Both the position numbers and the translations under genes were made by a program. A DNA stretch of 64,000 nucleotides from Rhodococcus sp. SGAir0479. GTDB taxonomy: Bacteria; Actinomycetota; Actinomycetes; Mycobacteriales; Mycobacteriaceae. Of the stretch, positions 1 to 64,000 are shown piece after piece (the first letter of the stretch is position 1; each line of letters opens with the position of its first letter). The notes beneath the pieces are model-generated. The model had not been told where the DNA came from. It was given only the letters and a program-made list of their open reading frames with translations, and searched no databases. The stretch covers positions 3,348,001-3,412,000 of the forward strand of contig NZ_CP039432.1 in assembly GCF_005484805.1 (NCBI RefSeq). The letters are read 5' to 3'.

Positions 1-933
<933 letters not shown>

Positions 934-1016
934 TCACCGCCGTCGTCCACGTCATGATCAGTTCCTTTCGCCGTGCCGCGACGCTAGCCAGCGGCGGCGC
1001 GGCGCCGGGAGGGCTC

Positions 1017-1034
1017 CTCCCGCGTGGTGGGAGG
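1017..1034. promoter_or_regulatory. Inverted repeat CCTCCC-N7-GGGAGG, candidate PadR operator
   Basis: Perfect 6-bp arms (CCTCCC and GGGAGG) separated by 7 nt in the divergent promoter region between the SDR gene and the oxygenase operon. The same arms with the same 7-nt spacing recur at 6608-6628, beside the PadR regulator gene. The shared site suggests that one regulator, possibly PadR, controls both regions. This is inference from sequence only. Confidence 0.45.
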
Positions 1035-1089
1035 CGCGGCCCGGCCCGCCGCATCCGCACTCGGGCCGGCCGCCCGGCAGCGCGCTGAA

Positions 1090-1104
1090 GTGGTGCTATA
1101 CCAC
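1090..1104. promoter_or_regulatory. Palindrome GTGGT-N5-ACCAC in divergent promoter region
   Basis: The 15-bp inverted repeat GTGGTGCTATACCAC lies 109 nt upstream of the oxygenase start and about 160 nt upstream of the SDR start. Its centre includes an AT-rich TATA, so it may overlap a -10 region. It is a candidate operator for a local regulator such as the IclR protein encoded at 4850. Confidence 0.4.
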
Positions 1105-1212
1105 GAATTCGGCACGTTCCATCCAGCGGGAAGCACCCTTCACACGCGACACGCCGCCGAGTTCTATGAGGCGCATCACAGCTCCCCCACCCCTGACGGC
1201 ACGGAGGAATTC

Positions 1213-2385
1213 ATGTCAATCGACACCGCAACGGTCAACTCGGACGACGACGTCGAGGTCCGCGAGATCGAAGCCGCGGCAGCCCCCACCCGCTTCGCGC
1301 GCGGCTGGCACTGCCTCGGTCTCCTCCGCGACTTCAAGGACGGCAAGCCGCACTCCATCGAGGCCTTCGGCACCAAGCTCGTCGTCTTCGCCGACAGCAA
1401 GGGCGAACTCAACGTCCTCGACGCCTACTGCCGGCACATGGGCGGTGACCTGAGCCAGGGCGAGATCAAGGGCGACTCCATCGCGTGTCCGTTCCACGAC
1501 TGGCGCTGGAACGGCAAGGGCAAGTGCACCGACATTCCCTACGCCCGCCGTGTGCCGCCGATCGCCAAGACCCGCGCCTGGACGACGCTCGAGCGCAACG
1601 GCCAGCTCTACGTGTGGAACGACCCGCAGGGCAACCCGCCGCCGGCCGAGGTCACCATCCCGGAGATCGCGGGCTACGGCTCCGACGAGTGGACGGACTG
1701 GAGCTGGAAGACCCTGCGCATCAAGGGCTCGCACTGCCGCGAGATCGTCGACAACGTCGTCGACATGGCGCACTTCTTCTACATCCACTACTCGTTCCCG
1801 CGGTACTTCAAGAACGTCTTCGAGGGCCACATCGCCACGCAGTACATGCACTCGACCGGACGTGAGGACGTCATCTCCGGCACCAACTACGACGACCCCA
1901 ACGCCGAGCTCCGTTCGGAGGCCTCGTACTTCGGCCCGTCGTACATGATCGACTGGCTCGAGTCGGACGCCAACGGCCAGACCATCGAGACGGTCCTCAT
2001 CAACTGCCACTACCCGGTGAGCAACAACGAGTTCGTGCTGCAGTACGGCGCGATCGTCAAGAAGCTGCCGGGCCTGTCCGACGAGGAGTCCGAGGGCATG
2101 GCCGCGCAGTTCGCCGAGGGCGTGCAGCTGGGCTTCGAGCAGGACGTCGAGATCTGGAAGAACAAGGCGCCCATCGACAACCCGCTGCTGTCCGAGGAGG
2201 ACGGCCCGGTGTACCAGCTGCGCCGCTGGTACCAGCAGTTCTACGTCGACGTCGAGGACGTCACCGAGGACATGACCAAGCGCTTCGAGTTCGAGATCGA
2301 CACCACCCGGGCGGTCGCGAGCTGGCAGAAGGAGGTCGCGGAGAACATCGCGAAGCAGGCCGAGGGTTCCGCCACGGCGTCCTAG
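1213..2385 (+). CDS. kshA: KshA-type Rieske oxygenase (3-ketosteroid 9-alpha-hydroxylase oxygenase component)
   Basis: 390 residues, the usual size for KshA. The Rieske [2Fe-2S] ligands are Cys73-x-His75 and Cys92-x2-His95 (CRHMGGDL and CPFHDW). The mononuclear iron site is in the segment NVVDMAHFFYIH, with His187 and His192 as ligands, and a third acidic ligand is expected further on. Many stretches match mycobacterial KshA as remembered (RGWHCLG, FGTKLVVFAD, AHFFYIH, YQLRRWY). KshA with its reductase KshB hydroxylates C9 of androstadienedione-type steroids, opening ring B. ATG chosen because GGAGG lies 5-9 nt upstream; longer in-frame starts lack support. The next two genes encode the ring-A hydroxylase and dioxygenase types expected after this step. 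No reductase is seen nearby. Rhodococci often carry several KshA paralogues for different steroids, so the exact substrate is open. Confidence 0.9.
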   Translation: MSIDTATVNSDDDVEVREIEAAAAPTRFARGWHCLGLLRDFKDGKPHSIEAFGTKLVVFADSKGELNVLDAYCRHMGGDLSQGEIKGDSIACPFHDWRWNGKGKCTDIPYARRVPPIAKTRAWTTLERNGQLYVWNDPQGNPPPAEVTIPEIAGYGSDEWTDWSWKTLRIKGSHCREIVDNVVDMAHFFYIHYSFPRYFKNVFEGHIATQYMHSTGREDVISGTNYDDPNAELRSEASYFGPSYMIDWLESDANGQTIETVLINCHYPVSNNEFVLQYGAIVKKLPGLSDEESEGMAAQFAEGVQLGFEQDVEIWKNKAPIDNPLLSEEDGPVYQLRRWYQQFYVDVEDVTEDMTKRFEFEIDTTRAVASWQKEVAENIAKQAEGSATAS

Positions 2386-2427
2386 TCCCCGCCGCGCAGA
2401 ACCACATCCACCAGAAGGAAATTCACC

Positions 2428-3609
2428 ATGAGCTACGAAGTCCTGGCCCGCATCGAGGCCGCCGCCGACGACATCTTCGTCGAAGGCATCGAGGCCGAGC
2501 GGATCGGCAAGGTCGCCGACGCGACCGCCAAGCGCATGAAGGAGGCCGGCTCCATCCGTATGCTCCAGCCCAAGGAGCACGGCGGCCTCGAGGTCCACCC
2601 GCGCGAGTTCGCGGAGACCGTCATGCGGATGGCGTCGCTCAACCCGTCGGCGGGCTGGGTCCACGGCATCGTGGGCGTGCACCCGTGGCAGCTCGCGTTC
2701 GCCGACCCCCGCGTCCAGCAGGAGGTCTGGGGTCAGGACCAGGACACGTGGCTCGCGTCGCCGTACATGCCGGGCGGCATGTGCGTGCCGGTCGACGGCG
2801 GTTACAAGTTCTCCGGCAAGTGGTCGTTCTCCTCCGGGACCGACCACTGCGACTGGGCGTTCCTCGGCGCCTTCGCGTGCAACCCGGACGGCAGCATGGA
2901 GATGCCGCCGCGGATGCTGCACGTGATCATCCCGCGCTCGGACTACGAGATCATCGACGACTCGTGGGACGTCGTGGGCCTGCGCGGCACCGGCTCCAAG
3001 GACGTCGTCGTCAAGGACGCGTTCGTGCCCGACTACCGCGTCATGGACTGCGACGAGGTCATCGACGGCACCGCGGTCCGCAAGTACGGCCGCACCGAGA
3101 CGCTGTACCTGATGCCGTGGTCCAACATGTTCCCGCTCGGCATCACGTCGGCCACCATCGGCATCTGCGAGGGCGTGCTGCACCACGCCAACGAGTACCA
3201 GCGCGAGCGGATCAACCCGCAGGGCACCGCGGTCAAGGACGACCCGTACACGATGTTCGCGGTCGGCGAGGCCACCGCGAAGCTGCGTGCGGCGCGGGAC
3301 TCGCTGCTGGCCAACGTCGACCGCATGTGGGACCTGGTCGACGCCGGCAAGACCCCGACGTTCGAGCAGCGCGCCCTCGGCCGCGAGACCCAGGTGAACG
3401 CGGCGTGGCAGGCCGTCACCGCGATCGACCAGGTCTACGCCCGCTGCGGCGGCAACGCGCTGCGCATGGACAAGCCCATGCAGCGCTTCTGGCGCGACGC
3501 GCACGCCGGTCTGCACCACGCGATCCACGTCCCCGGCACCGTGTACCACGCCGCGACGCTCAGCAGCCTGGGCGTGGACCCGCAGGGCCCGCTCCGCTCG
3601 ATGATCTGA
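2428..3609 (+). CDS. Flavin-dependent monooxygenase, HsaA-like (acyl-CoA dehydrogenase fold)
   Basis: 393 residues with the acyl-CoA dehydrogenase-type fold of group D flavin monooxygenases: an N-terminal helical region, a central beta domain (GYKFSGKWSFSSGTDHCDW) and a C-terminal four-helix bundle ending in the HsaA-like DAHAGLHHAIH segment. HsaA uses reduced flavin supplied by a partner reductase (HsaB) to hydroxylate the phenolic ring A of secosteroids, giving a catechol. It follows the oxygenase gene by 42 nt with a GAAGGAAA ribosome-binding site, and the extradiol dioxygenase follows it, matching the order hydroxylation then ring cleavage. p-Hydroxyphenylacetate-type or other phenol hydroxylases share the fold. 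No flavin reductase gene is seen here. Confidence 0.82.
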   Translation: MSYEVLARIEAAADDIFVEGIEAERIGKVADATAKRMKEAGSIRMLQPKEHGGLEVHPREFAETVMRMASLNPSAGWVHGIVGVHPWQLAFADPRVQQEVWGQDQDTWLASPYMPGGMCVPVDGGYKFSGKWSFSSGTDHCDWAFLGAFACNPDGSMEMPPRMLHVIIPRSDYEIIDDSWDVVGLRGTGSKDVVVKDAFVPDYRVMDCDEVIDGTAVRKYGRTETLYLMPWSNMFPLGITSATIGICEGVLHHANEYQRERINPQGTAVKDDPYTMFAVGEATAKLRAARDSLLANVDRMWDLVDAGKTPTFEQRALGRETQVNAAWQAVTAIDQVYARCGGNALRMDKPMQRFWRDAHAGLHHAIHVPGTVYHAATLSSLGVDPQGPLRSMI

Positions 3610-3651
3610 TCCCCGGATCCCTCACCTTCGAATCCACAACGGAGACACACC

Positions 3652-4584
3652 ATGACGAACCCCAATGTCGGCGGCTTCGGCACCGACATCCGCGCTCTGG
3701 GCTACGTGAAGGTCCAGACCAACGACATGGACCGCTGGCGCACCTTCGCGTTCGACGTGCTCGGTTTCGCGGAGGGCTCCGGCCCGGACCCCGACGCGCT
3801 GTACCTGCGCATGGACGAGCGGGCGGCCCGCATCGTCGTCGTCCCCGGTGAGACCGACGAGGTCGTCACCGTCGGCTGGGAGGTCCGTGACCACGCCGCT
3901 CTGGTCCGGGTCACCGAGGCCGTCGAACGGGCCGGGATCCCGGTCAAGCCGCTGTCGCTGGAGGAGGCGGACGCCCGCCGCGTCGAGGAGGTCGTGACCT
4001 TCCAGGATCCCGCCGGCACGACGCTCGAGGTCTTCCACGGCGCGGTCCTCGACCACAGCCCCGTCGTCACCCCGTTCGGCGCCAAGTTTGTCACCGGAGC
4101 ACAGGGTCTGGGGCACGTCGTGCTGCCGACGATGGACCCCAACGGCACGTTCGACTTCTACACCGACGTGCTCGGCTTCCTGCCGCGCGGCGCCTTCCGG
4201 ATCCCGGCGCCGCCGGAGTTCGGTCCGCTGCGGGTGCGCTTCCTCGGCGTCAACCAGCGGCACCACAGCCTGGCGCTGTGCCCGGCCCCGCACGGCGGTG
4301 CGCCCGGCCTGGTGCACATCATGGTCGAGGTCGACACGCTCGACGCCGTCGGACAGGCACTCGACCGCGTCGTGAAGGACGGCTTCTCGGTGTCGTCGAC
4401 GCTGGGCCGCCACACCAACGACAAGATGGTGTCCTTCTACGTCCGCGCCCCCGGTGGCTGGGACGTCGAGTTCGGCACCGACGGCCACCTGGTGGACGAG
4501 GCGTACTACACGTCCGAGGAGATCACCGCCGACAGCTACTGGGGCCACGACTGGTCCGGCAGCGAGCCGCTCGCGGCCATGTAG
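3652..4584 (+). CDS. Type I extradiol dioxygenase (BphC/HsaC-like)
   Basis: 310 residues in two vicinal-oxygen-chelate repeats, as in 2,3-dihydroxybiphenyl 1,2-dioxygenase and HsaC. The metal ligands of the C-terminal half are visible as His155 (GLGHVVL), His222 (LVHIMVEV) and Glu273 (WDVEFG); His205 in RHHSLAL fits the active-site histidine. The enzyme would cleave the catechol made by the preceding hydroxylase next to its hydroxyls using Fe(II) and O2. It lies 42 nt after the hydroxylase gene and ends the probable operon. The last 21 bases, including the stop codon, fall in the first unit of a 23-bp tandem repeat, so the C-terminus SEPLAAM may have been shaped by repeat expansion. A hydrolase of the HsaD type is not in the window. 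Confidence 0.87.
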   Translation: MTNPNVGGFGTDIRALGYVKVQTNDMDRWRTFAFDVLGFAEGSGPDPDALYLRMDERAARIVVVPGETDEVVTVGWEVRDHAALVRVTEAVERAGIPVKPLSLEEADARRVEEVVTFQDPAGTTLEVFHGAVLDHSPVVTPFGAKFVTGAQGLGHVVLPTMDPNGTFDFYTDVLGFLPRGAFRIPAPPEFGPLRVRFLGVNQRHHSLALCPAPHGGAPGLVHIMVEVDTLDAVGQALDRVVKDGFSVSSTLGRHTNDKMVSFYVRAPGGWDVEFGTDGHLVDEAYYTSEEITADSYWGHDWSGSEPLAAM

Positions 4585-4654
4585 AAGAGCCGCTCGCGGC
4601 CGTGTAGAAGAGCCGCTCGCGGCCGTGCAGAAGCGCCGCTCGCGGCGTGCAGAA
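4564..4654. repeat. 23-bp tandem repeat (4 units) at the 3' end of the dioxygenase gene
   Basis: Four head-to-tail units at 4564-4586, 4587-4609, 4610-4632 and 4633-4654 (the last is 22 bp). Units 1-3 differ at one or two positions. Each contains the self-complementary core GCCGCTCGCGGC, so every unit can fold as a small hairpin. Unit 1 contains the stop codon of the dioxygenase gene; unit 2 repeats that TAG. A strong terminator follows at 4685. Confidence 0.9.
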
Positions 4655-4684
4655 CCCGCACCACAACCGCACATCGCTCCCGTC

Positions 4685-4727
4685 AGGGGGAACCCCCGTC
4701 CCAGCAGGGACACCGGGTTCCCCCTTT
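4685..4727 (+). terminator. Terminator of the oxygenase operon
   Basis: Perfect 11-bp inverted repeat (AGGGGGAACCC at 4685-4695 and its complement at 4715-4725) with a 19-nt loop, followed by TTT. It lies after the tandem repeat and before the IclR gene. Confidence 0.8.
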
Positions 4728-4754
4728 CGGTGTATCTCGATCTTGGTGACCTAC

Positions 4755-4797
4755 TTCACAAATTCACGAAGCTGTGTCATTATTTCTAATCGAAATA
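4755..4797 (+). promoter_or_regulatory. Promoter with overlapping inverted repeat, probable IclR autoregulatory site
   Basis: A -35-like TTCACA (4755-4760) and a -10-like CATTAT (4778-4783) are separated by 17 nt. The inverted repeat TATTTC-N5-GAAATA (4781-4797) overlaps the -10 and the likely start point. This placement suits autorepression by the IclR-type protein encoded just downstream. The stretch is unusually AT-rich for this window. Confidence 0.5.
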
Positions 4798-4849
4798 CCC
4801 ACGTCAGATGGGTCTCACCGCGATGCTCGAAGAAGTGAGGGAGACATCG

Positions 4850-5638
4850 ATGACCGCACCAGCGACTGCAGACTCCACCCCGACCGCAATTCTCGAACGC
4901 ATTTCTCTCGTCCTGGACACGTTCGACGGCCCCGGCCGCCTGACGCTGGCCCAGGTCGTCAAGCGGACCGGGCTACCGCGGTCGTCGGCACATCGGATGC
5001 TCGAACGCCTCGTCGAGATGCGGTGGTTGCGCCGCGACGGCCGCGACTACGAGCTGGGCACCCGGCTGATGGAGCTCGGCTCCATCGCGGTCCACCAGAA
5101 CCGCCTGCACGGCGCGGCCGCGCCGATCCTGCAGGAGCTGCACCGCGTCACCGGTTACGTCGTCCACCTCGGGGTGCTCGACGGATCCGACGTGCTCTAC
5201 CTCGACAAGATCGGCGGACGGCTCGCCGCCGAACTGCCCACCCGGGTCGGCAGCCGCTACCCGGCGCGTAACTCCGCGATCGGCAAGGCATTGCTGGCCT
5301 ACACCCCCGGCTGCGCCGACAGCCTCGCCGAGTTCACCCCCGAGCTGCACAAGGTCCGCGAGATGGGCGTGGCCTACGAGGTCAGTCAGATCTCCGGCGG
5401 GATCGGCATCATCGCGGTGCCGATCGGCCCCGTCGGCGGCGTGCTGGCCGCGCTGTCCATCTGCGGCCCCACCAGCCACCTCAAGTTCGACCACCGGCAC
5501 GCGTCGCCGGTCCGCATGGCGGCGAACGCGATCCTGCAGTCGCTCACCGGACGCACCGGCGCCGCCCCCATCGCCCACCGCAATCGGCTCGAGAGCATGC
5601 CCACCGCGGCGTCCCGCCCGCGCCTGCAGTACGCCTGA
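4850..5638 (+). CDS. IclR-family transcriptional regulator
   Basis: 262 residues. The N-terminal winged helix-turn-helix is seen in LTLAQVVKRTGLPRSSAHRML (about residues 30-50), followed by an IclR effector domain containing GSRYPARNSAIGKALLAY and the C-terminal segment GGIGIIAVPIGP. IclR proteins bind small aromatic or acid effectors and usually control neighbouring catabolic genes. ATG at 4850 is chosen because AGGGAG lies 7-12 nt upstream; an in-frame ATG at 4808 has no such site. The gene follows the oxygenase operon in the same direction but has its own candidate promoter and an overlapping inverted repeat. The likely targets are the upstream catabolic genes and itself; the effector is unknown. 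Confidence 0.88.
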   Translation: MTAPATADSTPTAILERISLVLDTFDGPGRLTLAQVVKRTGLPRSSAHRMLERLVEMRWLRRDGRDYELGTRLMELGSIAVHQNRLHGAAAPILQELHRVTGYVVHLGVLDGSDVLYLDKIGGRLAAELPTRVGSRYPARNSAIGKALLAYTPGCADSLAEFTPELHKVREMGVAYEVSQISGGIGIIAVPIGPVGGVLAALSICGPTSHLKFDHRHASPVRMAANAILQSLTGRTGAAPIAHRNRLESMPTAASRPRLQYA

Positions 5639-5832
5639 CCGCCGACGGCGTGCCCACCACGCACCGCCGGTACGACGAGTTGTTCCACGGATTCACGACG
5701 CTCGCGGCGCGGTCCGCGACGCAGGATGCGCGAAAGCCGTTGCAGGAGGACCAGTCCGCGGTCCCCGGCGGCGGGTGCCGGTGACCTACGACCGGTCCGG
5801 GTGAGGTCCGGGCCCCGAGCGGCGTCAGGCGG

Positions 5833-6537
5833 TCAGCTCCGCCGGCGTCGCTCGAGGCCCTCGACGAAATCCTCGACATCACGCCAGGAGCCGGCCACCT
5901 CCGGAACCGGATTGCCCAGCTCGTCCCTCGCCCGAACGTCGGCGAACGTCTCGGCGGCCTCGTCGATGTCGTCCAGAATCTGCCGGGCGAGGTCGATCTC
6001 CGCCTGGAAGTAGCGCTCGGCCCACAGCAGGCTCATCTTCGAGAAGGCCCACGACGGTTCGCGGGTGGCGTGGTCGCCGTGCAGCTTGGCCCGCTCCCGC
6101 ATCGACTCCATGTTCTCGATGTGCGACCGGACGAGCTCCTTGAGCTGGTCCGGCTCGTTGAGGTGCCCCATCCACAGCCGCAACATGAGGCCGTGCTTGA
6201 GCACCGGCTGCTCCACCGGCGCGTCCCGCGACCAGTTCCGCACCGCCCGGGTGCCGCGGCCGGTGATGCGGTACACCCGCCGGCCCCGCTCGCCCGGCTC
6301 CGACACCATCTCCGACTCGACCAGACCGGCCGTCTCGAGCTTCTTGAGTTCGGCGTAGATCTGGCTGATGGACGGGCTCCAGTAGAAGAAGCCGATGCTC
6401 CAGTCCGCCCACTTCTTCAGGTCGTATCCGGTGAGCCCCTCACCGAGCGTGAGCATCCCCAACACGGCCCAACTGGTCGCGGGTAACGGCGGGTAGCCGT
6501 CGTCGGGAGCGTCGGCGGTGGGCTCGATCTCGGGCAT
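5833..6537 (-). CDS. PadR-family transcriptional regulator
   Basis: 234 residues. The N-terminal PadR winged helix is visible from WAVLGMLTLGEGLTGYDLKKW through SISQIYAELKKLETAGLVESE and RRVYRITGRG. A C-terminal helical dimerisation region follows (about residues 110-200, rich in charged helices), as in the Vir-like PadR subgroup. PadR proteins repress catabolic or efflux genes and respond to phenolic compounds or other ligands. The start appears leaderless: a -10-like TAGTCT lies 6 nt before the ATG on the minus strand. The gene is divergent from the small protein at 6689 and the oxidoreductase at 7013. The intervening region carries the inverted repeat that also occurs upstream of the oxygenase operon, so PadR may link both transcription units. 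Confidence 0.88.
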   Translation of the reverse strand: MPEIEPTADAPDDGYPPLPATSWAVLGMLTLGEGLTGYDLKKWADWSIGFFYWSPSISQIYAELKKLETAGLVESEMVSEPGERGRRVYRITGRGTRAVRNWSRDAPVEQPVLKHGLMLRLWMGHLNEPDQLKELVRSHIENMESMRERAKLHGDHATREPSWAFSKMSLLWAERYFQAEIDLARQILDDIDEAAETFADVRARDELGNPVPEVAGSWRDVEDFVEGLERRRRS

Positions 6538-6607
6538 GTTCGCAGACTAACAGCCCAGGTAGACGGCGGTTACCGGCCGGTCGGAACCGCCCGCTCACCG
6601 GGACGTC

Positions 6608-6628
6608 CCCTCCCGCTGCGTGGGAGGG
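6608..6628. promoter_or_regulatory. Inverted repeat CCCTCCC-N7-GGGAGGG, candidate PadR operator
   Basis: Perfect 7-bp arms with a 7-nt spacer between the PadR gene and its divergent neighbour. The inner arms and the spacing are identical to the repeat at 1017-1034. PadR regulators commonly bind inverted repeats in their own divergent promoter, so this is the best local candidate site. Confidence 0.5.
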
Positions 6629-6688
6629 AACGCGCACGAAGCACCCGAAGTGACTACCGTCACCCATGGAATCCAGGGAGGTCCGATC

Positions 6689-6943
6689 ATGGAGAGCGTC
6701 CGCTGCAACAGCTGCAGCAACCGAGTCCTCGTCGAGAAGTACAGCGATGCGCACACCAGCATCCAGTGGCTCGACGACGCCGACAGCGTCTGCCCCGAGT
6801 TCGCGAAGACGCGCACCGACCAGGACGGGCGCGCGTGGGTACCCACGTGCCACAAGCTGCAGGAGACGATCGACGACCTCATCGTCTCGGGCCAGATCGG
6901 CCTGTCGCTGCGCAGCTACCCGGTGCCCGGCCGACTGGAGTGA
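6689..6943 (+). CDS. Small conserved-looking cysteine protein, function unknown
   Basis: 84 residues. The cysteines are arranged as CNSC near the N-terminus, then CPEF and CHKL, which would allow a zinc- or iron-binding fold; no known family is recognised. ATG at 6689 is chosen because AGGGAGG lies about 8 nt upstream; earlier in-frame codons lack a site. It is divergent from the PadR gene and 69 nt upstream of the F420-type oxidoreductase, with which it may be co-regulated through the palindrome at 6608. A role as a small redox or regulatory partner is possible but is only inference. Confidence 0.7.
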   Translation: MESVRCNSCSNRVLVEKYSDAHTSIQWLDDADSVCPEFAKTRTDQDGRAWVPTCHKLQETIDDLIVSGQIGLSLRSYPVPGRLE

Positions 6944-7012
6944 CCCCGGGGCGCGGTCCCGATCGCCGGGACTGCGCTCCCCGACAACAGAATTCGCCGA
7001 TACGGTCGAGCG

Positions 7013-7885
7013 ATGGAGTGGGCACTGTCGGGCGCGATGATCGCGCCCCGTGAGCTGATGGACCTCGCGCGCGTGGCCGACGAGGTGGGATTCGACATGC
7101 TGGCCATGCCGGACTCGGTGTTCTATCCCGAGACGGTGTCGGCGGACTACCCGTACTCGCCGGACGGCAAGCGGATGTGGTCGCCGGAGACGGCGATGCC
7201 GGATCCGTTCATCGCGATGGCCGCGATGGCCGCCGTGACGGAGCGCCTGCGCTTCTGCACCAACGTCCTCAAGCTGCCGTTGCGCGATCCGCTGCTCACC
7301 GCCAAGCAGGTCGCGACCATGGCGGTGATGTCGGACAACCGCGTCGCGATCGGCGTCGGACTGTCCTGGATCCCCGAGGAGTTCCGCTTCACCGGCACCG
7401 AGATGCGCACCCGCGGCGCCCGTACCGACGAGGCCATCCGCATCGTCAAGGCCGTCTGCGCCGGCGACGGCCCGCAGTGGGTCGAGTTCCACGGCAAGCA
7501 CTACGACTTCGACCGGTTGATGATCAGCCCGGCGCCGGACCGGCCGGTCCCGATCTACGTCGGCGGCCACAGCGAGCCCGGGTTGCGCCGCGCCGCCCGG
7601 TTCGCCGACGGCTGGATCTCCGTGAACACCGGCTCCGCGCAGCTGAAGGACGCGATCGGCCGGCTCACCGAGCTGCGCGCCGAATTCGGGCGCGCCGACG
7701 AGCCTTTCGAGGTGGACGCCTCCCCCACCGACGTCTCCGACATCGCCGGCTACCGCGCGCTGGCGGACATCGGCGTCACCCGGTGCCGCGTCACCCCGTG
7801 GCGGCTCTACGACGTCGACCCGTCGGATCCGCGGGCCCGTCTCGACGCCGTCCGCCGGTTCGCGGACGACGCCATCCACTCCTGA
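7013..7885 (+). CDS. LLM-class (luciferase-like) oxidoreductase, probably F420-dependent
   Basis: 290 residues with the luciferase-like monooxygenase fold: an N-terminal strand MEWALSG, LARVADEVGFDMLAMPDSVFY, an AMAAVTERLRFCTNVL segment (about residues 70-85), VAIGVGLSWIPEEF and a C-terminal PIYVGGHSEPGLRRAARFADGWI motif. In actinobacteria this subgroup generally uses coenzyme F420; FMNH2 use cannot be excluded. A -10-like TACGGT ends 6 nt before the ATG and there is no ribosome-binding site, so the transcript looks leaderless. It closes the catabolic island; a long palindrome separates it from the convergent importer operon. Confidence 0.85.
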   Translation: MEWALSGAMIAPRELMDLARVADEVGFDMLAMPDSVFYPETVSADYPYSPDGKRMWSPETAMPDPFIAMAAMAAVTERLRFCTNVLKLPLRDPLLTAKQVATMAVMSDNRVAIGVGLSWIPEEFRFTGTEMRTRGARTDEAIRIVKAVCAGDGPQWVEFHGKHYDFDRLMISPAPDRPVPIYVGGHSEPGLRRAARFADGWISVNTGSAQLKDAIGRLTELRAEFGRADEPFEVDASPTDVSDIAGYRALADIGVTRCRVTPWRLYDVDPSDPRARLDAVRRFADDAIHS

Positions 7886-7895
7886 CCGTCGGAAC

Positions 7896-7958
7896 CCCTG
7901 AACGGGAATTCACGGCACGGTTTCGCGAGCGAAGCGTGCCGTGAATTCCCGTTCAGGG
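7896..7958. repeat. Long dispersed palindrome, solo copy (family A)
   Basis: Perfect 24-bp arms at 7896-7919 and 7935-7958, each containing GAATTC, with an additional inner TTCGC-GA-GCGAA stem at 7922-7933. Nearly the whole 63 bp is self-complementary. Close copies lie at 12904-12966 and 13943-13997. It sits between convergent genes, where it could act as a bidirectional terminator, but another copy lies upstream of a gene, so termination is not its only context. Confidence 0.92.
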
Positions 7959-7971
7959 TTGGGAGCGGCGT

Positions 7972-8691
7972 TCAGACGCGGCCGAAGTACGCGTCCCGCA
8001 GCACCGCGATGTCGTCGATCTCCGACGCCGGCGAATCCATCACGACCTTCCCGATGTCGAGAACGGTCACGTGGTCGGCCACGCTCATCGCGGCCTCGAC
8101 GGCCTGCTCGACGAGGAGGACGGCCAGCCCGGTCTCCTTGAGCAGCTGCACCCGCTCCATCACCTCGTTGACGATGACCGGGGCCAGGCCGCCGGACGGC
8201 TCGTCGAGCAGCAGCAGCGCCGGGTTCGACATCAGTGCCGCACCGATCGCCAGCATCTGCTGCTGGCCCCCGGACATCGACCCCGCCAGCAGCTTCCGCT
8301 TCTCCCCGAGGATCGGGAACATCTCGTAGATGCGCTCGACGTCGGGGCCGAGCGCACTGCGCCGCATCCTGCGGGTGTAGCCGCCGAGCAGCAGGTTCTG
8401 CTCGACGGTCTGCTTGTGGAAGACCCGCTTGCCCTCCTGCACGTAGGCCATTCCGCGGCGCACCCGCTGGTGGGCGGCGACACCGGAGATGTCCTGCCCG
8501 TTCATCTCGATGGTGCCCCCGTGCACCTTGTTCAGCCCGGAGATCGCGCGCAGCGTGCTGGTCTTGCCGGCACCGTTGCGCCCCAGCAGCGCGGTGACCC
8601 GGCCCGGGAAGACGTCGAACGAGACGTCCCACACCACCCGCAGGTCACCATAACCGGACTGCAGATTCTTCACGCTCAGAACCGGTTCCAT
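7972..8691 (-). CDS. livF: ABC transporter ATP-binding protein, LivF type
   Basis: 239 residues. Walker A is GRNGAGKT, the Q-loop region is AYVQEGKRVF, the signature is MSGGQQQM, Walker B is LLLLDEPSGGLAP and the switch histidine is replaced in LLVEQAVE (VEQ, as usual for LivF). It is one of the two ATPases of a branched-chain-type (HAAT) importer. Its ATG overlaps the stop codon of the LivM-LivG fusion gene as TGATG, so it is the last gene of a four-protein operon reading 12632 to 7972. A long palindrome follows its stop codon. Confidence 0.93.
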   Translation of the reverse strand: MEPVLSVKNLQSGYGDLRVVWDVSFDVFPGRVTALLGRNGAGKTSTLRAISGLNKVHGGTIEMNGQDISGVAAHQRVRRGMAYVQEGKRVFHKQTVEQNLLLGGYTRRMRRSALGPDVERIYEMFPILGEKRKLLAGSMSGGQQQMLAIGAALMSNPALLLLDEPSGGLAPVIVNEVMERVQLLKETGLAVLLVEQAVEAAMSVADHVTVLDIGKVVMDSPASEIDDIAVLRDAYFGRV

Positions 8692-10514
8692 CACTTCGCC
8701 CTCTCCAGCTCGGCCGCCGCGCCGCCGTCGGGATCGACGCCGAGGTATTCGCTGAGCACCCGCGGGTGGTGCTCGATCTCCGCAGGCGGACCCGCGGCGA
8801 TGACCTCGCCCTGCGCCAGCACGACGATGGTGTCGGCGAGCGAGAGCACCAGACGGAAATTGTGCTCCACCAACAGGACCGTGGCTCCGGCGTCGCGCAG
8901 TGCCCGGATGAGCACCGACAGCCGCACCAGTTCGTCCTCGTCCATGCCCGACGCGATCTCGTCGAGCAGCAGCACACGCGGTTCGGCGATCACGGCGCGT
9001 GCCACCTCGAGCATGCGCCGCATGCCCAGCGGCAACGACGTCGCCACTTCGTTGCGCAGGTGCGACATGCCGACGAGCTCGAGCACCCGCTCTGCCTCGG
9101 CGACGTCGGCCCGGGCGACCCGGCGGAAGCCCGGCAGCCGCAGGATCGCCGACAGCATCGAGGCCCGGTCGGTCATGTACCGGCCCGACGCGACGGCCTC
9201 GAGCACGGTGACGTTCTCGGGGATGTTCGGCGTCTGGAACGTGCGGGCCACGCCCTCGCGCGCCACCCGGTGCGACGAGAACGTCTGGACCTCGGTGTCG
9301 CCGATGACGATGCGTCCGGCGTCGGCGGTGTAGAAGCCGCACACCATGTTCAGCAGGGTCGTCTTGCCGGACCCGTTGGGCCCGATCAGCGCGGTGACCT
9401 GTCCGGCCTCCGCGCGCAACGTCGCCGCCTTCAGCGCCTGGTTGCCGCCGAACGCCTTCGAGATGCCGTCGACCTCGAGCGGGGCACCGGCGATGGGCGC
9501 CACGACGGGCACCTCGTTCGGGTCGCGCGGCGCGGGCCGCTCCACCACACCGATGCCGGCCTTGCGGTCCAGGCGGGCCGCCAGGTTCCGGAAGACCTTG
9601 GTGAGCCCACCGGAGAGCAGGACGCCACCGAGGATGAGGAACCCGCCGTAGAACAGCAGCGAGTACTCCTGGAACGCCGTCGACTGGTTGGGGCCGAACT
9701 GCATGATGGCCGCACCGATCACGGCGCCGTACACGCTGGCGGAACCACCCAGGATCGACGCCGCCAGCACCGCGGTCGCGAACGTGAACCCGAACGTCTC
9801 CGGGGAGATGTACAGGTCGGTGTTCGCGAACAGGGCGCCCGCGAGGCCCGCGGGCAGCGCGCCGATCGCGTAGCCCAGCAACTTCATCCGGTACACCGAC
9901 ACGCCCTGGGACTGCGCCAGCACCGGCGACTGCTTGAGCGTGCGGAACGCGATGCCGTGCCGCGAGACCACGAGGTTGCGCATCACCACGAACCACAGGA
10001 TCGCCACGCCGACGACGACGTAGTAGATGTCCTTGTCGACGTCCTGCCCCAGCAGCGTCGGCGGTTCCATGCCCGACAGGCCGTTGCGGCCGCCGGTGTT
10101 GCCGCCGAAGATCGCCAGGATGTCCGGCACCAGCAGGATCAGGAAGAACGACGTCATCGCCAACGACCAACTTCCCAGCCGCAGACCGGGAATGCCGGTG
10201 ACGATGCCCACGACCAGCGCGACCGCACCGGCCGCGACCAACTGCAACAGGATCTCGGTGTGCCCGGCCTGGGAGAGCAGGCCGGCCGTGTAGGCACCGG
10301 CCGCGTACATCGCGGCCTGGCCCAGCGCCAGTTCACCCGCGTACCCGAGGCTGAGGTTGAGGCCGCTGACGACGAGCGCCAGGATGCACGCCAACTGCAG
10401 CTGCCGGGTGTTGGTGGCGTCCAGGCCGAGCATCGGCGCGAAGAACACCACCGCCCCGAACACGAGCGCGAAGATCCAACTGGGGATCGCGCGCAGAGTT
10501 CGCCAGATCTGCAT
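8691..10514 (-). CDS. Fused LivM permease and LivG ATPase of a branched-chain-type ABC importer
   Basis: 607 residues. Residues 1 to about 320 form the LivM-type permease with around nine membrane segments and the GLNLSLGYAGELALGQAA signature. After a linker, residues from about 345 form a LivG-type ATPase: Walker A GPNGSGKT (about 380), RTFQTPNIP, Walker B VLLLDEIASGMD and the switch His in VEHNF. The ABC signature is degenerate (SLPLGMRRM instead of LSGGQ-like). Both proteins are usually separate; fusion is known in some actinobacterial HAAT systems. The start lies 2 nt after the permease gene stop. The cargo could be an amino acid, amide or aromatic acid; the nearby catabolic genes do not decide it. 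Confidence 0.92.
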   Translation of the reverse strand: MQIWRTLRAIPSWIFALVFGAVVFFAPMLGLDATNTRQLQLACILALVVSGLNLSLGYAGELALGQAAMYAAGAYTAGLLSQAGHTEILLQLVAAGAVALVVGIVTGIPGLRLGSWSLAMTSFFLILLVPDILAIFGGNTGGRNGLSGMEPPTLLGQDVDKDIYYVVVGVAILWFVVMRNLVVSRHGIAFRTLKQSPVLAQSQGVSVYRMKLLGYAIGALPAGLAGALFANTDLYISPETFGFTFATAVLAASILGGSASVYGAVIGAAIMQFGPNQSTAFQEYSLLFYGGFLILGGVLLSGGLTKVFRNLAARLDRKAGIGVVERPAPRDPNEVPVVAPIAGAPLEVDGISKAFGGNQALKAATLRAEAGQVTALIGPNGSGKTTLLNMVCGFYTADAGRIVIGDTEVQTFSSHRVAREGVARTFQTPNIPENVTVLEAVASGRYMTDRASMLSAILRLPGFRRVARADVAEAERVLELVGMSHLRNEVATSLPLGMRRMLEVARAVIAEPRVLLLDEIASGMDEDELVRLSVLIRALRDAGATVLLVEHNFRLVLSLADTIVVLAQGEVIAAGPPAEIEHHPRVLSEYLGVDPDGGAAAELERAK

Positions 10515-10516
10515 GG

Positions 10517-11374
10517 CTACACCACCCGTTCCTTCACCGTGCCGAACAGTCCGGCGGGCTTGACCATGAGGATGACGATCAGCACCACGAACACCGCGAT
10601 GTTGCTGTACTGGCTACCCGCCCACAGCGCGGTGAACGATTCGACCAGTCCGACGGTGAGACCACCGATGAGCGCGCCCGGCAGCGAACCGAACCCGCCG
10701 ATGGCCAGCGCCACGAAGCCCTTGAGCGCCAACGCGGCGCCGAGCGTCGCGACCGCGAACGTCTTGGGCCCCACGAACAGGCCCAGGACACCGGCGAGCG
10801 CGCCGGAGAAGGCGAACGCGCCCATCGCGATCCGGCGCACGTTCACCCCCCGGAGCATCGCCGCCTCCCGGTCCTCGGAAACGCCCATCAGCGCGAGACC
10901 GGTCATGGTCCGCTTGCTGAGCTGTCCGAGCCCGATCACCAGCACGATCGAGAGCACCAGCAGCGCGATCTCCACCGGATAGGTGCGACCCCCGAGGATG
11001 GTGATGGGGTCGTTGGAGCCGAAGAACGGAACCGCGAGCGGCTCACTGCCCCAGATCAACTGCGTCGCCCCGTTGAGCAGCGTCGCCGCGCCCAACGTGG
11101 TGACGAGTTGGTTCTGGTGGTCGGCCACCGGCCGGATCGCGACCATCTCCTCGACGGCCGCGAGGATCATCACCGTCACGGTCGCCATGACGGCGACCAC
11201 CAGCACGGGCAACTCCAGCGTCACCAGACCGGTGTAGGCCACGAACGTGCCGACCATCATCAACTGTGCCTGCGCGAAGTTGAACGTGTTGGACGAGACG
11301 AACACGATGTTGTAGCCGATCGCGACGAGCACGTAGACAGCGCCGAGGGCGAGCCCCGACCACAGCATGGTCAC
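10517..11374 (-). CDS. livH: ABC transporter permease, LivH type
   Basis: About 285 residues with eight or so hydrophobic segments. The early GLALGAVYVLVAIGYNIVF and SSNTFNFAQAQLMMVG segments are characteristic of LivH; GFGSLPGALIGGLTVGLVES is the conserved C-terminal loop. It pairs with the permease half of the next gene to form the membrane channel. Start: GTG at 11374 fits best because GGAGG lies about 8 nt upstream; GTG at 11383 overlaps that site and ATG at 11368 is further away. The gap to the binding-protein gene is 43 nt. Confidence 0.9.
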   Translation of the reverse strand: MTMLWSGLALGAVYVLVAIGYNIVFVSSNTFNFAQAQLMMVGTFVAYTGLVTLELPVLVVAVMATVTVMILAAVEEMVAIRPVADHQNQLVTTLGAATLLNGATQLIWGSEPLAVPFFGSNDPITILGGRTYPVEIALLVLSIVLVIGLGQLSKRTMTGLALMGVSEDREAAMLRGVNVRRIAMGAFAFSGALAGVLGLFVGPKTFAVATLGAALALKGFVALAIGGFGSLPGALIGGLTVGLVESFTALWAGSQYSNIAVFVVLIVILMVKPAGLFGTVKERVV

Positions 11375-11417
11375 AGCCGGCACCTCCCTCGCGCCGATGC
11401 AACGACGATCACCGCGC

Positions 11418-12632
11418 TCATGCCTGCGCGTTACCGAACTGGCCGTTGACGACCTTGGTGGGCGCGATGAACTTCATCTCGTCCTGGGTGGGGTTGGGGC
11501 CGTGGTTCTCGGCGGTGAAGTTGTAGCGCGACAGGAAGGCCGTCTTCGCGTTCTTCTGCACCTCTTCGGTTTCCAGGGCCTCGGCCAGCTTCTCGGCGTC
11601 GGTGGTGGTGCCGGCCTTCTCGGCGGCGGCGGCCACCAGCGGGAACGCGTCGTAGTTGTCGGCGATGATCAGCGTCGACGAGATGGTGCCCAGCGACGCC
11701 ATGGTGTCGACCATCTGGTTGACGGCCTCGTTGTTCGGGTCGTAGACGGTGCTCGTGAAGACCTGCGTGACGAGGTTCTTCGTCTCGGGCGTACCCAGCA
11801 CGCCGTTCGGCGGCTCGTTGGCGACGAGGCTGGTGCTCGACACCGACGTGTTGCCGATCAGCGGCACGTCCCAGCCCAGCCTCTGCATGCTCTGCAGGAC
11901 GTAGCCCAGCGGCGCACCGTAGGCGTCCAGCGCGAGAGCCTTGGCGCCGGCGTTCTTGAGCGACTGCAACTGCGCGGTCATGTCGAGTGCGGTCGCCTCG
12001 TACTCCTCGTTGCCGACCTGCTTCAGACCCGACTTCTCCAGCGCCGCCGTCATCTCCTTGCCGAACAGCTCGCCGTACGCGGTGCTGCCGTGGATGACGC
12101 CGATGTCGTCGTAGCCCTTCTCCTTCGCGTGGCCGGCGATGCCGCGCGCGTTGTCGGCGGCACCGGGCGCGAGGTCGAAGTTGAGCGGGAACTTCGACGG
12201 ATCCGTCGAATCCGGGGTGGGCGCGACGTTGAACGAGAGGATGTCGTTCTGCTTGAGGATCGGCAGCACCGCGGCACCGATCGACGAGGGCCCGGAGTTG
12301 AGGACCAGGTCCGGCTTCTGCTTGTTGATGGCCTCGCGCACCTTGGTCACCGCGACCGTGGCGTCGCCGGCGTCGTCGACGACCGTCAGCTCGATCTGGC
12401 GGCCGCCGATGCCGCCGGCCTGGTTCTGCACCTCGACACCGGCCTTGGTGGCCAGGATCGACGTCTGCGCATTCGCGGCGAGCACACCCTGCGCACTGAT
12501 GCCGCCCGTGACGAGCACCCGGTAGGGCTGGTCCGCCCCGCCGGACTCGCCCGAGTCGGCGGAACCACACGCCGCGAGAGTCAGCACCGACGCGGCGACG
12601 GCCGCAACGAGAACTGGACGCCGATTTCCCAT
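11418..12632 (-). CDS. Substrate-binding lipoprotein of the branched-chain-type importer
   Basis: 404 residues. A lipoprotein signal peptide ends in LTLAAC with the lipobox cysteine at about residue 22, then a short acidic/serine linker. The rest is a type I periplasmic-binding fold with VLVTGGISAQGVLAANAQ, LVLNSGPSSIGAAVLP and the SFNVAPTPDS region. It captures the solute outside the membrane and delivers it to the permeases. ATG at 12632 has AGGAGG 8 nt upstream. It is the first gene of the operon; a perfect palindrome at 12666-12687 lies in its leader. The ligand is not predictable by eye. Confidence 0.92.
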   Translation of the reverse strand: MGNRRPVLVAAVAASVLTLAACGSADSGESGGADQPYRVLVTGGISAQGVLAANAQTSILATKAGVEVQNQAGGIGGRQIELTVVDDAGDATVAVTKVREAINKQKPDLVLNSGPSSIGAAVLPILKQNDILSFNVAPTPDSTDPSKFPLNFDLAPGAADNARGIAGHAKEKGYDDIGVIHGSTAYGELFGKEMTAALEKSGLKQVGNEEYEATALDMTAQLQSLKNAGAKALALDAYGAPLGYVLQSMQRLGWDVPLIGNTSVSSTSLVANEPPNGVLGTPETKNLVTQVFTSTVYDPNNEAVNQMVDTMASLGTISSTLIIADNYDAFPLVAAAAEKAGTTTDAEKLAEALETEEVQKNAKTAFLSRYNFTAENHGPNPTQDEMKFIAPTKVVNGQFGNAQA

Positions 12633-12665
12633 GACTGTCCTCCTAGGACACCCGTAAGACACACC

Positions 12666-12687
12666 GAACCAAGCGCTCGCTTGGTTC
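12666..12687. promoter_or_regulatory. 22-bp palindrome, candidate TetR-type operator of the importer operon
   Basis: GAACCAAGCG at 12666-12675 and its exact complement at 12678-12687, separated by CT. Palindromes of the CAAGCG-N2-CGCTTG type are common TetR-family sites. It lies 34 nt upstream of the binding-protein start codon. No TetR gene is present in the window, so the regulator would be encoded elsewhere. Confidence 0.6.
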
Positions 12688-12903
12688 CGTCGGACACGAG
12701 AAGGCCCGGGAGGGAAGCGCTTTGCCGCGCTTCACCCGCCGAACACAACCCGACGAGCCCCCGTTCGGGACCGAACGTTTGCTCGAGCCGGGAGCTTATG
12801 AGTGTGACGCAGATAACGTCAAACGGAACTACCACGAGACGGGAAAGTCACCGAAGAATCTCCGGTGGCGCTACACTCCGCCCCGCCCGCGCCTCCCTCG
12901 AAA
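12688..12903. other. Intergenic region upstream of the importer operon
   Basis: The 440-nt gap at 12633-13072 holds no gene that can be supported. On the minus strand a -35-like TTGACG (12822-12817) and a -10-like TAAGCT (12798-12793) are separated by 18 nt and could drive the importer operon with a leader of about 150 nt. A short inverted repeat AAGCGC-N6-GCGCTT lies at 12715-12732. The TetR-like palindrome and a family A palindrome flank this stretch. Confidence 0.4.
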
Positions 12904-12966
12904 CCCTGAACGGGAATTCACGGCACGGTTCCGCGATCGAACCGTGCCATGAATTCCCGTTCAGGG
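12904..12966. repeat. Long dispersed palindrome (family A), left side of the DUF559 gene
   Basis: 28-bp arms at 12904-12931 and 12939-12966 with one mismatch and a 7-nt loop. The arms share the core GAACGGGAATTCACGGCACG with the copies at 7896 and 13943. It lies 106 nt before the start codon of the DUF559-type gene and is not between convergent genes, so a pure terminator role is unlikely. Confidence 0.92.
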
Positions 12967-13072
12967 CTTGGGCGGGGGCGGGTTGTCCACAGGGGCGGGG
13001 ATTTCCACAGGACCGCTCGGGCGGGGTGGGAGCGGGCAATGAACGTCGGACCGCCGGGCGAGCGTGCGGGAC

Positions 13073-13936
13073 ATGACTGCACTTCTCGTACCGTTCCGCG
13101 GCGCCGCGGCGCTGGACCGGGGGCTGGTGAGCCGACGCGGGCTCCGGCGCCACTACGTCCGCCTCTACCCGGACACCTACGTGCACCGCGATGTCGAGGT
13201 CGACGCCCGCACCCGCGCCCTCGCCGCGTGGCACTGGTGCGGCGGCCGCGGAGTCCTGGCCGGGGCGTCGGCCGCCGCGCTGTGGGGCGCCCGGTGGATC
13301 GACGGCGCCGCGCCCGGTGTGCTCGCGTCCACCGCACATCTGCGTCCTCCGCCCGGGATCACGCTCTGGCGCGACGACGTCCCGGCCGACGAGGTGACCA
13401 CGCGGTCCGGTGTGCGGCTGACGACACCGCTGCGCACCGCGTTCGATCTGGGACGCCGCCTCGACCACGATCCCGCAGTCGAGTCCGTCGACGCGCTCTA
13501 CCACGCGACACGGATCACCCGGGACGAGCTCGTCGCGTTCACCGCGCAACACCCCGGGGAGCGGGGAATCGTGCAGCTACGCAACGTGATCGATGACTCC
13601 GACGAGGGCGCGGAGTCGCCGTGGGAGACCCGGACCCGGCTCGCGCTCGTCCGCGCCGGGCTGCCGCGCCCCGACACCCAGGTGACCATCCGCGACGCGG
13701 GCCGCTTCGTCGGCCGGGTCGACATGGTGTGGGAGCGGTGGCGCGTCGTCGTGGAGTACGACGGCGACCACCACTTCGAACCCGAACAGCGCAACCGTGA
13801 CGTCGAACGGTGGAACGCGCTCGAGGCCGCGGGGTGGCGGGTGATCCGAGTCAAGGCCCGACAGCTGCTCTACGGCCGGCAGACCCTGATCGCGCAGATC
13901 ACGCGGGTGCTGCGGGCCGCCGGCGCACCGGTGTGA
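13073..13936 (+). CDS. AbiEi/DUF559-like protein with endonuclease-type fold
   Basis: About 287 residues. The N-terminal part (LVSRRGLRRHYVRLYPDTYV, then VLAGASAAALWGA) resembles the AbiEi-antitoxin-like region of actinobacterial DUF559 proteins. The C-terminus has the DUF559 restriction-endonuclease-like core: VVVEYDGDHHF, then NALEAAGWRVIRVKARQL, which in the Vsr/PD-(D/E)XK fold carries metal-binding and catalytic residues. Such proteins are frequent in mycolic-acid actinobacteria and no function is established that I know of. It has no toxin partner. A family A palindrome lies 106 nt upstream and another begins 7 nt after the stop codon. Start uncertain: ATG at 13073 or GTG at 13064, neither with a good ribosome-binding site. 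Confidence 0.82.
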   Translation: MTALLVPFRGAAALDRGLVSRRGLRRHYVRLYPDTYVHRDVEVDARTRALAAWHWCGGRGVLAGASAAALWGARWIDGAAPGVLASTAHLRPPPGITLWRDDVPADEVTTRSGVRLTTPLRTAFDLGRRLDHDPAVESVDALYHATRITRDELVAFTAQHPGERGIVQLRNVIDDSDEGAESPWETRTRLALVRAGLPRPDTQVTIRDAGRFVGRVDMVWERWRVVVEYDGDHHFEPEQRNRDVERWNALEAAGWRVIRVKARQLLYGRQTLIAQITRVLRAAGAPV

Positions 13937-13942
13937 AACGCC

Positions 13943-13997
13943 GAACGGGAATTCACGGCACGCTTTCGGGGAGAAAACGTGCCGTGAATTCCCGTTC
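13943..13997. repeat. Long dispersed palindrome (family A), right side of the DUF559 gene
   Basis: Perfect 20-bp arms at 13943-13962 and 13978-13997, a 15-nt loop with an inner TTTC/GAAA pairing, and the same arm core as the other two copies. It begins 7 nt after the DUF559 stop codon and ends 12 nt before the hspR stop codon (convergent genes). Confidence 0.92.
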
Positions 13998-14009
13998 AGG
14001 AGTGGGAGG

Positions 14010-14417
14010 TCAGCGCTCGCTGCGCGGCTTCCACACGACGATCGCGTTGCTGCGCGGAATGGGCACCAGGTCGCGGCGGTAGCTGGCGTGAACCTTCGCG
14101 ATCTCCGCGGCCAGCTCGTTCACCCGGTTCTGCAGCGCCTCCACCTGGTTGGTCAGTTCGATGATGCGCTTGATGCCGGCGAGGTTGACGCCCTCGTCCT
14201 GCGAGAGCCGCTGCACCTCGCGCAGCAGCGCCACGTCGCGCGGCGAGTACCGGCGTCCGCCCCCGGTCGTGCGGTGCGGAGTCACCAGGCCGAGCCGGTC
14301 GTAGTTGCGCAGCGTCTGCGCATGCATGCCGGCGAGTTCGGCGGCCACCGAGATCACGAACACCCGCGCGTCGGGGTCCGGCGTGGACTCCGACTGGTTA
14401 CGCACCTTGTCGCTCAT
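14010..14417 (-). CDS. hspR: HspR, MerR-family heat-shock repressor
   Basis: 135 residues. The MerR-type helix-turn-helix is seen in FVISVAAELAGMHAQTLRNYDRLGLVTPHRT and GGGRRYSPRDVALLREVQRLS, followed by a coiled coil (about residues 85-110) and the HspR-type basic C-terminal tail ending KPRSER. HspR represses the dnaK operon by binding inverted repeats (HAIR), using DnaK as co-repressor. It is the last gene of the dnaK-grpE-dnaJ-hspR operon, 32 nt after dnaJ, so it represses its own synthesis. Two HAIR-like sites are present upstream of dnaK. Confidence 0.95.
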   Translation of the reverse strand: MSDKVRNQSESTPDPDARVFVISVAAELAGMHAQTLRNYDRLGLVTPHRTTGGGRRYSPRDVALLREVQRLSQDEGVNLAGIKRIIELTNQVEALQNRVNELAAEIAKVHASYRRDLVPIPRSNAIVVWKPRSER

Positions 14418-14449
14418 GCTGGTTCACCCGTTCGATCGGTTGGGGACCG

Positions 14450-15616
14450 TCAGGCCCCGGCCCATCCTGCCCGCGGATCGAATCCGCTGGCCTTCTCCGC
14501 CTCCAGGTACGCCTGGAGGGCCTCTCGCGCCGGGTCGTCGAGCTTCTGCGGAACCGCGACCTCGACGGTCACGAGCAGATCCCCGGCACCGCCGTCGCGC
14601 TTGGGCACGCCGCGCCCACGCACCCTGAGAACTCGTCCGTTCGCGGTACCGGCCGGGATCTTCACGCCCACACGCCCGTCCAGCGTCGGAACCGACAGCG
14701 TCGTACCCAGCGCCAGTTCGCCGTAGCTCACCGGGACCACGACCGTGAGGTCGTCCCCGTTGCGCCCGAAGACCTTGTCGGGACGCACGTGCACGGTGAC
14801 GTACAGGTCGCCCGACGGTGCACCCCGCAGCCCGGCCTCGCCCTGACCGGCCAGCCGGATCCGGGTGCCGTCGCTGACGCCGGACGGCACCCGCACGGTG
14901 ATGGTCCGGGTGCGGTTGGTGACGCCGTTGCCGTGGCAGTCCGGGCACGGGTCGTCGATGATGGAGCCGGTGCCGCGGCAGTCGTCGCACGGCTCACTGA
15001 AGCCGAACGCGCCCTGGTTGCGGCTGACGATGCCGGTTCCGTTGCAGCGCGGGCACACTCGCGGGCTGGTGCCGGGCTTGGCGCCGCTGCCGTGACACGT
15101 GGTGCACGGCGACGGGCTGGTCAGCCGCAGCGGGACGGTGACCCCCTGCGCGGCCTCACGGAACTCGAGCGTGGTCTCGGTCTCGACGTCGCTGCCGCGC
15201 CGCGGACGCGAGCTCGCGGTCGTGGTGCGGCCGCCGCCGCGGTTGAACAGGCCGCCGAAGAGGTCCCCGAGACCGCCCTCCCCGCCGGCGCCGCCACCGA
15301 AGATGTCGCCGATGTCGAAGCCGCCGCTGAAACCACCGGCGCCGCCGCTGTATCCGGCGCCGGGGCCGAAGCCGCCGCTCGCGAACAGGCGGCGGGCCTC
15401 GTCGTACTCCTTGCGCTTGGCCGGATCGGACAGCACGGCGTGCGCCTCGCTGACCGCCTTGAACCGGTCCTCGGCCTTGGTGTCACCGGGGTTGGCGTCG
15501 GGATGCAGATCCCGGGCCAGCTTGCGGTACGCCTTCTTGATCTCGTCGGCGGACGCATCGGAGGAGACGCCCAGTTCCTTGTAGAAGTCCTTCTCGATCC
15601 ACTCCCGTTGGCTCAC
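14450..15616 (-). CDS. dnaJ: DnaJ co-chaperone (DnaJ1 type)
   Basis: 388 residues. The J domain carries HPD in [12 protein letters not shown], then a Gly/Phe-rich linker (about residues 75-125). The zinc region has four CxxCxGxG-type motifs ([32 protein letters not shown]) and a C-terminal substrate-binding domain follows. DnaJ stimulates DnaK ATPase and delivers unfolded clients. GTG at 15616 is chosen because AGGAGGAGG lies 6 nt upstream and the protein then begins [16 protein letters not shown], the usual DnaJ1 start; an in-frame codon at 15682 would add an unsupported extension overlapping grpE. It lies 34 nt after grpE. Confidence 0.95.
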
Positions 15617-15650
15617 TGGGCGCCTCCTCCTTTCATCGTTTCCTGTTGTG

Positions 15651-16225
15651 TTACTCGGCAGCCGCGTCGGCTGCGGACTCACCGTGCGTGACGGTCACCA
15701 TCGCCGTCCGGAGGACCCGGTCGCCGAGGCGGTATCCCTTGCGGAGCACCGCGCCGAGCACGGGACGGTCGCCGTCGCCCTCCATCTGCACGGCCTCGTG
15801 CAGATCGGCGGAGAACGGCTCGCCCTCCTCGCCGAACGCGGCGAGGCCGAGTCCGTCGAGAATTCCGGACAGCTTGTCCGACAACGCCTTCATCGGCCCG
15901 GACTCGAGATCCCCGTGGGCGCGGGCCCGGTCGAGATCGTCGACGAGGTCGAGGAACTTGCCGACCACGGCCGCCCGCTCGTCCTCGACTGCCCGATCGA
16001 TGCGGGACAGCGAGTTGCGGCGGATGTTGGCGATCTCGGCCTTCGCGTAGCCCAGTTCGGTCTCGAACTGGTCCCGCTCGGCCGCGACCTTGGCCAGCTC
16101 GTCTCCCTCGGCCGCACCGGCCTCGGCCGCCTCCTCGGAGGCGACCGAAGCGGTGTCGTCGGTGTCGAACGGATCGACGACCTTGCCGTCGGTGATCACG
16201 GGATCCCGGTCGGGGTTCTCGGCGG

Positions 16226-16229
<4 letters not shown>
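15651..16229 (-). CDS. grpE: GrpE nucleotide-exchange factor
   Basis: 192 residues. An acidic, disordered N-terminus (about 45 residues) precedes the long coiled coil ([28 protein letters not shown]) and the C-terminal beta domain with HEAVQMEGD and [20 protein letters not shown], which is the GrpE signature. GrpE releases ADP from DnaK. Its GTG start overlaps the dnaK stop as GTGA, indicating translational coupling. Confidence 0.95.
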
Positions 16230-18067
<1,838 letters not shown>

Positions 18068-18142
18068 AGTGATCCCTCACTTTCCTTCTTTGCAGCTTCG
18101 TGAGCTGCAGTTTTCGTTCTCTACCAGGATTCGACGAACCTG

Positions 18143-18163
18143 GGTGAGCGCGTTCGACTCAAG
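18143..18163. promoter_or_regulatory. HAIR-like HspR operator, promoter-proximal
   Basis: ACTCAAG at 18157-18163 is a perfect HAIR half-site; the other half, 7 nt away, is GGTGAGC (TGAG conserved). The HAIR consensus is CTTGAGT-N7-ACTCAAG. It overlaps the -10 element and the start point of the probable dnaK promoter, a repressing position. Confidence 0.75.
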
Positions 18164-18190
18164 TTTGCATCCGACCCGGATCGGTGTCAA
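18162..18190 (-). promoter_or_regulatory. Probable dnaK promoter
   Basis: On the minus strand, TTGACA (18190-18185) and CAAACT (18167-18162) are separated by 17 nt. Transcription would start near 18155, giving a leader of about 87 nt to the dnaK ATG. Both HspR sites abut it. Confidence 0.6.
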
Positions 18191-18197
18191 TTTCAAA

Positions 18198-18218
18198 CTT
18201 GAGCCTGATTCACTCAGG
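18198..18218. promoter_or_regulatory. HAIR-like HspR operator, promoter-distal
   Basis: CTTGAGC-N7-ACTCAGG, matching the HspR-associated inverted repeat in 11 of 14 arm positions with the correct 7-nt spacer. It lies immediately upstream of the -35 element of the dnaK promoter. Confidence 0.8.
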
Positions 18219-18319
18219 TTCTCGATTGGCTCAACGGGCCGCGCGCCGAGATTGTTCCCGCGCCGGTGAGCCGTCCGAGAATCTCCCGCTCCGGTGGGCG
18301 CGCTGGCTACGATTTCCCC

Positions 18320-18931
18320 GTGACAGCCACCGGTGAGCACGACGACTCCGTGACGCTCGACCCCGCCGCAGGTCCGGCCGCCGGTCGCCAACGGCCTCGT
18401 CCGCCCCGGCCCGACGTCGCGGTCACGCCCCTGCGTGCCCCTCTCGACGACCCGGGCCCCGCCCCGCGGGCACTCCCGGCCGCGGTCACGGTGTGGGGCG
18501 CGTCCTTCGCCGCGTTCGCCGTGCTGGCGGCGGCGCTCGCCGCGAACTACGACGCCATCGTCGACGCGCTCGGAGCGGGCCTCGCCGCCGACGATCCGAC
18601 GGCGGACCCCGCCACCGTCGACCAGGTGGCGGGCCTGACGGTGCTGGGCGTGGGCGGTGTCGGCCTGCTGCTGGTGCTGGCCGGGGTGCTCGGCATCGTC
18701 CGACTCCGCTCGGGCCGCAACACCCGTGGCCGCGTCTGGCTCACCGTGGTCGCCGTCCTCACCGTGGTGGCCGCGGTGACGTCGTGGTCCGTGCTGTCCG
18801 ACGCCGGCCACCTCGCGTTCGGGGTGCCCGCGTGGGCGCCGTTGCTGCAGGCGGTGCTGATCGTCGTGGGCACCGGTCTGCTGTTCACCCCGTCGGCCTC
18901 GTCGTGGCTGCACCGCCGGGGCGGCCGATGA
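18320..18931 (+). CDS. Small integral membrane protein, function unknown
   Basis: 203 residues. A proline/arginine-rich cytoplasmic N-terminus of about 50 residues is followed by four predicted membrane segments (around AASFAAFAVLAAALAANY, LTVLGVGGVGLLLVLAGVLG, VWLTVVAVLTVVAAVTSW and LLQAVLIVVGTGLLF). No family was recognised. The GTG start appears leaderless, with a -10-like TACGAT ending 6 nt before it. The stop overlaps the start of the FAD oxidoreductase gene as ATGA, so the two are translated together and may act together at the membrane. It is divergent from dnaK. Confidence 0.78.
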   Translation: MTATGEHDDSVTLDPAAGPAAGRQRPRPPRPDVAVTPLRAPLDDPGPAPRALPAAVTVWGASFAAFAVLAAALAANYDAIVDALGAGLAADDPTADPATVDQVAGLTVLGVGGVGLLLVLAGVLGIVRLRSGRNTRGRVWLTVVAVLTVVAAVTSWSVLSDAGHLAFGVPAWAPLLQAVLIVVGTGLLFTPSASSWLHRRGGR

Positions 18932-20346
18932 CGGACGCGGTCGTCGTCGGCTCCGGTCCCAACGGGCTGGCGGCGGCCGTGACGCTCGCACTCCGCGGCG
19001 TCACGGTCACCGTGTACGAGGCGGCCGACACGATCGGCGGCGGCACCCGGACCACCGAACGCATCCGGCCGGGACTGCTGCACGACGAGTGTTCGGCGAC
19101 GCACCCGCTGGGTGTCGCCTCCCCCTTCTTCCGGTCGCTCGACCTGGGCGCCCACGGACTCGAGTGGCGCCGCGCCGAGATCGATCTTGCGCACCCTCTC
19201 GATGACGCCGTGGCCGGGGTCTACAGCCGCTCGCTGGGTCGGACGGCGGAGCGGCTCGGGCCGGACGGTGCGGCGTGGCGGCGGCTGTTCGCTCCGCTGG
19301 CCGAACACGTCGACGCGATCACCGCCGAGGTGCTGCGGCCCATGACCCACGTGCCCACGCATCCGGTCTCCCTCGCCCGCTTCGGTCTCCGAGCGCTGCT
19401 GCCCGCGACGCTGACCGCGCGGCGCTGGCGGACTCAGCAGGCGCAGGCGCTGTTCGGCGGGGTCGCCGCGCACGCCTACCACCCGCTGACCCGGCCGACG
19501 ACGTCGGCGGTGGGCCTGCTGATGCTGGCCGCGGGCCACCGCTACGGCTGGCCGGTCCCGCGCGGCGGCTCCCGCGCGATCACCGACGCCCTGGCGTCGC
19601 TGCTGGTCGCTCACGGAGGACGCATCGAGACCGGCCGCCGCGTCCGCTCCCTCGGCGAACTGCCGCGCACCGACGTCACGATGCTCGACCTCTCCCCCGC
19701 GGGGGTCGCCGCCCTGGCGGGCGATCGGCTCCCGGCACGGGTCGCTCGCGCCTACCGGCGGTACCGGTTCGGGCCCGCGGCCTTCAAGCTCGACCTCGCC
19801 GTCGAGGGCGGGATCCCGTGGCGCGACGACGCGTGCCGGCGCGCCGGTTCGGTCCATCTGGGCGGCACCCTCGCGGAGATCGCCGCCGCGGAGCGGGACC
19901 TGCACCGCGGGCGCATGCCCGAACGACCGTTCGTGTTGATCGGCCAGCAGTACCTGGCCGACCCGACCCGGTCGGTGGGCGACATCCACCCGGTGTGGAC
20001 CTACGCGCACGTGCCGCACGGGTACACCGGCGACGCGACCGAGGCCATCCTCCGGCAGATCGAACGGTTCGCCCCGCGCACGCGGGAGCGGATCGTCGGC
20101 AGCTTCAGTCGCTCCGCGGCCGAGATGCCGGTCTACAACCCCAACTACGTGGGCGGTGACATCGCGTCCGGGGCCAACGGCCCCTGGCAGTTGCTCGCCC
20201 GGCCGCGCCTGGCGGTCGATCCGTACGCCACCGGGATTCCCGGCGTCTACATCTGTTCGGCGTCGACGCCGCCCGGTGGCGGCGTACACGGCATGGGCGG
20301 GCACAACGCAGCACGCTCCGCGCTGCGGCATCTCGCACGCACCTGA
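18928..20346 (+). CDS. FAD-dependent oxidoreductase, phytoene desaturase/amine oxidase-like
   Basis: 472 residues. The N-terminal FAD-binding loop is VVVGSGPNGLAAAVTLA with the acidic residue in VYEAADTIGGGTRT, as in CrtI-like proteins. The C-terminal FAD contact appears in GVYICSASTPPGGGVHGMGG. The middle is a variable substrate domain. Carotenoid-type desaturases, saturases and isomerases share this layout, and many actinobacterial members have no known substrate; no other carotenoid genes are nearby. The ATG overlaps the stop of the membrane protein gene. Confidence 0.88.
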   Translation: MTDAVVVGSGPNGLAAAVTLALRGVTVTVYEAADTIGGGTRTTERIRPGLLHDECSATHPLGVASPFFRSLDLGAHGLEWRRAEIDLAHPLDDAVAGVYSRSLGRTAERLGPDGAAWRRLFAPLAEHVDAITAEVLRPMTHVPTHPVSLARFGLRALLPATLTARRWRTQQAQALFGGVAAHAYHPLTRPTTSAVGLLMLAAGHRYGWPVPRGGSRAITDALASLLVAHGGRIETGRRVRSLGELPRTDVTMLDLSPAGVAALAGDRLPARVARAYRRYRFGPAAFKLDLAVEGGIPWRDDACRRAGSVHLGGTLAEIAAAERDLHRGRMPERPFVLIGQQYLADPTRSVGDIHPVWTYAHVPHGYTGDATEAILRQIERFAPRTRERIVGSFSRSAAEMPVYNPNYVGGDIASGANGPWQLLARPRLAVDPYATGIPGVYICSASTPPGGGVHGMGGHNAARSALRHLART

Positions 20347-20357
20347 CCGACGTCAGG
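20342..20357. terminator. Short hairpin between convergent genes
   Basis: CCTGAC-CGAC-GTCAGG, a perfect 6-bp stem that includes the stop codon of the oxidoreductase gene. It lies between convergent genes 19 nt apart. No U-run follows, so it is only a weak candidate. Confidence 0.35.
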
Positions 20358-20365
20358 GGCGTGCG

Positions 20366-20614
20366 TTACTGGTAATCCCGGATCAGCCGGTCGAACTCGT
20401 CGCGGTCGATCAGTCCGGGTTGTCCGATGTCGAGCGCAGTCAAATACTTTGTCGCGAGCCGGAAGTCATGGCCCAGCTGACCGTGTTCGCCGTCGCGCGA
20501 CTCGTCCTGCGCCGACGCTCCGGGCGGCACCTCGTCCTGCAGGCCGTTGGTGCGGCGTCCGATCATCGCATCGATCTTCGCGGTCACATCACTCAAGAGT
20601 TGGCGATCTGTCAT
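20366..20614 (-). CDS. Small acidic protein, function unknown
   Basis: 82 residues (MTDRQLLSDVTAKIDAMIG onward), soluble and rich in acidic residues, with no signal peptide or recognised domain. The C-terminal half (FRLATKYLTALDIG then LIDRDEFDRLIRDYQ) looks helical. ATG at 20614 is chosen because GAGGAGGTGA lies about 8 nt upstream; a longer in-frame start is not supported. It is convergent with the FAD oxidoreductase gene. The good ribosome-binding site and codon use argue for a real gene. Confidence 0.65.
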   Translation of the reverse strand: MTDRQLLSDVTAKIDAMIGRRTNGLQDEVPPGASAQDESRDGEHGQLGHDFRLATKYLTALDIGQPGLIDRDEFDRLIRDYQ

Positions 20615-20784
20615 CGATGTCTCACCTCCTCGATTCGTAGTACCCACTATGCCCGGACGTCACCCATCCCGCCGGTCACGGACACCCGAGAGGACTTGCC
20701 GCCCAATCGGTGCGTCCACCGCCTCGATCCACACATGTGGACGAACCTGTGCATGAACATGTTTCGGTGTCGGGCCGCCGGACG

Positions 20785-21666
20785 TCACCCGCGCCGGCGC
20801 AGCTCCGCGACGGCCACGCGCGCCGCCTGCCCGATCACGGCGTCGGCCTTGGGGAGCAGCGGATCCGCGCGCGCCGCGCGGGTGAACACCGCGACCGCGA
20901 ACGCGTCGCCGTCGGGAAACTCGATCACCCCCACCTCGTTACGGACCGCGCCGAGGGTGCCGGTCTTGCCCGCCACCGTGACATCGGCGAACGGGAAGCC
21001 CGAGCGCAGTCGCGCCGTCGACACCTGACTCGCCGTCACCGCGCGCATGAACGCCGACTGTTCGGCCGACGCGCACGCACCGCGCCACAGGGCGGACAGC
21101 AGCGTCGTCATGTCCCGCGCGGTGGTGGCGCTCGACAGAACCGGGTCGTATCCGGCGGGCCGGACGATCGTGTCGTTGTCCCCGAGCGCGGCGAACGCCT
21201 CTGCCGGAGAGCGCGTCTCGGTGTCGTCGACGAGCCGCTGCAGGATCTGCGCGGTGCCCCCCAGGACGCGGGTCGAGTGCAATCCGAGGGTCTGCATCGT
21301 CTCGTTCACCCGATCCACCCCGATCCGGCGCAGGACCTCGTCGGCCGCGGCGTTGTCCGACAGCGTCATCATCGACCGCACCGCGTCCCGCCACGACAAC
21401 CGCACCGGGTCGAGGAACTGCGAGATCCCGGTGGGGCCCGGCGTGCGCCCCTCGGGTTCGAGCGTCACCTGTTCGCGCGGATCGAGGTCTCCGGAGTCCA
21501 CCATGCGACAGAACGTCACCAGCACCGGCAGCTTGTAGACCGACGCCATGACGACGGGAGCGTCCGCGTCCAGCCCGGTCTCGGCGGCGGCGCCCCGGAC
21601 CGGCACGGCGTGCACCCACCCGCGCACTCCGGCGTCGGCGAACAACTCGGCGAACCGGCCCGTCAT
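20785..21666 (-). CDS. Serine beta-lactamase-like hydrolase (class A/DD-peptidase fold)
   Basis: 293 residues. The three active-site motifs are present: SxxK as Ser42-Val-Tyr-Lys45, SDN at 103-105 and KTG at 234-236, with normal class A spacing. No signal peptide is visible, and the E166-xxLN omega-loop motif of class A beta-lactamases is not found where expected (about residues 150-165), which would impair deacylation. It may be a cytoplasmic serine hydrolase or penicillin-binding-like sensor rather than a resistance enzyme. Its ATG overlaps the LysR stop as ATGA, and the divergent neighbour encodes a penicillin-binding lipoprotein, so the three may form a wall-linked set (inference). Confidence 0.85.
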   Translation of the reverse strand: MTGRFAELFADAGVRGWVHAVPVRGAAAETGLDADAPVVMASVYKLPVLVTFCRMVDSGDLDPREQVTLEPEGRTPGPTGISQFLDPVRLSWRDAVRSMMTLSDNAAADEVLRRIGVDRVNETMQTLGLHSTRVLGGTAQILQRLVDDTETRSPAEAFAALGDNDTIVRPAGYDPVLSSATTARDMTTLLSALWRGACASAEQSAFMRAVTASQVSTARLRSGFPFADVTVAGKTGTLGAVRNEVGVIEFPDGDAFAVAVFTRAARADPLLPKADAVIGQAARVAVAELRRRG

Positions 21667-22559
21667 CGCGGACCTCCGGGGGTCGCGGCGAAACGGGCGA
21701 TGCACGCCGCGGCGGCGTCCAGGACGTCGTCGGGGACGTCCCCGGCGGCCGCGCGCAGACACCGCAGCCGCAGCCGCAACGACTCGGTGTCCGGGCGCAC
21801 GCGGCGCACTCCCGGCGCGGTCAGCTCCGGGTCGGCGGTGAGCGCGAACGCGTGCCCCGCGGCCACCGAAGCGAGGGCCCATCGGTCGTCGGGGGCGTGC
21901 ACCACGTCGAGGTCCATGCCCAGGCGCGCGAACACGTCGCCCTGCAGGTCGTACGCCGCCGGACCGTCCGCCCGCGGCGGCGACGCCAGGCGCAGTCCCC
22001 CGAGCCGGGAGAGCTCGCACGGATCGTGCCCGGCCGCCGGGTGCGTCGCCGGCACCAGCAGCGTGAGCGGCAGCGCCACCACGTCGCCGCCGACCAGCGG
22101 TTCCACCAGCGCCGGATGCTCCACCACCCCGACGTCCACGGCGCCGGAGCCGAGTTGGTCGATCAGCTCCACGCTGGGCGCGATCGTCACCTCCACCCGG
22201 CCCGACGGCGTCGCCGCCCGCACGGTCGCGACGAGGTCGGCGACCAGCGCGGTGGGCACCTTGGGCATCACGCCCAACCGCAGGGTCCGTTCCGCGGTGC
22301 CGCGGCGGCGCGCCGACTCGGTGAACCGCCGGGCCCGGGCCACCAGGTCGACGGCGTCGGGAAGCAGCGACTGCCCGGCCGCGGTGAGCCGGACACCCTT
22401 GGCGCCCCGGTGAAAGAGCGTCACCCCGAGTTCGCGTTCGAGCTTCTTGACGCCCTGACTCAGCGGCGGCTGGGTCATGCCGAGCCGGGCGGCGGCGCGG
22501 CCGAAGTGTTGTTCCTCGGCCACCGCGATGAAGAATTCCAGGTGCAGCAGAAGGTTCAC
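21663..22559 (-). CDS. LysR-family transcriptional regulator
   Basis: 298 residues. The N-terminal winged helix is LHLEFFIAVAEEQHFGRAAARLGM, then QPPLSQGVKKLERELGVTLFHR, followed by a periplasmic-binding-like effector domain (from about residue 90, TLRLGVMPKVPTALV). The GTG start follows GAGGTA only closely. The gene is co-transcribed with the beta-lactamase-like gene (ATGA overlap) and is divergent from the penicillin-binding protein gene, with about 120 nt between. AmpR-type LysR proteins regulate beta-lactamases in other bacteria, which makes a cell-wall signal plausible but unproven. Confidence 0.88.
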   Translation of the reverse strand: MNLLLHLEFFIAVAEEQHFGRAAARLGMTQPPLSQGVKKLERELGVTLFHRGAKGVRLTAAGQSLLPDAVDLVARARRFTESARRRGTAERTLRLGVMPKVPTALVADLVATVRAATPSGRVEVTIAPSVELIDQLGSGAVDVGVVEHPALVEPLVGGDVVALPLTLLVPATHPAAGHDPCELSRLGGLRLASPPRADGPAAYDLQGDVFARLGMDLDVVHAPDDRWALASVAAGHAFALTADPELTAPGVRRVRPDTESLRLRLRCLRAAAGDVPDDVLDAAAACIARFAATPGGPR

Positions 22560-22682
22560 TACCTCGCCTCACCTGCCTTCATATCCATTTCGTCTCGCAC
22601 CGACGAGCATAGGATATTGGACTGGCTCGCCTGCCGGGTGCTTCGCTGCCTCTCGTACGTCGGTCGAGAGAACGGAGTGAGG

Positions 22683-24452
22683 ATGACGCCGGTGAGGTGG
22701 AGGAGCGCGGTGCTGGCCGTCGCCGGGACGATCGCGCTGACCTCGTGCGGGGTCTTCGGCCCGGACTCCGGTGAGACGGTGGCGCGACAGTTCACCGAGG
22801 CGCTCGCGGCGCGGGACGTCGACCGGGCCGCCGCCCTCACCGACGCCCCGGCGCGGGCCGCCGACGTCCTGCGGCGCACGTTCGACGGGCTCGGCGACGG
22901 CGCGCACGGCTCGTTCACTGTCGAATCGGCGAGCGACGCACTGTTCACGTACCGGTCGACGTGGGACTTCGGCGGCGGGCGGGAGTGGGACTACTCCACC
23001 TCGGTCGGCCTGGACAGTGTCGGCGGCAACCGCCGTGTCGCGTGGTCGTCCGCCGTCGTCAACGAGCGGTTGCGCGGCGAGCAGGCCCTGCAGTACACGA
23101 CCATCGCCGACACCCGCGCGGTGCTCGACGCCAACGGCATGGCGCTCATGGAGCCCCGCACCGTGACCGTCGTCGACGGCGACCCGAAGGTCCTCGCGGC
23201 CGACGCGGCGGCACGGACGGCGGTCACGACGCTGCTCGGGCGGGTGGTGCCCGGCTTCACGTTGCCGGAACCGGATCCGGCGGCCGGGTGGGTGAACCTG
23301 GTGAGCCTGCGCGAGGAGGACGCGGCGCCGATCCGCGCCCAGCTCGAGACGCTGCGCGGCGTTCGGGTGGCGGACCGGATGCAGCTGTTGACCGTCGATC
23401 GGGAGATGACGTCACCGGTGGTCGCGGGACTGCGGGAGACGTGGGAGTCGCGGCAGCGGGAATCGGCGGGCTGGAGCGTGCAGGCCGTGGACCCGGACGG
23501 CAGCGTCACCGGCAGCCTCGCGGGCGGCGACCCGCCCAGCGGCACGGCGATGCGCACCACGCTGGATCCGCGCATCCAACACCTCGCGCAGCGGGCCGTG
23601 GACACCGAACCGCGTGCCAGCGCGCTGGTGGCACTCGACCCCGGCACCGGTCAGGTGCTCGCGGTGGCGCAGAACGCGGCCGCCGACAAGTCCGGTCCCA
23701 TCGCGCTCACCGGCCTGTACCCGCCCGGCTCGACGTTCAAGACGGTCACCACCATGGCGGCGCTGCGCAGCGGCGACGTGGACGCCGACTCCGTCGTTGA
23801 CTGCCCCGGCACCGCCGACATCGAGGGCCGCCGGATCCCCAACGAGAACGAGTTCGACCTGGGCCGGGTGCCGCTGCACACCGCGTTCGCGCATTCGTGC
23901 AACACCACGATGGGCCGGCTCGCGGTGGGGTTGCCCGCCGACGCGCTGCGGGAGCAGGCCCGCGAGTTCGGGCTGGGCGTGGATTACGTGACGCCCGGGC
24001 TCACCACCGTCACGGGCTCGGTGCCGTCCGCCGACACCCCGGCCGAGCGGGTCGAGGCGGCCATCGGTCAGGGGCAGGACCTGGCCACGCCGTTCGGGAT
24101 GGCGGTGGTGGCCGCGGCGATCGCGGCGGGCCGCGCCCCCGTCCCGCAGCTGATCGGCGGCGAGCCCGCCACCGCCGACCACACGCCGGACCCGCTCGAC
24201 GCGGCCCACGTGCGCGACCTGAAGGCGATGATGGCCGAGGCCGTGCGCAGCGGCACCGCCACCAGCCTGTCCGACGTCTCCGGTCTCATCGGCAAGACGG
24301 GGACGGCCGAGTTCGGCGACGGCACGCACTCGCACGGCTGGTTCGTCGGCATCCGCGGCAACGTGGCGTTCGCGGTGCTGGTCGTCTCGGGCGAGAGCTC
24401 GGGGCCGGCGCTCGACATCGCCGGGCACTTCCTGCGCCCGCTCGACGACTGA
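22683..24452 (+). CDS. Penicillin-binding lipoprotein (class B transpeptidase)
   Basis: 589 residues. The signal peptide ends in the lipobox LTSC (Cys22). An NTF2/MecR1-like domain follows (about residues 28-145, beginning GETVARQFTEALAARD), then a PBP dimerisation region and the transpeptidase domain. Catalytic motifs are SxxK at Ser350 (GSTFK), SxN at Ser405 (SCN) and KTG at Lys538. The layout matches the mycobacterial penicillin-binding lipoprotein Rv2864c. It cross-links peptidoglycan outside the membrane; the NTF2-like domain is often associated with low beta-lactam affinity. GGAGTGAGG precedes the ATG. It is divergent from the LysR/beta-lactamase-like pair. Confidence 0.9.
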   Translation: MTPVRWRSAVLAVAGTIALTSCGVFGPDSGETVARQFTEALAARDVDRAAALTDAPARAADVLRRTFDGLGDGAHGSFTVESASDALFTYRSTWDFGGGREWDYSTSVGLDSVGGNRRVAWSSAVVNERLRGEQALQYTTIADTRAVLDANGMALMEPRTVTVVDGDPKVLAADAAARTAVTTLLGRVVPGFTLPEPDPAAGWVNLVSLREEDAAPIRAQLETLRGVRVADRMQLLTVDREMTSPVVAGLRETWESRQRESAGWSVQAVDPDGSVTGSLAGGDPPSGTAMRTTLDPRIQHLAQRAVDTEPRASALVALDPGTGQVLAVAQNAAADKSGPIALTGLYPPGSTFKTVTTMAALRSGDVDADSVVDCPGTADIEGRRIPNENEFDLGRVPLHTAFAHSCNTTMGRLAVGLPADALREQAREFGLGVDYVTPGLTTVTGSVPSADTPAERVEAAIGQGQDLATPFGMAVVAAAIAAGRAPVPQLIGGEPATADHTPDPLDAAHVRDLKAMMAEAVRSGTATSLSDVSGLIGKTGTAEFGDGTHSHGWFVGIRGNVAFAVLVVSGESSGPALDIAGHFLRPLDD

Positions 24453-24467
24453 CCTGATCCGGACGGC

Positions 24468-25946
24468 TCAGGGCTGCAGCGCGCCGTCCAGTTCCGCGAG
24501 CACACCCTCGGCGCTGCGGGCGGCCACCCGGCAGGCGCGGGCGGTGAACTGGTCCACCAGCGGGTGCGCGGCGCGCTCGCGCCACTTGCGGACCGCGTCG
24601 AGTGCGAGGGCGCGCCCGGCGTCGGGTGCGATGTCCGGGTCGACGCCGAGGCGTTGCGCGGCGCCGATCCCGAATCCGCCCAGCAGGCGCTGCAACTCGG
24701 TCAGATCGTCGGCGCCCAGCCCGGTCTCCGTGCCGCGGAGGCGGCCGAGCATCCGCAATTCCTGGAAGCCGTGGACGTCGGCGAGCAGGCGCCGGACGTC
24801 GGCCAGCACGGCCGCGGTCCCCGGCCCGGGACGGGTCTCGAGGACGCGTTCGAGCGCGACGAGCGCCGAGTGCGTCTTGAGCTGGTCCGCGCGCTGGCCG
24901 AACTGGACGTCGATGACCTGACGCAGTTCGTCGAGTCCGCTGCGCGCCACCAACTCCGCCGCGAGCGTCGGGGAATCCGTGACACCCAACCGGATCAGCA
25001 TGACCGCCAGTCGAATTCCGAAGAGCCCGAACCGGTCGGCCAGCTGCCGGCGCATCGCCGCGTCCACCGGCAGCGCCGCGTCCTCGCGGGCGAACCGGTC
25101 GGCCGAGAGCATCGCCAACTGCAGGTCGTCCGGCGGTACCGCGGCGAGGGCCTCGAACGCCGCGAACTCGCTCTGCCGCAGCGTCCGGGCGCCCAGCGCC
25201 AGCAGCCCGGCGACGGGCACCACGGCCTGGCACAGCCCGGTCAGTTCCAGCTCCGACGCGAACCGCGCCGCCATGTCCTTCGCGGACATCATCGCGTCGG
25301 CCCGGCCGGCCCCCACCTCGTCGGCCCGCGAGACCACGCCGACGACGCCGAGCGGCCCGGACTCGCCGCCCACGTGCGCGCCGATCCGGCCGAGGAACTG
25401 GACGTCGGACGCGCTGAGGCTGCGCAGCAGGTACACGACCGCGTCCGCGCCGGACACCGCGTTCTCGGGCGTGAGCATCTCGAGGGTGCGCGCGGAGACG
25501 TCCTTCGACAGCGACGACGTGCCCGGCGTGTCGATGATCGTCGTGTGCGTGAGCGCGCTCGCCGGCCACTCGACGTCGAGGCGGTCCACCCGGTCGGCCG
25601 TCAGTTCCCCGAGGTCGAAGGTGAGCCGGCCGGCCCGGCGCTGCACGGTGACCGCGGCCGACGCGTCGCCGTCGTACCGGGCGGTGACCGTGGGGGTGTG
25701 CCCGCTGCGGTACCACGTCACCACCCGCGTGCACTCGGTCGCGTCGGTGGGGGCGATGTCCTGCCCGACGAACGCGTTGAGCAGCGTGGACTTGCCGGCC
25801 TTGAGCGACCCGGCCAGCGCGATCCGCAGCGGCTGCTCGAGTCGGGCCGCGCACTCGGCGAGCTGGGCCCGCGCCACCGCGTCCGCCGGGTAGGCGTCGC
25901 GCGCCGCCGCGACGAGGGCCCGGGCGCGATCGAGGGACGTCGTCAT
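24468..25946 (-). CDS. iniC: IniC-like dynamin-family GTPase
   Basis: 492 residues. The GTPase domain has the P-loop GSLKAGKS (46-53), a threonine-containing switch I (DATECTRVVTWY), the DTPGTSS G3 motif and SRAD as G4. A mainly helical C-terminal half follows with no clear membrane segment. In mycobacteria IniA and IniC are bacterial dynamin-like proteins induced by cell-wall inhibitors such as isoniazid; IniA is reported to remodel membranes. The ATG overlaps the iniA stop as ATGA. It is the last gene of the iniB-iniA-iniC unit and is convergent with the penicillin-binding lipoprotein gene 15 nt away. Confidence 0.92.
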   Translation of the reverse strand: MTTSLDRARALVAAARDAYPADAVARAQLAECAARLEQPLRIALAGSLKAGKSTLLNAFVGQDIAPTDATECTRVVTWYRSGHTPTVTARYDGDASAAVTVQRRAGRLTFDLGELTADRVDRLDVEWPASALTHTTIIDTPGTSSLSKDVSARTLEMLTPENAVSGADAVVYLLRSLSASDVQFLGRIGAHVGGESGPLGVVGVVSRADEVGAGRADAMMSAKDMAARFASELELTGLCQAVVPVAGLLALGARTLRQSEFAAFEALAAVPPDDLQLAMLSADRFAREDAALPVDAAMRRQLADRFGLFGIRLAVMLIRLGVTDSPTLAAELVARSGLDELRQVIDVQFGQRADQLKTHSALVALERVLETRPGPGTAAVLADVRRLLADVHGFQELRMLGRLRGTETGLGADDLTELQRLLGGFGIGAAQRLGVDPDIAPDAGRALALDAVRKWRERAAHPLVDQFTARACRVAARSAEGVLAELDGALQP

Positions 25947-27763
25947 GCGGTGGCCGCCCGGGACTCGGCGTCCTCGACCGGGAACAGCTGCGCGGCGCGC
26001 TGTTTCAGTTCGGTCAGGGCCGCCAGCTGCCGCTCGACCTCGGCGGCGCGACGGCTGCGTTCGGCGGAGGCGACGGTGGCCGCCTCCTGTGCGGCGCGCA
26101 GCGAATCGGCGAGCGACCGCAGTGTCTGCTCGGCGATGGCGGTGAAGTGGTCGCGCAGCAGGCGCTGGACGATCCGCAGCCGGTCCTTGGACTCCTTGCC
26201 CACCTGGAAGCTGACGTCGTCGGTGAAGCGCCGGATCGCGACCTTCGCGTCGGCCCGGCGCTTGACCACCCGCGCGTCGCGGTCGTCGCGATACGCCTTG
26301 GTGCCCAACAGGAATCCCGCACCGACCGAGATGGGATTGACCAGCGCCATGCCCATCAGCGTGGTCACCAGACCGAACATGAGCACGCCGCCGTACGACC
26401 CGCGCATGCCCACCAGCACCTTCTGGGTGATGCCGATGCGCCCGGACTCGAGATCGGACAACTCGGCGACCGGCTCGAGCAACCCGTCGGTGTCCGCGAC
26501 GTCCAGCTGCGGCAGTTCCACCGCGCCCGCGTCGGCGAAGTGCTCGGCCACCACCTCGGCGAGCCACAGCGCCCGCTCGTGAGCCCACACGAAGTTGTCG
26601 CCCACCGACTGCGCGATCTGCTGCTCGAGCCACTCCCCCAGCTCGGTCCACTCCTTGCCCGGGTCGCCCTCGTCGACCGCGCGCTCGGCCTCCCGGGTGA
26701 CCTGCCGCAGCCGGTCCCGCAGGTCGTGGTCGATGTCCGACGCCAGGTCGGCGATCCCGTCCGCGAGTGTCTGCTGCCAGCGGGCGGTCTTCTTCTGCAG
26801 TTCCTCGGTGGCGGCCTTGGCGCGCTGCAGTTCCGCGACGGCCGCCGCGCCCTTCTCCGGGTCGCGTAGCGCCGCCAGCTCGCTCGCGAGCGCGAGCTGC
26901 AGGTGTTCGACGACGGAGTGGACGTCGAGGGAAACCGTCCGGCGCAGCCCGCCCTCGGCGTGCTCGACGACGCGGGTGCGCAGGAACGCGTACAGCGCGT
27001 CGAAGCCGGATTCCTCGTGCAGCGAGCGGTCGTCGAGGCGCATCGCGTGCGAGCGCAGGAGCGACGAGATCGGCAGCAGCGGGACGTCGAGTCCGGCGCG
27101 CGTGAGGTGCTCGCGGTCGACGTCGACGATCCGGCGCCAGTGCGGGTACAGATCGGTCTTGGTGACCAGGCACGCCGTGGCCGGGCACAGGCCGGTGACC
27201 TGCCGCAGGAACGTGAGTTCGGGTTCGGTGAACTCCTGGCTGGCGTCGGACAGCACCAGGACGGCGTCGGCCGCCGGCAGCAGGCCCAGGGTGGCGGCGG
27301 CGTGCGGGTTTCCGTGTCCGCCCACTCCCGGGGTGTCGACGAAGACGAGGCCGTCGGCCAGCAGCGGACTGGGGACGTTCACTTCCAGTCGCAGTACCTC
27401 GCGGCCCTCCGCCAGCGGCATCTTGGGGTGCACCGTGTCGAGTCGGTCGAGCGGCACCGGCACCCGGCGGGGTTCGCTGCCGGGCTCGGCGAGGACCAAC
27501 TCGGCGAACGCGTCCGCGGCGTTCTGCACCACGGTCGGCACCGCCGTGGTCTCGTCGTCACCCACCGAACACACCGAGAGGTTGAGCAGGGAATTGACGA
27601 ACTGGCTCTTGCCCTGCTTGAGCTGTCCCACCACCACGACCCGGAAGCGTGGGTCGACCACCCGGGTCCGGACCAGCCCCAGGCGCTGCACCAGATCGTG
27701 TCGCCCGGTCGAGGAGGCGATCTCCACCGTCCGATCGAGCAGGCTCGTCATCGCGTCGTTCAT
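25943..27763 (-). CDS. iniA: IniA-like dynamin-family GTPase
   Basis: 606 residues (M. tuberculosis IniA is 640). P-loop GQLKQGKS at 46-53, switch threonines in GDDETTAVPTVV, G3 as DTPGVGG and G4 as TKTD. Segments identical or nearly so to mycobacterial IniA as remembered are SQEFTEPEL, SSLLRSHA, VGDNFVWA and GMRGSYGG. A hydrophobic stretch near residues 460-485 fits the membrane-inserting region of the tip. Long helical arms surround it. It follows iniB by 149 nt containing a strong hairpin. Envelope-stress membrane remodelling is the family role; its direct function here is inferred. Confidence 0.95.
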   Translation of the reverse strand: MNDAMTSLLDRTVEIASSTGRHDLVQRLGLVRTRVVDPRFRVVVVGQLKQGKSQFVNSLLNLSVCSVGDDETTAVPTVVQNAADAFAELVLAEPGSEPRRVPVPLDRLDTVHPKMPLAEGREVLRLEVNVPSPLLADGLVFVDTPGVGGHGNPHAAATLGLLPAADAVLVLSDASQEFTEPELTFLRQVTGLCPATACLVTKTDLYPHWRRIVDVDREHLTRAGLDVPLLPISSLLRSHAMRLDDRSLHEESGFDALYAFLRTRVVEHAEGGLRRTVSLDVHSVVEHLQLALASELAALRDPEKGAAAVAELQRAKAATEELQKKTARWQQTLADGIADLASDIDHDLRDRLRQVTREAERAVDEGDPGKEWTELGEWLEQQIAQSVGDNFVWAHERALWLAEVVAEHFADAGAVELPQLDVADTDGLLEPVAELSDLESGRIGITQKVLVGMRGSYGGVLMFGLVTTLMGMALVNPISVGAGFLLGTKAYRDDRDARVVKRRADAKVAIRRFTDDVSFQVGKESKDRLRIVQRLLRDHFTAIAEQTLRSLADSLRAAQEAATVASAERSRRAAEVERQLAALTELKQRAAQLFPVEDAESRAATA

Positions 27764-27853
27764 GAGTTCCGCTGCCCCGCTTCTTCGTTCCGACCTGCAC
27801 CCGCATCACCGATGCCGGCACTGACTGATCCACCGCTCCGTCGGAGACGAACC

Positions 27854-27887
27854 GGGGCCCCGCTCGCATTAGCGCGTGCGGGGCCCC
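27854..27887 (-). terminator. Strong hairpin between iniB and iniA
   Basis: GGGGCCCCGC at 27854-27863 and its exact complement at 27878-27887, loop 14 nt. It lies between two genes of the same operon with no U-run on the minus strand. It could attenuate readthrough, so that iniB is made in excess of iniA and iniC, or stabilise the iniB message. Confidence 0.6.
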
Positions 27888-27912
27888 GTTCGTTACATGC
27901 CCGGTGTGGACG

Positions 27913-30456
27913 TCACGGCAGCGGGTCGTGGCCGAGGTCCAGGTGGACGGGCGCCGGATCGACGACGGCACCGAGCTGGTCCCCGAGGTCGGCGACCGCG
28001 CCGCCGAACAGTCCGGCGTCCGACTGTGCGGAGCCGAACGCGTCGGTGTCGATGGTGGACCAGGCGTTCGCGCCGCCGGACAGCTGCGCGGCGGTGTCCA
28101 CCGCGCCCTGCAGCGCGGCGTCGAACCCGCTCGTGAGGTCGGCCGCGATGTCGCCGGCGCCGGTGAAACCGGCGTCGAGGCCGCCCGCGAATCCGCCCCC
28201 GAGCTCCGCGCCGACGCCGCCGTCCACGGCGCCGGTGGAACCGAGGCCGCCTGCCAGACCGGCGTCGAGGCCGCTGGACACGTCCGCCACCGCGGACGTC
28301 GCGGCGTCGACCATGCCGTCGAACGCGCCGCTCAGACCCGCGCCCAGGTCCACGCCCAGGCCGGCGCCCAGGTCGCCGGTGGAGCCGAGGCCGGCGCCGA
28401 GCTGGCCACCCAGCTCGCCACCGACCTGGCCACCCAATTGGCCACCGAGCTCCCCGGCGGCGTCGCCCACCGCACCAAGTCCACCGCCGGCGCCGAGCGC
28501 CGCGTCGAGAGCCGCACCGAGGTCGCCGCCCGCCGTGCTGCCGGTGCCCAGCAGGCCGCTGAGCGCGCCACCCAGCTCCGCCCCGAACCCGGCGTCGCCG
28601 CCGAGCAGGGCTCCGAGATCGAGCGCGGTCCCGGACTCGAGTCCGCCGCCCAGCACGCCACCGAGCGCGGCGCCGAGATCCGCACCGGCCGAACCGCCCA
28701 CACCGAAGGCGCCCTCGAGCAGGCCACCGAGATCCGCGCCGGCGCCCACCTCGATGTTGCCGCCGAGCGCGAGCGCGCTGTCGAGTGCCGCGGCGAGCGA
28801 CGTCGTCAGCGCACCGTCCACGTCGAGCGCGCTGCCGAGCGCACCGCTGATGGCGGCGCCGAGATCGCCGCCGGCGTTCACCAGGGCATCGAGGTCGAGG
28901 CTGCCACCGAGCCCGCCGTCCAGGGCAGCGCCGAGGGCGGCCCCGAGCTCGGCGCCGACAGCGCCGCCACTCGCGAGGGCAGTCTCCAGCGCTCCGCTGA
29001 GTGCGGCGGTGAGGTCCGCCCCGACGGAGCCGCCCAGCTGGGCGGCCAGGTCGGCGCCGACGGTCAGGGCGGACTCGAGAGCGCCGGTGAGCGCCGCCCC
29101 GAGGTCGCCGCCGACCCCGAGCGCGCCGCCGAGCACCGACTCCAGGGAGCCGCCCAGGTCACCCGCCGCCGCGACCGCGCCCTCGAGGGCACTGCCGAAC
29201 GCCGCGCCGAGCGAGGCACCGAGGTCGCCGCCGACCGCGAAGGCGCTCTCGAGGGCCGCCGTCAGGCCACCGCCCGCCTCCAGCAGGCCCGTCAGATCGA
29301 GGCTGCCGGCGCCGTCGAGCGCCGCGCCCAGGGCGGCACCGAGCTGCGCGGCCAGGTCCCCGTCGACGCCCAGCGACCCGCCGATGGCGGTCCCCAGCTG
29401 CGCGCCGAGGTCGAGCGCGGCGTCGATGTCCACCAGCTGCGCGAGGTCGAACGCCCCGCCGAGTTCGAGGGCGCCGCCCAGAGCGGCACCGAGGTCGGCG
29501 CCGATGGAGCCGCCCAGCGAGAGCGCCGATTCGAGCAGACCGCTCAGGTCCGCACCCACGCCGGCGAGGACGTCGCCGTCGAGGCCGCCCGCGAGGGACA
29601 GCGCCGATGCGAGGGCCGACTCCAGCGCGCCCGAGAGCGATGCCCCGAGGTCGGCGCCCGCTCCGATCGCCGCGTCGAACATCGCACCCAGCGTGGTGCC
29701 GAGCTGACCACCCAAATCGCCACCGATCGCGAACGCGTTCTCGAGCGCGGCCGTCAGCGCGCCGTCGACGGACAGCAGCCCGTCCAGGTCGATGCCGCCG
29801 ATGCCCTCGAACGCCGCACCCAGCGCCGCACCGAGATCCGTGACGAGCGAGCCGTCGATGTCGAGCGCACCGCCCAGCGCCGCGGCCAGCGCGCCGCCCA
29901 GGTCCACCGAACCGGCAACGTCCGTCAGACCGCCGAGGTCGAGGCTGCCGCCGAGCCCGGCCGCCGCCTCGATCGCCGCGCCGATGGCGGCACCGAGCTG
30001 GGCGCCGATGGCACCGCCCGCGGCGAGCGCGGCGTTCAGCCCGGCCGCGAGGTCGCCGCCGAAGTCGAAGCCACCACCGAGACCGCCGCCGATCCCACCG
30101 GCGAGGCCACCGCCCACCGCGGCACCGACGCCCAGGCCGGCTCCCGCGCCGAGGCCGGCGCCGCCGCCCAGCCCGAGGCCCGCGCCCAGGCCGCCGCCCA
30201 GTCCGCCACCGGCAGTGGCGCCGATCGAGCCCGCCGCTCCGGTGCCCGCGGCGAGGATGGCGCTCAGATCGCCCGCGGCGCCGCCGAACAGGCCGGATTC
30301 GGCCACCATCGGGGCCACCGCGGCGATGTCGGCCACGCACACGTCGGACAGGCCGGCCGCGGTCAGGGCCCCCTGCGGGTTGGCGCAGTAGGCGGCGGCG
30401 GCGTCCTCGTCGCGGAGGAGCCGGAGGATGAAGTCGAGAACTGCGTTGCTGGCCAT
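27913..30456 (-). CDS. iniB: IniB-like protein with giant Gly/Ala-rich repeat region
   Basis: 847 residues; the M. tuberculosis protein is 479. The N-terminal 55 residues (MASNAVLDFILRLLRDEDAA, then AYCANPQGALTAAGLSDV) form the IniB N-terminal domain. The remainder is almost entirely Gly, Ala, Leu, Asp and Ser in degenerate repeats of the form LGAxLGAALGGALE, alternating with xLDLGxLL units, roughly every 22-28 residues. There is no signal peptide or membrane segment of ordinary type. It is the first gene of iniBAC, with AGGAG 7 nt before the ATG. Glycine/alanine repeats can form repetitive helical or beta structures, perhaps a scaffold or surface layer for the dynamins; this is inference. 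Confidence 0.88.
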   Translation of the reverse strand: MASNAVLDFILRLLRDEDAAAAYCANPQGALTAAGLSDVCVADIAAVAPMVAESGLFGGAAGDLSAILAAGTGAAGSIGATAGGGLGGGLGAGLGLGGGAGLGAGAGLGVGAAVGGGLAGGIGGGLGGGFDFGGDLAAGLNAALAAGGAIGAQLGAAIGAAIEAAAGLGGSLDLGGLTDVAGSVDLGGALAAALGGALDIDGSLVTDLGAALGAAFEGIGGIDLDGLLSVDGALTAALENAFAIGGDLGGQLGTTLGAMFDAAIGAGADLGASLSGALESALASALSLAGGLDGDVLAGVGADLSGLLESALSLGGSIGADLGAALGGALELGGAFDLAQLVDIDAALDLGAQLGTAIGGSLGVDGDLAAQLGAALGAALDGAGSLDLTGLLEAGGGLTAALESAFAVGGDLGASLGAAFGSALEGAVAAAGDLGGSLESVLGGALGVGGDLGAALTGALESALTVGADLAAQLGGSVGADLTAALSGALETALASGGAVGAELGAALGAALDGGLGGSLDLDALVNAGGDLGAAISGALGSALDVDGALTTSLAAALDSALALGGNIEVGAGADLGGLLEGAFGVGGSAGADLGAALGGVLGGGLESGTALDLGALLGGDAGFGAELGGALSGLLGTGSTAGGDLGAALDAALGAGGGLGAVGDAAGELGGQLGGQVGGELGGQLGAGLGSTGDLGAGLGVDLGAGLSGAFDGMVDAATSAVADVSSGLDAGLAGGLGSTGAVDGGVGAELGGGFAGGLDAGFTGAGDIAADLTSGFDAALQGAVDTAAQLSGGANAWSTIDTDAFGSAQSDAGLFGGAVADLGDQLGAVVDPAPVHLDLGHDPLP

Positions 30457-30580
30457 GAGAACACTCCTGATGGTCGGAGGCGGGGCTGCCGCGGTGCGAG
30501 AACCCTGCGGCGAGATCGATCTCCACGCTACGAATCCGGGCGTCGCGGGGGAACGGGGCAGATCCCCCCGCCGGCGGGCC

Positions 30581-30629
30581 GGGGATGCGCGGGTCCCCGT
30601 ATAGGGGATCGCGCCCGATTAGGGGATCG
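30581..30629. promoter_or_regulatory. Repeated TAGGGGATCG elements in the iniB/Hsp70-like divergent promoter
   Basis: TAGGGGATCG occurs at 30602-30611 and 30620-30629 (18-nt spacing, same orientation), with a related GGGGATGCG at 30581-30589 and an inverted GATCCCC at 30561-30567. They lie 125-173 nt before the iniB ATG and 114-162 nt before the Hsp70-like ATG. They are candidates for binding by the LuxR-type regulator encoded at 32536. Confidence 0.45.
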
Positions 30630-30742
30630 TCCCCGAATCTGCATCGCTCGCGTGAGGTTTCCGTAACGAACGCCCGCCGGTGGCCGACAATCGCCATACC
30701 AACGGCGGCTGTGCAACCCGCCCCGAACGGATGGAGAGGCGA

Positions 30743-32533
30743 ATGGCCGCCGGGCTCGGAATTGCTGTCGGAACCACCAATTCGGTCATCGCCGTCGCCC
30801 CCGATCATGCATCGGCGACCGACGAGACGGCCGCGGTCCACTCGCGGCCCACCGCGTTGTCCGTGCCGACCGACGGGGCGCCGGTGCTGGCCGGGCTGGA
30901 TGTCTCCCCCACCGGGACGCGGGTGACCGGGTACGTCGAACGAGTCGGAGACCCGGTGGGCCTGCTCGACGACAGCGGCCGCGTGCACCGCGGGGAAGAC
31001 CTGTTCGCCGCGACCGTGACCGGGTTGATCGCCACCGTGCACGACGAGGGCGACGACACCGCCTCCGCGGACGCCGTCGTCGTCACCCACCCCACTGCGT
31101 GGAGCGCGTACACCGTCTCCGCACTCGAATCCGCGCTGGACCGCGCGGGCGTGCCGGACGCACGGCTGGTGCCCGAGGCCCTGGCCTGCGTGCGCTGGCT
31201 CGAGTCCGCCCGCGGGCCGCAGGGCGACGGCGTCGTGGTGGTCTACGACCTCGGCGGCTCCGGGCTGGACGTCACGGTGGTCCGGACCGGCGCCGCACCG
31301 TCGGTCATCGGGCGCCCGCTCCACTCCGAGGACTTCGCCGGCGACAGCATCGACCACCTGGTGACCCGCCTCGTCCTCGACGGCCTGGCCGGGCGGACGG
31401 CCGACCTCGACCCGTTCGACGCCGCGACGACGGCCGCGCTGCTCGACCTGCGCCGGCGCTGCACCGACGCCAAGGAAGCCCTGTCGACCGACACCGAGAC
31501 GACACTCGCGGTAGCGCTCCCGGGCCTCGGGACCGACGTGCGGCTCGTACGCTCGGAGCTCGAGGACCTGATCCGGGAACCGCTGACGAAGTCCCTCGAA
31601 CTGGTTCGGGAAGCGTTGCGCGCGGCCGAGATCGAGAGTTCCGACGTCACCGCCGTACTGCTCGCCGGCGGTGGCGGTGCGATCCCGCTCGTCGCCGAAC
31701 TGGTCTCGTCCGAACTGGGCCTCACCGTCGTCGCGGCGCCCGAGCCGGCCCGGACCGCGGCCCTCGGCGCCGCCCGTCTCGCGGCCGACGTCCCCGCCGC
31801 GGCGGCCGCCCCGGCCGCAGTCGCCACCGCCGAGACCGTCGAGCTGCCGCGCGCCGCGGCCGCACCGGTCGTCCCGGCGTTCCCGACGCGGCGCCACACC
31901 ACCCGCGACGGCTCGAGCATGCGGCGGCGGGTCGCGGTGGTGGCGTCCGCGGCCGCCGCGCTGGCGGTGCTCACCGCGGGCGGACTGGCGCTCGGGACCT
32001 CGTCGGCGCCTCCCGCGCAATCGAGTTCGCCCGACATCGGCACCTCCACCTCGACCACCGCACCCACCACCGGCGGGGACCGTCCGGTGACGGAGCCGGG
32101 CACCGCGGACGCGGTCACCGTCGGGCGCACCGGCACCGGCACCGGCACCGGTACCCAGGCGCCCGCTGTCGCCGGTGCCGAGGGCGGCGCCCCCGCCGCG
32201 GGTGCCGCCGGAACCCCGGCCACCCCCGGCGCGCCGACGTCCGACGGCGCCCCCGGCGCTCCCGCGCCCGCACCCGCCGCGCCGCCCGCCACCCCCTCCG
32301 GCACCGAGCCGGGAGGCGGAACACCGCCGCCGGTCTACCCGCCGTCCGGTGGTGGACCCTCGGCGCCGGTCTACAACGGGCCGTCCCCGAGCGAGGTCGG
32401 TGCGGGAATGGGCCAGGTGGCCACGGGAATCGGCCAGGGCCTCGGCGGTGTCGTGACCGGCATCGGCACCGGCGTCGGCAACGTCGTCGGAGCCGTCGTC
32501 GATCCCGTCACCGGGCTGCTGATCGGACAGTAA
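30743..32533 (+). CDS. Membrane-anchored Hsp70-like (actin-fold) protein with Pro/Ala/Gly-rich outer domain
   Basis: 596 residues. Residues 1 to about 350 form an Hsp70-type ATPase core: GIAVGTTNSVIAV (phosphate 1), VVYDLGGSGLDVTVV (phosphate 2) and AVLLAGGGGAIPLVAEL (adenosine). The canonical DLGTTNS Asp is replaced by Ala (AVGTTNS) and GGGTFD by GGSGLD, so ATP hydrolysis may be altered. No substrate-binding domain follows; instead there is a membrane segment at about 394-418 and an extracytoplasmic tail rich in Pro, Ala, Gly and Thr, ending in a Gly-rich amphipathic stretch. ATG at 30743 has GGAG 6 nt upstream. It is divergent from iniB and 2 nt upstream of the regulator gene, suggesting a sensory or scaffold role in the ini response (inference). 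Confidence 0.85.
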   Translation: MAAGLGIAVGTTNSVIAVAPDHASATDETAAVHSRPTALSVPTDGAPVLAGLDVSPTGTRVTGYVERVGDPVGLLDDSGRVHRGEDLFAATVTGLIATVHDEGDDTASADAVVVTHPTAWSAYTVSALESALDRAGVPDARLVPEALACVRWLESARGPQGDGVVVVYDLGGSGLDVTVVRTGAAPSVIGRPLHSEDFAGDSIDHLVTRLVLDGLAGRTADLDPFDAATTAALLDLRRRCTDAKEALSTDTETTLAVALPGLGTDVRLVRSELEDLIREPLTKSLELVREALRAAEIESSDVTAVLLAGGGGAIPLVAELVSSELGLTVVAAPEPARTAALGAARLAADVPAAAAAPAAVATAETVELPRAAAAPVVPAFPTRRHTTRDGSSMRRRVAVVASAAAALAVLTAGGLALGTSSAPPAQSSSPDIGTSTSTTAPTTGGDRPVTEPGTADAVTVGRTGTGTGTGTQAPAVAGAEGGAPAAGAAGTPATPGAPTSDGAPGAPAPAPAAPPATPSGTEPGGGTPPPVYPPSGGGPSAPVYNGPSPSEVGAGMGQVATGIGQGLGGVVTGIGTGVGNVVGAVVDPVTGLLIGQ

Positions 32534-32535
32534 CC

Positions 32536-35064
32536 ATGCAGACCGCACGGGCGGGGCGGCCGGCCGAGCCGGGCGACGACCCCGCACCCGGCCTCGCGGG
32601 TGTCCCCGGGGCCCGCGACCTTCTCGACGCGCTCGCGTCGCCCGGGCCGGCGTGCATCCTGGTCCGGGGCAACTCCGGCAGTGGCAAGTCGCTGCTGCTC
32701 GCTGCCGCCCGGAACACGCTGAGCGCCGACGGTCGTCGGGTGGTGTCGACGCTCGACGGCGCGGCGGGCGACGACCCACTGGTCCTCGGCGCCGCCCACA
32801 CGCTGGCCGACGACGCCCTGGCCACCGTGTGCGCCCTGGTGCGGCAGTCCCGGCGCACCGTGGTGGTGGCCACCGAACCGCGGCCCCACCGCACGCCGCT
32901 GACCGACCTGATCAGCACGATGCACGCCCACGGCACGGTGATCGACCTGCGTCCGCTCGCCCCGGCAGACGTGGTCGCCCGCGCGCGCCGCCGCGGTATC
33001 GCGCTGACGCCCGGCCTCACGCGCACCCTCCACGACTCGAGTGCAGGACTGCTCGCCGCGGTCGACGCCGGTCTGGACGCCGCGGAGGTCGCGGGCGCGG
33101 ACGACGCGGCGGTGCGCTCCGCCGTGACGTCGTACCTGCAGTCCGCCCTGCGCCACCTCGACGCCGACATGCTGTCCGCACTTGCGCTGTGCGCCCACGG
33201 TTTCGGACTCGACACCGTCGACCTCTCCGCGGTCCTGGATCTCCCGCCGGACGCATCCCGGGACCTGGCCGACCGGGTCCGCGCGAGCGCCTTCGTCTCC
33301 CGCGCGGACGCCGCGGCGCCGGCAGTGCGGGCACTGGTCGGCGCCACCATCGGCGTGACGCGCCTGCGCGAACTCCAGTCCCGGTTGCTCACCGCGCGAC
33401 TCGACGCCGCGACGCTCGACGCGCCCACCGCGTTGGCGTTCGCCGACGCCGGCCTCGACGATCCCCGCCTGGCCCGGTTCCTGTGCGGCTGCGCCGACTC
33501 CGCCGAGCCGGCGCGCGCCGCGGCGCTGCTCGCCGCCGCGGTCCGGGCCGGCGCCGATGCCCGCAGCCTGGCACTGCGCCGGGCCGAGGTGAGCGCGCTG
33601 AGCGGCGACCTGGACACCGCCGAAGCCCTGGCCGACGCCGCACTCGACCGCGCCGACGCCCTGGACGGCGCCGAACTGGTTGCTGCCGTGCGTATCTCGG
33701 CGTCCGTCGCGGCGTGCCGAGGCGCCGTCGCGCGCAGCGCCGACCTGTACGAGTGGCTCGGTCCGGACCGGGTGGGCACCGACGCGGCGATCGCGAGCAC
33801 CGTCCTGCTCGCGGCCGGACGTCCCGACGCGGCCGGGGCATCGGCGGCCGGCGGACGTCCCGGGCCGCCGACGTCCGGGGCGGCCGGGGTCGCACTGCTG
33901 GCCGAGGGGCTCCGGCAGTCGGTGACGGGTGCGGGTGCGCTGGCGATGAACTCGCTGACCCGGGCGATGTCGCTGCTGAACACCAGCGTCCACACCCGCC
34001 TGCTACCGGACACCGCCACCGCCGTGACCGCCCTGCTGTGCTTGCATTCCGGTGAACTGGCCCATGCCGATTCCGTCCTGCGGCGCGCGCTCGAGTCCGA
34101 CCCGCCGTCGAGCGTCGCGCGGACCCGGCATCTCGTGCTGTCGGCGTGGACCGCGATGGTCGGGGGCGACCTCGCAGCCGCCGCCGCGCTCGTCGACGCA
34201 CTGCCCACCGACCGCACGCTCCCCGGCCGCGAAGCGCTGTTCGTGCACGCGCTGCGCGTGGGGCTCGCGCGTCGCAACGGCGATGTCGGTGCGCTGCAAC
34301 GGGAATGGGCCGCCGCACGGCCCGTGGTGGCGGGGTACTCGGCAGATCTGCTGAGCCTGCTGCCGCTGGGCGAGCTGTGGCTGGCGGCCGTCCGGGTGGG
34401 CGAGAGCGGGCGGATCGCGCACCTGGTGGAGCAGGCCCAGGACCTGTTGTCCCGCCTGGGCGAACCCGCCCTGTGGGGGGCGTCGCTGCACTGGTACGGC
34501 GTGCAGGCCGCGATCCTCGGCGACAACCCGTCTCAACTGCTGCCGCACGCGCGGGCCCTCGCGGCCGCCGCCGAGGTGAGCGCCTACTCCGCCGGGCTCG
34601 CCACCGCCGGACGGGTGTGGTTGCGGGTCCTGCGCGAGGAAGCCGACGCGGCCGAGGTGGAATCCGCGGCACGCACGCTCGAACGGATCGGGCTGCCGTG
34701 GGACGGCGCTCGACTGGCCGGTGAAGCGGCACTTCGGGTCTCGGACACGCGCGGTGCCACGACACTCCTGCAGGTGGCGCGGTCGTTGCGCGGGACGACC
34801 GGTGCGCCGGCACCCGGGGCCGACGTGGTGGCCGCGCCCGAACCCACTGTCGGCACGCTCACCGACCGGGAGGCCGACGTCGCGCGGCTGCTGCTGCTCG
34901 GGCACACGCACCGGGAGATCGGCGCCCGTCTGTACATCGCGCCCAAGACCGTCGAGCACCACGTGGCCCGCATCCGACGGCGACTCGGGGCCAACTCGCG
35001 ATCGGAGTTGCTCTCGATGCTGCGGGCCCTCGGCTACGGGACGGTCGAACCTTCGGCCTCGTGA
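32536..35064 (+). CDS. iniR: IniR-like STAND ATPase with LuxR-type DNA-binding domain
   Basis: 842 residues (M. tuberculosis Rv0339c is 832 as remembered). An N-terminal P-loop ATPase carries Walker A GNSGSGKS (45-52), followed by an alpha-helical, tetratricopeptide-like middle region rich in Ala and Arg. A C-terminal LuxR helix-turn-helix begins LTDREADVARLLLLGHTHRE and includes YIAPKTVEHHVARIRRRLG. In mycobacteria the orthologue IniR is reported to control iniBAC in response to trehalose-linked envelope stress. The gene starts 2 nt after the Hsp70-like gene, so the two are one operon divergent from iniBAC. Its last 24 bases belong to a 31-bp tandem duplication. Confidence 0.87.
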   Translation: MQTARAGRPAEPGDDPAPGLAGVPGARDLLDALASPGPACILVRGNSGSGKSLLLAAARNTLSADGRRVVSTLDGAAGDDPLVLGAAHTLADDALATVCALVRQSRRTVVVATEPRPHRTPLTDLISTMHAHGTVIDLRPLAPADVVARARRRGIALTPGLTRTLHDSSAGLLAAVDAGLDAAEVAGADDAAVRSAVTSYLQSALRHLDADMLSALALCAHGFGLDTVDLSAVLDLPPDASRDLADRVRASAFVSRADAAAPAVRALVGATIGVTRLRELQSRLLTARLDAATLDAPTALAFADAGLDDPRLARFLCGCADSAEPARAAALLAAAVRAGADARSLALRRAEVSALSGDLDTAEALADAALDRADALDGAELVAAVRISASVAACRGAVARSADLYEWLGPDRVGTDAAIASTVLLAAGRPDAAGASAAGGRPGPPTSGAAGVALLAEGLRQSVTGAGALAMNSLTRAMSLLNTSVHTRLLPDTATAVTALLCLHSGELAHADSVLRRALESDPPSSVARTRHLVLSAWTAMVGGDLAAAAALVDALPTDRTLPGREALFVHALRVGLARRNGDVGALQREWAAARPVVAGYSADLLSLLPLGELWLAAVRVGESGRIAHLVEQAQDLLSRLGEPALWGASLHWYGVQAAILGDNPSQLLPHARALAAAAEVSAYSAGLATAGRVWLRVLREEADAAEVESAARTLERIGLPWDGARLAGEAALRVSDTRGATTLLQVARSLRGTTGAPAPGADVVAAPEPTVGTLTDREADVARLLLLGHTHREIGARLYIAPKTVEHHVARIRRRLGANSRSELLSMLRALGYGTVEPSAS

Positions 35065-35102
35065 GGCCGGCACGGTCGAACCTTCGGCCCCGTGAGGCCG
35101 GG
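35041..35102. repeat. 31-bp tandem duplication at the iniR 3' end
   Basis: Two units at 35041-35071 and 35072-35102 differing at two positions. Unit 1 holds the stop codon. Each contains the palindrome GGCCTCGTGAGGCC (one mismatch in unit 2), so two hairpins follow each other. The arrangement resembles the repeats at 4564-4654, where a gene's stop-codon region was also duplicated in tandem. Confidence 0.9.
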
Positions 35103-35177
35103 ACGAAGTTCTCGGGCGTGTCGGCCGGTTCGTGACCTATTGTTGGTGGCTGATCCCGAAGACCATTAAGGAACTCC

Positions 35178-36566
35178 ATGCGTACCTCGCTGGCGCAGCG
35201 CGCCGCCGTGCAGTCGATTGCCCGCCGCGCCGCCGTCCTCGGATCCTCGGTGGTCCTGCTCGCCGTGCCGTTCACCGCGTCGGCGCACGCCGAGCCGTCC
35301 GACAGCGGCGACAGCGCCCGCACCTCGGTCACGCAGCTCTCCGCCGACGAGCTGCCCGCGGATCTGGTCGAGGCCATCACCCGAGATCTGCGCATCAGCC
35401 CGCAGGAATACCTCGACCGCGCGGCGCGGGCGCAGGAACTCGACTCGTACGCAGCGGACTTCCGCAACGAACACCCCGATGCGTTCGCCGGCGCGTGGAT
35501 GGGTCTCGACGGTCATCCCGTCGTGGCCGTCACCACCACCGAGGCCGCGCAGACGGCCACGCGCGACGGCTACCGCACGCAGCTGGCCCCGGTCTCCGCC
35601 GACGGACTCGACCGGGCGCTCGCCGACTTCAACCAGTGGGTGTCGGACCTGCCGCGCCAGGTCGCCTCGCAGATCGGCAATGCCACCGTCGACGTCCTGA
35701 ACAACCAGATCGTCGTCGACATCGTGAACAGCCCGATCGGCCGGGCCATCGACCTGCCGACGCACCTCGCGAACGTCAAGGTCCAGCTCCAGTCGCTGGG
35801 CGGCCCGGTCCCCGTCGAGCGCTCCCCCATGGGCGGCGACACGTACGTGACGACGCCGGGACCGATCTCGGCGGCCGGGGAGGGCGAGGTCGGGGTGTGC
35901 TCCTTCGGCTTCAGCGGTGTCGACCGCGGCGGCAACGCCGTCAACATCAGCGCCGGACATTGCGATCCCGCACCCGGTTCGGGCGCCGGTGTGTACCTGC
36001 CGGACCGCGCGAACGTCGCGGCCAGCCAGCGGATCGGCAGCTTCGCCCGCTCGGAGGTCGGCGGATCGCACGCCCTCGACTACTCGCTGATCCGTCTCGA
36101 CGATGCCGGCACCCGCGCCGGACTGGACCGCCCGGTGATCCGCGGCGCCGGCGGCAGCACGCTCACCGTCACCGGCACCGCGGTCCCCGTCGTCGGCGCA
36201 CCGATCTGTAAGTCCGGCCAGACCTCGGCGTTCACGTGCGGTGTCGTCTCGGCCGACCGGGTCGAGGCGTCGCTGGAAATGCTCGACGGCACCAGCCGCA
36301 CGGTGCGCGGATTCTCCGGTACCGCTTGCACTCTCGCGGGTGACAGCGGCGGCGCCATCGTGACCGGCACGCTCGCACTGGGAATCACCAGCGGCTCCAA
36401 CAGCAGCTACGCCGCCACGTGCGCCGAGGCCAACGCGGTGCTCGCGTTCGACGGTGGAACGTCCAACCTCGGCACGCCGATCCGGGACGTCCTGGCTGCC
36501 GCCGACGCGACGTCCGGGGGCGGCATCGGTGCGGGCCTGACCGTGCGCACCGCCGCCGCGAACTGA
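35178..36566 (+). CDS. Secreted S1-family serine protease (copy 1)
   Basis: 462 residues. A signal peptide of about 37 residues ends ASAHA. A pro-region follows to about residue 215 (LSADELPADLVEAITRDLRIS, as in alpha-lytic protease-type propeptides). The chymotrypsin-like domain has His261 (SAGHCD), Asp301 (ALDYSL) and Ser390 (AGDSGGA), with cysteine pairs around His and Ser. ATG has AGGAA 5 nt upstream. It is followed by a paralogue 153 nt downstream. Substrate unknown; secreted actinobacterial proteases of this type degrade proteins or process surface proteins. Confidence 0.93.
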   Translation: MRTSLAQRAAVQSIARRAAVLGSSVVLLAVPFTASAHAEPSDSGDSARTSVTQLSADELPADLVEAITRDLRISPQEYLDRAARAQELDSYAADFRNEHPDAFAGAWMGLDGHPVVAVTTTEAAQTATRDGYRTQLAPVSADGLDRALADFNQWVSDLPRQVASQIGNATVDVLNNQIVVDIVNSPIGRAIDLPTHLANVKVQLQSLGGPVPVERSPMGGDTYVTTPGPISAAGEGEVGVCSFGFSGVDRGGNAVNISAGHCDPAPGSGAGVYLPDRANVAASQRIGSFARSEVGGSHALDYSLIRLDDAGTRAGLDRPVIRGAGGSTLTVTGTAVPVVGAPICKSGQTSAFTCGVVSADRVEASLEMLDGTSRTVRGFSGTACTLAGDSGGAIVTGTLALGITSGSNSSYAATCAEANAVLAFDGGTSNLGTPIRDVLAAADATSGGGIGAGLTVRTAAAN

Positions 36567-36631
36567 CGAATCCGTCCCCCGAATTACCCATTTCGGGTGG
36601 GCACGAGCGGTGGTGACCCCATATAGTCGAA

Positions 36632-36669
36632 CGCGACTCGGGCACCCGCACCATGCCGGGTGCCTTTCT
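36632..36669 (+). terminator. Hairpin plus U-run between the two S1 protease genes
   Basis: GGCACCC (36641-36647) and GGGTGCC (36658-36664), 7-bp stem with a 10-nt loop, followed by TTTCT. A -10-like TATAGT lies just before it at 36632-36637, so the hairpin may also sit at the 5' end of the downstream transcript and act as an attenuator. Confidence 0.6.
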
Positions 36670-36719
36670 CTGCGTGCCTCGGGGTCCAGGGCCGCAGGGC
36701 GGACAATAGAAAGGCCCTC

Positions 36720-38054
36720 ATGCGAAGCTCGCTCGCACGTCGTGCCGCGGTGTTCGGTTCCGCCGCGCTTCTGCTCCTCGGTCCCGCGACCGCAGTCGCG
36801 CAGGCCCAACCCGCCGAATCACCCGCTGTCGCCGAATCGGGTGTCTCCGATCAGGCGGCGCACCTGCCCATCGAGCTGATCGACGCGCTGCAGCGCGACC
36901 TGCAGCTCACGCCGGACCAGTACCTACAGCGTTCGGCGCTGGCGCAGAAGCTCGCCGAGTTCGCCGAGATCGCGCGCATCCAGTTCCCGGACGCGTTCGC
37001 CGGCGCGTGGATCGATCCGTCCGGTGCGCCGGTCGTCGGCCTGGCCCACGCCGGTCGCGGTGACGCCCGGGCCGCCGTCGAGCAGGCCGGGTTCACCGCC
37101 AAGGACGTCGAGCGGAGTCAGAGCCAGCTGGAGTCCACCCGCTCGGCGCTGAGCGACTGGATCGGCACCCTGCCGCCGGAGATCGCGAAGTTCGTCCGCG
37201 GCGTCACGGTCGACATCGCCAACAACGACGTCGTGCTCCGCGCCGACGACACGGCCGGTGACGTCCTCGACCTGCTGCCGCCGGAGCTGCGGGAGGCCGC
37301 CCGCGTCGCGCTCGGTCCCGCGCTCGCGTCGCTGCAGCCGGCCGCGCCCGGTCAGGCGACCGCGCAGTACGCCGCCGACGCCTTCCTGGGCGGCGACCCG
37401 TACGTCGCAAACGGCGGCGGCATGGGCCTCAAGTGCTCGCTCGGCTTCAATGCGATCGACGGCGGCGGCGCGCCCGTCAACATCAGCGCCGGACACTGCG
37501 ATCCCAACCGCACCTTCGCCGGCACCGAACACGCCTCGCAGGCGTACGCCGCGGTGGGCGACCTGTCCGGTCCGATGATCGGCACGTTCGAGCGGACCAG
37601 CCTGGACGGCTCCGACTACTCGATCATCCGGCCCGCCGCCGGGACCGCCCAGCGGTTCGCCAACAACGGCGTCCGGGTCCCCAACGCCGCCCCCGTGGCG
37701 ATCACCGGGACCGCGGACCCCGTCGTCGGCGCACCGGTCTGCAAGGCCGGCAACACCTCGGGCTTCAACTGCGGCGTCGTCACCGCGGTGCATCAGACCG
37801 TCCCGGTGGGACAGCGCGTGATCAACGACGGCTTCGCCACCAACCTGTGCGCCCTGCAGGGTGACAGCGGCGGCCCCATCGTCACCGGCACCCTCGCGCT
37901 CGGCATCTCCAGTGCGTCGAACGTCGGCGACTACGGCATGTGCGAGATCGCCAACTTCGCCACGTCGGCGATGGGCGAGGCGCCGGAGCTGTTCGCGACG
38001 CCGATCAACGCGATCCTGGGCCAGAACCCGGGACTGCGCATCCGGACGTCGTAG
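36720..38054 (+). CDS. Secreted S1-family serine protease (copy 2)
   Basis: 444 residues. A signal peptide of about 29 residues ends AQAQ, then a pro-region (HLPIELIDALQRDLQLTPDQYLQRSALAQ is paralogous to copy 1, in shorter matching blocks). The catalytic triad is His259 (SAGHCD), Asp299 (SDYSII) and Ser383 (GDSGGP). ATG at 36720 has an AAAGG site; an in-frame ATG at 36660 is not supported because the signal peptide starts here. The tandem arrangement points to gene duplication. A bidirectional terminator follows. Confidence 0.93.
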   Translation: MRSSLARRAAVFGSAALLLLGPATAVAQAQPAESPAVAESGVSDQAAHLPIELIDALQRDLQLTPDQYLQRSALAQKLAEFAEIARIQFPDAFAGAWIDPSGAPVVGLAHAGRGDARAAVEQAGFTAKDVERSQSQLESTRSALSDWIGTLPPEIAKFVRGVTVDIANNDVVLRADDTAGDVLDLLPPELREAARVALGPALASLQPAAPGQATAQYAADAFLGGDPYVANGGGMGLKCSLGFNAIDGGGAPVNISAGHCDPNRTFAGTEHASQAYAAVGDLSGPMIGTFERTSLDGSDYSIIRPAAGTAQRFANNGVRVPNAAPVAITGTADPVVGAPVCKAGNTSGFNCGVVTAVHQTVPVGQRVINDGFATNLCALQGDSGGPIVTGTLALGISSASNVGDYGMCEIANFATSAMGEAPELFATPINAILGQNPGLRIRTS

Positions 38055-38069
38055 CCGCCACCGACAGCA

Positions 38070-38106
38070 ATCGGGCCCGTTCCCCACGAAGGGGGACGGG
38101 CCCGAT
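38070..38106. terminator. Bidirectional terminator between convergent genes
   Basis: 16-bp stem (38070-38085 with 38091-38106, one G-T wobble) and a 5-nt loop ACGAA between the protease gene and the convergent secreted-protein gene. Confidence 0.85.
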
Positions 38107-38125
38107 GCGTTGAATCCTGAAGACG

Positions 38126-38803
38126 TCAGCCGGCAGCGGGCGGCGCCGCGTTGAGCGTCTGGTACACCTGCCAGCCGTTGTAGGCGAGCACCGGCACCCC
38201 GGCGACGATGGTGCCGATCATGCCGCCGACCGGTGCGGCCGCGGCGGCGCCACCGAGGCACAAGAGCACCGCCTGCGGGATGGCGACCCCGGTCAGCGCC
38301 AGCGGGGTGCCGCCGATCGCGCATCCCACGACCGCGCCGACGAGCGTGCCCACCAGACTGCCCGTCGTGACGGCTTCGCTGACGCCCTCGCTGAGCTTCT
38401 CGAACACCTTGAGGTTCTCCCCCAGCGCGGCGAGGTTCGCGGGATCGATCGGCTCGGCGACGTCGGCCGCCACCGCCCGGGCCGGCGCGATCTCCGGCGT
38501 CAGCGTCAGCTTCCGACCGTCGACCAGCGGCGCGATCGAGAACTCGCGGTCGCCGAGGCGGTACGTCAGCGGCAACGTCTGCAGCACGGTCCCGGCGTCG
38601 TCGGTGATCTCGACGAACCTGCCGTCGGAGGTGAGGTGGAATCCCCCGGCGTCGAGGAGCGTGACGACCGAGCGGTCCTCGACGTGCGCCTGGTACCCGA
38701 TCGGGTTCGGGGCGGGTGCCGGAGCGGCGTACGAGGTGCCGGTCCCGACCCCCAGCGCGGCAGTCACGAGCACGGACGTCGCAGCAATTCTTCTCAGCTT
38801 CAT
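38126..38803 (-). CDS. Secreted or cell-envelope protein with Gly/Ala-rich hydrophobic C-terminus
   Basis: 225 residues. A signal peptide (LRRIAATSVLVTAALGVGTG) ends near SYAAPAPAP. A beta-rich middle region (residues 35-110) contains VVTLLDAGGFHLTSDGRFVEI and LTYRLGDREFSIAPLV. The C-terminal part (about 145-215) has two long hydrophobic Gly/Ala stretches that could insert in a membrane. The family is common in Rhodococcus and relatives as secreted proteins of unknown function; no enzyme motif is seen. It is convergent with the protease gene. Confidence 0.78.
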   Translation of the reverse strand: MKLRRIAATSVLVTAALGVGTGTSYAAPAPAPNPIGYQAHVEDRSVVTLLDAGGFHLTSDGRFVEITDDAGTVLQTLPLTYRLGDREFSIAPLVDGRKLTLTPEIAPARAVAADVAEPIDPANLAALGENLKVFEKLSEGVSEAVTTGSLVGTLVGAVVGCAIGGTPLALTGVAIPQAVLLCLGGAAAAAPVGGMIGTIVAGVPVLAYNGWQVYQTLNAAPPAAG

Positions 38804-39302
38804 AGGACGGTCATTCCCATCTGTGACTGCCGACAGTTGGCCCCCCGACCGAATTCGATCTTCCGATCACGGAAGCAGTAATGCGTTCCCACCTGCGCGG
38901 ACGAGGCGGTCGAACACCCAATTCCGGGCGAAGCATAACGTAGCGGTGCACAATTCCATTGCCGAATGAATGGACACAATTCGCATTACCGGAGGCCCGG
39001 GCGGGTGGGCGTTTCGGCGCGGCGTCGGCGAGTTAGGTCAACCTACGCGACACCAGTCACAACGGCACCACATACCGTTAACTGAATAGCGCCCGGGTCG
39101 CGAGGTCCAGCCCGCCTCGCGAGCCCAGCGCGGACGCCTTCCGGTGACTACCGTCGGGGGTAAAGATGCAGGAAACCGCGCTACGCGCTATGTTACCGAC
39201 AGGTAGCGACCCCAAGTTACCGGCGGGTAACATGGGAGCGGTTACGATCTCTGGGCTGACCCCAGGCGGCACGAGTGCTGCCCCGAAACGAAAGGCTTCG
39301 AC
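38804..39302. other. 499-nt intergenic region with candidate operators
   Basis: No supportable gene. The part at 38880-38990 is more AT-rich than the surroundings, as expected for promoters. TAGGT-CA-ACCTA lies at 39034-39045, and two GTTACC-type palindromes at 39192-39231 precede the Fe-S reductase gene. A -10-like TACGAT is at 39243-39248, which would place transcription near 39255. Confidence 0.45.
39192..39231. promoter_or_regulatory. Twin palindromes GTTACC-N4-GGTA(A/G)C upstream of the Fe-S reductase
   Basis: GTTACC-GACA-GGTAGC at 39192-39207 (one mismatch) and GTTACC-GGCG-GGTAAC at 39216-39231 (perfect), centred 24 nt apart, so on nearly the same helix face after two turns. Their position just upstream of the probable -10 suggests cooperative binding by a dimeric, TetR-like regulator not encoded here. 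Confidence 0.6.
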
Positions 39303-42300
39303 ATGAATGCCCTGACGATTACGTTGGGCACCGTCGGCGCACTGCTGAGCCTCGTCTGTTGGGCCTCGTTCCTCAGTGGGGCCTGGCGGATGGCGAAGAC
39401 CGTGCAGATCGGGCAGTCCGCGCCCGACCGCTGGCGCCCGTTCTTCCCGCGCTTCAAGCAGATGATCGTCGAGTTCATCGCGCACACCCGGATGCAGAAG
39501 TTCCGCACCGTCGGTTGGGCGCACTGGCTCGTCATGATCGGCTTCCTCGGCGGCGCAGCGCTGTGGTTCGAGGCGTACGGCCAGACCTTCGATCCGACGT
39601 TCCACTGGCCGCTGTTCGGCAACACCTGGGTGTGGCACCTGTGGGACGAGATCCTCGGCATCGGCACGGTGGTCGGCATCCTGACGCTGATCGTGATCCG
39701 TCAGCTCAACCACCCGCGCATCCCCGAGCGGCTGTCGCGTTTCGCGGGCTCCAAGTTCACGCCGGCGTACTTCGTCGAGGTCGTCGTCCTGCTCGAGGGC
39801 CTGGGCATGATCCTGGTGAAGGCCGGCCGGATCGCGATGACCGGCCACTCCAACGCGGCCACCGACTTCTTCACCATGCAGGTCGCCAAGCTGCTGCCCG
39901 CCAGCGCCGTGATGGTCTCGATCTTCGCGTTCGTCAAGCTGATGTCGGGCATGATCTGGCTCTACGTCGTCGGCCGCAACATCACGTGGGGCGTCGCCTG
40001 GCACCGCTTCTCGGCGTTCCCGAACATCTACTTCAAGCGTGAGGACGACGGCGGCGTCGCCCTCGGTGCCGCCAAGCCGATGATGTCCAAGGGCCGCGCG
40101 CTCGACATGGAGAACGTCGACCCCGACACCGACACGCTCGGCGCCGGCCGGATCGAGGACTTTTCGTGGAAGGGCTGGCTGGACTTCACCACCTGCACCG
40201 AGTGCGGTCGCTGCCAGTCGCAGTGCCCCGCGTGGAACACCGGCAAGCCGCTGTCGCCCAAGCTGCTCATCATGTCGCTGCGCGACCACGGCTACGCCAA
40301 GGCCCCGTACCTGCTGGCCGGTGGCCGCAAGGACATGGGCGGCGACGAGGTCGGCCTGGTCGACGCCGAGGGCAACGCCGACGAGGCCGCACTCGCGAAG
40401 ATTCCGGAAGCCGCACGCGCCGAGGCCGAGCGCCCGCTCGTCGGCGAGTCGATCGAAGGCGAACTGGGCGGCATCATCGACCCCGAGACCCTGTGGTCGT
40501 GCACCACGTGTGGTGCGTGCGTCGAGCAGTGCCCGGTCGACATCGAGCACGTCGACCACATCATCGACATGCGCCGCTACCAGGTGCTGATCGAGTCGGA
40601 GTTCCCGTCCGAGCTCGCGGGTCTGTTCAAGAACCTCGAGAACAAGGGCAACCCCTGGGGCCAGAACGCCAAGGACCGTCTCAACTGGATCAACGAGATG
40701 GACTTCGAGATCCCGGTCTACGGCCAGGACGCGGACTCCTTCGAGGACTACGAGTACCTGTTCTGGGTCGGCTGCGCCGGCGCCTACGAGGACCGCGCGA
40801 AGAAGACCACCAAGGCCGTCGCCGAGCTGCTCGCGACCGCCGGCGTCAAGTTCATGGTCCTCGGTGCCGAGGAGACCTGCACCGGCGACTCGGCTCGCCG
40901 CGCGGGCAACGAGTTCCTGTTCCAGCAGCTGGCGATGCAGAACATCGAGACCCTGAACGCGGTGTTCGACGGCACCCCGGAGAGCAAGCGCAAGATCGTC
41001 GTCACGTGTGCGCACTGCTTCAACGCGCTCGGCAACGAGTACCCGCAGGTCGGCGGCGTCTACGAGGTCGTCCACCACACGCAGCTGCTCAACCGCCTGG
41101 TCCGCGCCAAGAAGCTGGTCCCGGTGGCCAAGCTCAACGAGGACGTCACCTACCACGACCCGTGCTACCTGGGTCGCCACAACAAGGTGTACGACGCCCC
41201 GCGTGAGCTGATGGAGGCGTCGGGCGTGAAGCTCAACGAGATGCCCCGTCACGGCGAGCGGTCCATGTGCTGTGGTGCCGGTGGCGCCCGCATGTGGATG
41301 GAGGAGCAGCTCGGCAAGCGCGTCAACATCGACCGCGTCGACGAGGCCCTCGGCACGCTCGGCGAGGGCAACGGCGCGTCCGCGCAGAAGATCGCGACGG
41401 GCTGCCCGTTCTGCCGCGTCATGCTCAACGACGGTGTCACCGCACGCCAGGAGCAGGGCCAGGGCGAGGGCGTCCAGGTCGTCGACGTCGCGCAGCTGAT
41501 GCTCGACTCCGTCACGCGGCTGGAGCCGGAGAAGCTGACCGCGAACATCAAGGTCGAGCGCCGCGAGAAGGTTCCGGCCGCAGCCGCTCCGGCGGCCGCC
41601 GAGGCCGTCGCCGAGGTCAAGGAAGCCGAGCGCGTCGAGGAGGTCGAGGAGGCAGCCGCCACCCCGTCCGCCCAGACGGCCCCCGCCGGCAAGGGCCTGC
41701 AGATGAAGGGCCTTGCCAAGGCGCCGGGCGCGAAGGCGCCGGGAGCCAAGGCTCCGGGTGGCAAGGGTCTGCAGATGAAGGGCGCCGCCAAGGCACCGGG
41801 CGCCAAGGCTGCGGCTGATGCGTCGGCCGAGGCTCCTGCGGCTCCCGCTGCCGAGGCACCCGCGACGCCCGCCGCCAAGCCGGGCGGACTGGGCATGAAG
41901 GGTGGCGCCAAGGCCCCCGGCGGCAAGGGCCTGCAGATGAAGGGCGCCGCCAAGGCACCGGGCGCGAAGGCTGCCGCTCCGGCGGCTGCTCCGGCCGAGG
42001 CGTCGGCCGAAGCCACCGAGGCTCCCGCGGCTCCCGCCGCCGAGGCACCCGCGACACCCGCCGCCAAGCCCGGTGGACTGGCCATGAAGGGCGGGGCCAA
42101 GGCCCCCGGCGGCAAGGACCTGCAGATGAAGGGCGCCGCCAAGGCACCGGGCGCGAAGGCTGCTGCTCCGGCGGCTGAGGCTCCCGCGGCTAAGGCTTCG
42201 GCACCGGCTGCTGAGGCACCGGCTGCTGAGGCTCCGGCCCCGGCTACCGAGGCTCCGGCGACGAAGCCGGCACCGCAGGCCAAGCCCGGCGGTCTCGGGT

Positions 42301-42596
42301 TCAAGTCCGGCGCCAAGGCTCCGGGTGCCCGCAAGGCCGCTCGGGCCGCCGCTGCTCCCGCGGCGCCTTCGGCCCCCGAGCCGGAGAAGCCCGCGGAGCC
42401 CGAGCAGCCCGCGGAGCCCGAGCAGGTCGAGCAGCCCGCCGAGGCCGCAGCACCCGCCGAGGCTCCGGCGTCCGAGGCCACGCAGGCCGAGGCTCCGGCG
42501 TCCGAGCAGGAGGCGTCCACCCCGGCGCCGCCGCAGGCCAAGCCCGGTGCACTGGGCTTCAAGGCCGGCGCCAAGGCCCCGGGCCGCAAGAAGTAG
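39303..42596 (+). CDS. Membrane Fe-S reductase (heterodisulfide reductase-like, Rv0338c type) with repeat tail
   Basis: 1097 residues. Five membrane segments occupy about 1-240, in the manner of the cytochrome b/NarI-like half. Two 4Fe-4S motifs follow: CTECGRCQSQCP (near residue 298) and CTTCGACVEQCP (near 400). Two CCG-type cysteine domains are marked by GCAGAYED (about 490), CAHCFNALG (568), HDPCYLGRHN (620) and CCGAGG (657). The last 300 or so residues, from about 790, are a low-complexity tail with repeated GLQMKGAAKAPGAK-like units. M. tuberculosis Rv0338c, shorter at 882 residues as remembered, is considered essential; the electron donor and acceptor are unknown. Its place beside the ini block matches mycobacterial order. 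Confidence 0.92.
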   Translation: MNALTITLGTVGALLSLVCWASFLSGAWRMAKTVQIGQSAPDRWRPFFPRFKQMIVEFIAHTRMQKFRTVGWAHWLVMIGFLGGAALWFEAYGQTFDPTFHWPLFGNTWVWHLWDEILGIGTVVGILTLIVIRQLNHPRIPERLSRFAGSKFTPAYFVEVVVLLEGLGMILVKAGRIAMTGHSNAATDFFTMQVAKLLPASAVMVSIFAFVKLMSGMIWLYVVGRNITWGVAWHRFSAFPNIYFKREDDGGVALGAAKPMMSKGRALDMENVDPDTDTLGAGRIEDFSWKGWLDFTTCTECGRCQSQCPAWNTGKPLSPKLLIMSLRDHGYAKAPYLLAGGRKDMGGDEVGLVDAEGNADEAALAKIPEAARAEAERPLVGESIEGELGGIIDPETLWSCTTCGACVEQCPVDIEHVDHIIDMRRYQVLIESEFPSELAGLFKNLENKGNPWGQNAKDRLNWINEMDFEIPVYGQDADSFEDYEYLFWVGCAGAYEDRAKKTTKAVAELLATAGVKFMVLGAEETCTGDSARRAGNEFLFQQLAMQNIETLNAVFDGTPESKRKIVVTCAHCFNALGNEYPQVGGVYEVVHHTQLLNRLVRAKKLVPVAKLNEDVTYHDPCYLGRHNKVYDAPRELMEASGVKLNEMPRHGERSMCCGAGGARMWMEEQLGKRVNIDRVDEALGTLGEGNGASAQKIATGCPFCRVMLNDGVTARQEQGQGEGVQVVDVAQLMLDSVTRLEPEKLTANIKVERREKVPAAAAPAAAEAVAEVKEAERVEEVEEAAATPSAQTAPAGKGLQMKGLAKAPGAKAPGAKAPGGKGLQMKGAAKAPGAKAAADASAEAPAAPAAEAPATPAAKPGGLGMKGGAKAPGGKGLQMKGAAKAPGAKAAAPAAAPAEASAEATEAPAAPAAEAPATPAAKPGGLAMKGGAKAPGGKDLQMKGAAKAPGAKAAAPAAEAPAAKASAPAAEAPAAEAPAPATEAPATKPAPQAKPGGLGFKSGAKAPGARKAARAAAAPAAPSAPEPEKPAEPEQPAEPEQVEQPAEAAAPAEAPASEATQAEAPASEQEASTPAPPQAKPGALGFKAGAKAPGRKK

Positions 42597-42664
42597 TAGC
42601 TCCACCCCTCAGCGCCCCCACCGTCCGCGGTGGGGGCGCTGTCGTGTGTACGTTCCCCTCGTCC

Positions 42665-42744
42665 GGTTGTCGCAGGGGTTGTGCAACCGTCGCAGGGGTT
42701 CTCCGTACGGACAAGCCCTGCGACCGTCGCAGTAGCCCTGCGGC
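42665..42744. repeat. Palindromic array (family B), left side of the second DUF559 gene
   Basis: Two direct units of GTCGCAGGGGTT (from 42665 and 42687), a central TACGGA at 42706-42711, then two inverted units beginning CCCTGCG (42716 and 42736). GTCGCAGGG and CCCTGCGAC form a perfect 9-bp stem around the centre. The same arrangement recurs at 43785-43867. It lies 98 nt before the gene start. Confidence 0.85.
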
Positions 42745-42842
42745 AGTGCGCGTCGTCCCCAGCCCACCCGTCGTCCACAGCTCCACCGAAAGCGCTGGGG
42801 AGCACGGCTGAACCGGCGCGGGCGTCGGTGAGGATGACGGCC

Positions 42843-43784
42843 ATGGACCCGCACATCGTCCGCCGCGCCGACGCACTGCAGCGGGGCGCTTCCGACTGGC
42901 AGCTGCAGTTCCTGTGCCGCAACGGTTCGTGGCACCGGCTGCGACGCGGCGCCTACATGTCCACGGACAGGTTCGCCGACCTGGGCGTACGCGAACGGCA
43001 CCGGGCACGCGCGACGGCGACTCTCCGTGCAGCCTCGGAGGAGGCCGTACTGAGCCACCAGTCGGCGGCAATCGTGCACGACATCGACCTCTGGCGCACC
43101 CCGCTGGCCGCCGTCCACCTCACCCGCAACCGACAGTCCGGCGGCCACCGCACCCCGGTCCGCCACCTGCACTGCACGTCGCTACACCCGCAGGAGTCGA
43201 CGACCGTGGACGGGCTGCGGGTGACGTCAGCGGCTCGGACGGTCGTCGACCTGGCCCGGACGCTGCCGTTCGAGCAGGCGGTGGTCGCGGGCGATCACGC
43301 ACTCCACTCCGGGCTGTGCTCGTCCGGCGACCTGGCAGCGACGGACCCGCGCACGGCACGGCGCCGCGTGGCCGGGGTACTCCGCCTGCTCGACGGCAGA
43401 AGCGAATCCGTCGGCGAATCCCGCAGCCGGGTACTGATGATTCGTGAGCAGCTCCCGGTGCCGGACTGCCAGCCGAACCTCTACGCCGACGACGGCAAGC
43501 TTCTGGGCCGTGTCGACTTCCTGTTCGCCGAGCACGGCGTCGTCGGCGAGTTCGACGGGCGCGCCAAGTACGGTCGCCTCGCCCCGGACGGACACGTACC
43601 GGAGGAGGTCGTCTGGGCGGAGAAGCTGCGCGAGGACGCTATTCGCAGCGCCGGCTGGGAAGTGGTGCGCTGGGTGTGGGACGAACTCGACACCCCTGCC
43701 GTCGTCGTCGGTCGCCTTCTGGCCGCCTTCGACCGGTCGCGCGCTCGGCCGACCGGACGAGTCGAACGCACGCCCTGTCCGTGA
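42843..43784 (+). CDS. AbiEi/DUF559-like protein with endonuclease-type fold (second locus)
   Basis: 313 residues. N-terminal AbiEi-like region (IVRRADALQRGASDWQLQFL, RLRRGAYMSTD) and a middle VTSAARTVVDLART segment typical of this group. The C-terminal DUF559-like core has VVGEFDGRAKY and later EKLREDAIRSAGWEVVRWVW, comparable to the first protein at 13073. Overall identity to that protein is low, so this is not a recent duplication. ATG at 42843 is chosen because GTGAGG lies 9 nt upstream; ATG at 42834 is possible. A palindromic array lies on each side, the right one starting directly after the stop codon. No function is established for the family. Confidence 0.8.
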   Translation: MDPHIVRRADALQRGASDWQLQFLCRNGSWHRLRRGAYMSTDRFADLGVRERHRARATATLRAASEEAVLSHQSAAIVHDIDLWRTPLAAVHLTRNRQSGGHRTPVRHLHCTSLHPQESTTVDGLRVTSAARTVVDLARTLPFEQAVVAGDHALHSGLCSSGDLAATDPRTARRRVAGVLRLLDGRSESVGESRSRVLMIREQLPVPDCQPNLYADDGKLLGRVDFLFAEHGVVGEFDGRAKYGRLAPDGHVPEEVVWAEKLREDAIRSAGWEVVRWVWDELDTPAVVVGRLLAAFDRSRARPTGRVERTPCP

Positions 43785-43867
43785 TGTCGCAGGGGTTCGC
43801 CCGGTGTCGCACGGGTTGTCAGTACGGAATCACCCTGCGACACCGACACAACCCGCGCGACAACCCC
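43785..43867. repeat. Palindromic array (family B), right side of the second DUF559 gene
   Basis: Two direct units (TGTCGCAGGGGTT at 43785, GTGTCGCACGGGTTGT near 43804), a central TACGGA at 43823-43828, then two inverted units (CCCTGCGACACC at 43833 and ACAACCCGCGCGACAACC near 43849). It begins at the base after the DUF559 stop codon and ends 6 nt before the S9 peptidase stop codon. Confidence 0.85.
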
Positions 43868-43872
43868 ACCGC

Positions 43873-45837
43873 CTACGGCCGCCACAGCTCCAGGCGCGGG
43901 ATGCCGGGGGTGTCGAAGCCGAGGACCTGGCCGTAGAAGGACAGCTCGGCCTCGCGGGCGTTAACGATGGTCTCGACGCGCCGGAAGCCGTGGGACTCGC
44001 CGGCGTATGCGAGGTAGGCGTGCGGGAGTTGCTTGCGGACGAGGGCCGCGCGGAAGCGTTCGGCCTGCGACGGCGGGACGATCGGATCGGACAGGCCCTG
44101 CAGCAGCAGCACCGGGCACGACAGTCCGTCGACGTTGTTCACGGGCGCCCGCCGCTCGTACAGCTCGGCGGCCTCGGGCAGCGGACCGATCAGCCCGTCG
44201 ATGTACCGGGATTCGAAATCGTGTGTCTCCTTGACGAATTCGACCAGTTCGGCGACGCCGTAGTAGGAGACGCCGCACGCGAACACGTCCGACGTGGTCA
44301 GCGCCGACAGCACCGTCCACCCGCCGGCCGATCCGCCCTCGATCGCGAGCCGTCGGGGGTCGGCCAGGCCGGCGTCGGCGAGACCGCGAACGGCGGCGAC
44401 GGTGTCCTCGACGTCGACCACCCCCCACTGACCGCGCAGCCGGTTGCGGTATTCGCGGCCGTATCCGCTCGAGCCGCCGTAGTTGACGTCGACGACGCCG
44501 ATCCCGCGACTGGTGAAGTACGCGTAGACGAGGTGCACCGCGGGCGCGACGTGCGCGGTGGGCCCGCCGTGCACGAACGCGACGTACGGCGGCAGCTCCC
44601 CGTCGGGCGCGACGTGGTCGGGGTTGCGGGGCGGGTAGACGATCGCGTGGACCTCCCGCTCGGGCCCGTCGAAGGTGAGGGCGCGCGCCTCGGGCAGATA
44701 CTCGACGTCGGGCAGCGTGTCGACCGACAGCCGGACGTCGGTGAGCGCCCCCGAGTCGAGGTCGAGGATGCGCAGCCCGGACGCGATCCGGGAGCCCCCG
44801 CAGCGCAACAGGATTCGGTTGCCGTCGACGTCGCAGATGCCCACCGAGGAGATGCCGTCCAGCTCGAGATCGCGCAGCGCGCCGGTGCCAGGGTCGAGCA
44901 CCGCGAGGGTGTCGGTGCCGACGGTGCGGGCGGTCAGCACGGCGCCGTCGTCGAGTCCGACGTGCCAGCGCGCCCCGAGCTGCCACAGCGGCGCCCCGAA
45001 GTCGGCGCCGGTGGGGCACAGCGGCTGCAGGTCGCCGCCGTCGACGGTCACGCGGTAGAGGTTCCACCAGCCGCTGCGGTCGCTCACGACGCGCAGCGTG
45101 GACGCGTCCTCCCACTCGGGCTGGAGCACCGACTCCTCGGGGCCGCCCAGCAGGACGTCCACCGCACCCGACGCGAGGTCGAGGACCCGCAGTTCGGTTC
45201 CGTCCCAGGGCATCTGCGGATGATTCCACGCGATCCACGCGACGCGGGCACCGTCCGGCGACACCCGCGGGTAGGCCAGGAAGTCCGAGGTCCCGACGAT
45301 CGAGCCGCCGACGATCGAACGCAGTGCCGACGGGTCGTCGTCCGCACGGCCGTCGACGGGTACCGCGCAGATGTCGCGGACGATGACCCCGTCGTCGTGC
45401 CGTTCGCGCACGCACCACACCTCGTCGCCGACGATCGTGAGGTCGCCGTAGCGGTGCGCGGCCGCGGTGGGCGGGGCCGGGGTGATCGGGACGGGCGCGG
45501 CGTCGACGTGCGGGTCGAACCGGTACAGCCGCTGGTCGGTGAACTCGGCGAAGACCAGCACGGCGTCCGGCGTCACCGCCCACGCGCCGCCGCCGTACTC
45601 GTGGACGCGGGTGCGCGCGTTCCACGGCGGCGGCAGGACGTCCACCGGCTCGCCGTCCGGTCCCAGCCGCCGGACGGCCGAGCGGCCGCCCTCGACGGGT
45701 CGTTGCTCCGACCACCACACCCCGTCGCCCACGAACACGCCGCCCTCGACGGGGTGGCCGCTCGCGGCGAGGTCGGCGGCGGTGATCGGCGAGATCCACG
45801 ACCCGTACGGAGTGACGGTCGGAGCAGGCGTCGTCAT
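43873..45837 (-). CDS. S9-family prolyl oligopeptidase-like peptidase
   Basis: 654 residues. An N-terminal beta-propeller (about 40-400) precedes an alpha/beta-hydrolase domain with nucleophile in GGSAGG (Ser near 502), Asp in SDPIV (near 585) and His in ESHGF (near 614). YVAFVHGGPTAH is the conserved oxyanion region. S9 enzymes cleave short peptides; this S9C-like branch is widespread in actinobacteria. A -10-like TAGGGT ends 7 nt before the ATG on the minus strand, so it seems leaderless, with a tight divergent promoter shared with the PPOX-type gene. Confidence 0.92.
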   Translation of the reverse strand: MTTPAPTVTPYGSWISPITAADLAASGHPVEGGVFVGDGVWWSEQRPVEGGRSAVRRLGPDGEPVDVLPPPWNARTRVHEYGGGAWAVTPDAVLVFAEFTDQRLYRFDPHVDAAPVPITPAPPTAAAHRYGDLTIVGDEVWCVRERHDDGVIVRDICAVPVDGRADDDPSALRSIVGGSIVGTSDFLAYPRVSPDGARVAWIAWNHPQMPWDGTELRVLDLASGAVDVLLGGPEESVLQPEWEDASTLRVVSDRSGWWNLYRVTVDGGDLQPLCPTGADFGAPLWQLGARWHVGLDDGAVLTARTVGTDTLAVLDPGTGALRDLELDGISSVGICDVDGNRILLRCGGSRIASGLRILDLDSGALTDVRLSVDTLPDVEYLPEARALTFDGPEREVHAIVYPPRNPDHVAPDGELPPYVAFVHGGPTAHVAPAVHLVYAYFTSRGIGVVDVNYGGSSGYGREYRNRLRGQWGVVDVEDTVAAVRGLADAGLADPRRLAIEGGSAGGWTVLSALTTSDVFACGVSYYGVAELVEFVKETHDFESRYIDGLIGPLPEAAELYERRAPVNNVDGLSCPVLLLQGLSDPIVPPSQAERFRAALVRKQLPHAYLAYAGESHGFRRVETIVNAREAELSFYGQVLGFDTPGIPRLELWRP

Positions 45838-45844
45838 GCCGACA

Positions 45845-45868
45845 ACCCTATCGAGGCCGTCGTAGTGT
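45845..45868. promoter_or_regulatory. Tight divergent pair of leaderless promoters
   Basis: TAGGGT on the minus strand (45850-45845) ends 7 nt before the S9 peptidase ATG; TAGTGT on the plus strand (45863-45868) ends 7 nt before the PPOX-type ATG. Only 12 bp separate the two -10 boxes, so RNA polymerase cannot occupy both at once. Confidence 0.5.
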
Positions 45869-45875
45869 GCAGTCC

Positions 45876-46286
45876 ATGTCCGCGTCCGTGCCCCCGCGTT
45901 TCGCCGACGCCCCGGTCGCGCGGCTGGCGACGGTGTCGGCGGACGGGACGCCGCACCTGGTCCCGGTGGTCTTCGCGGTGGTGGGCGACGCGCTCTACAC
46001 GGCGGTGGACGACAAACCCAAGAGCACCCGGCAGCTGCGCCGACTCGCGAACGTGGCGGCGACGGGCCGGGTGAGCCTGCTGGTGGACCACTACGACGAC
46101 GACTGGACCCGGCTGTGGTGGGTGCGCGTGGACGGGACCGCGGAGGTGCTGGCGGTCGGCGCGGCCGAGGCCGAGCGCGCGATCGACGCGCTGGTCGCCA
46201 AGTACGCGCAGTACCGGTCGATGCGGCCGGCCGGGCCGGTGATCGCGGTGCGGCAACGTCGAGTACGGGAGTGGTCGGCGTCGTAG
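45876..46286 (+). CDS. PPOX-class (pyridoxamine oxidase-like split barrel) protein, probably F420-dependent
   Basis: 136 residues in a single split-barrel domain: FADAPVARLATVSADGTPHLVPVVFAV, then STRQLRRLANVAATGRVSLLVDHYDDDW and a C-terminal YRSMRPAGPVIAVRQRRVREW. This pattern matches the TIGR03668-type F420-binding group in actinobacteria; FMN or heme binding cannot be excluded. ATG at 45876 follows the -10-like TAGTGT by 7 nt; GTG at 45867 lies within that promoter and is rejected. Confidence 0.85.
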   Translation: MSASVPPRFADAPVARLATVSADGTPHLVPVVFAVVGDALYTAVDDKPKSTRQLRRLANVAATGRVSLLVDHYDDDWTRLWWVRVDGTAEVLAVGAAEAERAIDALVAKYAQYRSMRPAGPVIAVRQRRVREWSAS

Positions 46287-46428
46287 AAACCGCGCCCCGT
46301 ACGCGCGGAATGCGGCGGTTGTCCGACGTCGTGATTCAACTGTTCGTTCGGTGGCCTTGTGGCACAGGGCTTATGTCGTGACCATGAGAAGTGTGCGTAT
46401 CGCGCCGTTCGAAGGGAGGGCTCCCCTC

Positions 46429-46605
46429 ATGAAGCGCAGAATCGCCGGAACCGTCGCCGCGGCGGCCGTCACACTCTCACTCGGCGCCGTCGGTGCACCC
46501 ACGGCCTCGGCCGCGGAGACCGCCACCCCCGCGCAGGGGCAGGGATCGATCGGGCTCTGCCTCGTCATCCCCCTCGGGTCGCTCGTGTACCCGATCTGCC
46601 TCTAG
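46429..46605 (+). CDS. Tiny secreted peptide with two cysteines
   Basis: 58 residues. A clear signal peptide (MKRRIAGTVAAAAVTLSLGA to PTASA) leaves a mature peptide of about 30 residues, mostly polar at the start and hydrophobic at the end, containing GLCLVIPLGSLVYPICL with two cysteines 13 residues apart, the second being next to last. GGGAGGG lies 8 nt upstream of the ATG. No family was recognised. It stands alone between the PPOX-type gene and the aminotransferase gene. A disulfide loop, a membrane-active peptide or an envelope component are possible. Confidence 0.7.
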   Translation: MKRRIAGTVAAAAVTLSLGAVGAPTASAAETATPAQGQGSIGLCLVIPLGSLVYPICL

Positions 46606-46737
46606 CCCGGTGTCGGCTCCGTATCCCACCGCGACCCGGACGCCGGGTCCGCGCTCGCCGCCGCCGGGTGCTGCTCGGGGGGCGCAGACGCCGCCGCGGC
46701 CGCACCGTCCGATATCCGTTTGCGTTCGAGTGGAATC

Positions 46738-48000
46738 ATGGGGGGCGTGAGCACTCCAGATTCCCCCCGTCCACGTCGTCCGCAGCGCACCTTGGAGCAG
46801 TCCACCAAACTGCAGAACGTGCTGTACGAGATCCGGGGGCCGGTGCACGCGCACGCGGCACGCCTGGAGGCCGAGGGGCATCGGATCCTCAAGCTCAACA
46901 TCGGTAACCCCGCCCCGTTCGGGTTCGAGGCACCGGACGTGATCATGCGCGACATGATCGCCGCCCTGCCGTACGCGCAGGGGTACTCCGAGTCCAAGGG
47001 CATCCTGTCGGCGCGGCGGGCCATCGTCACCCGGTACGAGCTGGTGCCCGGCTTCCCCGAGCTCGACGTCGACGACATCTACCTCGGCAACGGCGTCTCC
47101 GAGCTCATCACGATGACCATGCAGGCGCTGCTCGACGACGGCGACGAGGTCCTCATCCCGGCGCCGGACTACCCGCTGTGGACCGCCATGACGAGCCTGT
47201 CGGGCGGCACGCCGGTGCACTACCTGTGCGACGAGCAGAACGACTGGAACCCGGACATCGCGGACATCGAATCCAAGATCACGGACCGGACCAAGGCGCT
47301 GCTGGTCATCAACCCGAACAACCCGACGGGCGCCGTCTACTCCGCCGAGGTGCTCACCCAGCTCGTCGAACTCGCGCGCAAGCACCAGCTGCTGCTGCTG
47401 GCCGACGAGATCTACGACAAGATCCTGTACGACGACGCCAAGCACGTCTCGCTGGCGACGCTGGCACCCGATCTGCTGTGCCTGACGTTCAACGGGCTGT
47501 CGAAGGCGTACCGCGTCGCCGGCTACCGCTCCGGCTGGGTCGCGATCACCGGTCCCAAGGATCACGCCGCCGGCTTCCTCGAGGGTCTCGACCTGCTCGC
47601 GTCGACCCGACTGTGCCCGAACGTCCCCGGCCAGCACGCCATCCAGGTGGCGCTCGGTGGGCACCAGAGCATCGAGGACCTGGTGCTGCCGGGCGGGCGT
47701 CTGCTGGAACAGCGTGACGTCGCGTGGGAACGCCTCAACATGATTCCCGGTGTCTCGTGCGTCAAGCCGCGCGGCGCGCTGTACGCGTTCCCCCGGCTGG
47801 ACCCGAACATCTACGAGATCCACGACGACGAGAAGCTGGTCCAGGACCTGTTGTTGCAGGAGAAGATCCTCATGGTCCAGGGCACCGGCTTCAACTGGCC
47901 CGACCACGACCACCTGCGCATCGTCACGCTGCCGTGGGCGCGTGATCTCGCGGTCGCGATCGAGCGGTTCGGCAACTTCCTGTCGTCGTACAAGCAGTAG
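46738..48000 (+). CDS. aspC: Pyridoxal-phosphate aminotransferase (alanine/aspartate type, Rv0337c-like)
   Basis: 420 residues. Fold type I aminotransferase: NGVSELITMTMQALLDDGDEVL, PAPDYPLWTAM, INPNNPTGAVYS, ADEIYDKI and the lysine of LSKAYRVAGYRSGW (near residue 254) that binds PLP; the final Arg is in LRIVTLPWA. The RPQRTLEQSTKLQNVLYEIRG start fits the AlaA/AlaT-like branch, so alanine:2-oxoglutarate transamination is likelier than aspartate despite the aspC name used in mycobacteria. Start uncertain: ATG at 46738 or GTG at 46747. Its position near the Fe-S reductase gene matches M. tuberculosis. A terminator follows. Confidence 0.93.
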   Translation: MGGVSTPDSPRPRRPQRTLEQSTKLQNVLYEIRGPVHAHAARLEAEGHRILKLNIGNPAPFGFEAPDVIMRDMIAALPYAQGYSESKGILSARRAIVTRYELVPGFPELDVDDIYLGNGVSELITMTMQALLDDGDEVLIPAPDYPLWTAMTSLSGGTPVHYLCDEQNDWNPDIADIESKITDRTKALLVINPNNPTGAVYSAEVLTQLVELARKHQLLLLADEIYDKILYDDAKHVSLATLAPDLLCLTFNGLSKAYRVAGYRSGWVAITGPKDHAAGFLEGLDLLASTRLCPNVPGQHAIQVALGGHQSIEDLVLPGGRLLEQRDVAWERLNMIPGVSCVKPRGALYAFPRLDPNIYEIHDDEKLVQDLLLQEKILMVQGTGFNWPDHDHLRIVTLPWARDLAVAIERFGNFLSSYKQ

Positions 48001-48016
48001 CAGCGATCGCTGCGAC

Positions 48017-48049
48017 GGATCCCGTTCGGACACGTTCCGGGCGGGATCC
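48017..48049 (+). terminator. Terminator of the aminotransferase gene
   Basis: GGATCCCG (48017-48024) and CGGGATCC (48042-48049), 8 bp, with a further inner CGGA/TCCG pairing. It lies 17 nt after the stop codon. Confidence 0.65.
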
Positions 48050-48139
48050 ACTGCGCCGCGGGCTGTTAACCGTGACACGACACGGGAACCCGACCCCAAT
48101 ACTGCGAGATGCCGCCCCTGTCGGTAGATTGACCGTTTG

Positions 48140-48240
48140 ACACCGTCAGGTGTCCGTAAGCGCCTCGTCCTGCCCCTCCCCCCCCTGGGCGACGAGGTTC
48201 CGGTGGCGGGGACGACCCCCCCTGCTCCCCGCCACCGAGC
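48140..48240 (+). ncRNA. 6C RNA
   Basis: Two consecutive hairpins, each with a run of at least six cytosines in the loop, which defines the actinobacterial 6C motif. Hairpin 1: CCTCGTC (48163-48169) pairs with GACGAGG (48191-48197) around a loop with eight consecutive Cs. Hairpin 2: CGGTGGCGGGG (48201-48211) pairs with CCCCGCCACCG (48227-48237) around a CCCCCC loop. The mycobacterial version (B11) is a small regulatory RNA whose C-rich loops pair with target mRNAs. The 5' end is approximate. Confidence 0.85.
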
Positions 48241-48269
48241 TTACCGACGTCTCCCGCTAGCCTGATGCG

Positions 48270-49559
48270 GTGCAGAGCCCCTCTCCCGGACATGGCCACG
48301 GCCACGGCCATTTCGGCGGCCCTGTCCCCCTCGGCCCCGTCGCGGTCCGCGTAGTCGTGGGTCTGCTCGCGGCCGTCGCGATCGTGGTCCTCGCCGGTGT
48401 GGTGATCCTCTGGCCCGGCAAACAACACGTCGACGTTCCGCTGCCGTTCCAGAACGCCGGCGGCGGCGCGGTCACCACCGAGGCCGGGACGATCGTCGCG
48501 CAGGACATCTCCGCGTGCGGCAGTCCGTCTGCGGGACGGGCGTTCTCCGGCGATCCGGCGCCGCCGCCGACGAGTTCGGGCGGCATCGATTGCCGGCGCA
48601 GCCTGGTCACCATCGAGTCCGGCCCCAATGCGGGCACCCGGACGTTGCTCGAGATCGTGCCCGGTCCCGGGCAGCCGCAACTGAACCTCGGTGAGCACAT
48701 CCGGCTTGTCCGACAGACGGATTCGTCGGGCACCCCGTTCTACGCGTTCAACGACTACTCGCGCGGGTTCCCGCTGGTCCTCGTCGTCGCGGCGTTCGTG
48801 ATCGCGGTCGTCGCGGTGGCCCGGTGGCGCGGGCTGCGGGCGTTGCTGGGGCTGGGTATCACGTTCGGTGTGCTGATCGTGTTCACGCTGCCCGCGCTGC
48901 TCGACGGCAAACCGGCGCTGCCGGTCGCGTTGGTCTCGGGCGCGGCGATCCTCTTCGCGGTGCTGTACCTGGCGCACGGGGTGAACCTGCGCACCAGCGC
49001 CGCGCTGCTGGGCACGCTGGCGTCGATGCTCGTGGCCGCCGTGCTGTCGAGCGTCGCGATCGGGATGACGCACCTGACCGGGTTGTCGGAGGAACAGAAC
49101 ACCGACGTGCAGGCGTACGTCGAGCACGTCAGCATCACCGGGTTGTTGCTCGCCGGGTTCATCATCGGCTCGCTCGGTGTGCTCAACGACGTCACCATCA
49201 CGCAGGCGTCCGCCGCGTTCGAGATCGCCGCCATGGACGGATCCGCCTCGCGGCGCACCATCTTCGCGTCGGCGATGCGGGTGGGCCGGGACCACATCGC
49301 CAGCACCGTGTACACGCTGGTGCTCGCGTACGCCGGTGGCGCGCTGCCGCTGCTGCTGCTCTTCAGCGTCGCCGGGAGCCCGCTCGGCGACGTGCTGACC
49401 GGCGACGCCGTCGCGATCGAGATCGCCCGGTCGTCGGTGGGTGGCATCGCGCTGGCGCTGTCGGTGCCGCTCACGACCGGCATCGCCGCGATGCTGGCCC
49501 GGCCCCCGTCCACCGTCCCCACCGCGCCGCGCCGACGCGGCGGCCGGCACGCCCGCTGA
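48270..49559 (+). CDS. YibE/F-family membrane protein with His-rich N-terminus
   Basis: 429 residues. The cytoplasmic start contains HGHGHGHF, which could bind metal. A first membrane helix (about 27-47) is followed by an extracytoplasmic domain of about 115 residues, then roughly seven helices forming the YibE/F domain, with YLAHGVNLRTSAALLGTLAS, GLSEEQNTDVQAY and FIIGSLGVLNDVTITQASA as its hallmark stretch. Function unknown; such proteins are presumed transporters. The GTG start is probably leaderless (TAGCCT ends 6 nt before). It lies 30 nt downstream of the 6C RNA. Confidence 0.88.
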   Translation: MQSPSPGHGHGHGHFGGPVPLGPVAVRVVVGLLAAVAIVVLAGVVILWPGKQHVDVPLPFQNAGGGAVTTEAGTIVAQDISACGSPSAGRAFSGDPAPPPTSSGGIDCRRSLVTIESGPNAGTRTLLEIVPGPGQPQLNLGEHIRLVRQTDSSGTPFYAFNDYSRGFPLVLVVAAFVIAVVAVARWRGLRALLGLGITFGVLIVFTLPALLDGKPALPVALVSGAAILFAVLYLAHGVNLRTSAALLGTLASMLVAAVLSSVAIGMTHLTGLSEEQNTDVQAYVEHVSITGLLLAGFIIGSLGVLNDVTITQASAAFEIAAMDGSASRRTIFASAMRVGRDHIASTVYTLVLAYAGGALPLLLLFSVAGSPLGDVLTGDAVAIEIARSSVGGIALALSVPLTTGIAAMLARPPSTVPTAPRRRGGRHAR

Positions 49560-49563
49560 CCCG

Positions 49564-50526
49564 TCAGAGCCGAGGCCGGTCGGGCTCCGTGACGGCGGAC
49601 GGCTCGCCGAGCGGCGGCGCGAGGTGGGACGGCGGAGGCACGAGCGTCGTGAGAGTGCTGCCGGGCGTCTCGGTGGCCGCGCCCGCCTCCGACCCGAAAA
49701 ATGTTCTGCCGAAGCCGCTCACGATGCCGATGAGCGCCAGCAGCACCAGCGTCGCGGCGGCCAACCCGGCGCTGCGGAGCCGCCGCTGGGACACCGACGC
49801 CGGTACCGGCCGTCCGGCGCGCGGGGGCTGCGCCAGCTCCGCGGCCCCGACGGCCGCGGTGAACGCCGGATCCGGCGCCACCAGGACCGGCACCGCCGAG
49901 TGCTGCTGCAGCACCGCGCGCACCTCGGGCGCGTGGGCGCCGCCGCCGACCAGGACCACCGCCTGGGGCACCGCACCGGACTGCTCCACCAACTCCCCCA
50001 CCAGCTCCGCCGACTCGGCGATCGCCGCGTCGGCGCCGTGAAGGCCGCCGGGTGTTTCACGTGGCACCCGGACGAGCCGGTCACCGCGCACCGCGGTGCT
50101 GCGCTCGGACGCGAGGACCGTGCCGGACGACCGGTCCACCACGCTCACGGTGAGTCCGGAGCTGCCCAGGTCGTAGATCGCGACGGTGCGGGCGCCGGCC
50201 AGCCGCGGGTCGTGCGGCAGCGCGGCCAGCACGGCGTCGAGTTCGGGGATCAGCGTGAAGTGGGCGACGCCCTGCCGGCGCAGCGCCGCGTCCAGCGCCG
50301 CCGCCTGCGCCTCGTCGCCGTACGCGATGCCCACGCTCACAGCGGTACCCGACTCCTCGGCCGCCGCCACCGCGACACCCACGGCCTCCGCGGTCAGCTC
50401 CTCGGAACCTCGCGCGTCGACGACGATGGACTGACGATCTCCCGGCGAACCGACCGACCCGGTTCCGTGCGCCCACACCAGGCGTACGAAGCCCGCACCG
50501 GCGGACACTCCCAGAACGCCATTCAT
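49564..50526 (-). CDS. Small membrane-anchored Hsp70-like (actin-fold) protein
   Basis: 320 residues. VAIYDLGSSGLTVSVV (phosphate 2-like) and QAVVLVGGGAHAPEVRAVL (adenosine-like) mark an actin/Hsp70 fold, but the N-terminal DLGTTNS is degenerate (GVSAGAGFVRLVW) and there is no substrate-binding domain. One membrane helix (about 250-272) leads into a short Pro/Thr-rich outer tail. It is a reduced relative of the protein at 30743. It is convergent with the YibE/F gene and divergent from the tyrosine phosphatase gene. ATP binding is doubtful; a scaffold or sensor role is possible. Confidence 0.82.
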   Translation of the reverse strand: MNGVLGVSAGAGFVRLVWAHGTGSVGSPGDRQSIVVDARGSEELTAEAVGVAVAAAEESGTAVSVGIAYGDEAQAAALDAALRRQGVAHFTLIPELDAVLAALPHDPRLAGARTVAIYDLGSSGLTVSVVDRSSGTVLASERSTAVRGDRLVRVPRETPGGLHGADAAIAESAELVGELVEQSGAVPQAVVLVGGGAHAPEVRAVLQQHSAVPVLVAPDPAFTAAVGAAELAQPPRAGRPVPASVSQRRLRSAGLAAATLVLLALIGIVSGFGRTFFGSEAGAATETPGSTLTTLVPPPSHLAPPLGEPSAVTEPDRPRL

Positions 50527-50622
50527 GAGCCGCCTTCGGTCGGGTACTCACCCGGCCGTCGATCCCGCCCGAGCGCGTGCTTGAACGTGCCGAGTCTATA
50601 CAGGCCCACCTACACTCGATCC

Positions 50623-51147
50623 ATGAATCTGGTGTTCGTCTGTACCGGTAATATCTGTCGTTCTCCCACGGCGGAGAGACTCGCCGCCGCGTGGGCGGCG
50701 GACAACGGGGTGGACGAGCTCACCGCCACCAGCGCCGGCACCCGAGCCATGATCGGGTCGCCGATGGAACCGCTTGCCGCCAAGGTGCTTTCCTCCCTCG
50801 GCGGGACTCCGGACGGATTCGCCGGCCGCCAGCTGACGCCCGTGATCGCGGGCAAGGCCGATCTGATTCTCACCATGACGCAGAAGCACCGCGACAAGGT
50901 GCTGCGGATGGCGCCGCGGCAGCTGCGCCGGACGTTCACGCTGCTCGAGGCGGCCCACCTGGTGACGACCGGGGGCGCGCGGTCGGTGGCCGAGCTGGAT
51001 GCGGCCCGCGCCACCGCGGGTGATCTCCCCGAGGCCGGCATCGACATCCGCGACCCGATCGGTCGCGACGTGGTGGTGTTCGAGCAGGTGGGCGAGCAGA
51101 TCGCCGACGCGCTCGTGTCGGTCCTGGACGGCCTGTACCGCGCCTGA
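50623..51147 (+). CDS. Low-molecular-weight protein tyrosine phosphatase
   Basis: 174 residues. The phosphate-binding loop is Cys7-TGNIC-Arg13-Ser (VCTGNICRSP) at the N-terminus, and the general acid Asp lies in RDPIG near residue 140. This class removes phosphate from tyrosine-autophosphorylated BY-kinases. The convergent neighbour encodes such a kinase with a Wzz domain, a classic pairing in polysaccharide export. A -10-like TACACT ends 6 nt before the ATG, so the transcript looks leaderless. Confidence 0.93.
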   Translation: MNLVFVCTGNICRSPTAERLAAAWAADNGVDELTATSAGTRAMIGSPMEPLAAKVLSSLGGTPDGFAGRQLTPVIAGKADLILTMTQKHRDKVLRMAPRQLRRTFTLLEAAHLVTTGGARSVAELDAARATAGDLPEAGIDIRDPIGRDVVVFEQVGEQIADALVSVLDGLYRA

Positions 51148-51198
51148 TCCCCGGGGGCCACACCCCTCGGCGGAGGCCGAGGAAGAGTCGACGAAAAA

Positions 51199-51247
51199 GG
51201 CCACCGGCCGCACCGCGAGCGTGTGCTCGCCGGTGCGGCCGGTGGCC
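51199..51247. terminator. Very strong bidirectional terminator
   Basis: A 22-bp stem with one bulged C and a GTGT loop (51199-51220 with 51225-51247), flanked by AAAAA on the left. It separates the convergent phosphatase and kinase genes. Confidence 0.9.
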
Positions 51248-51263
51248 GAAAACCGTTGCCGGG

Positions 51264-52724
51264 TCAGCGAACCGTTTCGCTGCGGCGGTTCTGTCCCGGT
51301 CCCGACGCGTTGTCGGCGCGCGGGTCGGGCGACGAGACGACGGGCGTGCTGCCCGACTTGGGTGCCGGGGCGTCCGAGTCGTAGTAGTACTTGTACTCGT
51401 ACGCGCCCTCACCCTTGATCGGGGTCATCGTCAGGATGGTGCCCAGCACCGTGGCGCCTGCGCTGTGCAGGTTGCCGACCGCGCGCGCCACCTGCTCACG
51501 CTTGGTCTTGCCGTACCGGACGGCGACCAGGGCGCCGTCCACCTTCGCGGCGATGACGGCGGCGTCGGTGACCGGCAGCAGCGGCGACGCGTCGACGACC
51601 ACGAAGTCGAACCGCGCCTTGAGATCCGTGAACAGATCGGTCGCGTGGCTCGACCCCAGCAGCTCGCTCGGGTTGGGCGGGATGGTGCCCGCGGCCAGCA
51701 CGGTCAGGTTCGGGAACGACGTGGCCTGCAGGACGTCGTCGAGGTCGGCCTGCCCGGAGAGCACGGTGCTCACACCGACCGAGTCGACCAGCCCGAGGTA
51801 CCGGGAGATGCGCGGACGGCGCAGGTCGCCCTCGACGAGCGCGACCGTGTAGCCGGCCTCCGCGAGTGCCAGCGACAGGTTGATGGCCGTCGTGGTCTTG
51901 CCCTCGGCGGGAAGCGAACTGGTGACCGCGATGACGCGCGGCGGGTTGTCGACCTCGAGGAACTGCAGGTTGGTGCGCAGCTCGCGGAACGCCTCGGCGC
52001 TGCCCGAGTAGCCGTCCTGGAAGGCGATGGCCGCCTTCTGCTCCCGCTCCTTGTCGAACGGCACCATGCCGACGACACCGACACCGACCAGCTCGTCGAG
52101 CACCTGGCGGCTCTTGATGGTGTTGTCGAGGCGGTCGCGCAGCACGGCGAGGCCGAGCCCGGCGAGCAGGCCCACCGCGAAACCGAGCGCGAGGTTGCGC
52201 TTGGTCTTGGGGCTCACCGGCGAGGACGGGGTGGAAGCGTGCTGTTCGACGACCACGCGCGCGGTCGGCGGACGGTTGGGGTCGAAGGTCTCGAGCTCCG
52301 CCGCCATGAGCACGAACTCGTCCGACAGCGCGTTGACGATGTCACGCGCCCGCTCCGGTGACGAGTCCTCGACGCTGGCGTCGATGAGCACGGTGTCCGG
52401 CGCCGACGTGGCCTTGACCTTGGCGGCGATGTCCGCGGCGCTGACGTCGGTCAGCCCCAACCGGTTGATCGTTCGTTCCGCCAGCGTGGTCCCGGTCAAC
52501 AGCTTGGTGTACGACGCGACGCGCTGCTGCGAGAAGAGGTTGCCCTGGTACACCTCGTTGACCGAGGCGGCCGAGGAGGTCGACACGAACAACCGCGTGG
52601 ACGCCTGGTACATCGGGGTCGACAAGAGCGATGCGACCAATGCGCCGAGCACCCCGACGACCGTTGCGAGCGCGATGATTCTCCACCGCTGCTGCAAGAT
52701 CCGCAGATAGTCCTGTACTTCCAT
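51264..52724 (-). CDS. BY-type tyrosine autokinase with Wzz chain-length domain
   Basis: 486 residues. The N-terminal Wzz domain starts MEVQDYLRILQQRWRII with a first membrane helix (about 15-35) and a second near residues 178-196. The cytoplasmic kinase has Walker A SSLPAEGKTT (about 268), Walker A' as ALVEGDLRRP and Walker B as FVVVDASPLL. A tyrosine cluster (YEYKYYYDSD) near the C-terminus is the likely autophosphorylation site. The family controls polymer length and export of exopolysaccharide, cycling with a phosphatase like the one next door. The gene follows the NRPS by 55 nt on the same strand with AAGGA upstream. Confidence 0.93.
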   Translation of the reverse strand: MEVQDYLRILQQRWRIIALATVVGVLGALVASLLSTPMYQASTRLFVSTSSAASVNEVYQGNLFSQQRVASYTKLLTGTTLAERTINRLGLTDVSAADIAAKVKATSAPDTVLIDASVEDSSPERARDIVNALSDEFVLMAAELETFDPNRPPTARVVVEQHASTPSSPVSPKTKRNLALGFAVGLLAGLGLAVLRDRLDNTIKSRQVLDELVGVGVVGMVPFDKEREQKAAIAFQDGYSGSAEAFRELRTNLQFLEVDNPPRVIAVTSSLPAEGKTTTAINLSLALAEAGYTVALVEGDLRRPRISRYLGLVDSVGVSTVLSGQADLDDVLQATSFPNLTVLAAGTIPPNPSELLGSSHATDLFTDLKARFDFVVVDASPLLPVTDAAVIAAKVDGALVAVRYGKTKREQVARAVGNLHSAGATVLGTILTMTPIKGEGAYEYKYYYDSDAPAPKSGSTPVVSSPDPRADNASGPGQNRRSETVR

Positions 52725-52779
52725 TAACCCCGTCCTTACTTGCTTTCAGCGCTTCCAACACTTTTCGAGCGTCTGCACG

Positions 52780-55700
52780 TCATACAATTTCACCCGTCGA
52801 ATCGACGAGAACACTAGCGATCCGCGCGAGCGCATCCGGTTCGATCATGTCCGAGTGTCGGCACGGAACCTCGATCGTCGTGACTCGACCCGAGACGATC
52901 CGCGACCACCCGGACACGTTTCGACGGCGCACCTCGTCCTCGTGCGCCGCAATGAACACCAGTGCATCTCCTCGATGAGTCCCCGGCCGATGCACCGAGG
53001 CAGCGGCTTCGAGCTTCTCCCCGATTTCCAGAACCCGCCGGATCTCGCTCGATGCGAGAGCGCCGAGGTCGGAATCGAGTCGCTCGTCCGCATGATCGTC
53101 CCACGCCGCACCGGTTCCCGCCGGGACCAGGTCCGAGGGATGAGAATCGAGCAGCACCAGGCTCGCGACATCGGTGCCCGCGGCCTCCAGCTGGACGGCC
53201 ATCTCGTGGGCGACGTTGCCGCCCAGCGACCATCCGAGCAAGTGGTACGGCCCGTCCGGCTGCACGGCGCGGATCTGCGCGACGTATTCGCGCGCCAGAT
53301 CGGTGATCGTGCCGGTGGGCGCACCGCCCGTCGCCTGCAGACCGTAGAGCGGCCGGTCACCCAGATGTTCGGCGAGACCGGCGTAGCCCCAGGCGAGTCC
53401 GCTGACGGGGTGGATGCAGAACAGCGGCGGCCCCGCGGGGGCCGCGGGCCGGTTCAGCCGGATCAGCGTCGCGAGCGGGTCGGCCGCGTCGTCGCCGCGT
53501 TCGATGCGGCGCGCGAGCCCGGCGACGGTCGGCTCGGTGAACAACCATTCGAGTGCCACGTCGCGGCCCAGTTCCTCGCGCAGCCGGGCGGCCACCCGGA
53601 CCGCGCCCATGGACGTCCCGCCGAGTTCGAAGAAGCCGGCCTCGCGGGGCACGTCCGCGTGTCCCGTCACCTCGGCGACGACGGCGGCGATCTGCCGCTC
53701 CAGCGCGGTCCGCGGCGGCGTGCCCTGCACCGACCCGTCGTCGACGGCCGGCTCGGGCAGCGCGGCCCGGTCGATCTTCCCGGATTCGGTGCGCGGCAAC
53801 GAGTCGACCACCTGCACCGCCGCCGGCACCAGGTGTCGGGGCAGCAGCCGGGCCGCGCGTTCGCGCAGCCGGGCCGGGTCCGGATCGCGGCCCGGGGCGG
53901 GCTGCACGTAGGTCACCAGCACGGGCTCGGCGTCCCCGCCGCGGCGGGCGACGGTGACCGACGCCCGCACCTCGGGTTCGGCGCCGAACACGGCGTCGAT
54001 CTCGCCGGGCTCCACCCGGACCCCGTGGATCTGCACCTGGTCGTCGCTGCGGCCGACGTACTCGAGCGCACCGTCCCGGCGGCGCCGGACGAGGTCGCCG
54101 GTCCGGTACAACCGTGCGCCGCCGGGCCCGGCCACGAACCGGGCCGCGGTGAGGGCGGGCTGGCCCCGGTAGCCGCGCGCCAGTCCGCTGCCGACCAGGT
54201 ACAACTCGCCCACCACCCCGACCGGGACCGGGTGCAGCCGGGCGTCGAGCACGGCGGTGCCTACGCCCGCCAGCGGGACGCCGATGGTGACGTCCCCGGC
54301 CGACAGCGGACCGCTGCAGGTGGCGCCCACCGTGACCTCGGTGGGCCCGTAGCCGTTGTGCAGGTGATGATCCGCCCACGCGCGGGCCAGCGGCACCGGC
54401 AGCACCTCGCCGGCGGCCACCACGGTGAGCGGTCCGGGCAGCGCGGCCGGGTCCAGCGTGCCCAGCACGGTGGGCGTGAGGTTGACGTGGGTGATCGCGT
54501 GCTCGTTCAGCAGCGACGCCAGATCGTCTCCGGCGTAGGCGTACTCGGGCGCGCACACCAGCGTCCCGCCGTGCGCGTGCGCGGCCAGCATCTCGAACAC
54601 CGCGGCGTCGAACGTCGGGGACGCGGCCTGCAGCACGCGGGACTCGGCGGTGATGCCGAGCCGTCGGCGCTGCAGATCCACCAGCGCCTCCAGGCCCCGG
54701 TGGGTCACCTCGACCCCCTTGGGCAGGCCGGTGCTGCCCGACGTGAACAGCACGTACGCCAGCTCGTCCACCGCGCCGGACGCGGCGAGCGGGCGTGCGA
54801 CGGCGGTCTCGGACAGATTGGCCAGCAGCGTCTTCCGCTCGTCGGGCAGCTTGGGGTCCACCGGCACCCAGGCCGCGCCGGTGCGTGTCACGGCCCACAC
54901 GTCGATCACCCAGTCGGGCCCGCGGACCGCGTCCACCGGCACCACGTCGCCGGGCCCGATCCCGGATACGCGCAGCCGGTCGGCCCGCTCCGCGGCGACC
55001 GCGTCGAGCTCGGCATACGTCCACTGGTCGCTGCCGGCGCGCAGCGCGACGCGGTCGGGGTGGGCGGCGACGGTGTCGGCCAGGATCGTCGCCAGGGTCC
55101 GCGGCGCCGGGGCCGGTGCCGGCTCCGGGGCGGGCGCCGCCAGCGGGAGGTCGCCCACCGCGGCCGCCGGATCGGCGACGACGGCGTCCAGCAGCGCCGA
55201 CCAGTCCCCCAGCAGTTGGGCGGCCGTCGCGCGGTCGAACAGGTCGGTGGCGTACACGAGCCGCACGCCGATCCCGTTGTTGCCCAGTTCTTCCCGGACG
55301 TCGAAGGCGAGGTCGAACTGCGCCGCCGGGTCGGCGGCCGAGCCCTCGTCGATCCGGATGCCGGGCAGCGCCGGCACGGGGGCCGCGCCCGCCGAGTGGG
55401 CCAGCAGCACCTGGAACAGCGGGTGGAACGCCGGGTCGCGGGTGGGGGCGACGTGCGCGACGACGTCGTCGAACGGGACGTCCGCATGGGCGAAGGCGTC
55501 CAGTTGGGTGGCGCGCGCCCGGCGGAGCAGTCCGGTGAACGGCTCGGTGGTGTCCACCCCGACCCGCAGCACGAGAGTGCCGACGAACATGCCGACGATG
55601 GACTGCAGCCGCGGGTCGGGGCGGCCGGCGGCCACGGTGCCGACCGCGATGTCGTTGCGCCCGGAGTACCGCGCCAGCAACGCCGCGAGCGCGGCGTGCA

Positions 55701-58700
55701 GCACCATGAACACCGTGACGTCGTGTGCGCGGGCGAACGCGGCCAGCGCCGCATGCGTGGCGGCCGGGAGCGCGGTGTCCACGGCGTCGCCGCGATGCGA
55801 CGGGCGGGCCGGGCGGGGGCGGTCGGTGGGCAGCGGCAGCGGTGCCTCCGGCAGACCCGCGAGCGCGCGCTGCCAGAAGGCCAGCTGCCGGCCGCCGAGG
55901 CTGTTCGGGTCGGCCGGATCGCCCAGGCGCGCCACCTGCCACCGAGCGAAGTCCCGGTACTGCAGCGCAAGGGGTTCCCAGCGCGGCGCCGTCCCGGCGG
56001 TGCGGGCCGCGTACGCCACGGCCAGGTCGGCCAGCAGCGGCGCGACGGAGGCGCCGTCGAACGCGATGTGGTGGGCGACCACCACGAGGACCCATCCGCC
56101 GTCGTCGGCGCGGAACAGCCCGCCCCGCACGGGCGGACGGGTCGTCAGCTCGAGCGGCCGGACGAGCAGGGCGGCGATCCGGCCGTCGAACGCGTCGCCG
56201 CCGGCCGTGTCCAGCTCGAAGTCGACGTCGGCGGCGGGGACGACGCGCTGGGTGTCCGCGTCCGGGTAGATGGTGCGCAGCGCCTCGTGCCGGGTCACGA
56301 CGTCCCGGAACGCCGCGGTGAGCGCGGGGCCGTCGACGTCGCCGGTGAGGCGCAGCACGATCGGCATCGAGTACGCGGTGTGGGTGGGGTCGGCCTGGTG
56401 CAGCAGCCACAGCCGTCGCTGCGCCGGGGCGATGGGCGCGACCGTGTCGGTGCTCGGCGCCAGCGCCACCTCGGACGACGCCGCGGGCGTGGTGGCGGCC
56501 GCGAGTGCGGCGAGGGTGGGCGCCTCGAACACCGTGCGGGGCGCGATGTCCCGCGCCAGCGCCGCGCTCAGCCGGGCCGCGACCTCGACCGCCGCGAGTG
56601 AGTGGCCACCGGCGGCGAGGAAGCTCGCGTCGATGTCGACGGCGAAGCCGAGGACGTCGCCCACGACGTCGGCCACCTGCTGTTCGCGGGCGGTCAGTGT
56701 GCGCGCGGTGCGGGGCGCGGAGTCGGCGGCGAGCACCGCGAGCGCGTCGGCGTCGATCTTGCCGTTGGCGGTGGTGGGGAGGGCGCCCAGCACCACCACC
56801 CGGGCGGGGACGGCCGCGGCCGGCAGTTCGGCGGCGACGGTGGCCAGCAGCGCCGGGACGTCCACCTCGGTGCCGGTGACGAACGCGACCAGCGTGCCGT
56901 GCCACACGATCACCGCGGCCTGCTCGACGCCGGGGCGGCGGGCCAGCACGGCCTCGACGTGGCCGGGTTCGACGCGCACGCCGCGCACCTTCACCTGCCG
57001 GTCGGTGCGCCCCAGGAACAGCAGTCGGCCGTCGGCGTGGACCCGCACCCGGTCGCCGGTTCGGTACATGCGTGCACCGTCCGGTGCGGCGACGAAGCTC
57101 GCTGCCGTGAGCGCGGGGGCACCGAGGTAGCCGCGGGCCAGCCCCACCCCGGACAGGTACAGCTCGCCGACGCCGCCGACCGGGACCGGGCGCAGCCGGT
57201 CGTCGAGCACGCGAACGGTGTTGCCGGGGATCGGGTCTCCCAGCCCGGGGCGGCCGTCGACCTCGGTGACGGTGGCGACGACGGTGGCCTCGGTGGGCCC
57301 GTACGCGTCGATCATCAGCCGGCCCCGGCGCCAGCGGTCGGCCACCTGCGGGGCGAGCGCCTCGCCGCCGCTGGCCACCACGCGCAGCGCGTCCAGACCG
57401 GTGTGGTCGACGGTCGCCAGTACCGCCGGGGTGGACAGGAAATGCGTGACGGCGTGCTCGCGCAGCAGCGTGTGCAGCCGCGGGCCGGCGAACACGTCCG
57501 GTGGCGCGACGACGAGCGCGGCGCCGCTGGTGTGCGCCAGCAGGATCTCGAGCACGGCCGCGTCGAACGCCGGGTCGTAGCCGTGCAGCACCCGGTCACC
57601 GGCCGCGACGCGGTAGCGGCGGCGCGCCTCGGCCGCCAGCGCCGCGAGCCCGCGGTGCGTGACGGCGACGGTCTTGGGGGTGCCGGTGGATCCGGACGTG
57701 GTGATCACGTACGCCAGCGCGTCGACCGGCCCGGTGCGCGCCGTTCCCGCGGCCGCGGCGCGGACGGTGCGAGCCCCGAACGCCGCACCGGTCTTGGTGA
57801 CCGCCCACAGCATCCGGATCCGGTCCAGCGAGCGGGCCGGAGCGAGGGCGACGACGTCGTCGGTGCCGTAGCCGTGGTCGCGGATCAGCTGGGCCGCCAG
57901 CGCGTCCGACTGTGCGTCCAGTTCGCGGTACGTGAGCTGCGCCGCGCCGTCGATCACCGCTACCCGGTCGGGGTGCGCGGCCGCGGTGGCGCGCAGCAGT
58001 TCCGGCAGGGGCCGCGGCGCCGTGTCCGTCTCGAAGCCGCGCACGGTGGCGACGGCCAGCGGCAGCTCCTGCACCGACAGCTGCGGGTCGGTGGCGACGG
58101 CACCCAGTGCGGCGGCGAACTGCTCGCTCAGCCCGGCCGCGGTGGCGGCGTCGAAACGGGCGGTGTCGTAGCTGAGCACGCCGTCCAGCCCGCCGTCCGC
58201 GGCCCGCGACAGCGTCACCTGCAGGTCGAATCGCGCGGTGGTGTCATCGATCTCCCGGGCCCGCACCTCGAGCTCGCCGGCCCGGAGCACGGGCGGCGTG
58301 AAGTCCTGGAACGCCAACGCCACCTGCGGCATCCGGCCGCCGACCAGCGGCAGGATCTGCTCCACCGGCACGCTCGCGTGGTCGAACGCCGCGACGTCGA
58401 AGTCCCGGACCTGCGCCAGCAGCCCGGACAGCGGCATGTCCGGCTCCACCCGGGCCCGCAGCACCAGCGTGTCGAGGAACAGCCCCACCAGCGGCTCGAG
58501 GTCGGGGAAGCGGCGGCCGGAGACCACGGTGGCGATCGTGACGTCGTCGTGCGCGCTCAGCCGGGCCAGCAGCGCCGCCAGCACCGCGTGCGCGGCCATG
58601 AACTCGGTGGCGCGGTGTGTGTGCGCGACCTCGGCCAACGCCCGCGCGGTGTCGGGGGCGATCGTGAACTCGACGGTCGCGGCGGCCCCGGGCGCCGCGT

Positions 58701-61700
58701 CCCGGTCGGTGGGCAGCACCGCCGCATCGACGTCGGCCAGTTCGCGCCGCCAGTGCGCGAGCGCGTCGGCCGGCACGTCGCGGGTGTGGTCCCACACCGC
58801 GAAGTCCGGGTACTGCAGCGGCAGCGGCGGCCACTGCGGTGCCGCCCCCGCGGCGCGGGCGGCGTAGGCGACGGCGAGGTCGTGCACCAGCACGCCCACC
58901 GATCCGCCGTCGGCCACCAGGTGGTCGATCGACACGTCCAGCACGTGCCGGTCCGGGGCCGGCGAATGCACCTGCGTGACAAAGGCGTCCGAGCGGTCCG
59001 CGTCGATCACCACGTACGGGCCGTCCGCGTCCGTCTCGACGCGGCTGCGCAGCACGTCGTGGCGGGCGACGACGTCAGCGACGGCGGCGTGCAGCGCGTC
59101 CACGTCGAGCGGTCCGGTCAGCTCCACCTGCGCGTGCAGCCGGTAGGAGTCGCCGGACCCGGTGCGGCGCAGCGCCCACAGCCGGTTCTGGGCCCGGCTG
59201 AGCGGGATCCGGGCGGGCCGGGTCCCGGCCACCGGGCCGCGGCCGCGGGCGGCCGGGTCGCCGTCGGCCAGCGCGGCGGCCAGCCCGGCGACGGTGGGCT
59301 CGGCGAACAGCAGGCGCAGCGGCACGTCCACGCCGGTGCGCTCGCGCAGCCGGGCCACCAGCGTGGTGGCGAGCAGCGAGTCACCGCCGGTGGCGAAGAA
59401 GTCGTCGGTGCGGCCCACGTCGTGCCCGAGCACCGCCGCGAACACGTCCGCGACCAGTTCCTCGGTGCCGGTGACGGGCCGGGCGCGGACCCCGGCGTCC
59501 GGGGCGGGCAGGGCGCGGGTGTCGATCTTGCCGTTGGGGGTCAGCGGCAGCGCGGGCACCGCCGTGATCGCCGACGGCACCATGTACGACGGCAGCCGCT
59601 CGGTGAGTGCACGCCGCAGGTCCGCGGTGTCGAGCGCGGCGACGCCGGCCGCGGGCACCACGTACGACGCCAGCACCGCCGCCCCGGACGCGCCGGTGCG
59701 GACCACCGTCACCGCGCGGTCGACGTCGGGGCGCCGCGCCAGTACGGCGTCGATCTCCCCCGGTTCGATGCGGATGCCGCGGACCTTGACCTGGGTGTCG
59801 TTGCGGCCCTGGAACTCCAGCACACGGCCCTCGTCCGCGTCGAGCCATCGGGCGAGGTCGCCGGTGCGGTACCAACGGTTGCCGTCCGGTCCGGCGACGA
59901 ACCGTTCGGCGGTGCGGGCGGGTTCGCCGACATAGCCGGCGGCGATCCGGTCGCCGGCCAGGTACAGCTCGCCGGTCACGCCGGTGGGCACCGGGTGCAG
60001 GCGGGCGTCCAGGACGCGGACCTCGATGCCGCGGGCGGGGCCGCCGATGGTCGCGGGCCGGCCCGGGCGCAGCGGCTGCGAGTAGGTGGCGAACACCGTC
60101 GACTCGGCCGGTCCGTAGCCGTTGTAGAGCCGGCGGCCGGGCGCCCAGCGCTCTACCAGTTCGGGCGCCACGCGCTCGCCGCCGAGCATCAGTGCCGCGA
60201 GATCCGGCAGCGGGCGGGCCGGGACGGTCGCCAGCGCCGACGGCGTCATGCACGCGTGGGTGATCCGTTCGCGTTCGAGGAAGCCGGCCAGTTCCTCACC
60301 GCCGTAGGTGTTCTCGGGGGCCACCACGAGGCATCCGCCGGCGCCGGCCGCGACCAGCAGCTCGAGCAGCGCGGCGTCGAAGCCGGGTGAGGCGAGCGCG
60401 AGCATCCGGGAGGCGGGTGCGGCGGCGAACACCTCGCGCAGGTCCTGCGCCAGCGCGCCCAGTCCGCGGGCGGTGAGCACGATGCCCTTGGGGACGCCGG
60501 TGGTGCCGGACGTGAAGACGACGTACGCGGGGTGATCGTCCCGCACCACCGGTTCCGGGAGATCGACGGACTCTGCGCCGGACTCGACGTCGATCCAGCG
60601 GGTGCGCGGCGGCAGGTCGCCGAGGCGCTCGGCGCTGCTCACCCCGAGCACCGCACCGGACGCGGCGAGCATCCCGTCCAACCGCGGCGCCGGGTGGGCG
60701 GGATCGAGCATCACCGGTGCGGCGCCGGTGCGGGCGATGGCCCACATCGCGACCACCGAGTGCAGGGAGCGGGGCAGCGCGCACGCCACCGTGGTGCCGG
60801 GCACCGCGCCGTGCGCGCGCAGCGTGGTGGCCAGCGCCTCCGCCCGCGCCACCAGTTCGGGATAGCCGAGGGTGTCCGGGCCCGCGGTGACGGCGGGGCC
60901 GTCACCGCCGAGCCGGGCGCCGGCGGCCAGCAGCGACCACAGCGCCGCCGGGGTGGACGCCGCGCCGCGGGCCGGCACCAGCGCCCGGTGCTCGGCGGAG
61001 GTCAGCAGGTCGATCCGGCCCACCTCGGTGTCCGGGTGCTGCACGGCCGCGTCGAGGAACCGCGCGAAGCGGGACGCGAACGCGGTGACGGTCGCCGCCT
61101 CGTACAGCTCACTGCGGTAGGCGAATTCGAGGTCGACGGCGTCGCCGGTCTCGGTGACGGTCAGTTGCAGGTCGAACGGCATCGCGTCCAGCGGGGCCGC
61201 GGCCGCGGACACCTCGAGGCCCGGCAGCTCGAGCGGCGGCAGGGTGGGGCGGCGCATCGACAGCGCCACCTGGAACAGCGGGTGGTGCGACGCGTCGCGT
61301 ACCGGGGCGAGGCGCTCGACGATGGTCTCGAACGGGGTCCGGGCGTGTGTGTACGCGGCCAGGTCCTGCTCGCGCACGTGGGCCAGCAGGTCGGCGAACG
61401 TCGCGTCCGGTGCCACCCGGGTGCGCAGCACCAGCGTGGAGGCGAACATGCCGACCACGTCGTCGAGGCGCGGGTCGCCGCGGCCCGCGACGACGGTGCC
61501 GATCGGGATGTCGTCGGAGCCGTTGTGCCGGGACAGCACGGCGGCCAGCACCGCGTGCAGCACCATGAACGTCGTCGCCCGGCCCCGGCGGGCGGCCTCG
61601 CGGACGGCGCCGATCTGGCTGGCGTCCAGCCGAATCCGCACCGTGTCGGCGTGGCCGGTGCCGGTCGCCGGACGCGGGTGGTCGTGCGGGAGCGTCGACT

Positions 61701-64000
61701 GTTCGGGCAGCCCGTCCAGGGTGTCGACCCACGCCTGCAGGTCGTCCTCGGCCCCGTCGGTCTGCCACGCCGCGTAGTCCACGTACTGCACGGGCAGCGC
61801 GTCCCACTGCGGCGCCCGGCCGGCCAGCCGGGACCGGTACGCGTCCGCGGTGTCGCGCACCATCGGCGTGAGGGACCATTCGTCGGCCGCGATGTGGTGC
61901 ACCACCAGCACCAGCGCGTGGGTGCGGGCACCGGTTCGGTACAGGCGCACCCGCACCGGCGGCTCGGTCTCGAGCACGAACGGCGTCTCGGCGAACGCGC
62001 GCACGTAGTCGTCCAGCGCGGTCGCGGGCACCGCGATCGGTGTCAGGTCCAGCTCCGGCACCGGGCCGACGACCTGGACGGGTCCGGACTCGTCGGACGG
62101 GTAGACGGTGCGCAGCGTCCGGTGCCGGGCCAGCACGTCACCCAGCGCGGCTTCGAGGGCCGCGACGTCGATGTCGCCGCGCAGCCGCACCACGAACGGC
62201 AGGTTGTGGGTGCTCTCCTCGGGCGCGAATCGGTACAGGAACCACAGCCGCCGCTGGGCGGGCGAGAGCGGGCCCCGCTCGCGGGCACCGTCGGACGCCG
62301 GTAGTGGGCGGCTGGGGCGCGGCCCGCCGATGCGTTCCTCGACCACTCGGGCCAGGTCCTCGACGACGGCGGATTCGAACACGTCGCGGACGCTGACGTC
62401 GGCGCCGGTGAGCGCGGAGATCCGGCCCGCCAGCTGCGTCGCGAGCAGCGAGTTGCCGCCCAGGTCGAAGAAGTCGTCGTCCGAGCCGATGCCGCGGATC
62501 CCCAGCAGTTCCCGGTAGGCGTCGGCCACCACGTCGTCCAGTGGCCCGCGCGGGGCGCCGGTGCGCCGGTCGGCGGGTGCGGCGGCGGGCAGCGCCGCCA
62601 CGTCGAGCTTGCCGTTGGCGGTTCGCGGCAGCTGCGGCACCTCGACGACGACGGCGGGCACCAGGTAGTCGGGCAGCACGCGGCGCAGGTCGCGGATCAG
62701 CCGGGTGGGATCGACTGCGGTCGAGCCGGGTTCGCGCACGACGTATGCCACCAGCCGGTCGTCGCGGCCCAGCACGGCGGCGGCCGCGATGCCGGGTTGC
62801 CGGGTGAGCGCGGTGCGCACCTCGCCGGGCTCGATGCGGTGCCCGCGCAGCTGCAGCTGGTCGTCGGAGCGGCCGCGGTACTCGAGGCTGCCGTCGCCCC
62901 GCAGCCGCGCCCGGTCGCCGGTGCGGTAGACGATGTCCCCGTTGGGGGCCGCGACGAACCGCTGCGCGGTGAGGTCCGGTCGGCCGCGGTAGCCGCGCGC
63001 CACCTGGGTGCCGCCGACGTAGATCTCGCCCACCACGCCGGGCAGCACCGGGCGCAGCGCCCGATCGAGCAGGTACAGCCGCACACCGGGCAGCGGGACG
63101 CCGATGTCGTTGCCGCCGTCCGCGTTCGACGCGACGTCCGCGCGAGTGAGGTGCACGGTGGTCTCGGTGATGCCGTACATGTTGACGGCCGTCACCTGCG
63201 GATGCCGGTCCAGCCAACCCCGCACCCGGGTGGCGTCGAGCGCCTCGCCGCCGAAGATCAACGCGCGCACCGCGAGGTCGGCGGGCTCGCCGTCCACGTC
63301 GGCCAGCTGCCCGAACGCGGTGGGCGTCTGGTTGAGCACGGTGACACGCTCGCGGACGAGCAGGGCGCGGAAGTCGGCGGGGCTGCGGGCCTCGGTGTGC
63401 TCCACCACCACGATCCGGCCGCCCGTGGTGAGCGGTCCCCAGATCTCCCACACCGAGAAGTCGAACGCCGGCGAGTGGAACATCGTCCACGCGTCGTCGG
63501 CCCCGAAGTCGAAGCTCTCGCGCGTGTTCGCCAGCAGCGCGCTGAGATTCGCGTGCGTCACCACCACGCCCTTGGGGGCGCCGGTGGAGCCGCTGGTGTA
63601 GATCACGTAGGCGGCCTGCGCGGGGTGCACGGCGGCGTCCGGGACCGCGTCGCCGGCGGCTGGCAGGGCGTCGATCGGGACCGTCGGGACCGGGGCGGTG
63701 AACCCGTCGCGGCACACGACGCACACCGGGCGGGCCTCGTCGAGCAGCGCGGTGAGGCGGTCGGCCGGCTGGGTGACGTCGAGCGGCAGGTACGCGGCGC
63801 CGGTGCGGACGACGGCGAGCATCGCCGCCACCAGGTCCGCCGACCGCGGCAGCGCGATCGCGACCACGTCCTCGGCGCCCACGCCGCGCTCGGCCAGGAC
63901 GGCGGCGAGCGCGCGGGAGCGGGCGCCCAGCTCGGCGTAGGTGAGGCGCTGCTCCCCCGCGACGACGGCCACGGCGTCGGGCCGCTCGTGCACGTGCCGG
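52780..64000 (-). CDS. Giant non-ribosomal peptide synthetase, C-terminal four modules plus thioesterase (partial)
   Basis: About 3,737 visible residues; the 5' end lies beyond the window, because the reading frame enters inside an adenylation domain. Visible order: A1-T1, C-A2-T2, C-A3-T3, C-A4-T4, TE. Carrier-site serines are in GGNSL (about 516), GGDSL (1537), GGHSL (2464) and GGTSM (3463). Condensation motifs are HHIAADE (about 701), DHLVADG (1694; first His replaced) and HHIAFDG (2641). The thioesterase has GWSLGG (about 3588), LDSHPSD and CRHSDM. No epimerisation, methylation or cyclisation domain is seen. The A1 pocket residues, read by eye as DFWNIGMVH, match the threonine code; A2 reads DALCMGGVF (Val-like), A3 DALLAGAVV (near a Tyr code), A4 DAFNVAGVG (no match). 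Product unknown. Confidence 0.95.
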   Translation of the reverse strand, partial: RHVHERPDAVAVVAGEQRLTYAELGARSRALAAVLAERGVGAEDVVAIALPRSADLVAAMLAVVRTGAAYLPLDVTQPADRLTALLDEARPVCVVCRDGFTAPVPTVPIDALPAAGDAVPDAAVHPAQAAYVIYTSGSTGAPKGVVVTHANLSALLANTRESFDFGADDAWTMFHSPAFDFSVWEIWGPLTTGGRIVVVEHTEARSPADFRALLVRERVTVLNQTPTAFGQLADVDGEPADLAVRALIFGGEALDATRVRGWLDRHPQVTAVNMYGITETTVHLTRADVASNADGGNDIGVPLPGVRLYLLDRALRPVLPGVVGEIYVGGTQVARGYRGRPDLTAQRFVAAPNGDIVYRTGDRARLRGDGSLEYRGRSDDQLQLRGHRIEPGEVRTALTRQPGIAAAAVLGRDDRLVAYVVREPGSTAVDPTRLIRDLRRVLPDYLVPAVVVEVPQLPRTANGKLDVAALPAAAPADRRTGAPRGPLDDVVADAYRELLGIRGIGSDDDFFDLGGNSLLATQLAGRISALTGADVSVRDVFESAVVEDLARVVEERIGGPRPSRPLPASDGARERGPLSPAQRRLWFLYRFAPEESTHNLPFVVRLRGDIDVAALEAALGDVLARHRTLRTVYPSDESGPVQVVGPVPELDLTPIAVPATALDDYVRAFAETPFVLETEPPVRVRLYRTGARTHALVLVVHHIAADEWSLTPMVRDTADAYRSRLAGRAPQWDALPVQYVDYAAWQTDGAEDDLQAWVDTLDGLPEQSTLPHDHPRPATGTGHADTVRIRLDASQIGAVREAARRGRATTFMVLHAVLAAVLSRHNGSDDIPIGTVVAGRGDPRLDDVVGMFASTLVLRTRVAPDATFADLLAHVREQDLAAYTHARTPFETIVERLAPVRDASHHPLFQVALSMRRPTLPPLELPGLEVSAAAAPLDAMPFDLQLTVTETGDAVDLEFAYRSELYEAATVTAFASRFARFLDAAVQHPDTEVGRIDLLTSAEHRALVPARGAASTPAALWSLLAAGARLGGDGPAVTAGPDTLGYPELVARAEALATTLRAHGAVPGTTVACALPRSLHSVVAMWAIARTGAAPVMLDPAHPAPRLDGMLAASGAVLGVSSAERLGDLPPRTRWIDVESGAESVDLPEPVVRDDHPAYVVFTSGTTGVPKGIVLTARGLGALAQDLREVFAAAPASRMLALASPGFDAALLELLVAAGAGGCLVVAPENTYGGEELAGFLERERITHACMTPSALATVPARPLPDLAALMLGGERVAPELVERWAPGRRLYNGYGPAESTVFATYSQPLRPGRPATIGGPARGIEVRVLDARLHPVPTGVTGELYLAGDRIAAGYVGEPARTAERFVAGPDGNRWYRTGDLARWLDADEGRVLEFQGRNDTQVKVRGIRIEPGEIDAVLARRPDVDRAVTVVRTGASGAAVLASYVVPAAGVAALDTADLRRALTERLPSYMVPSAITAVPALPLTPNGKIDTRALPAPDAGVRARPVTGTEELVADVFAAVLGHDVGRTDDFFATGGDSLLATTLVARLRERTGVDVPLRLLFAEPTVAGLAAALADGDPAARGRGPVAGTRPARIPLSRAQNRLWALRRTGSGDSYRLHAQVELTGPLDVDALHAAVADVVARHDVLRSRVETDADGPYVVIDADRSDAFVTQVHSPAPDRHVLDVSIDHLVADGGSVGVLVHDLAVAYAARAAGAAPQWPPLPLQYPDFAVWDHTRDVPADALAHWRRELADVDAAVLPTDRDAAPGAAATVEFTIAPDTARALAEVAHTHRATEFMAAHAVLAALLARLSAHDDVTIATVVSGRRFPDLEPLVGLFLDTLVLRARVEPDMPLSGLLAQVRDFDVAAFDHASVPVEQILPLVGGRMPQVALAFQDFTPPVLRAGELEVRAREIDDTTARFDLQVTLSRAADGGLDGVLSYDTARFDAATAAGLSEQFAAALGAVATDPQLSVQELPLAVATVRGFETDTAPRPLPELLRATAAAHPDRVAVIDGAAQLTYRELDAQSDALAAQLIRDHGYGTDDVVALAPARSLDRIRMLWAVTKTGAAFGARTVRAAAAGTARTGPVDALAYVITTSGSTGTPKTVAVTHRGLAALAAEARRRYRVAAGDRVLHGYDPAFDAAVLEILLAHTSGAALVVAPPDVFAGPRLHTLLREHAVTHFLSTPAVLATVDHTGLDALRVVASGGEALAPQVADRWRRGRLMIDAYGPTEATVVATVTEVDGRPGLGDPIPGNTVRVLDDRLRPVPVGGVGELYLSGVGLARGYLGAPALTAASFVAAPDGARMYRTGDRVRVHADGRLLFLGRTDRQVKVRGVRVEPGHVEAVLARRPGVEQAAVIVWHGTLVAFVTGTEVDVPALLATVAAELPAAAVPARVVVLGALPTTANGKIDADALAVLAADSAPRTARTLTAREQQVADVVGDVLGFAVDIDASFLAAGGHSLAAVEVAARLSAALARDIAPRTVFEAPTLAALAAATTPAASSEVALAPSTDTVAPIAPAQRRLWLLHQADPTHTAYSMPIVLRLTGDVDGPALTAAFRDVVTRHEALRTIYPDADTQRVVPAADVDFELDTAGGDAFDGRIAALLVRPLELTTRPPVRGGLFRADDGGWVLVVVAHHIAFDGASVAPLLADLAVAYAARTAGTAPRWEPLALQYRDFARWQVARLGDPADPNSLGGRQLAFWQRALAGLPEAPLPLPTDRPRPARPSHRGDAVDTALPAATHAALAAFARAHDVTVFMVLHAALAALLARYSGRNDIAVGTVAAGRPDPRLQSIVGMFVGTLVLRVGVDTTEPFTGLLRRARATQLDAFAHADVPFDDVVAHVAPTRDPAFHPLFQVLLAHSAGAAPVPALPGIRIDEGSAADPAAQFDLAFDVREELGNNGIGVRLVYATDLFDRATAAQLLGDWSALLDAVVADPAAAVGDLPLAAPAPEPAPAPAPRTLATILADTVAAHPDRVALRAGSDQWTYAELDAVAAERADRLRVSGIGPGDVVPVDAVRGPDWVIDVWAVTRTGAAWVPVDPKLPDERKTLLANLSETAVARPLAASGAVDELAYVLFTSGSTGLPKGVEVTHRGLEALVDLQRRRLGITAESRVLQAASPTFDAAVFEMLAAHAHGGTLVCAPEYAYAGDDLASLLNEHAITHVNLTPTVLGTLDPAALPGPLTVVAAGEVLPVPLARAWADHHLHNGYGPTEVTVGATCSGPLSAGDVTIGVPLAGVGTAVLDARLHPVPVGVVGELYLVGSGLARGYRGQPALTAARFVAGPGGARLYRTGDLVRRRRDGALEYVGRSDDQVQIHGVRVEPGEIDAVFGAEPEVRASVTVARRGGDAEPVLVTYVQPAPGRDPDPARLRERAARLLPRHLVPAAVQVVDSLPRTESGKIDRAALPEPAVDDGSVQGTPPRTALERQIAAVVAEVTGHADVPREAGFFELGGTSMGAVRVAARLREELGRDVALEWLFTEPTVAGLARRIERGDDAADPLATLIRLNRPAAPAGPPLFCIHPVSGLAWGYAGLAEHLGDRPLYGLQATGGAPTGTITDLAREYVAQIRAVQPDGPYHLLGWSLGGNVAHEMAVQLEAAGTDVASLVLLDSHPSDLVPAGTGAAWDDHADERLDSDLGALASSEIRRVLEIGEKLEAAASVHRPGTHRGDALVFIAAHEDEVRRRNVSGWSRIVSGRVTTIEVPCRHSDMIEPDALARIASVLVDSTGEIV

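Follow-up and report, generated by a model that had tools for sequence, protein, structure and literature searches.

A solo DUF559 nuclease gene and its two matched palindromes in Rhodococcus: a candidate cassette with a REP/RAYT-like layout

In the chromosome of Rhodococcus sp. SGAir0479 (genome G000, 4.97 Mb in two contigs), a gene encoding a DUF559 protein lies between two copies of one long palindrome. DUF559 is a widespread domain whose role is largely unknown, and the arrangement raises the question of whether gene and palindromes form a single unit and what the protein might do to its flanking DNA. The locus was analyzed within a window of 64,000 nucleotides (C1:3348001-3412000). The bracketing described in the initial annotation was found as described, with both palindrome copies in place (table 1), and the gene was correctly called as DUF559-type: residues ~218-283 of the 290-residue protein match Pfam DUF559 (PF04480) with an E-value of 2.2e-9 and 37.6 bits, above the curated cut-off of 20.6. 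The gene is flanked upstream by a divergent periplasmic-binding-protein gene (livJ) and downstream by a convergent MerR-family gene (hspR); gene families were assigned from domain matches and the short names livJ and hspR are inferred from them.

Table 1. Positions of the palindromes, genes and boxes discussed, numbered from the first nucleotide of the window
Feature	Position	Strand	Remarks
Luciferase-like gene	7013-7885	+	Flanks the third R1 palindrome
Third R1 palindrome	7900..7954	.	Between the convergent luciferase-like gene and livF-like ABC gene
livF-like ABC gene	7972-8691	-	Flanks the third R1 palindrome
R1 palindrome, upstream copy	12908..12962	.	20-nt arms (one mismatch), 15-nt centre
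TTGTCCACA box	12983..12991	+	Between the upstream palindrome and the DUF559 start
Second box, TTTCCACA	13002..13009	+	Its TCCACA begins 18 nt past the TCCACA of the first box
Solo DUF559 gene	13064..13936	+	290 codons; AbiEi-like N-terminal half, Vsr-like PD-(D/E)XK C-terminal domain
R1 palindrome, downstream copy	13943..13997	.	Perfect 20-nt arms, build as in the upstream copy
MerR-family gene beside dnaJ (hspR by inference)	14010..14417	-	3' end towards the DUF559 gene; neighbour outside the cassette

The upstream copy of the palindrome, termed R1, is located within the divergent gap between the livJ-like and DUF559 genes, where it adjoins no gene's 3' end, and its pairing extends to 12905-12965 when folded as single-stranded DNA. 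It ends 101 nt before a GTG at 13064 and 110 nt before an ATG at 13073; the ATG is the likelier start because three close orthologues align from residue 4, which is this ATG. The downstream copy lies between two convergent stops, 6 nt from the DUF559 stop (13936) and 12 nt from that of hspR. Within the window, the 16-nt arm core has seven matches with up to three mismatches against 1.33 expected, a number reached in 0 of 100 shuffles, and each of the three window copies folds as single-stranded DNA at -30 to -33 kcal/mol (z -10.5 to -11.7). No T-run follows the stem in any of these three copies, and none of them is among the four terminator-like matches between 7800 and 14100, in a scan that covered T-tailed terminators with loops of 3-8. 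A search of Rfam over 7500-14500 returned nothing above the gathering score, only sub-threshold look-alikes of microRNA hairpins.

Taken alone, R1 is a terminator-like or REP-like element. The genome of strain SGAir0479 contains 13 copies by pattern search and 14 by covariance model (E below 1e-6), and the arm GAACGGGAATTCACGGCACG is not particular to the DUF559 gene, since 12 of the 14 copies are not at any DUF559 gene. All 14 genomes of the genus contain R1 (2 to 28 strand-matches each), as do 27 of 201 genomes of the bacterial family, the genus counted in. The genomic context was assessed for 86 sites made up of listed matches and retrieved loci, three of them outside the genus (one retrieved site, L140, was not recovered). 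Among these listed sites, 38 are in convergent gaps, 35 in tandem and 10 in divergent gaps, two are inside called genes and one is at an edge, and the distance to a stop codon is 30 nt or less in 64 out of 84. This distribution over convergent, tandem and divergent gaps (38/35/10) differs from that of background intergenic regions (52/113/55; chi-square p 5.7e-6). Pairing of the R1 stem is retained despite changes on both sides in seven out of 26 pairs, a value reached in 7 of 500 shuffles; in distant copies the two-sided changes are in the middle of the arm and the outer GAACGGGA and inner GCAC are mostly kept. R1 is found 8-54 nt past the hspR stop in 11 out of 14 species, whether or not the DUF559 gene is present. 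The three exceptions are G008, where a gene has been inserted at this position, and G011 and G013, which have no covariance-model match there. The gene inserted in G008 (L068 9308-11581) is large and lies between hspR and a DUF559 remnant, with the nearest R1 far from hspR. Elsewhere in the region, G010 and G012 (L070 and L072) carry a CAGCTGAAGGG-type palindrome in the gap between the luciferase-like gene (LLM) and livF where G000 has R1, and G012 has a palindrome of this type near hspR, in the hspR-livJ gap, too.

Two simple roles of R1 can be discarded: it is a dispersed family and not a private signal of the window DUF559 gene, and it is not a general mark of DUF559 genes, as 16 out of 17 other loci are without it and the remaining one has a weak match (E 0.0014). 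Across 20 DUF559 loci of the genus, the upstream regions show long palindromes of unrelated sequence types, and most of the loci without R1 have such palindromes in the positions that R1 takes here, ahead of the start and at the stop. A second type, R2 (GCGGTTACTGC...GCAGTAACCGC), brackets the second DUF559 gene of the SGAir0479 genome (4417264-4417980, broken frame); the only two exact copies in this genome, at C1:4417069 and 4418062, are those that bracket the gene, and the total is six sites plus one weak site, with more in G010 and G012. R2 also brackets DUF559 paralogues of G009, G010, G012 and G002, with some copies mismatched, and these genes share R2 although their loci and neighbouring genes differ. 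R2 is also present in five genomes that have no R2-type gene, and some non-DUF559 genes lie between R2 copies. A third type, R3 (GAACGGGCGGTTTTC...), brackets DUF559 paralogues of G002, G008, G011 and G012. Identical dispersed copies of R2 in G010 were considered as proof of palindrome mobility and rejected, as they are inside duplicated segments. The number of palindrome copies is higher in genomes with the corresponding gene or its remnants (one-sided p 0.0016 for R1 and 0.021 for R2, kinship ignored).

The association between DUF559 genes and palindromes was quantified by a match score, defined as the best ungapped match between the 350 nt upstream and the 150 nt downstream of a gene, with a score of 16 or more counted as a matched pair. 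Gene starts were chosen from the reading frames and are approximate. Within the genus, the score is at least 16 at 16 out of 19 loci and 14 at one, and two have broken frames; L026 was left out because its contig ends 88 nt upstream. For the bacterial family, where at least 76 out of 121 sampled genomes have a DUF559-family match with an E-value of 1e-7 or better, 70 loci were taken from the listed matches (30 supplied and 40 chosen, a non-random sample in which close relatives were not thinned), and two were dropped for short frames. A matched pair flanks 36 out of the 68 remaining genes compared with 0 out of 59 and 5 out of 299 control genes (36/68 against 5/299: odds ratio 66, Fisher p 1.2e-25). 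Genes closer than 400-500 nt to a DUF559 gene did not serve as controls, and the 299 controls include genes from loci selected for R1, which favours matches among them. Four of the five matching controls are the second luciferase-like gene, LLM2, flanked by R1 in four species (one per species), and one is another gene. When only genes with a hairpin score of at least 10 on both sides are considered, the two hairpins match in 14 out of 16 DUF559 genes and in 4 out of 24 controls, all four of them LLM2. At the level of the phylum, 8 out of 28 loci score at least 16, two of these being low-complexity repeats, and matched pairs are present at 5 out of 16 genes of 250 codons or more (one of the 16, L235, comes from the same family). 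The association is therefore one between the DUF559 gene family and a flanking palindrome pair, not between the gene and the R1 arm. The enrichment anticipated in the initial annotation thus holds for palindrome pairs but not for the arm itself, and the REP/RAYT-like layout that it had proposed extends to many kinds of DUF559 genes. The flanking palindromes are mostly 37-64 nt long, and a centre motif common to all of them is not distinctive (30/52 against 7/16 control hairpins). The upstream palindrome ends a median of 58 nt before the start (IQR 46-92; 57 loci, approximate starts). The regions upstream of the genes also contain at least one TCCACA/TGTGGA box in 17 out of 20 genus DUF559 genes (L023-L045) compared with 19 out of 189 other intergenic regions, and in 21 out of 68 genes of the bacterial family compared with 3 out of 59 controls; we take these boxes to be similar to DnaA boxes.

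A homology search downstream of the 68 family genes and the 19 genus genes identified a conserved partner gene of ~220 codons that separates the flanked from the unflanked DUF559 genes. It follows 19 out of 29 unflanked genes, none of the 39 genes with a score of at least 14 and none of the 19 genus genes. Conversely, no partnered gene (0/19) is flanked by a matched pair compared with 36 out of 49 partner-free genes (39 out of 49 at a score of 14), leaving 10 out of 49 partner-free genes without a match of 14 or more. The partner overlaps the DUF559 gene by 4-19 nt in 18 of the 19 cases (L155, L156, L172, L205, L218 and 14 further loci), and no Pfam family was found above cut-off in four partner genes tested. 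Possibly, the DUF559 gene and its partner form a two-gene system.

The sequences of the palindromes were compared with those of the proteins for a flanked set of 52 genes, which does not include L028 and L039, whose frames are broken. A palindrome is shared (score of at least 18) by 35 out of 39 pairs of genes with a protein identity of at least 70%, by 6 out of 162 pairs at 50-70% and by 0 out of 1125 pairs below 50%, although many pairs in the highest identity class may consist of orthologues at a single site, so that the co-variation is inflated. Palindrome similarity and protein identity are correlated (Mantel r 0.52, 0 of 2000 permutations). The palindrome thus follows the relatedness of the proteins and is particular to a branch of the protein family. 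Over long distances, palindromes of different loci no longer resemble each other, whereas the two within a locus continue to match. A test within the genus gave no support for recent homogenisation of the two copies: across four species for each type, the two R3 copies of a cassette show 5.0 differences compared with 4.7 and 5.8 between orthologous copies, and the two R1 copies 12.0 compared with 13.8 and 9.2. The copies within a cassette thus resemble each other no more closely than orthologous copies do, and the palindrome pair is old.

At the hspR locus, an orthologue of the window DUF559 gene is intact in four species (G000, G002, G004 and G007) and broken in five (G001, G003, G005, G006 and G008), and none was found at this place in G009-G013. 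The upstream palindrome is present in all eight species that retain the gene or a remnant of it on a contig extending far enough, though degenerate in G004 and G005; in G004 the gene is intact and the palindrome has decayed. The gene-free loci of G010 and G012 contain a single R1 palindrome, after hspR. The gene and its second palindrome therefore vary together across species. The initial annotation had held that an arm found throughout the genome with no enrichment near DUF559 genes, or a gene and palindromes that never vary together, would speak against a cassette: R1 does occur genome-wide, but the co-variation between gene and second palindrome is there. A tree of the neighbouring genes groups G000 with G010 and G012 (support 0.907), a position compatible with loss as well as with repeated gain of the gene, which thus look alike at this locus. 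Nearby, LLM2 is located between two R1 copies in G002, G003, G005 and G008 (L062, L063, L065 and L068), G000 has one R1 and no LLM2, and G004 has LLM2 without an adjoining R1.

A hot spot for DUF559 cassettes is the gap between convergent genes for a Bax-inhibitor-1-like protein and a thiolase, compared in all 14 species. The gap is filled by a cassette of ~1.1 kb in five species: four cassettes are of the R3 type and directed to the thiolase gene, and one (G009) is of the R2 type and directed to the Bax-inhibitor-1-like gene. The other nine species are gene-free, with two palindromes in seven of them, three in G000 (one R1 and one R2-like among them) and one in G005. That cassettes of two subfamilies occupy one site in opposite orientations implies independent insertion or replacement.

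Beyond the DUF559 match, the C-terminal stretch of the window protein (~218-283) has a sub-threshold match to the Pfam MTES_1575 nuclease, and DUF2726 is also matched. The N-terminal half matches the PADLOC AbiEi profile (E 2.9e-11, residues 39-167), and Pfam AbiEi_1 reaches only E 0.026, which is below its cut-off; NCBIfam gave no match. The best hit of a PDB profile search is 3hrl (E 2.5e-5), with PvuRts1I also found. Eight residues (S182, E185, D217, E228, D230, G231, H234 and D243, counted from ATG 13073) are invariant in 52 out of 52 flanked and in 29 out of 29 unflanked proteins. Six of these, E185, D217, E228, D230, H234 and D243, are putative catalytic residues and are intact in the window protein; as unflanked DUF559 proteins conserve them with equal strictness, these residues do not distinguish the flanked class. 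Y36 and A67 in the N-terminal half are invariant in the flanked set only. An AlphaFold model based on an input of two sequences was of low quality (mean pLDDT 38.8). Phages and plasmids contain almost no relatives, one in 50,697 phage records and seven in 72,556 plasmid records, all below 60% identity, and none of 26 pattern matches in viral contigs was confirmed as a relative.

Based on these results, the most probable reading, with a probability of roughly 0.55, is that the DUF559 gene forms a single unit with its two palindromes, a palindrome-nuclease cassette of REP/RAYT-like layout built on a Vsr-like nuclease. The AbiEi-like half would recognise the unit's own palindrome, a role suggested by the binding of inverted repeats by AbiEi proteins (PMC7319586), and the Vsr-like domain would nick or cut the palindrome in its hairpin or cruciform form. 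Palindromes might then be copied or exchanged by repair or recombination at the cleaved site, so that a cassette could be inserted at a resident palindrome or be deleted and leave a solo palindrome behind. Since the palindrome is symmetric, a cassette could enter it either way round, which fits the hot spot. Solo copies would persist at gene ends, where a long hairpin may be harmless or even useful as a bidirectional transcript end.

The main alternative to such a cassette is that the palindromes are ordinary bidirectional hairpin terminators of the genus, with the DUF559 gene merely located between two of them and its nuclease unrelated to them. The enrichment of R1 in convergent gaps and close to stop codons, its position past hspR regardless of the DUF559 gene, the stem pairing kept through two-sided changes and the different palindrome at the same LLM-livF place in G010 and G012 would all be expected of terminators. 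R1 may also resemble TRIT, the repeated intrinsic terminators of actinobacteria, which are conserved hairpins after gene ends; to our knowledge, matched gene-specific palindrome pairs are not part of TRIT. Two terminators, however, need not match, yet those of DUF559 genes with two hairpins mostly do and those of controls do so at one locus only (LLM2). The upstream window copy in a divergent gap with no adjoining 3' end and the lack of T-runs after the window copies fit poorly as well, and the lack of matched pairs at partnered DUF559 genes is left unexplained. Terminators thus explain the positions of the solo copies but fail to account for the matched pairs that flank partner-free DUF559 genes, and as a full explanation they are unlikely, if deserving of serious attention. 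A passive cassette, in which the palindromes are long repeats for RecA-dependent homologous recombination and the DUF559 gene is a passenger like LLM2, would account for the LLM2 genes between R1 copies in four species and the single R1 without LLM2 in G000, for the other genes between R2 copies and for the gene-free hspR loci of G010 and G012 with one R1. Varied passengers would then be expected, but among 299 controls only LLM2 and one other gene match, against 36 out of 68 DUF559 genes, and the palindrome sequence tracks the DUF559 protein, making a passenger role improbable.

Two further possibilities concern the protein itself. As a free-standing homing nuclease, it would cut gene-free palindrome alleles, and repair would copy the cassette into them. 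Filled and gene-free alleles do coexist among species, and the PDB profile search includes a weak match to the mobile intron protein 3r3p (E 0.95) beside 3hrl. A homing gene, however, normally splits its target, whereas here whole palindromes are found in both filled and gene-free alleles and solo palindromes lie at many unrelated loci without the gene, so that homing has the least to recommend it of all the readings. Scarcely more probable is autoregulation, in which the palindromes would serve as operators to which the AbiEi-like half binds, repressing its own gene, perhaps through a DNA loop from one copy to the other. The PADLOC match and the short distance between upstream palindrome and start agree with it, as does the description of AbiEi and Rv2827c as binding inverted repeats in their promoters (PMC7319586), but it leaves unexplained the downstream copy next to the stop, the dispersed solo palindromes near unrelated genes and the invariant nuclease residues.

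The cassette shares with REP/RAYT systems (REPtrons, REPINs) a nuclease gene flanked by palindromes, dispersed gene-free palindromes, a palindrome that differs with the enzyme and a location near 3' ends; dispersed solo palindromes of the same type were found for R1 and R2, the two types that were counted. RAYT enzymes are described as processing and co-evolving with their REPs (PMC8266576), and REPs as located, for the most part, no more than 20 bp from a 3' end in convergent gaps and, in unidirectional gaps, close to the 3' end of the upstream gene (PMC3733652). The differences are that REP/RAYT systems use a HuH (Y1) tyrosine enzyme compared with a Vsr-like PD-(D/E)XK nuclease and an AbiEi-like half here, that REPs are 20-40 bp in length and the palindromes of DUF559 genes longer, that the copy number here is low (14 R1 sites) and that R1, the type aligned, has no GTAG or CGTC foot: in 13 aligned copies the foot of the stem is GAACGGG (one CGACGGG), mostly after CCT, GCT or CCC. 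No HuH tyrosine transposase was among the profile matches of the DUF559 protein (Pfam, PADLOC, NCBIfam and PDB). With no HuH enzyme and no GTAG foot in R1, the cassette is not a member of the REP/RAYT group but is laid out like one. The AbiEi-like region recalls the AbiE type IV toxin-antitoxin system, in which AbiEi binds inverted repeats (PMC7319586), with the differences that no AbiEii (DUF1814) toxin gene adjoins the DUF559 gene, that a nuclease domain is fused to the region and that palindromes are present on both sides and dispersed; a plain antitoxin role, already doubted in the initial annotation, fits poorly. Caulobacter VsrA likewise has a DUF559 domain of the PD-(D/E)XK superfamily, and a DNA-damage response without the cytosine methylase is reported to depend on it; its proposed role is to repair mismatches at methylated sites, and the passages cited make no mention of flanking palindromes (PMC12907096). 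In the open-access literature searched, no paper was found that links DUF559 with flanking palindromes.

A matched pair that changes with the protein provides a candidate substrate for each protein, which can be ordered as an oligonucleotide, making the function of DUF559 directly testable. More broadly, and more tentatively than for the single unit, partner-free DUF559 proteins with an AbiEi-like half may be the enzymes behind a second world of mobile palindromes that parallels REP/RAYT but relies on unrelated chemistry, in which each subfamily would recognise and cut its own palindrome and spread solo copies and cassettes to gene ends across the Actinomycetota, supplying many of the long hairpins between convergent genes. 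If palindromes are indeed moved by DUF559 proteins, REP-like elements have originated on two or more occasions, with unrelated nucleases, and some hairpins between convergent genes of actinobacteria would be traces of selfish or domesticated elements, not terminators that evolved in place.

Three minor observations concern other repeats. In a further DUF559 subfamily of the genus (L034, L035, L041, L042, L044 and L045), palindromes of the CGCGTTTTGCGCACTT type precede the gene, and half-sites like them are found close to the stop. In another family of actinobacteria, a short DUF559 gene (L230) is flanked on either side by TGTTTCACGTGAAACA palindromes that resemble ParB sites. In the window itself, two long imperfect inverted repeats at 42668-42745 and 43785-43862 both contain TGTCGCAGGGGTT and possibly represent another repeat family.
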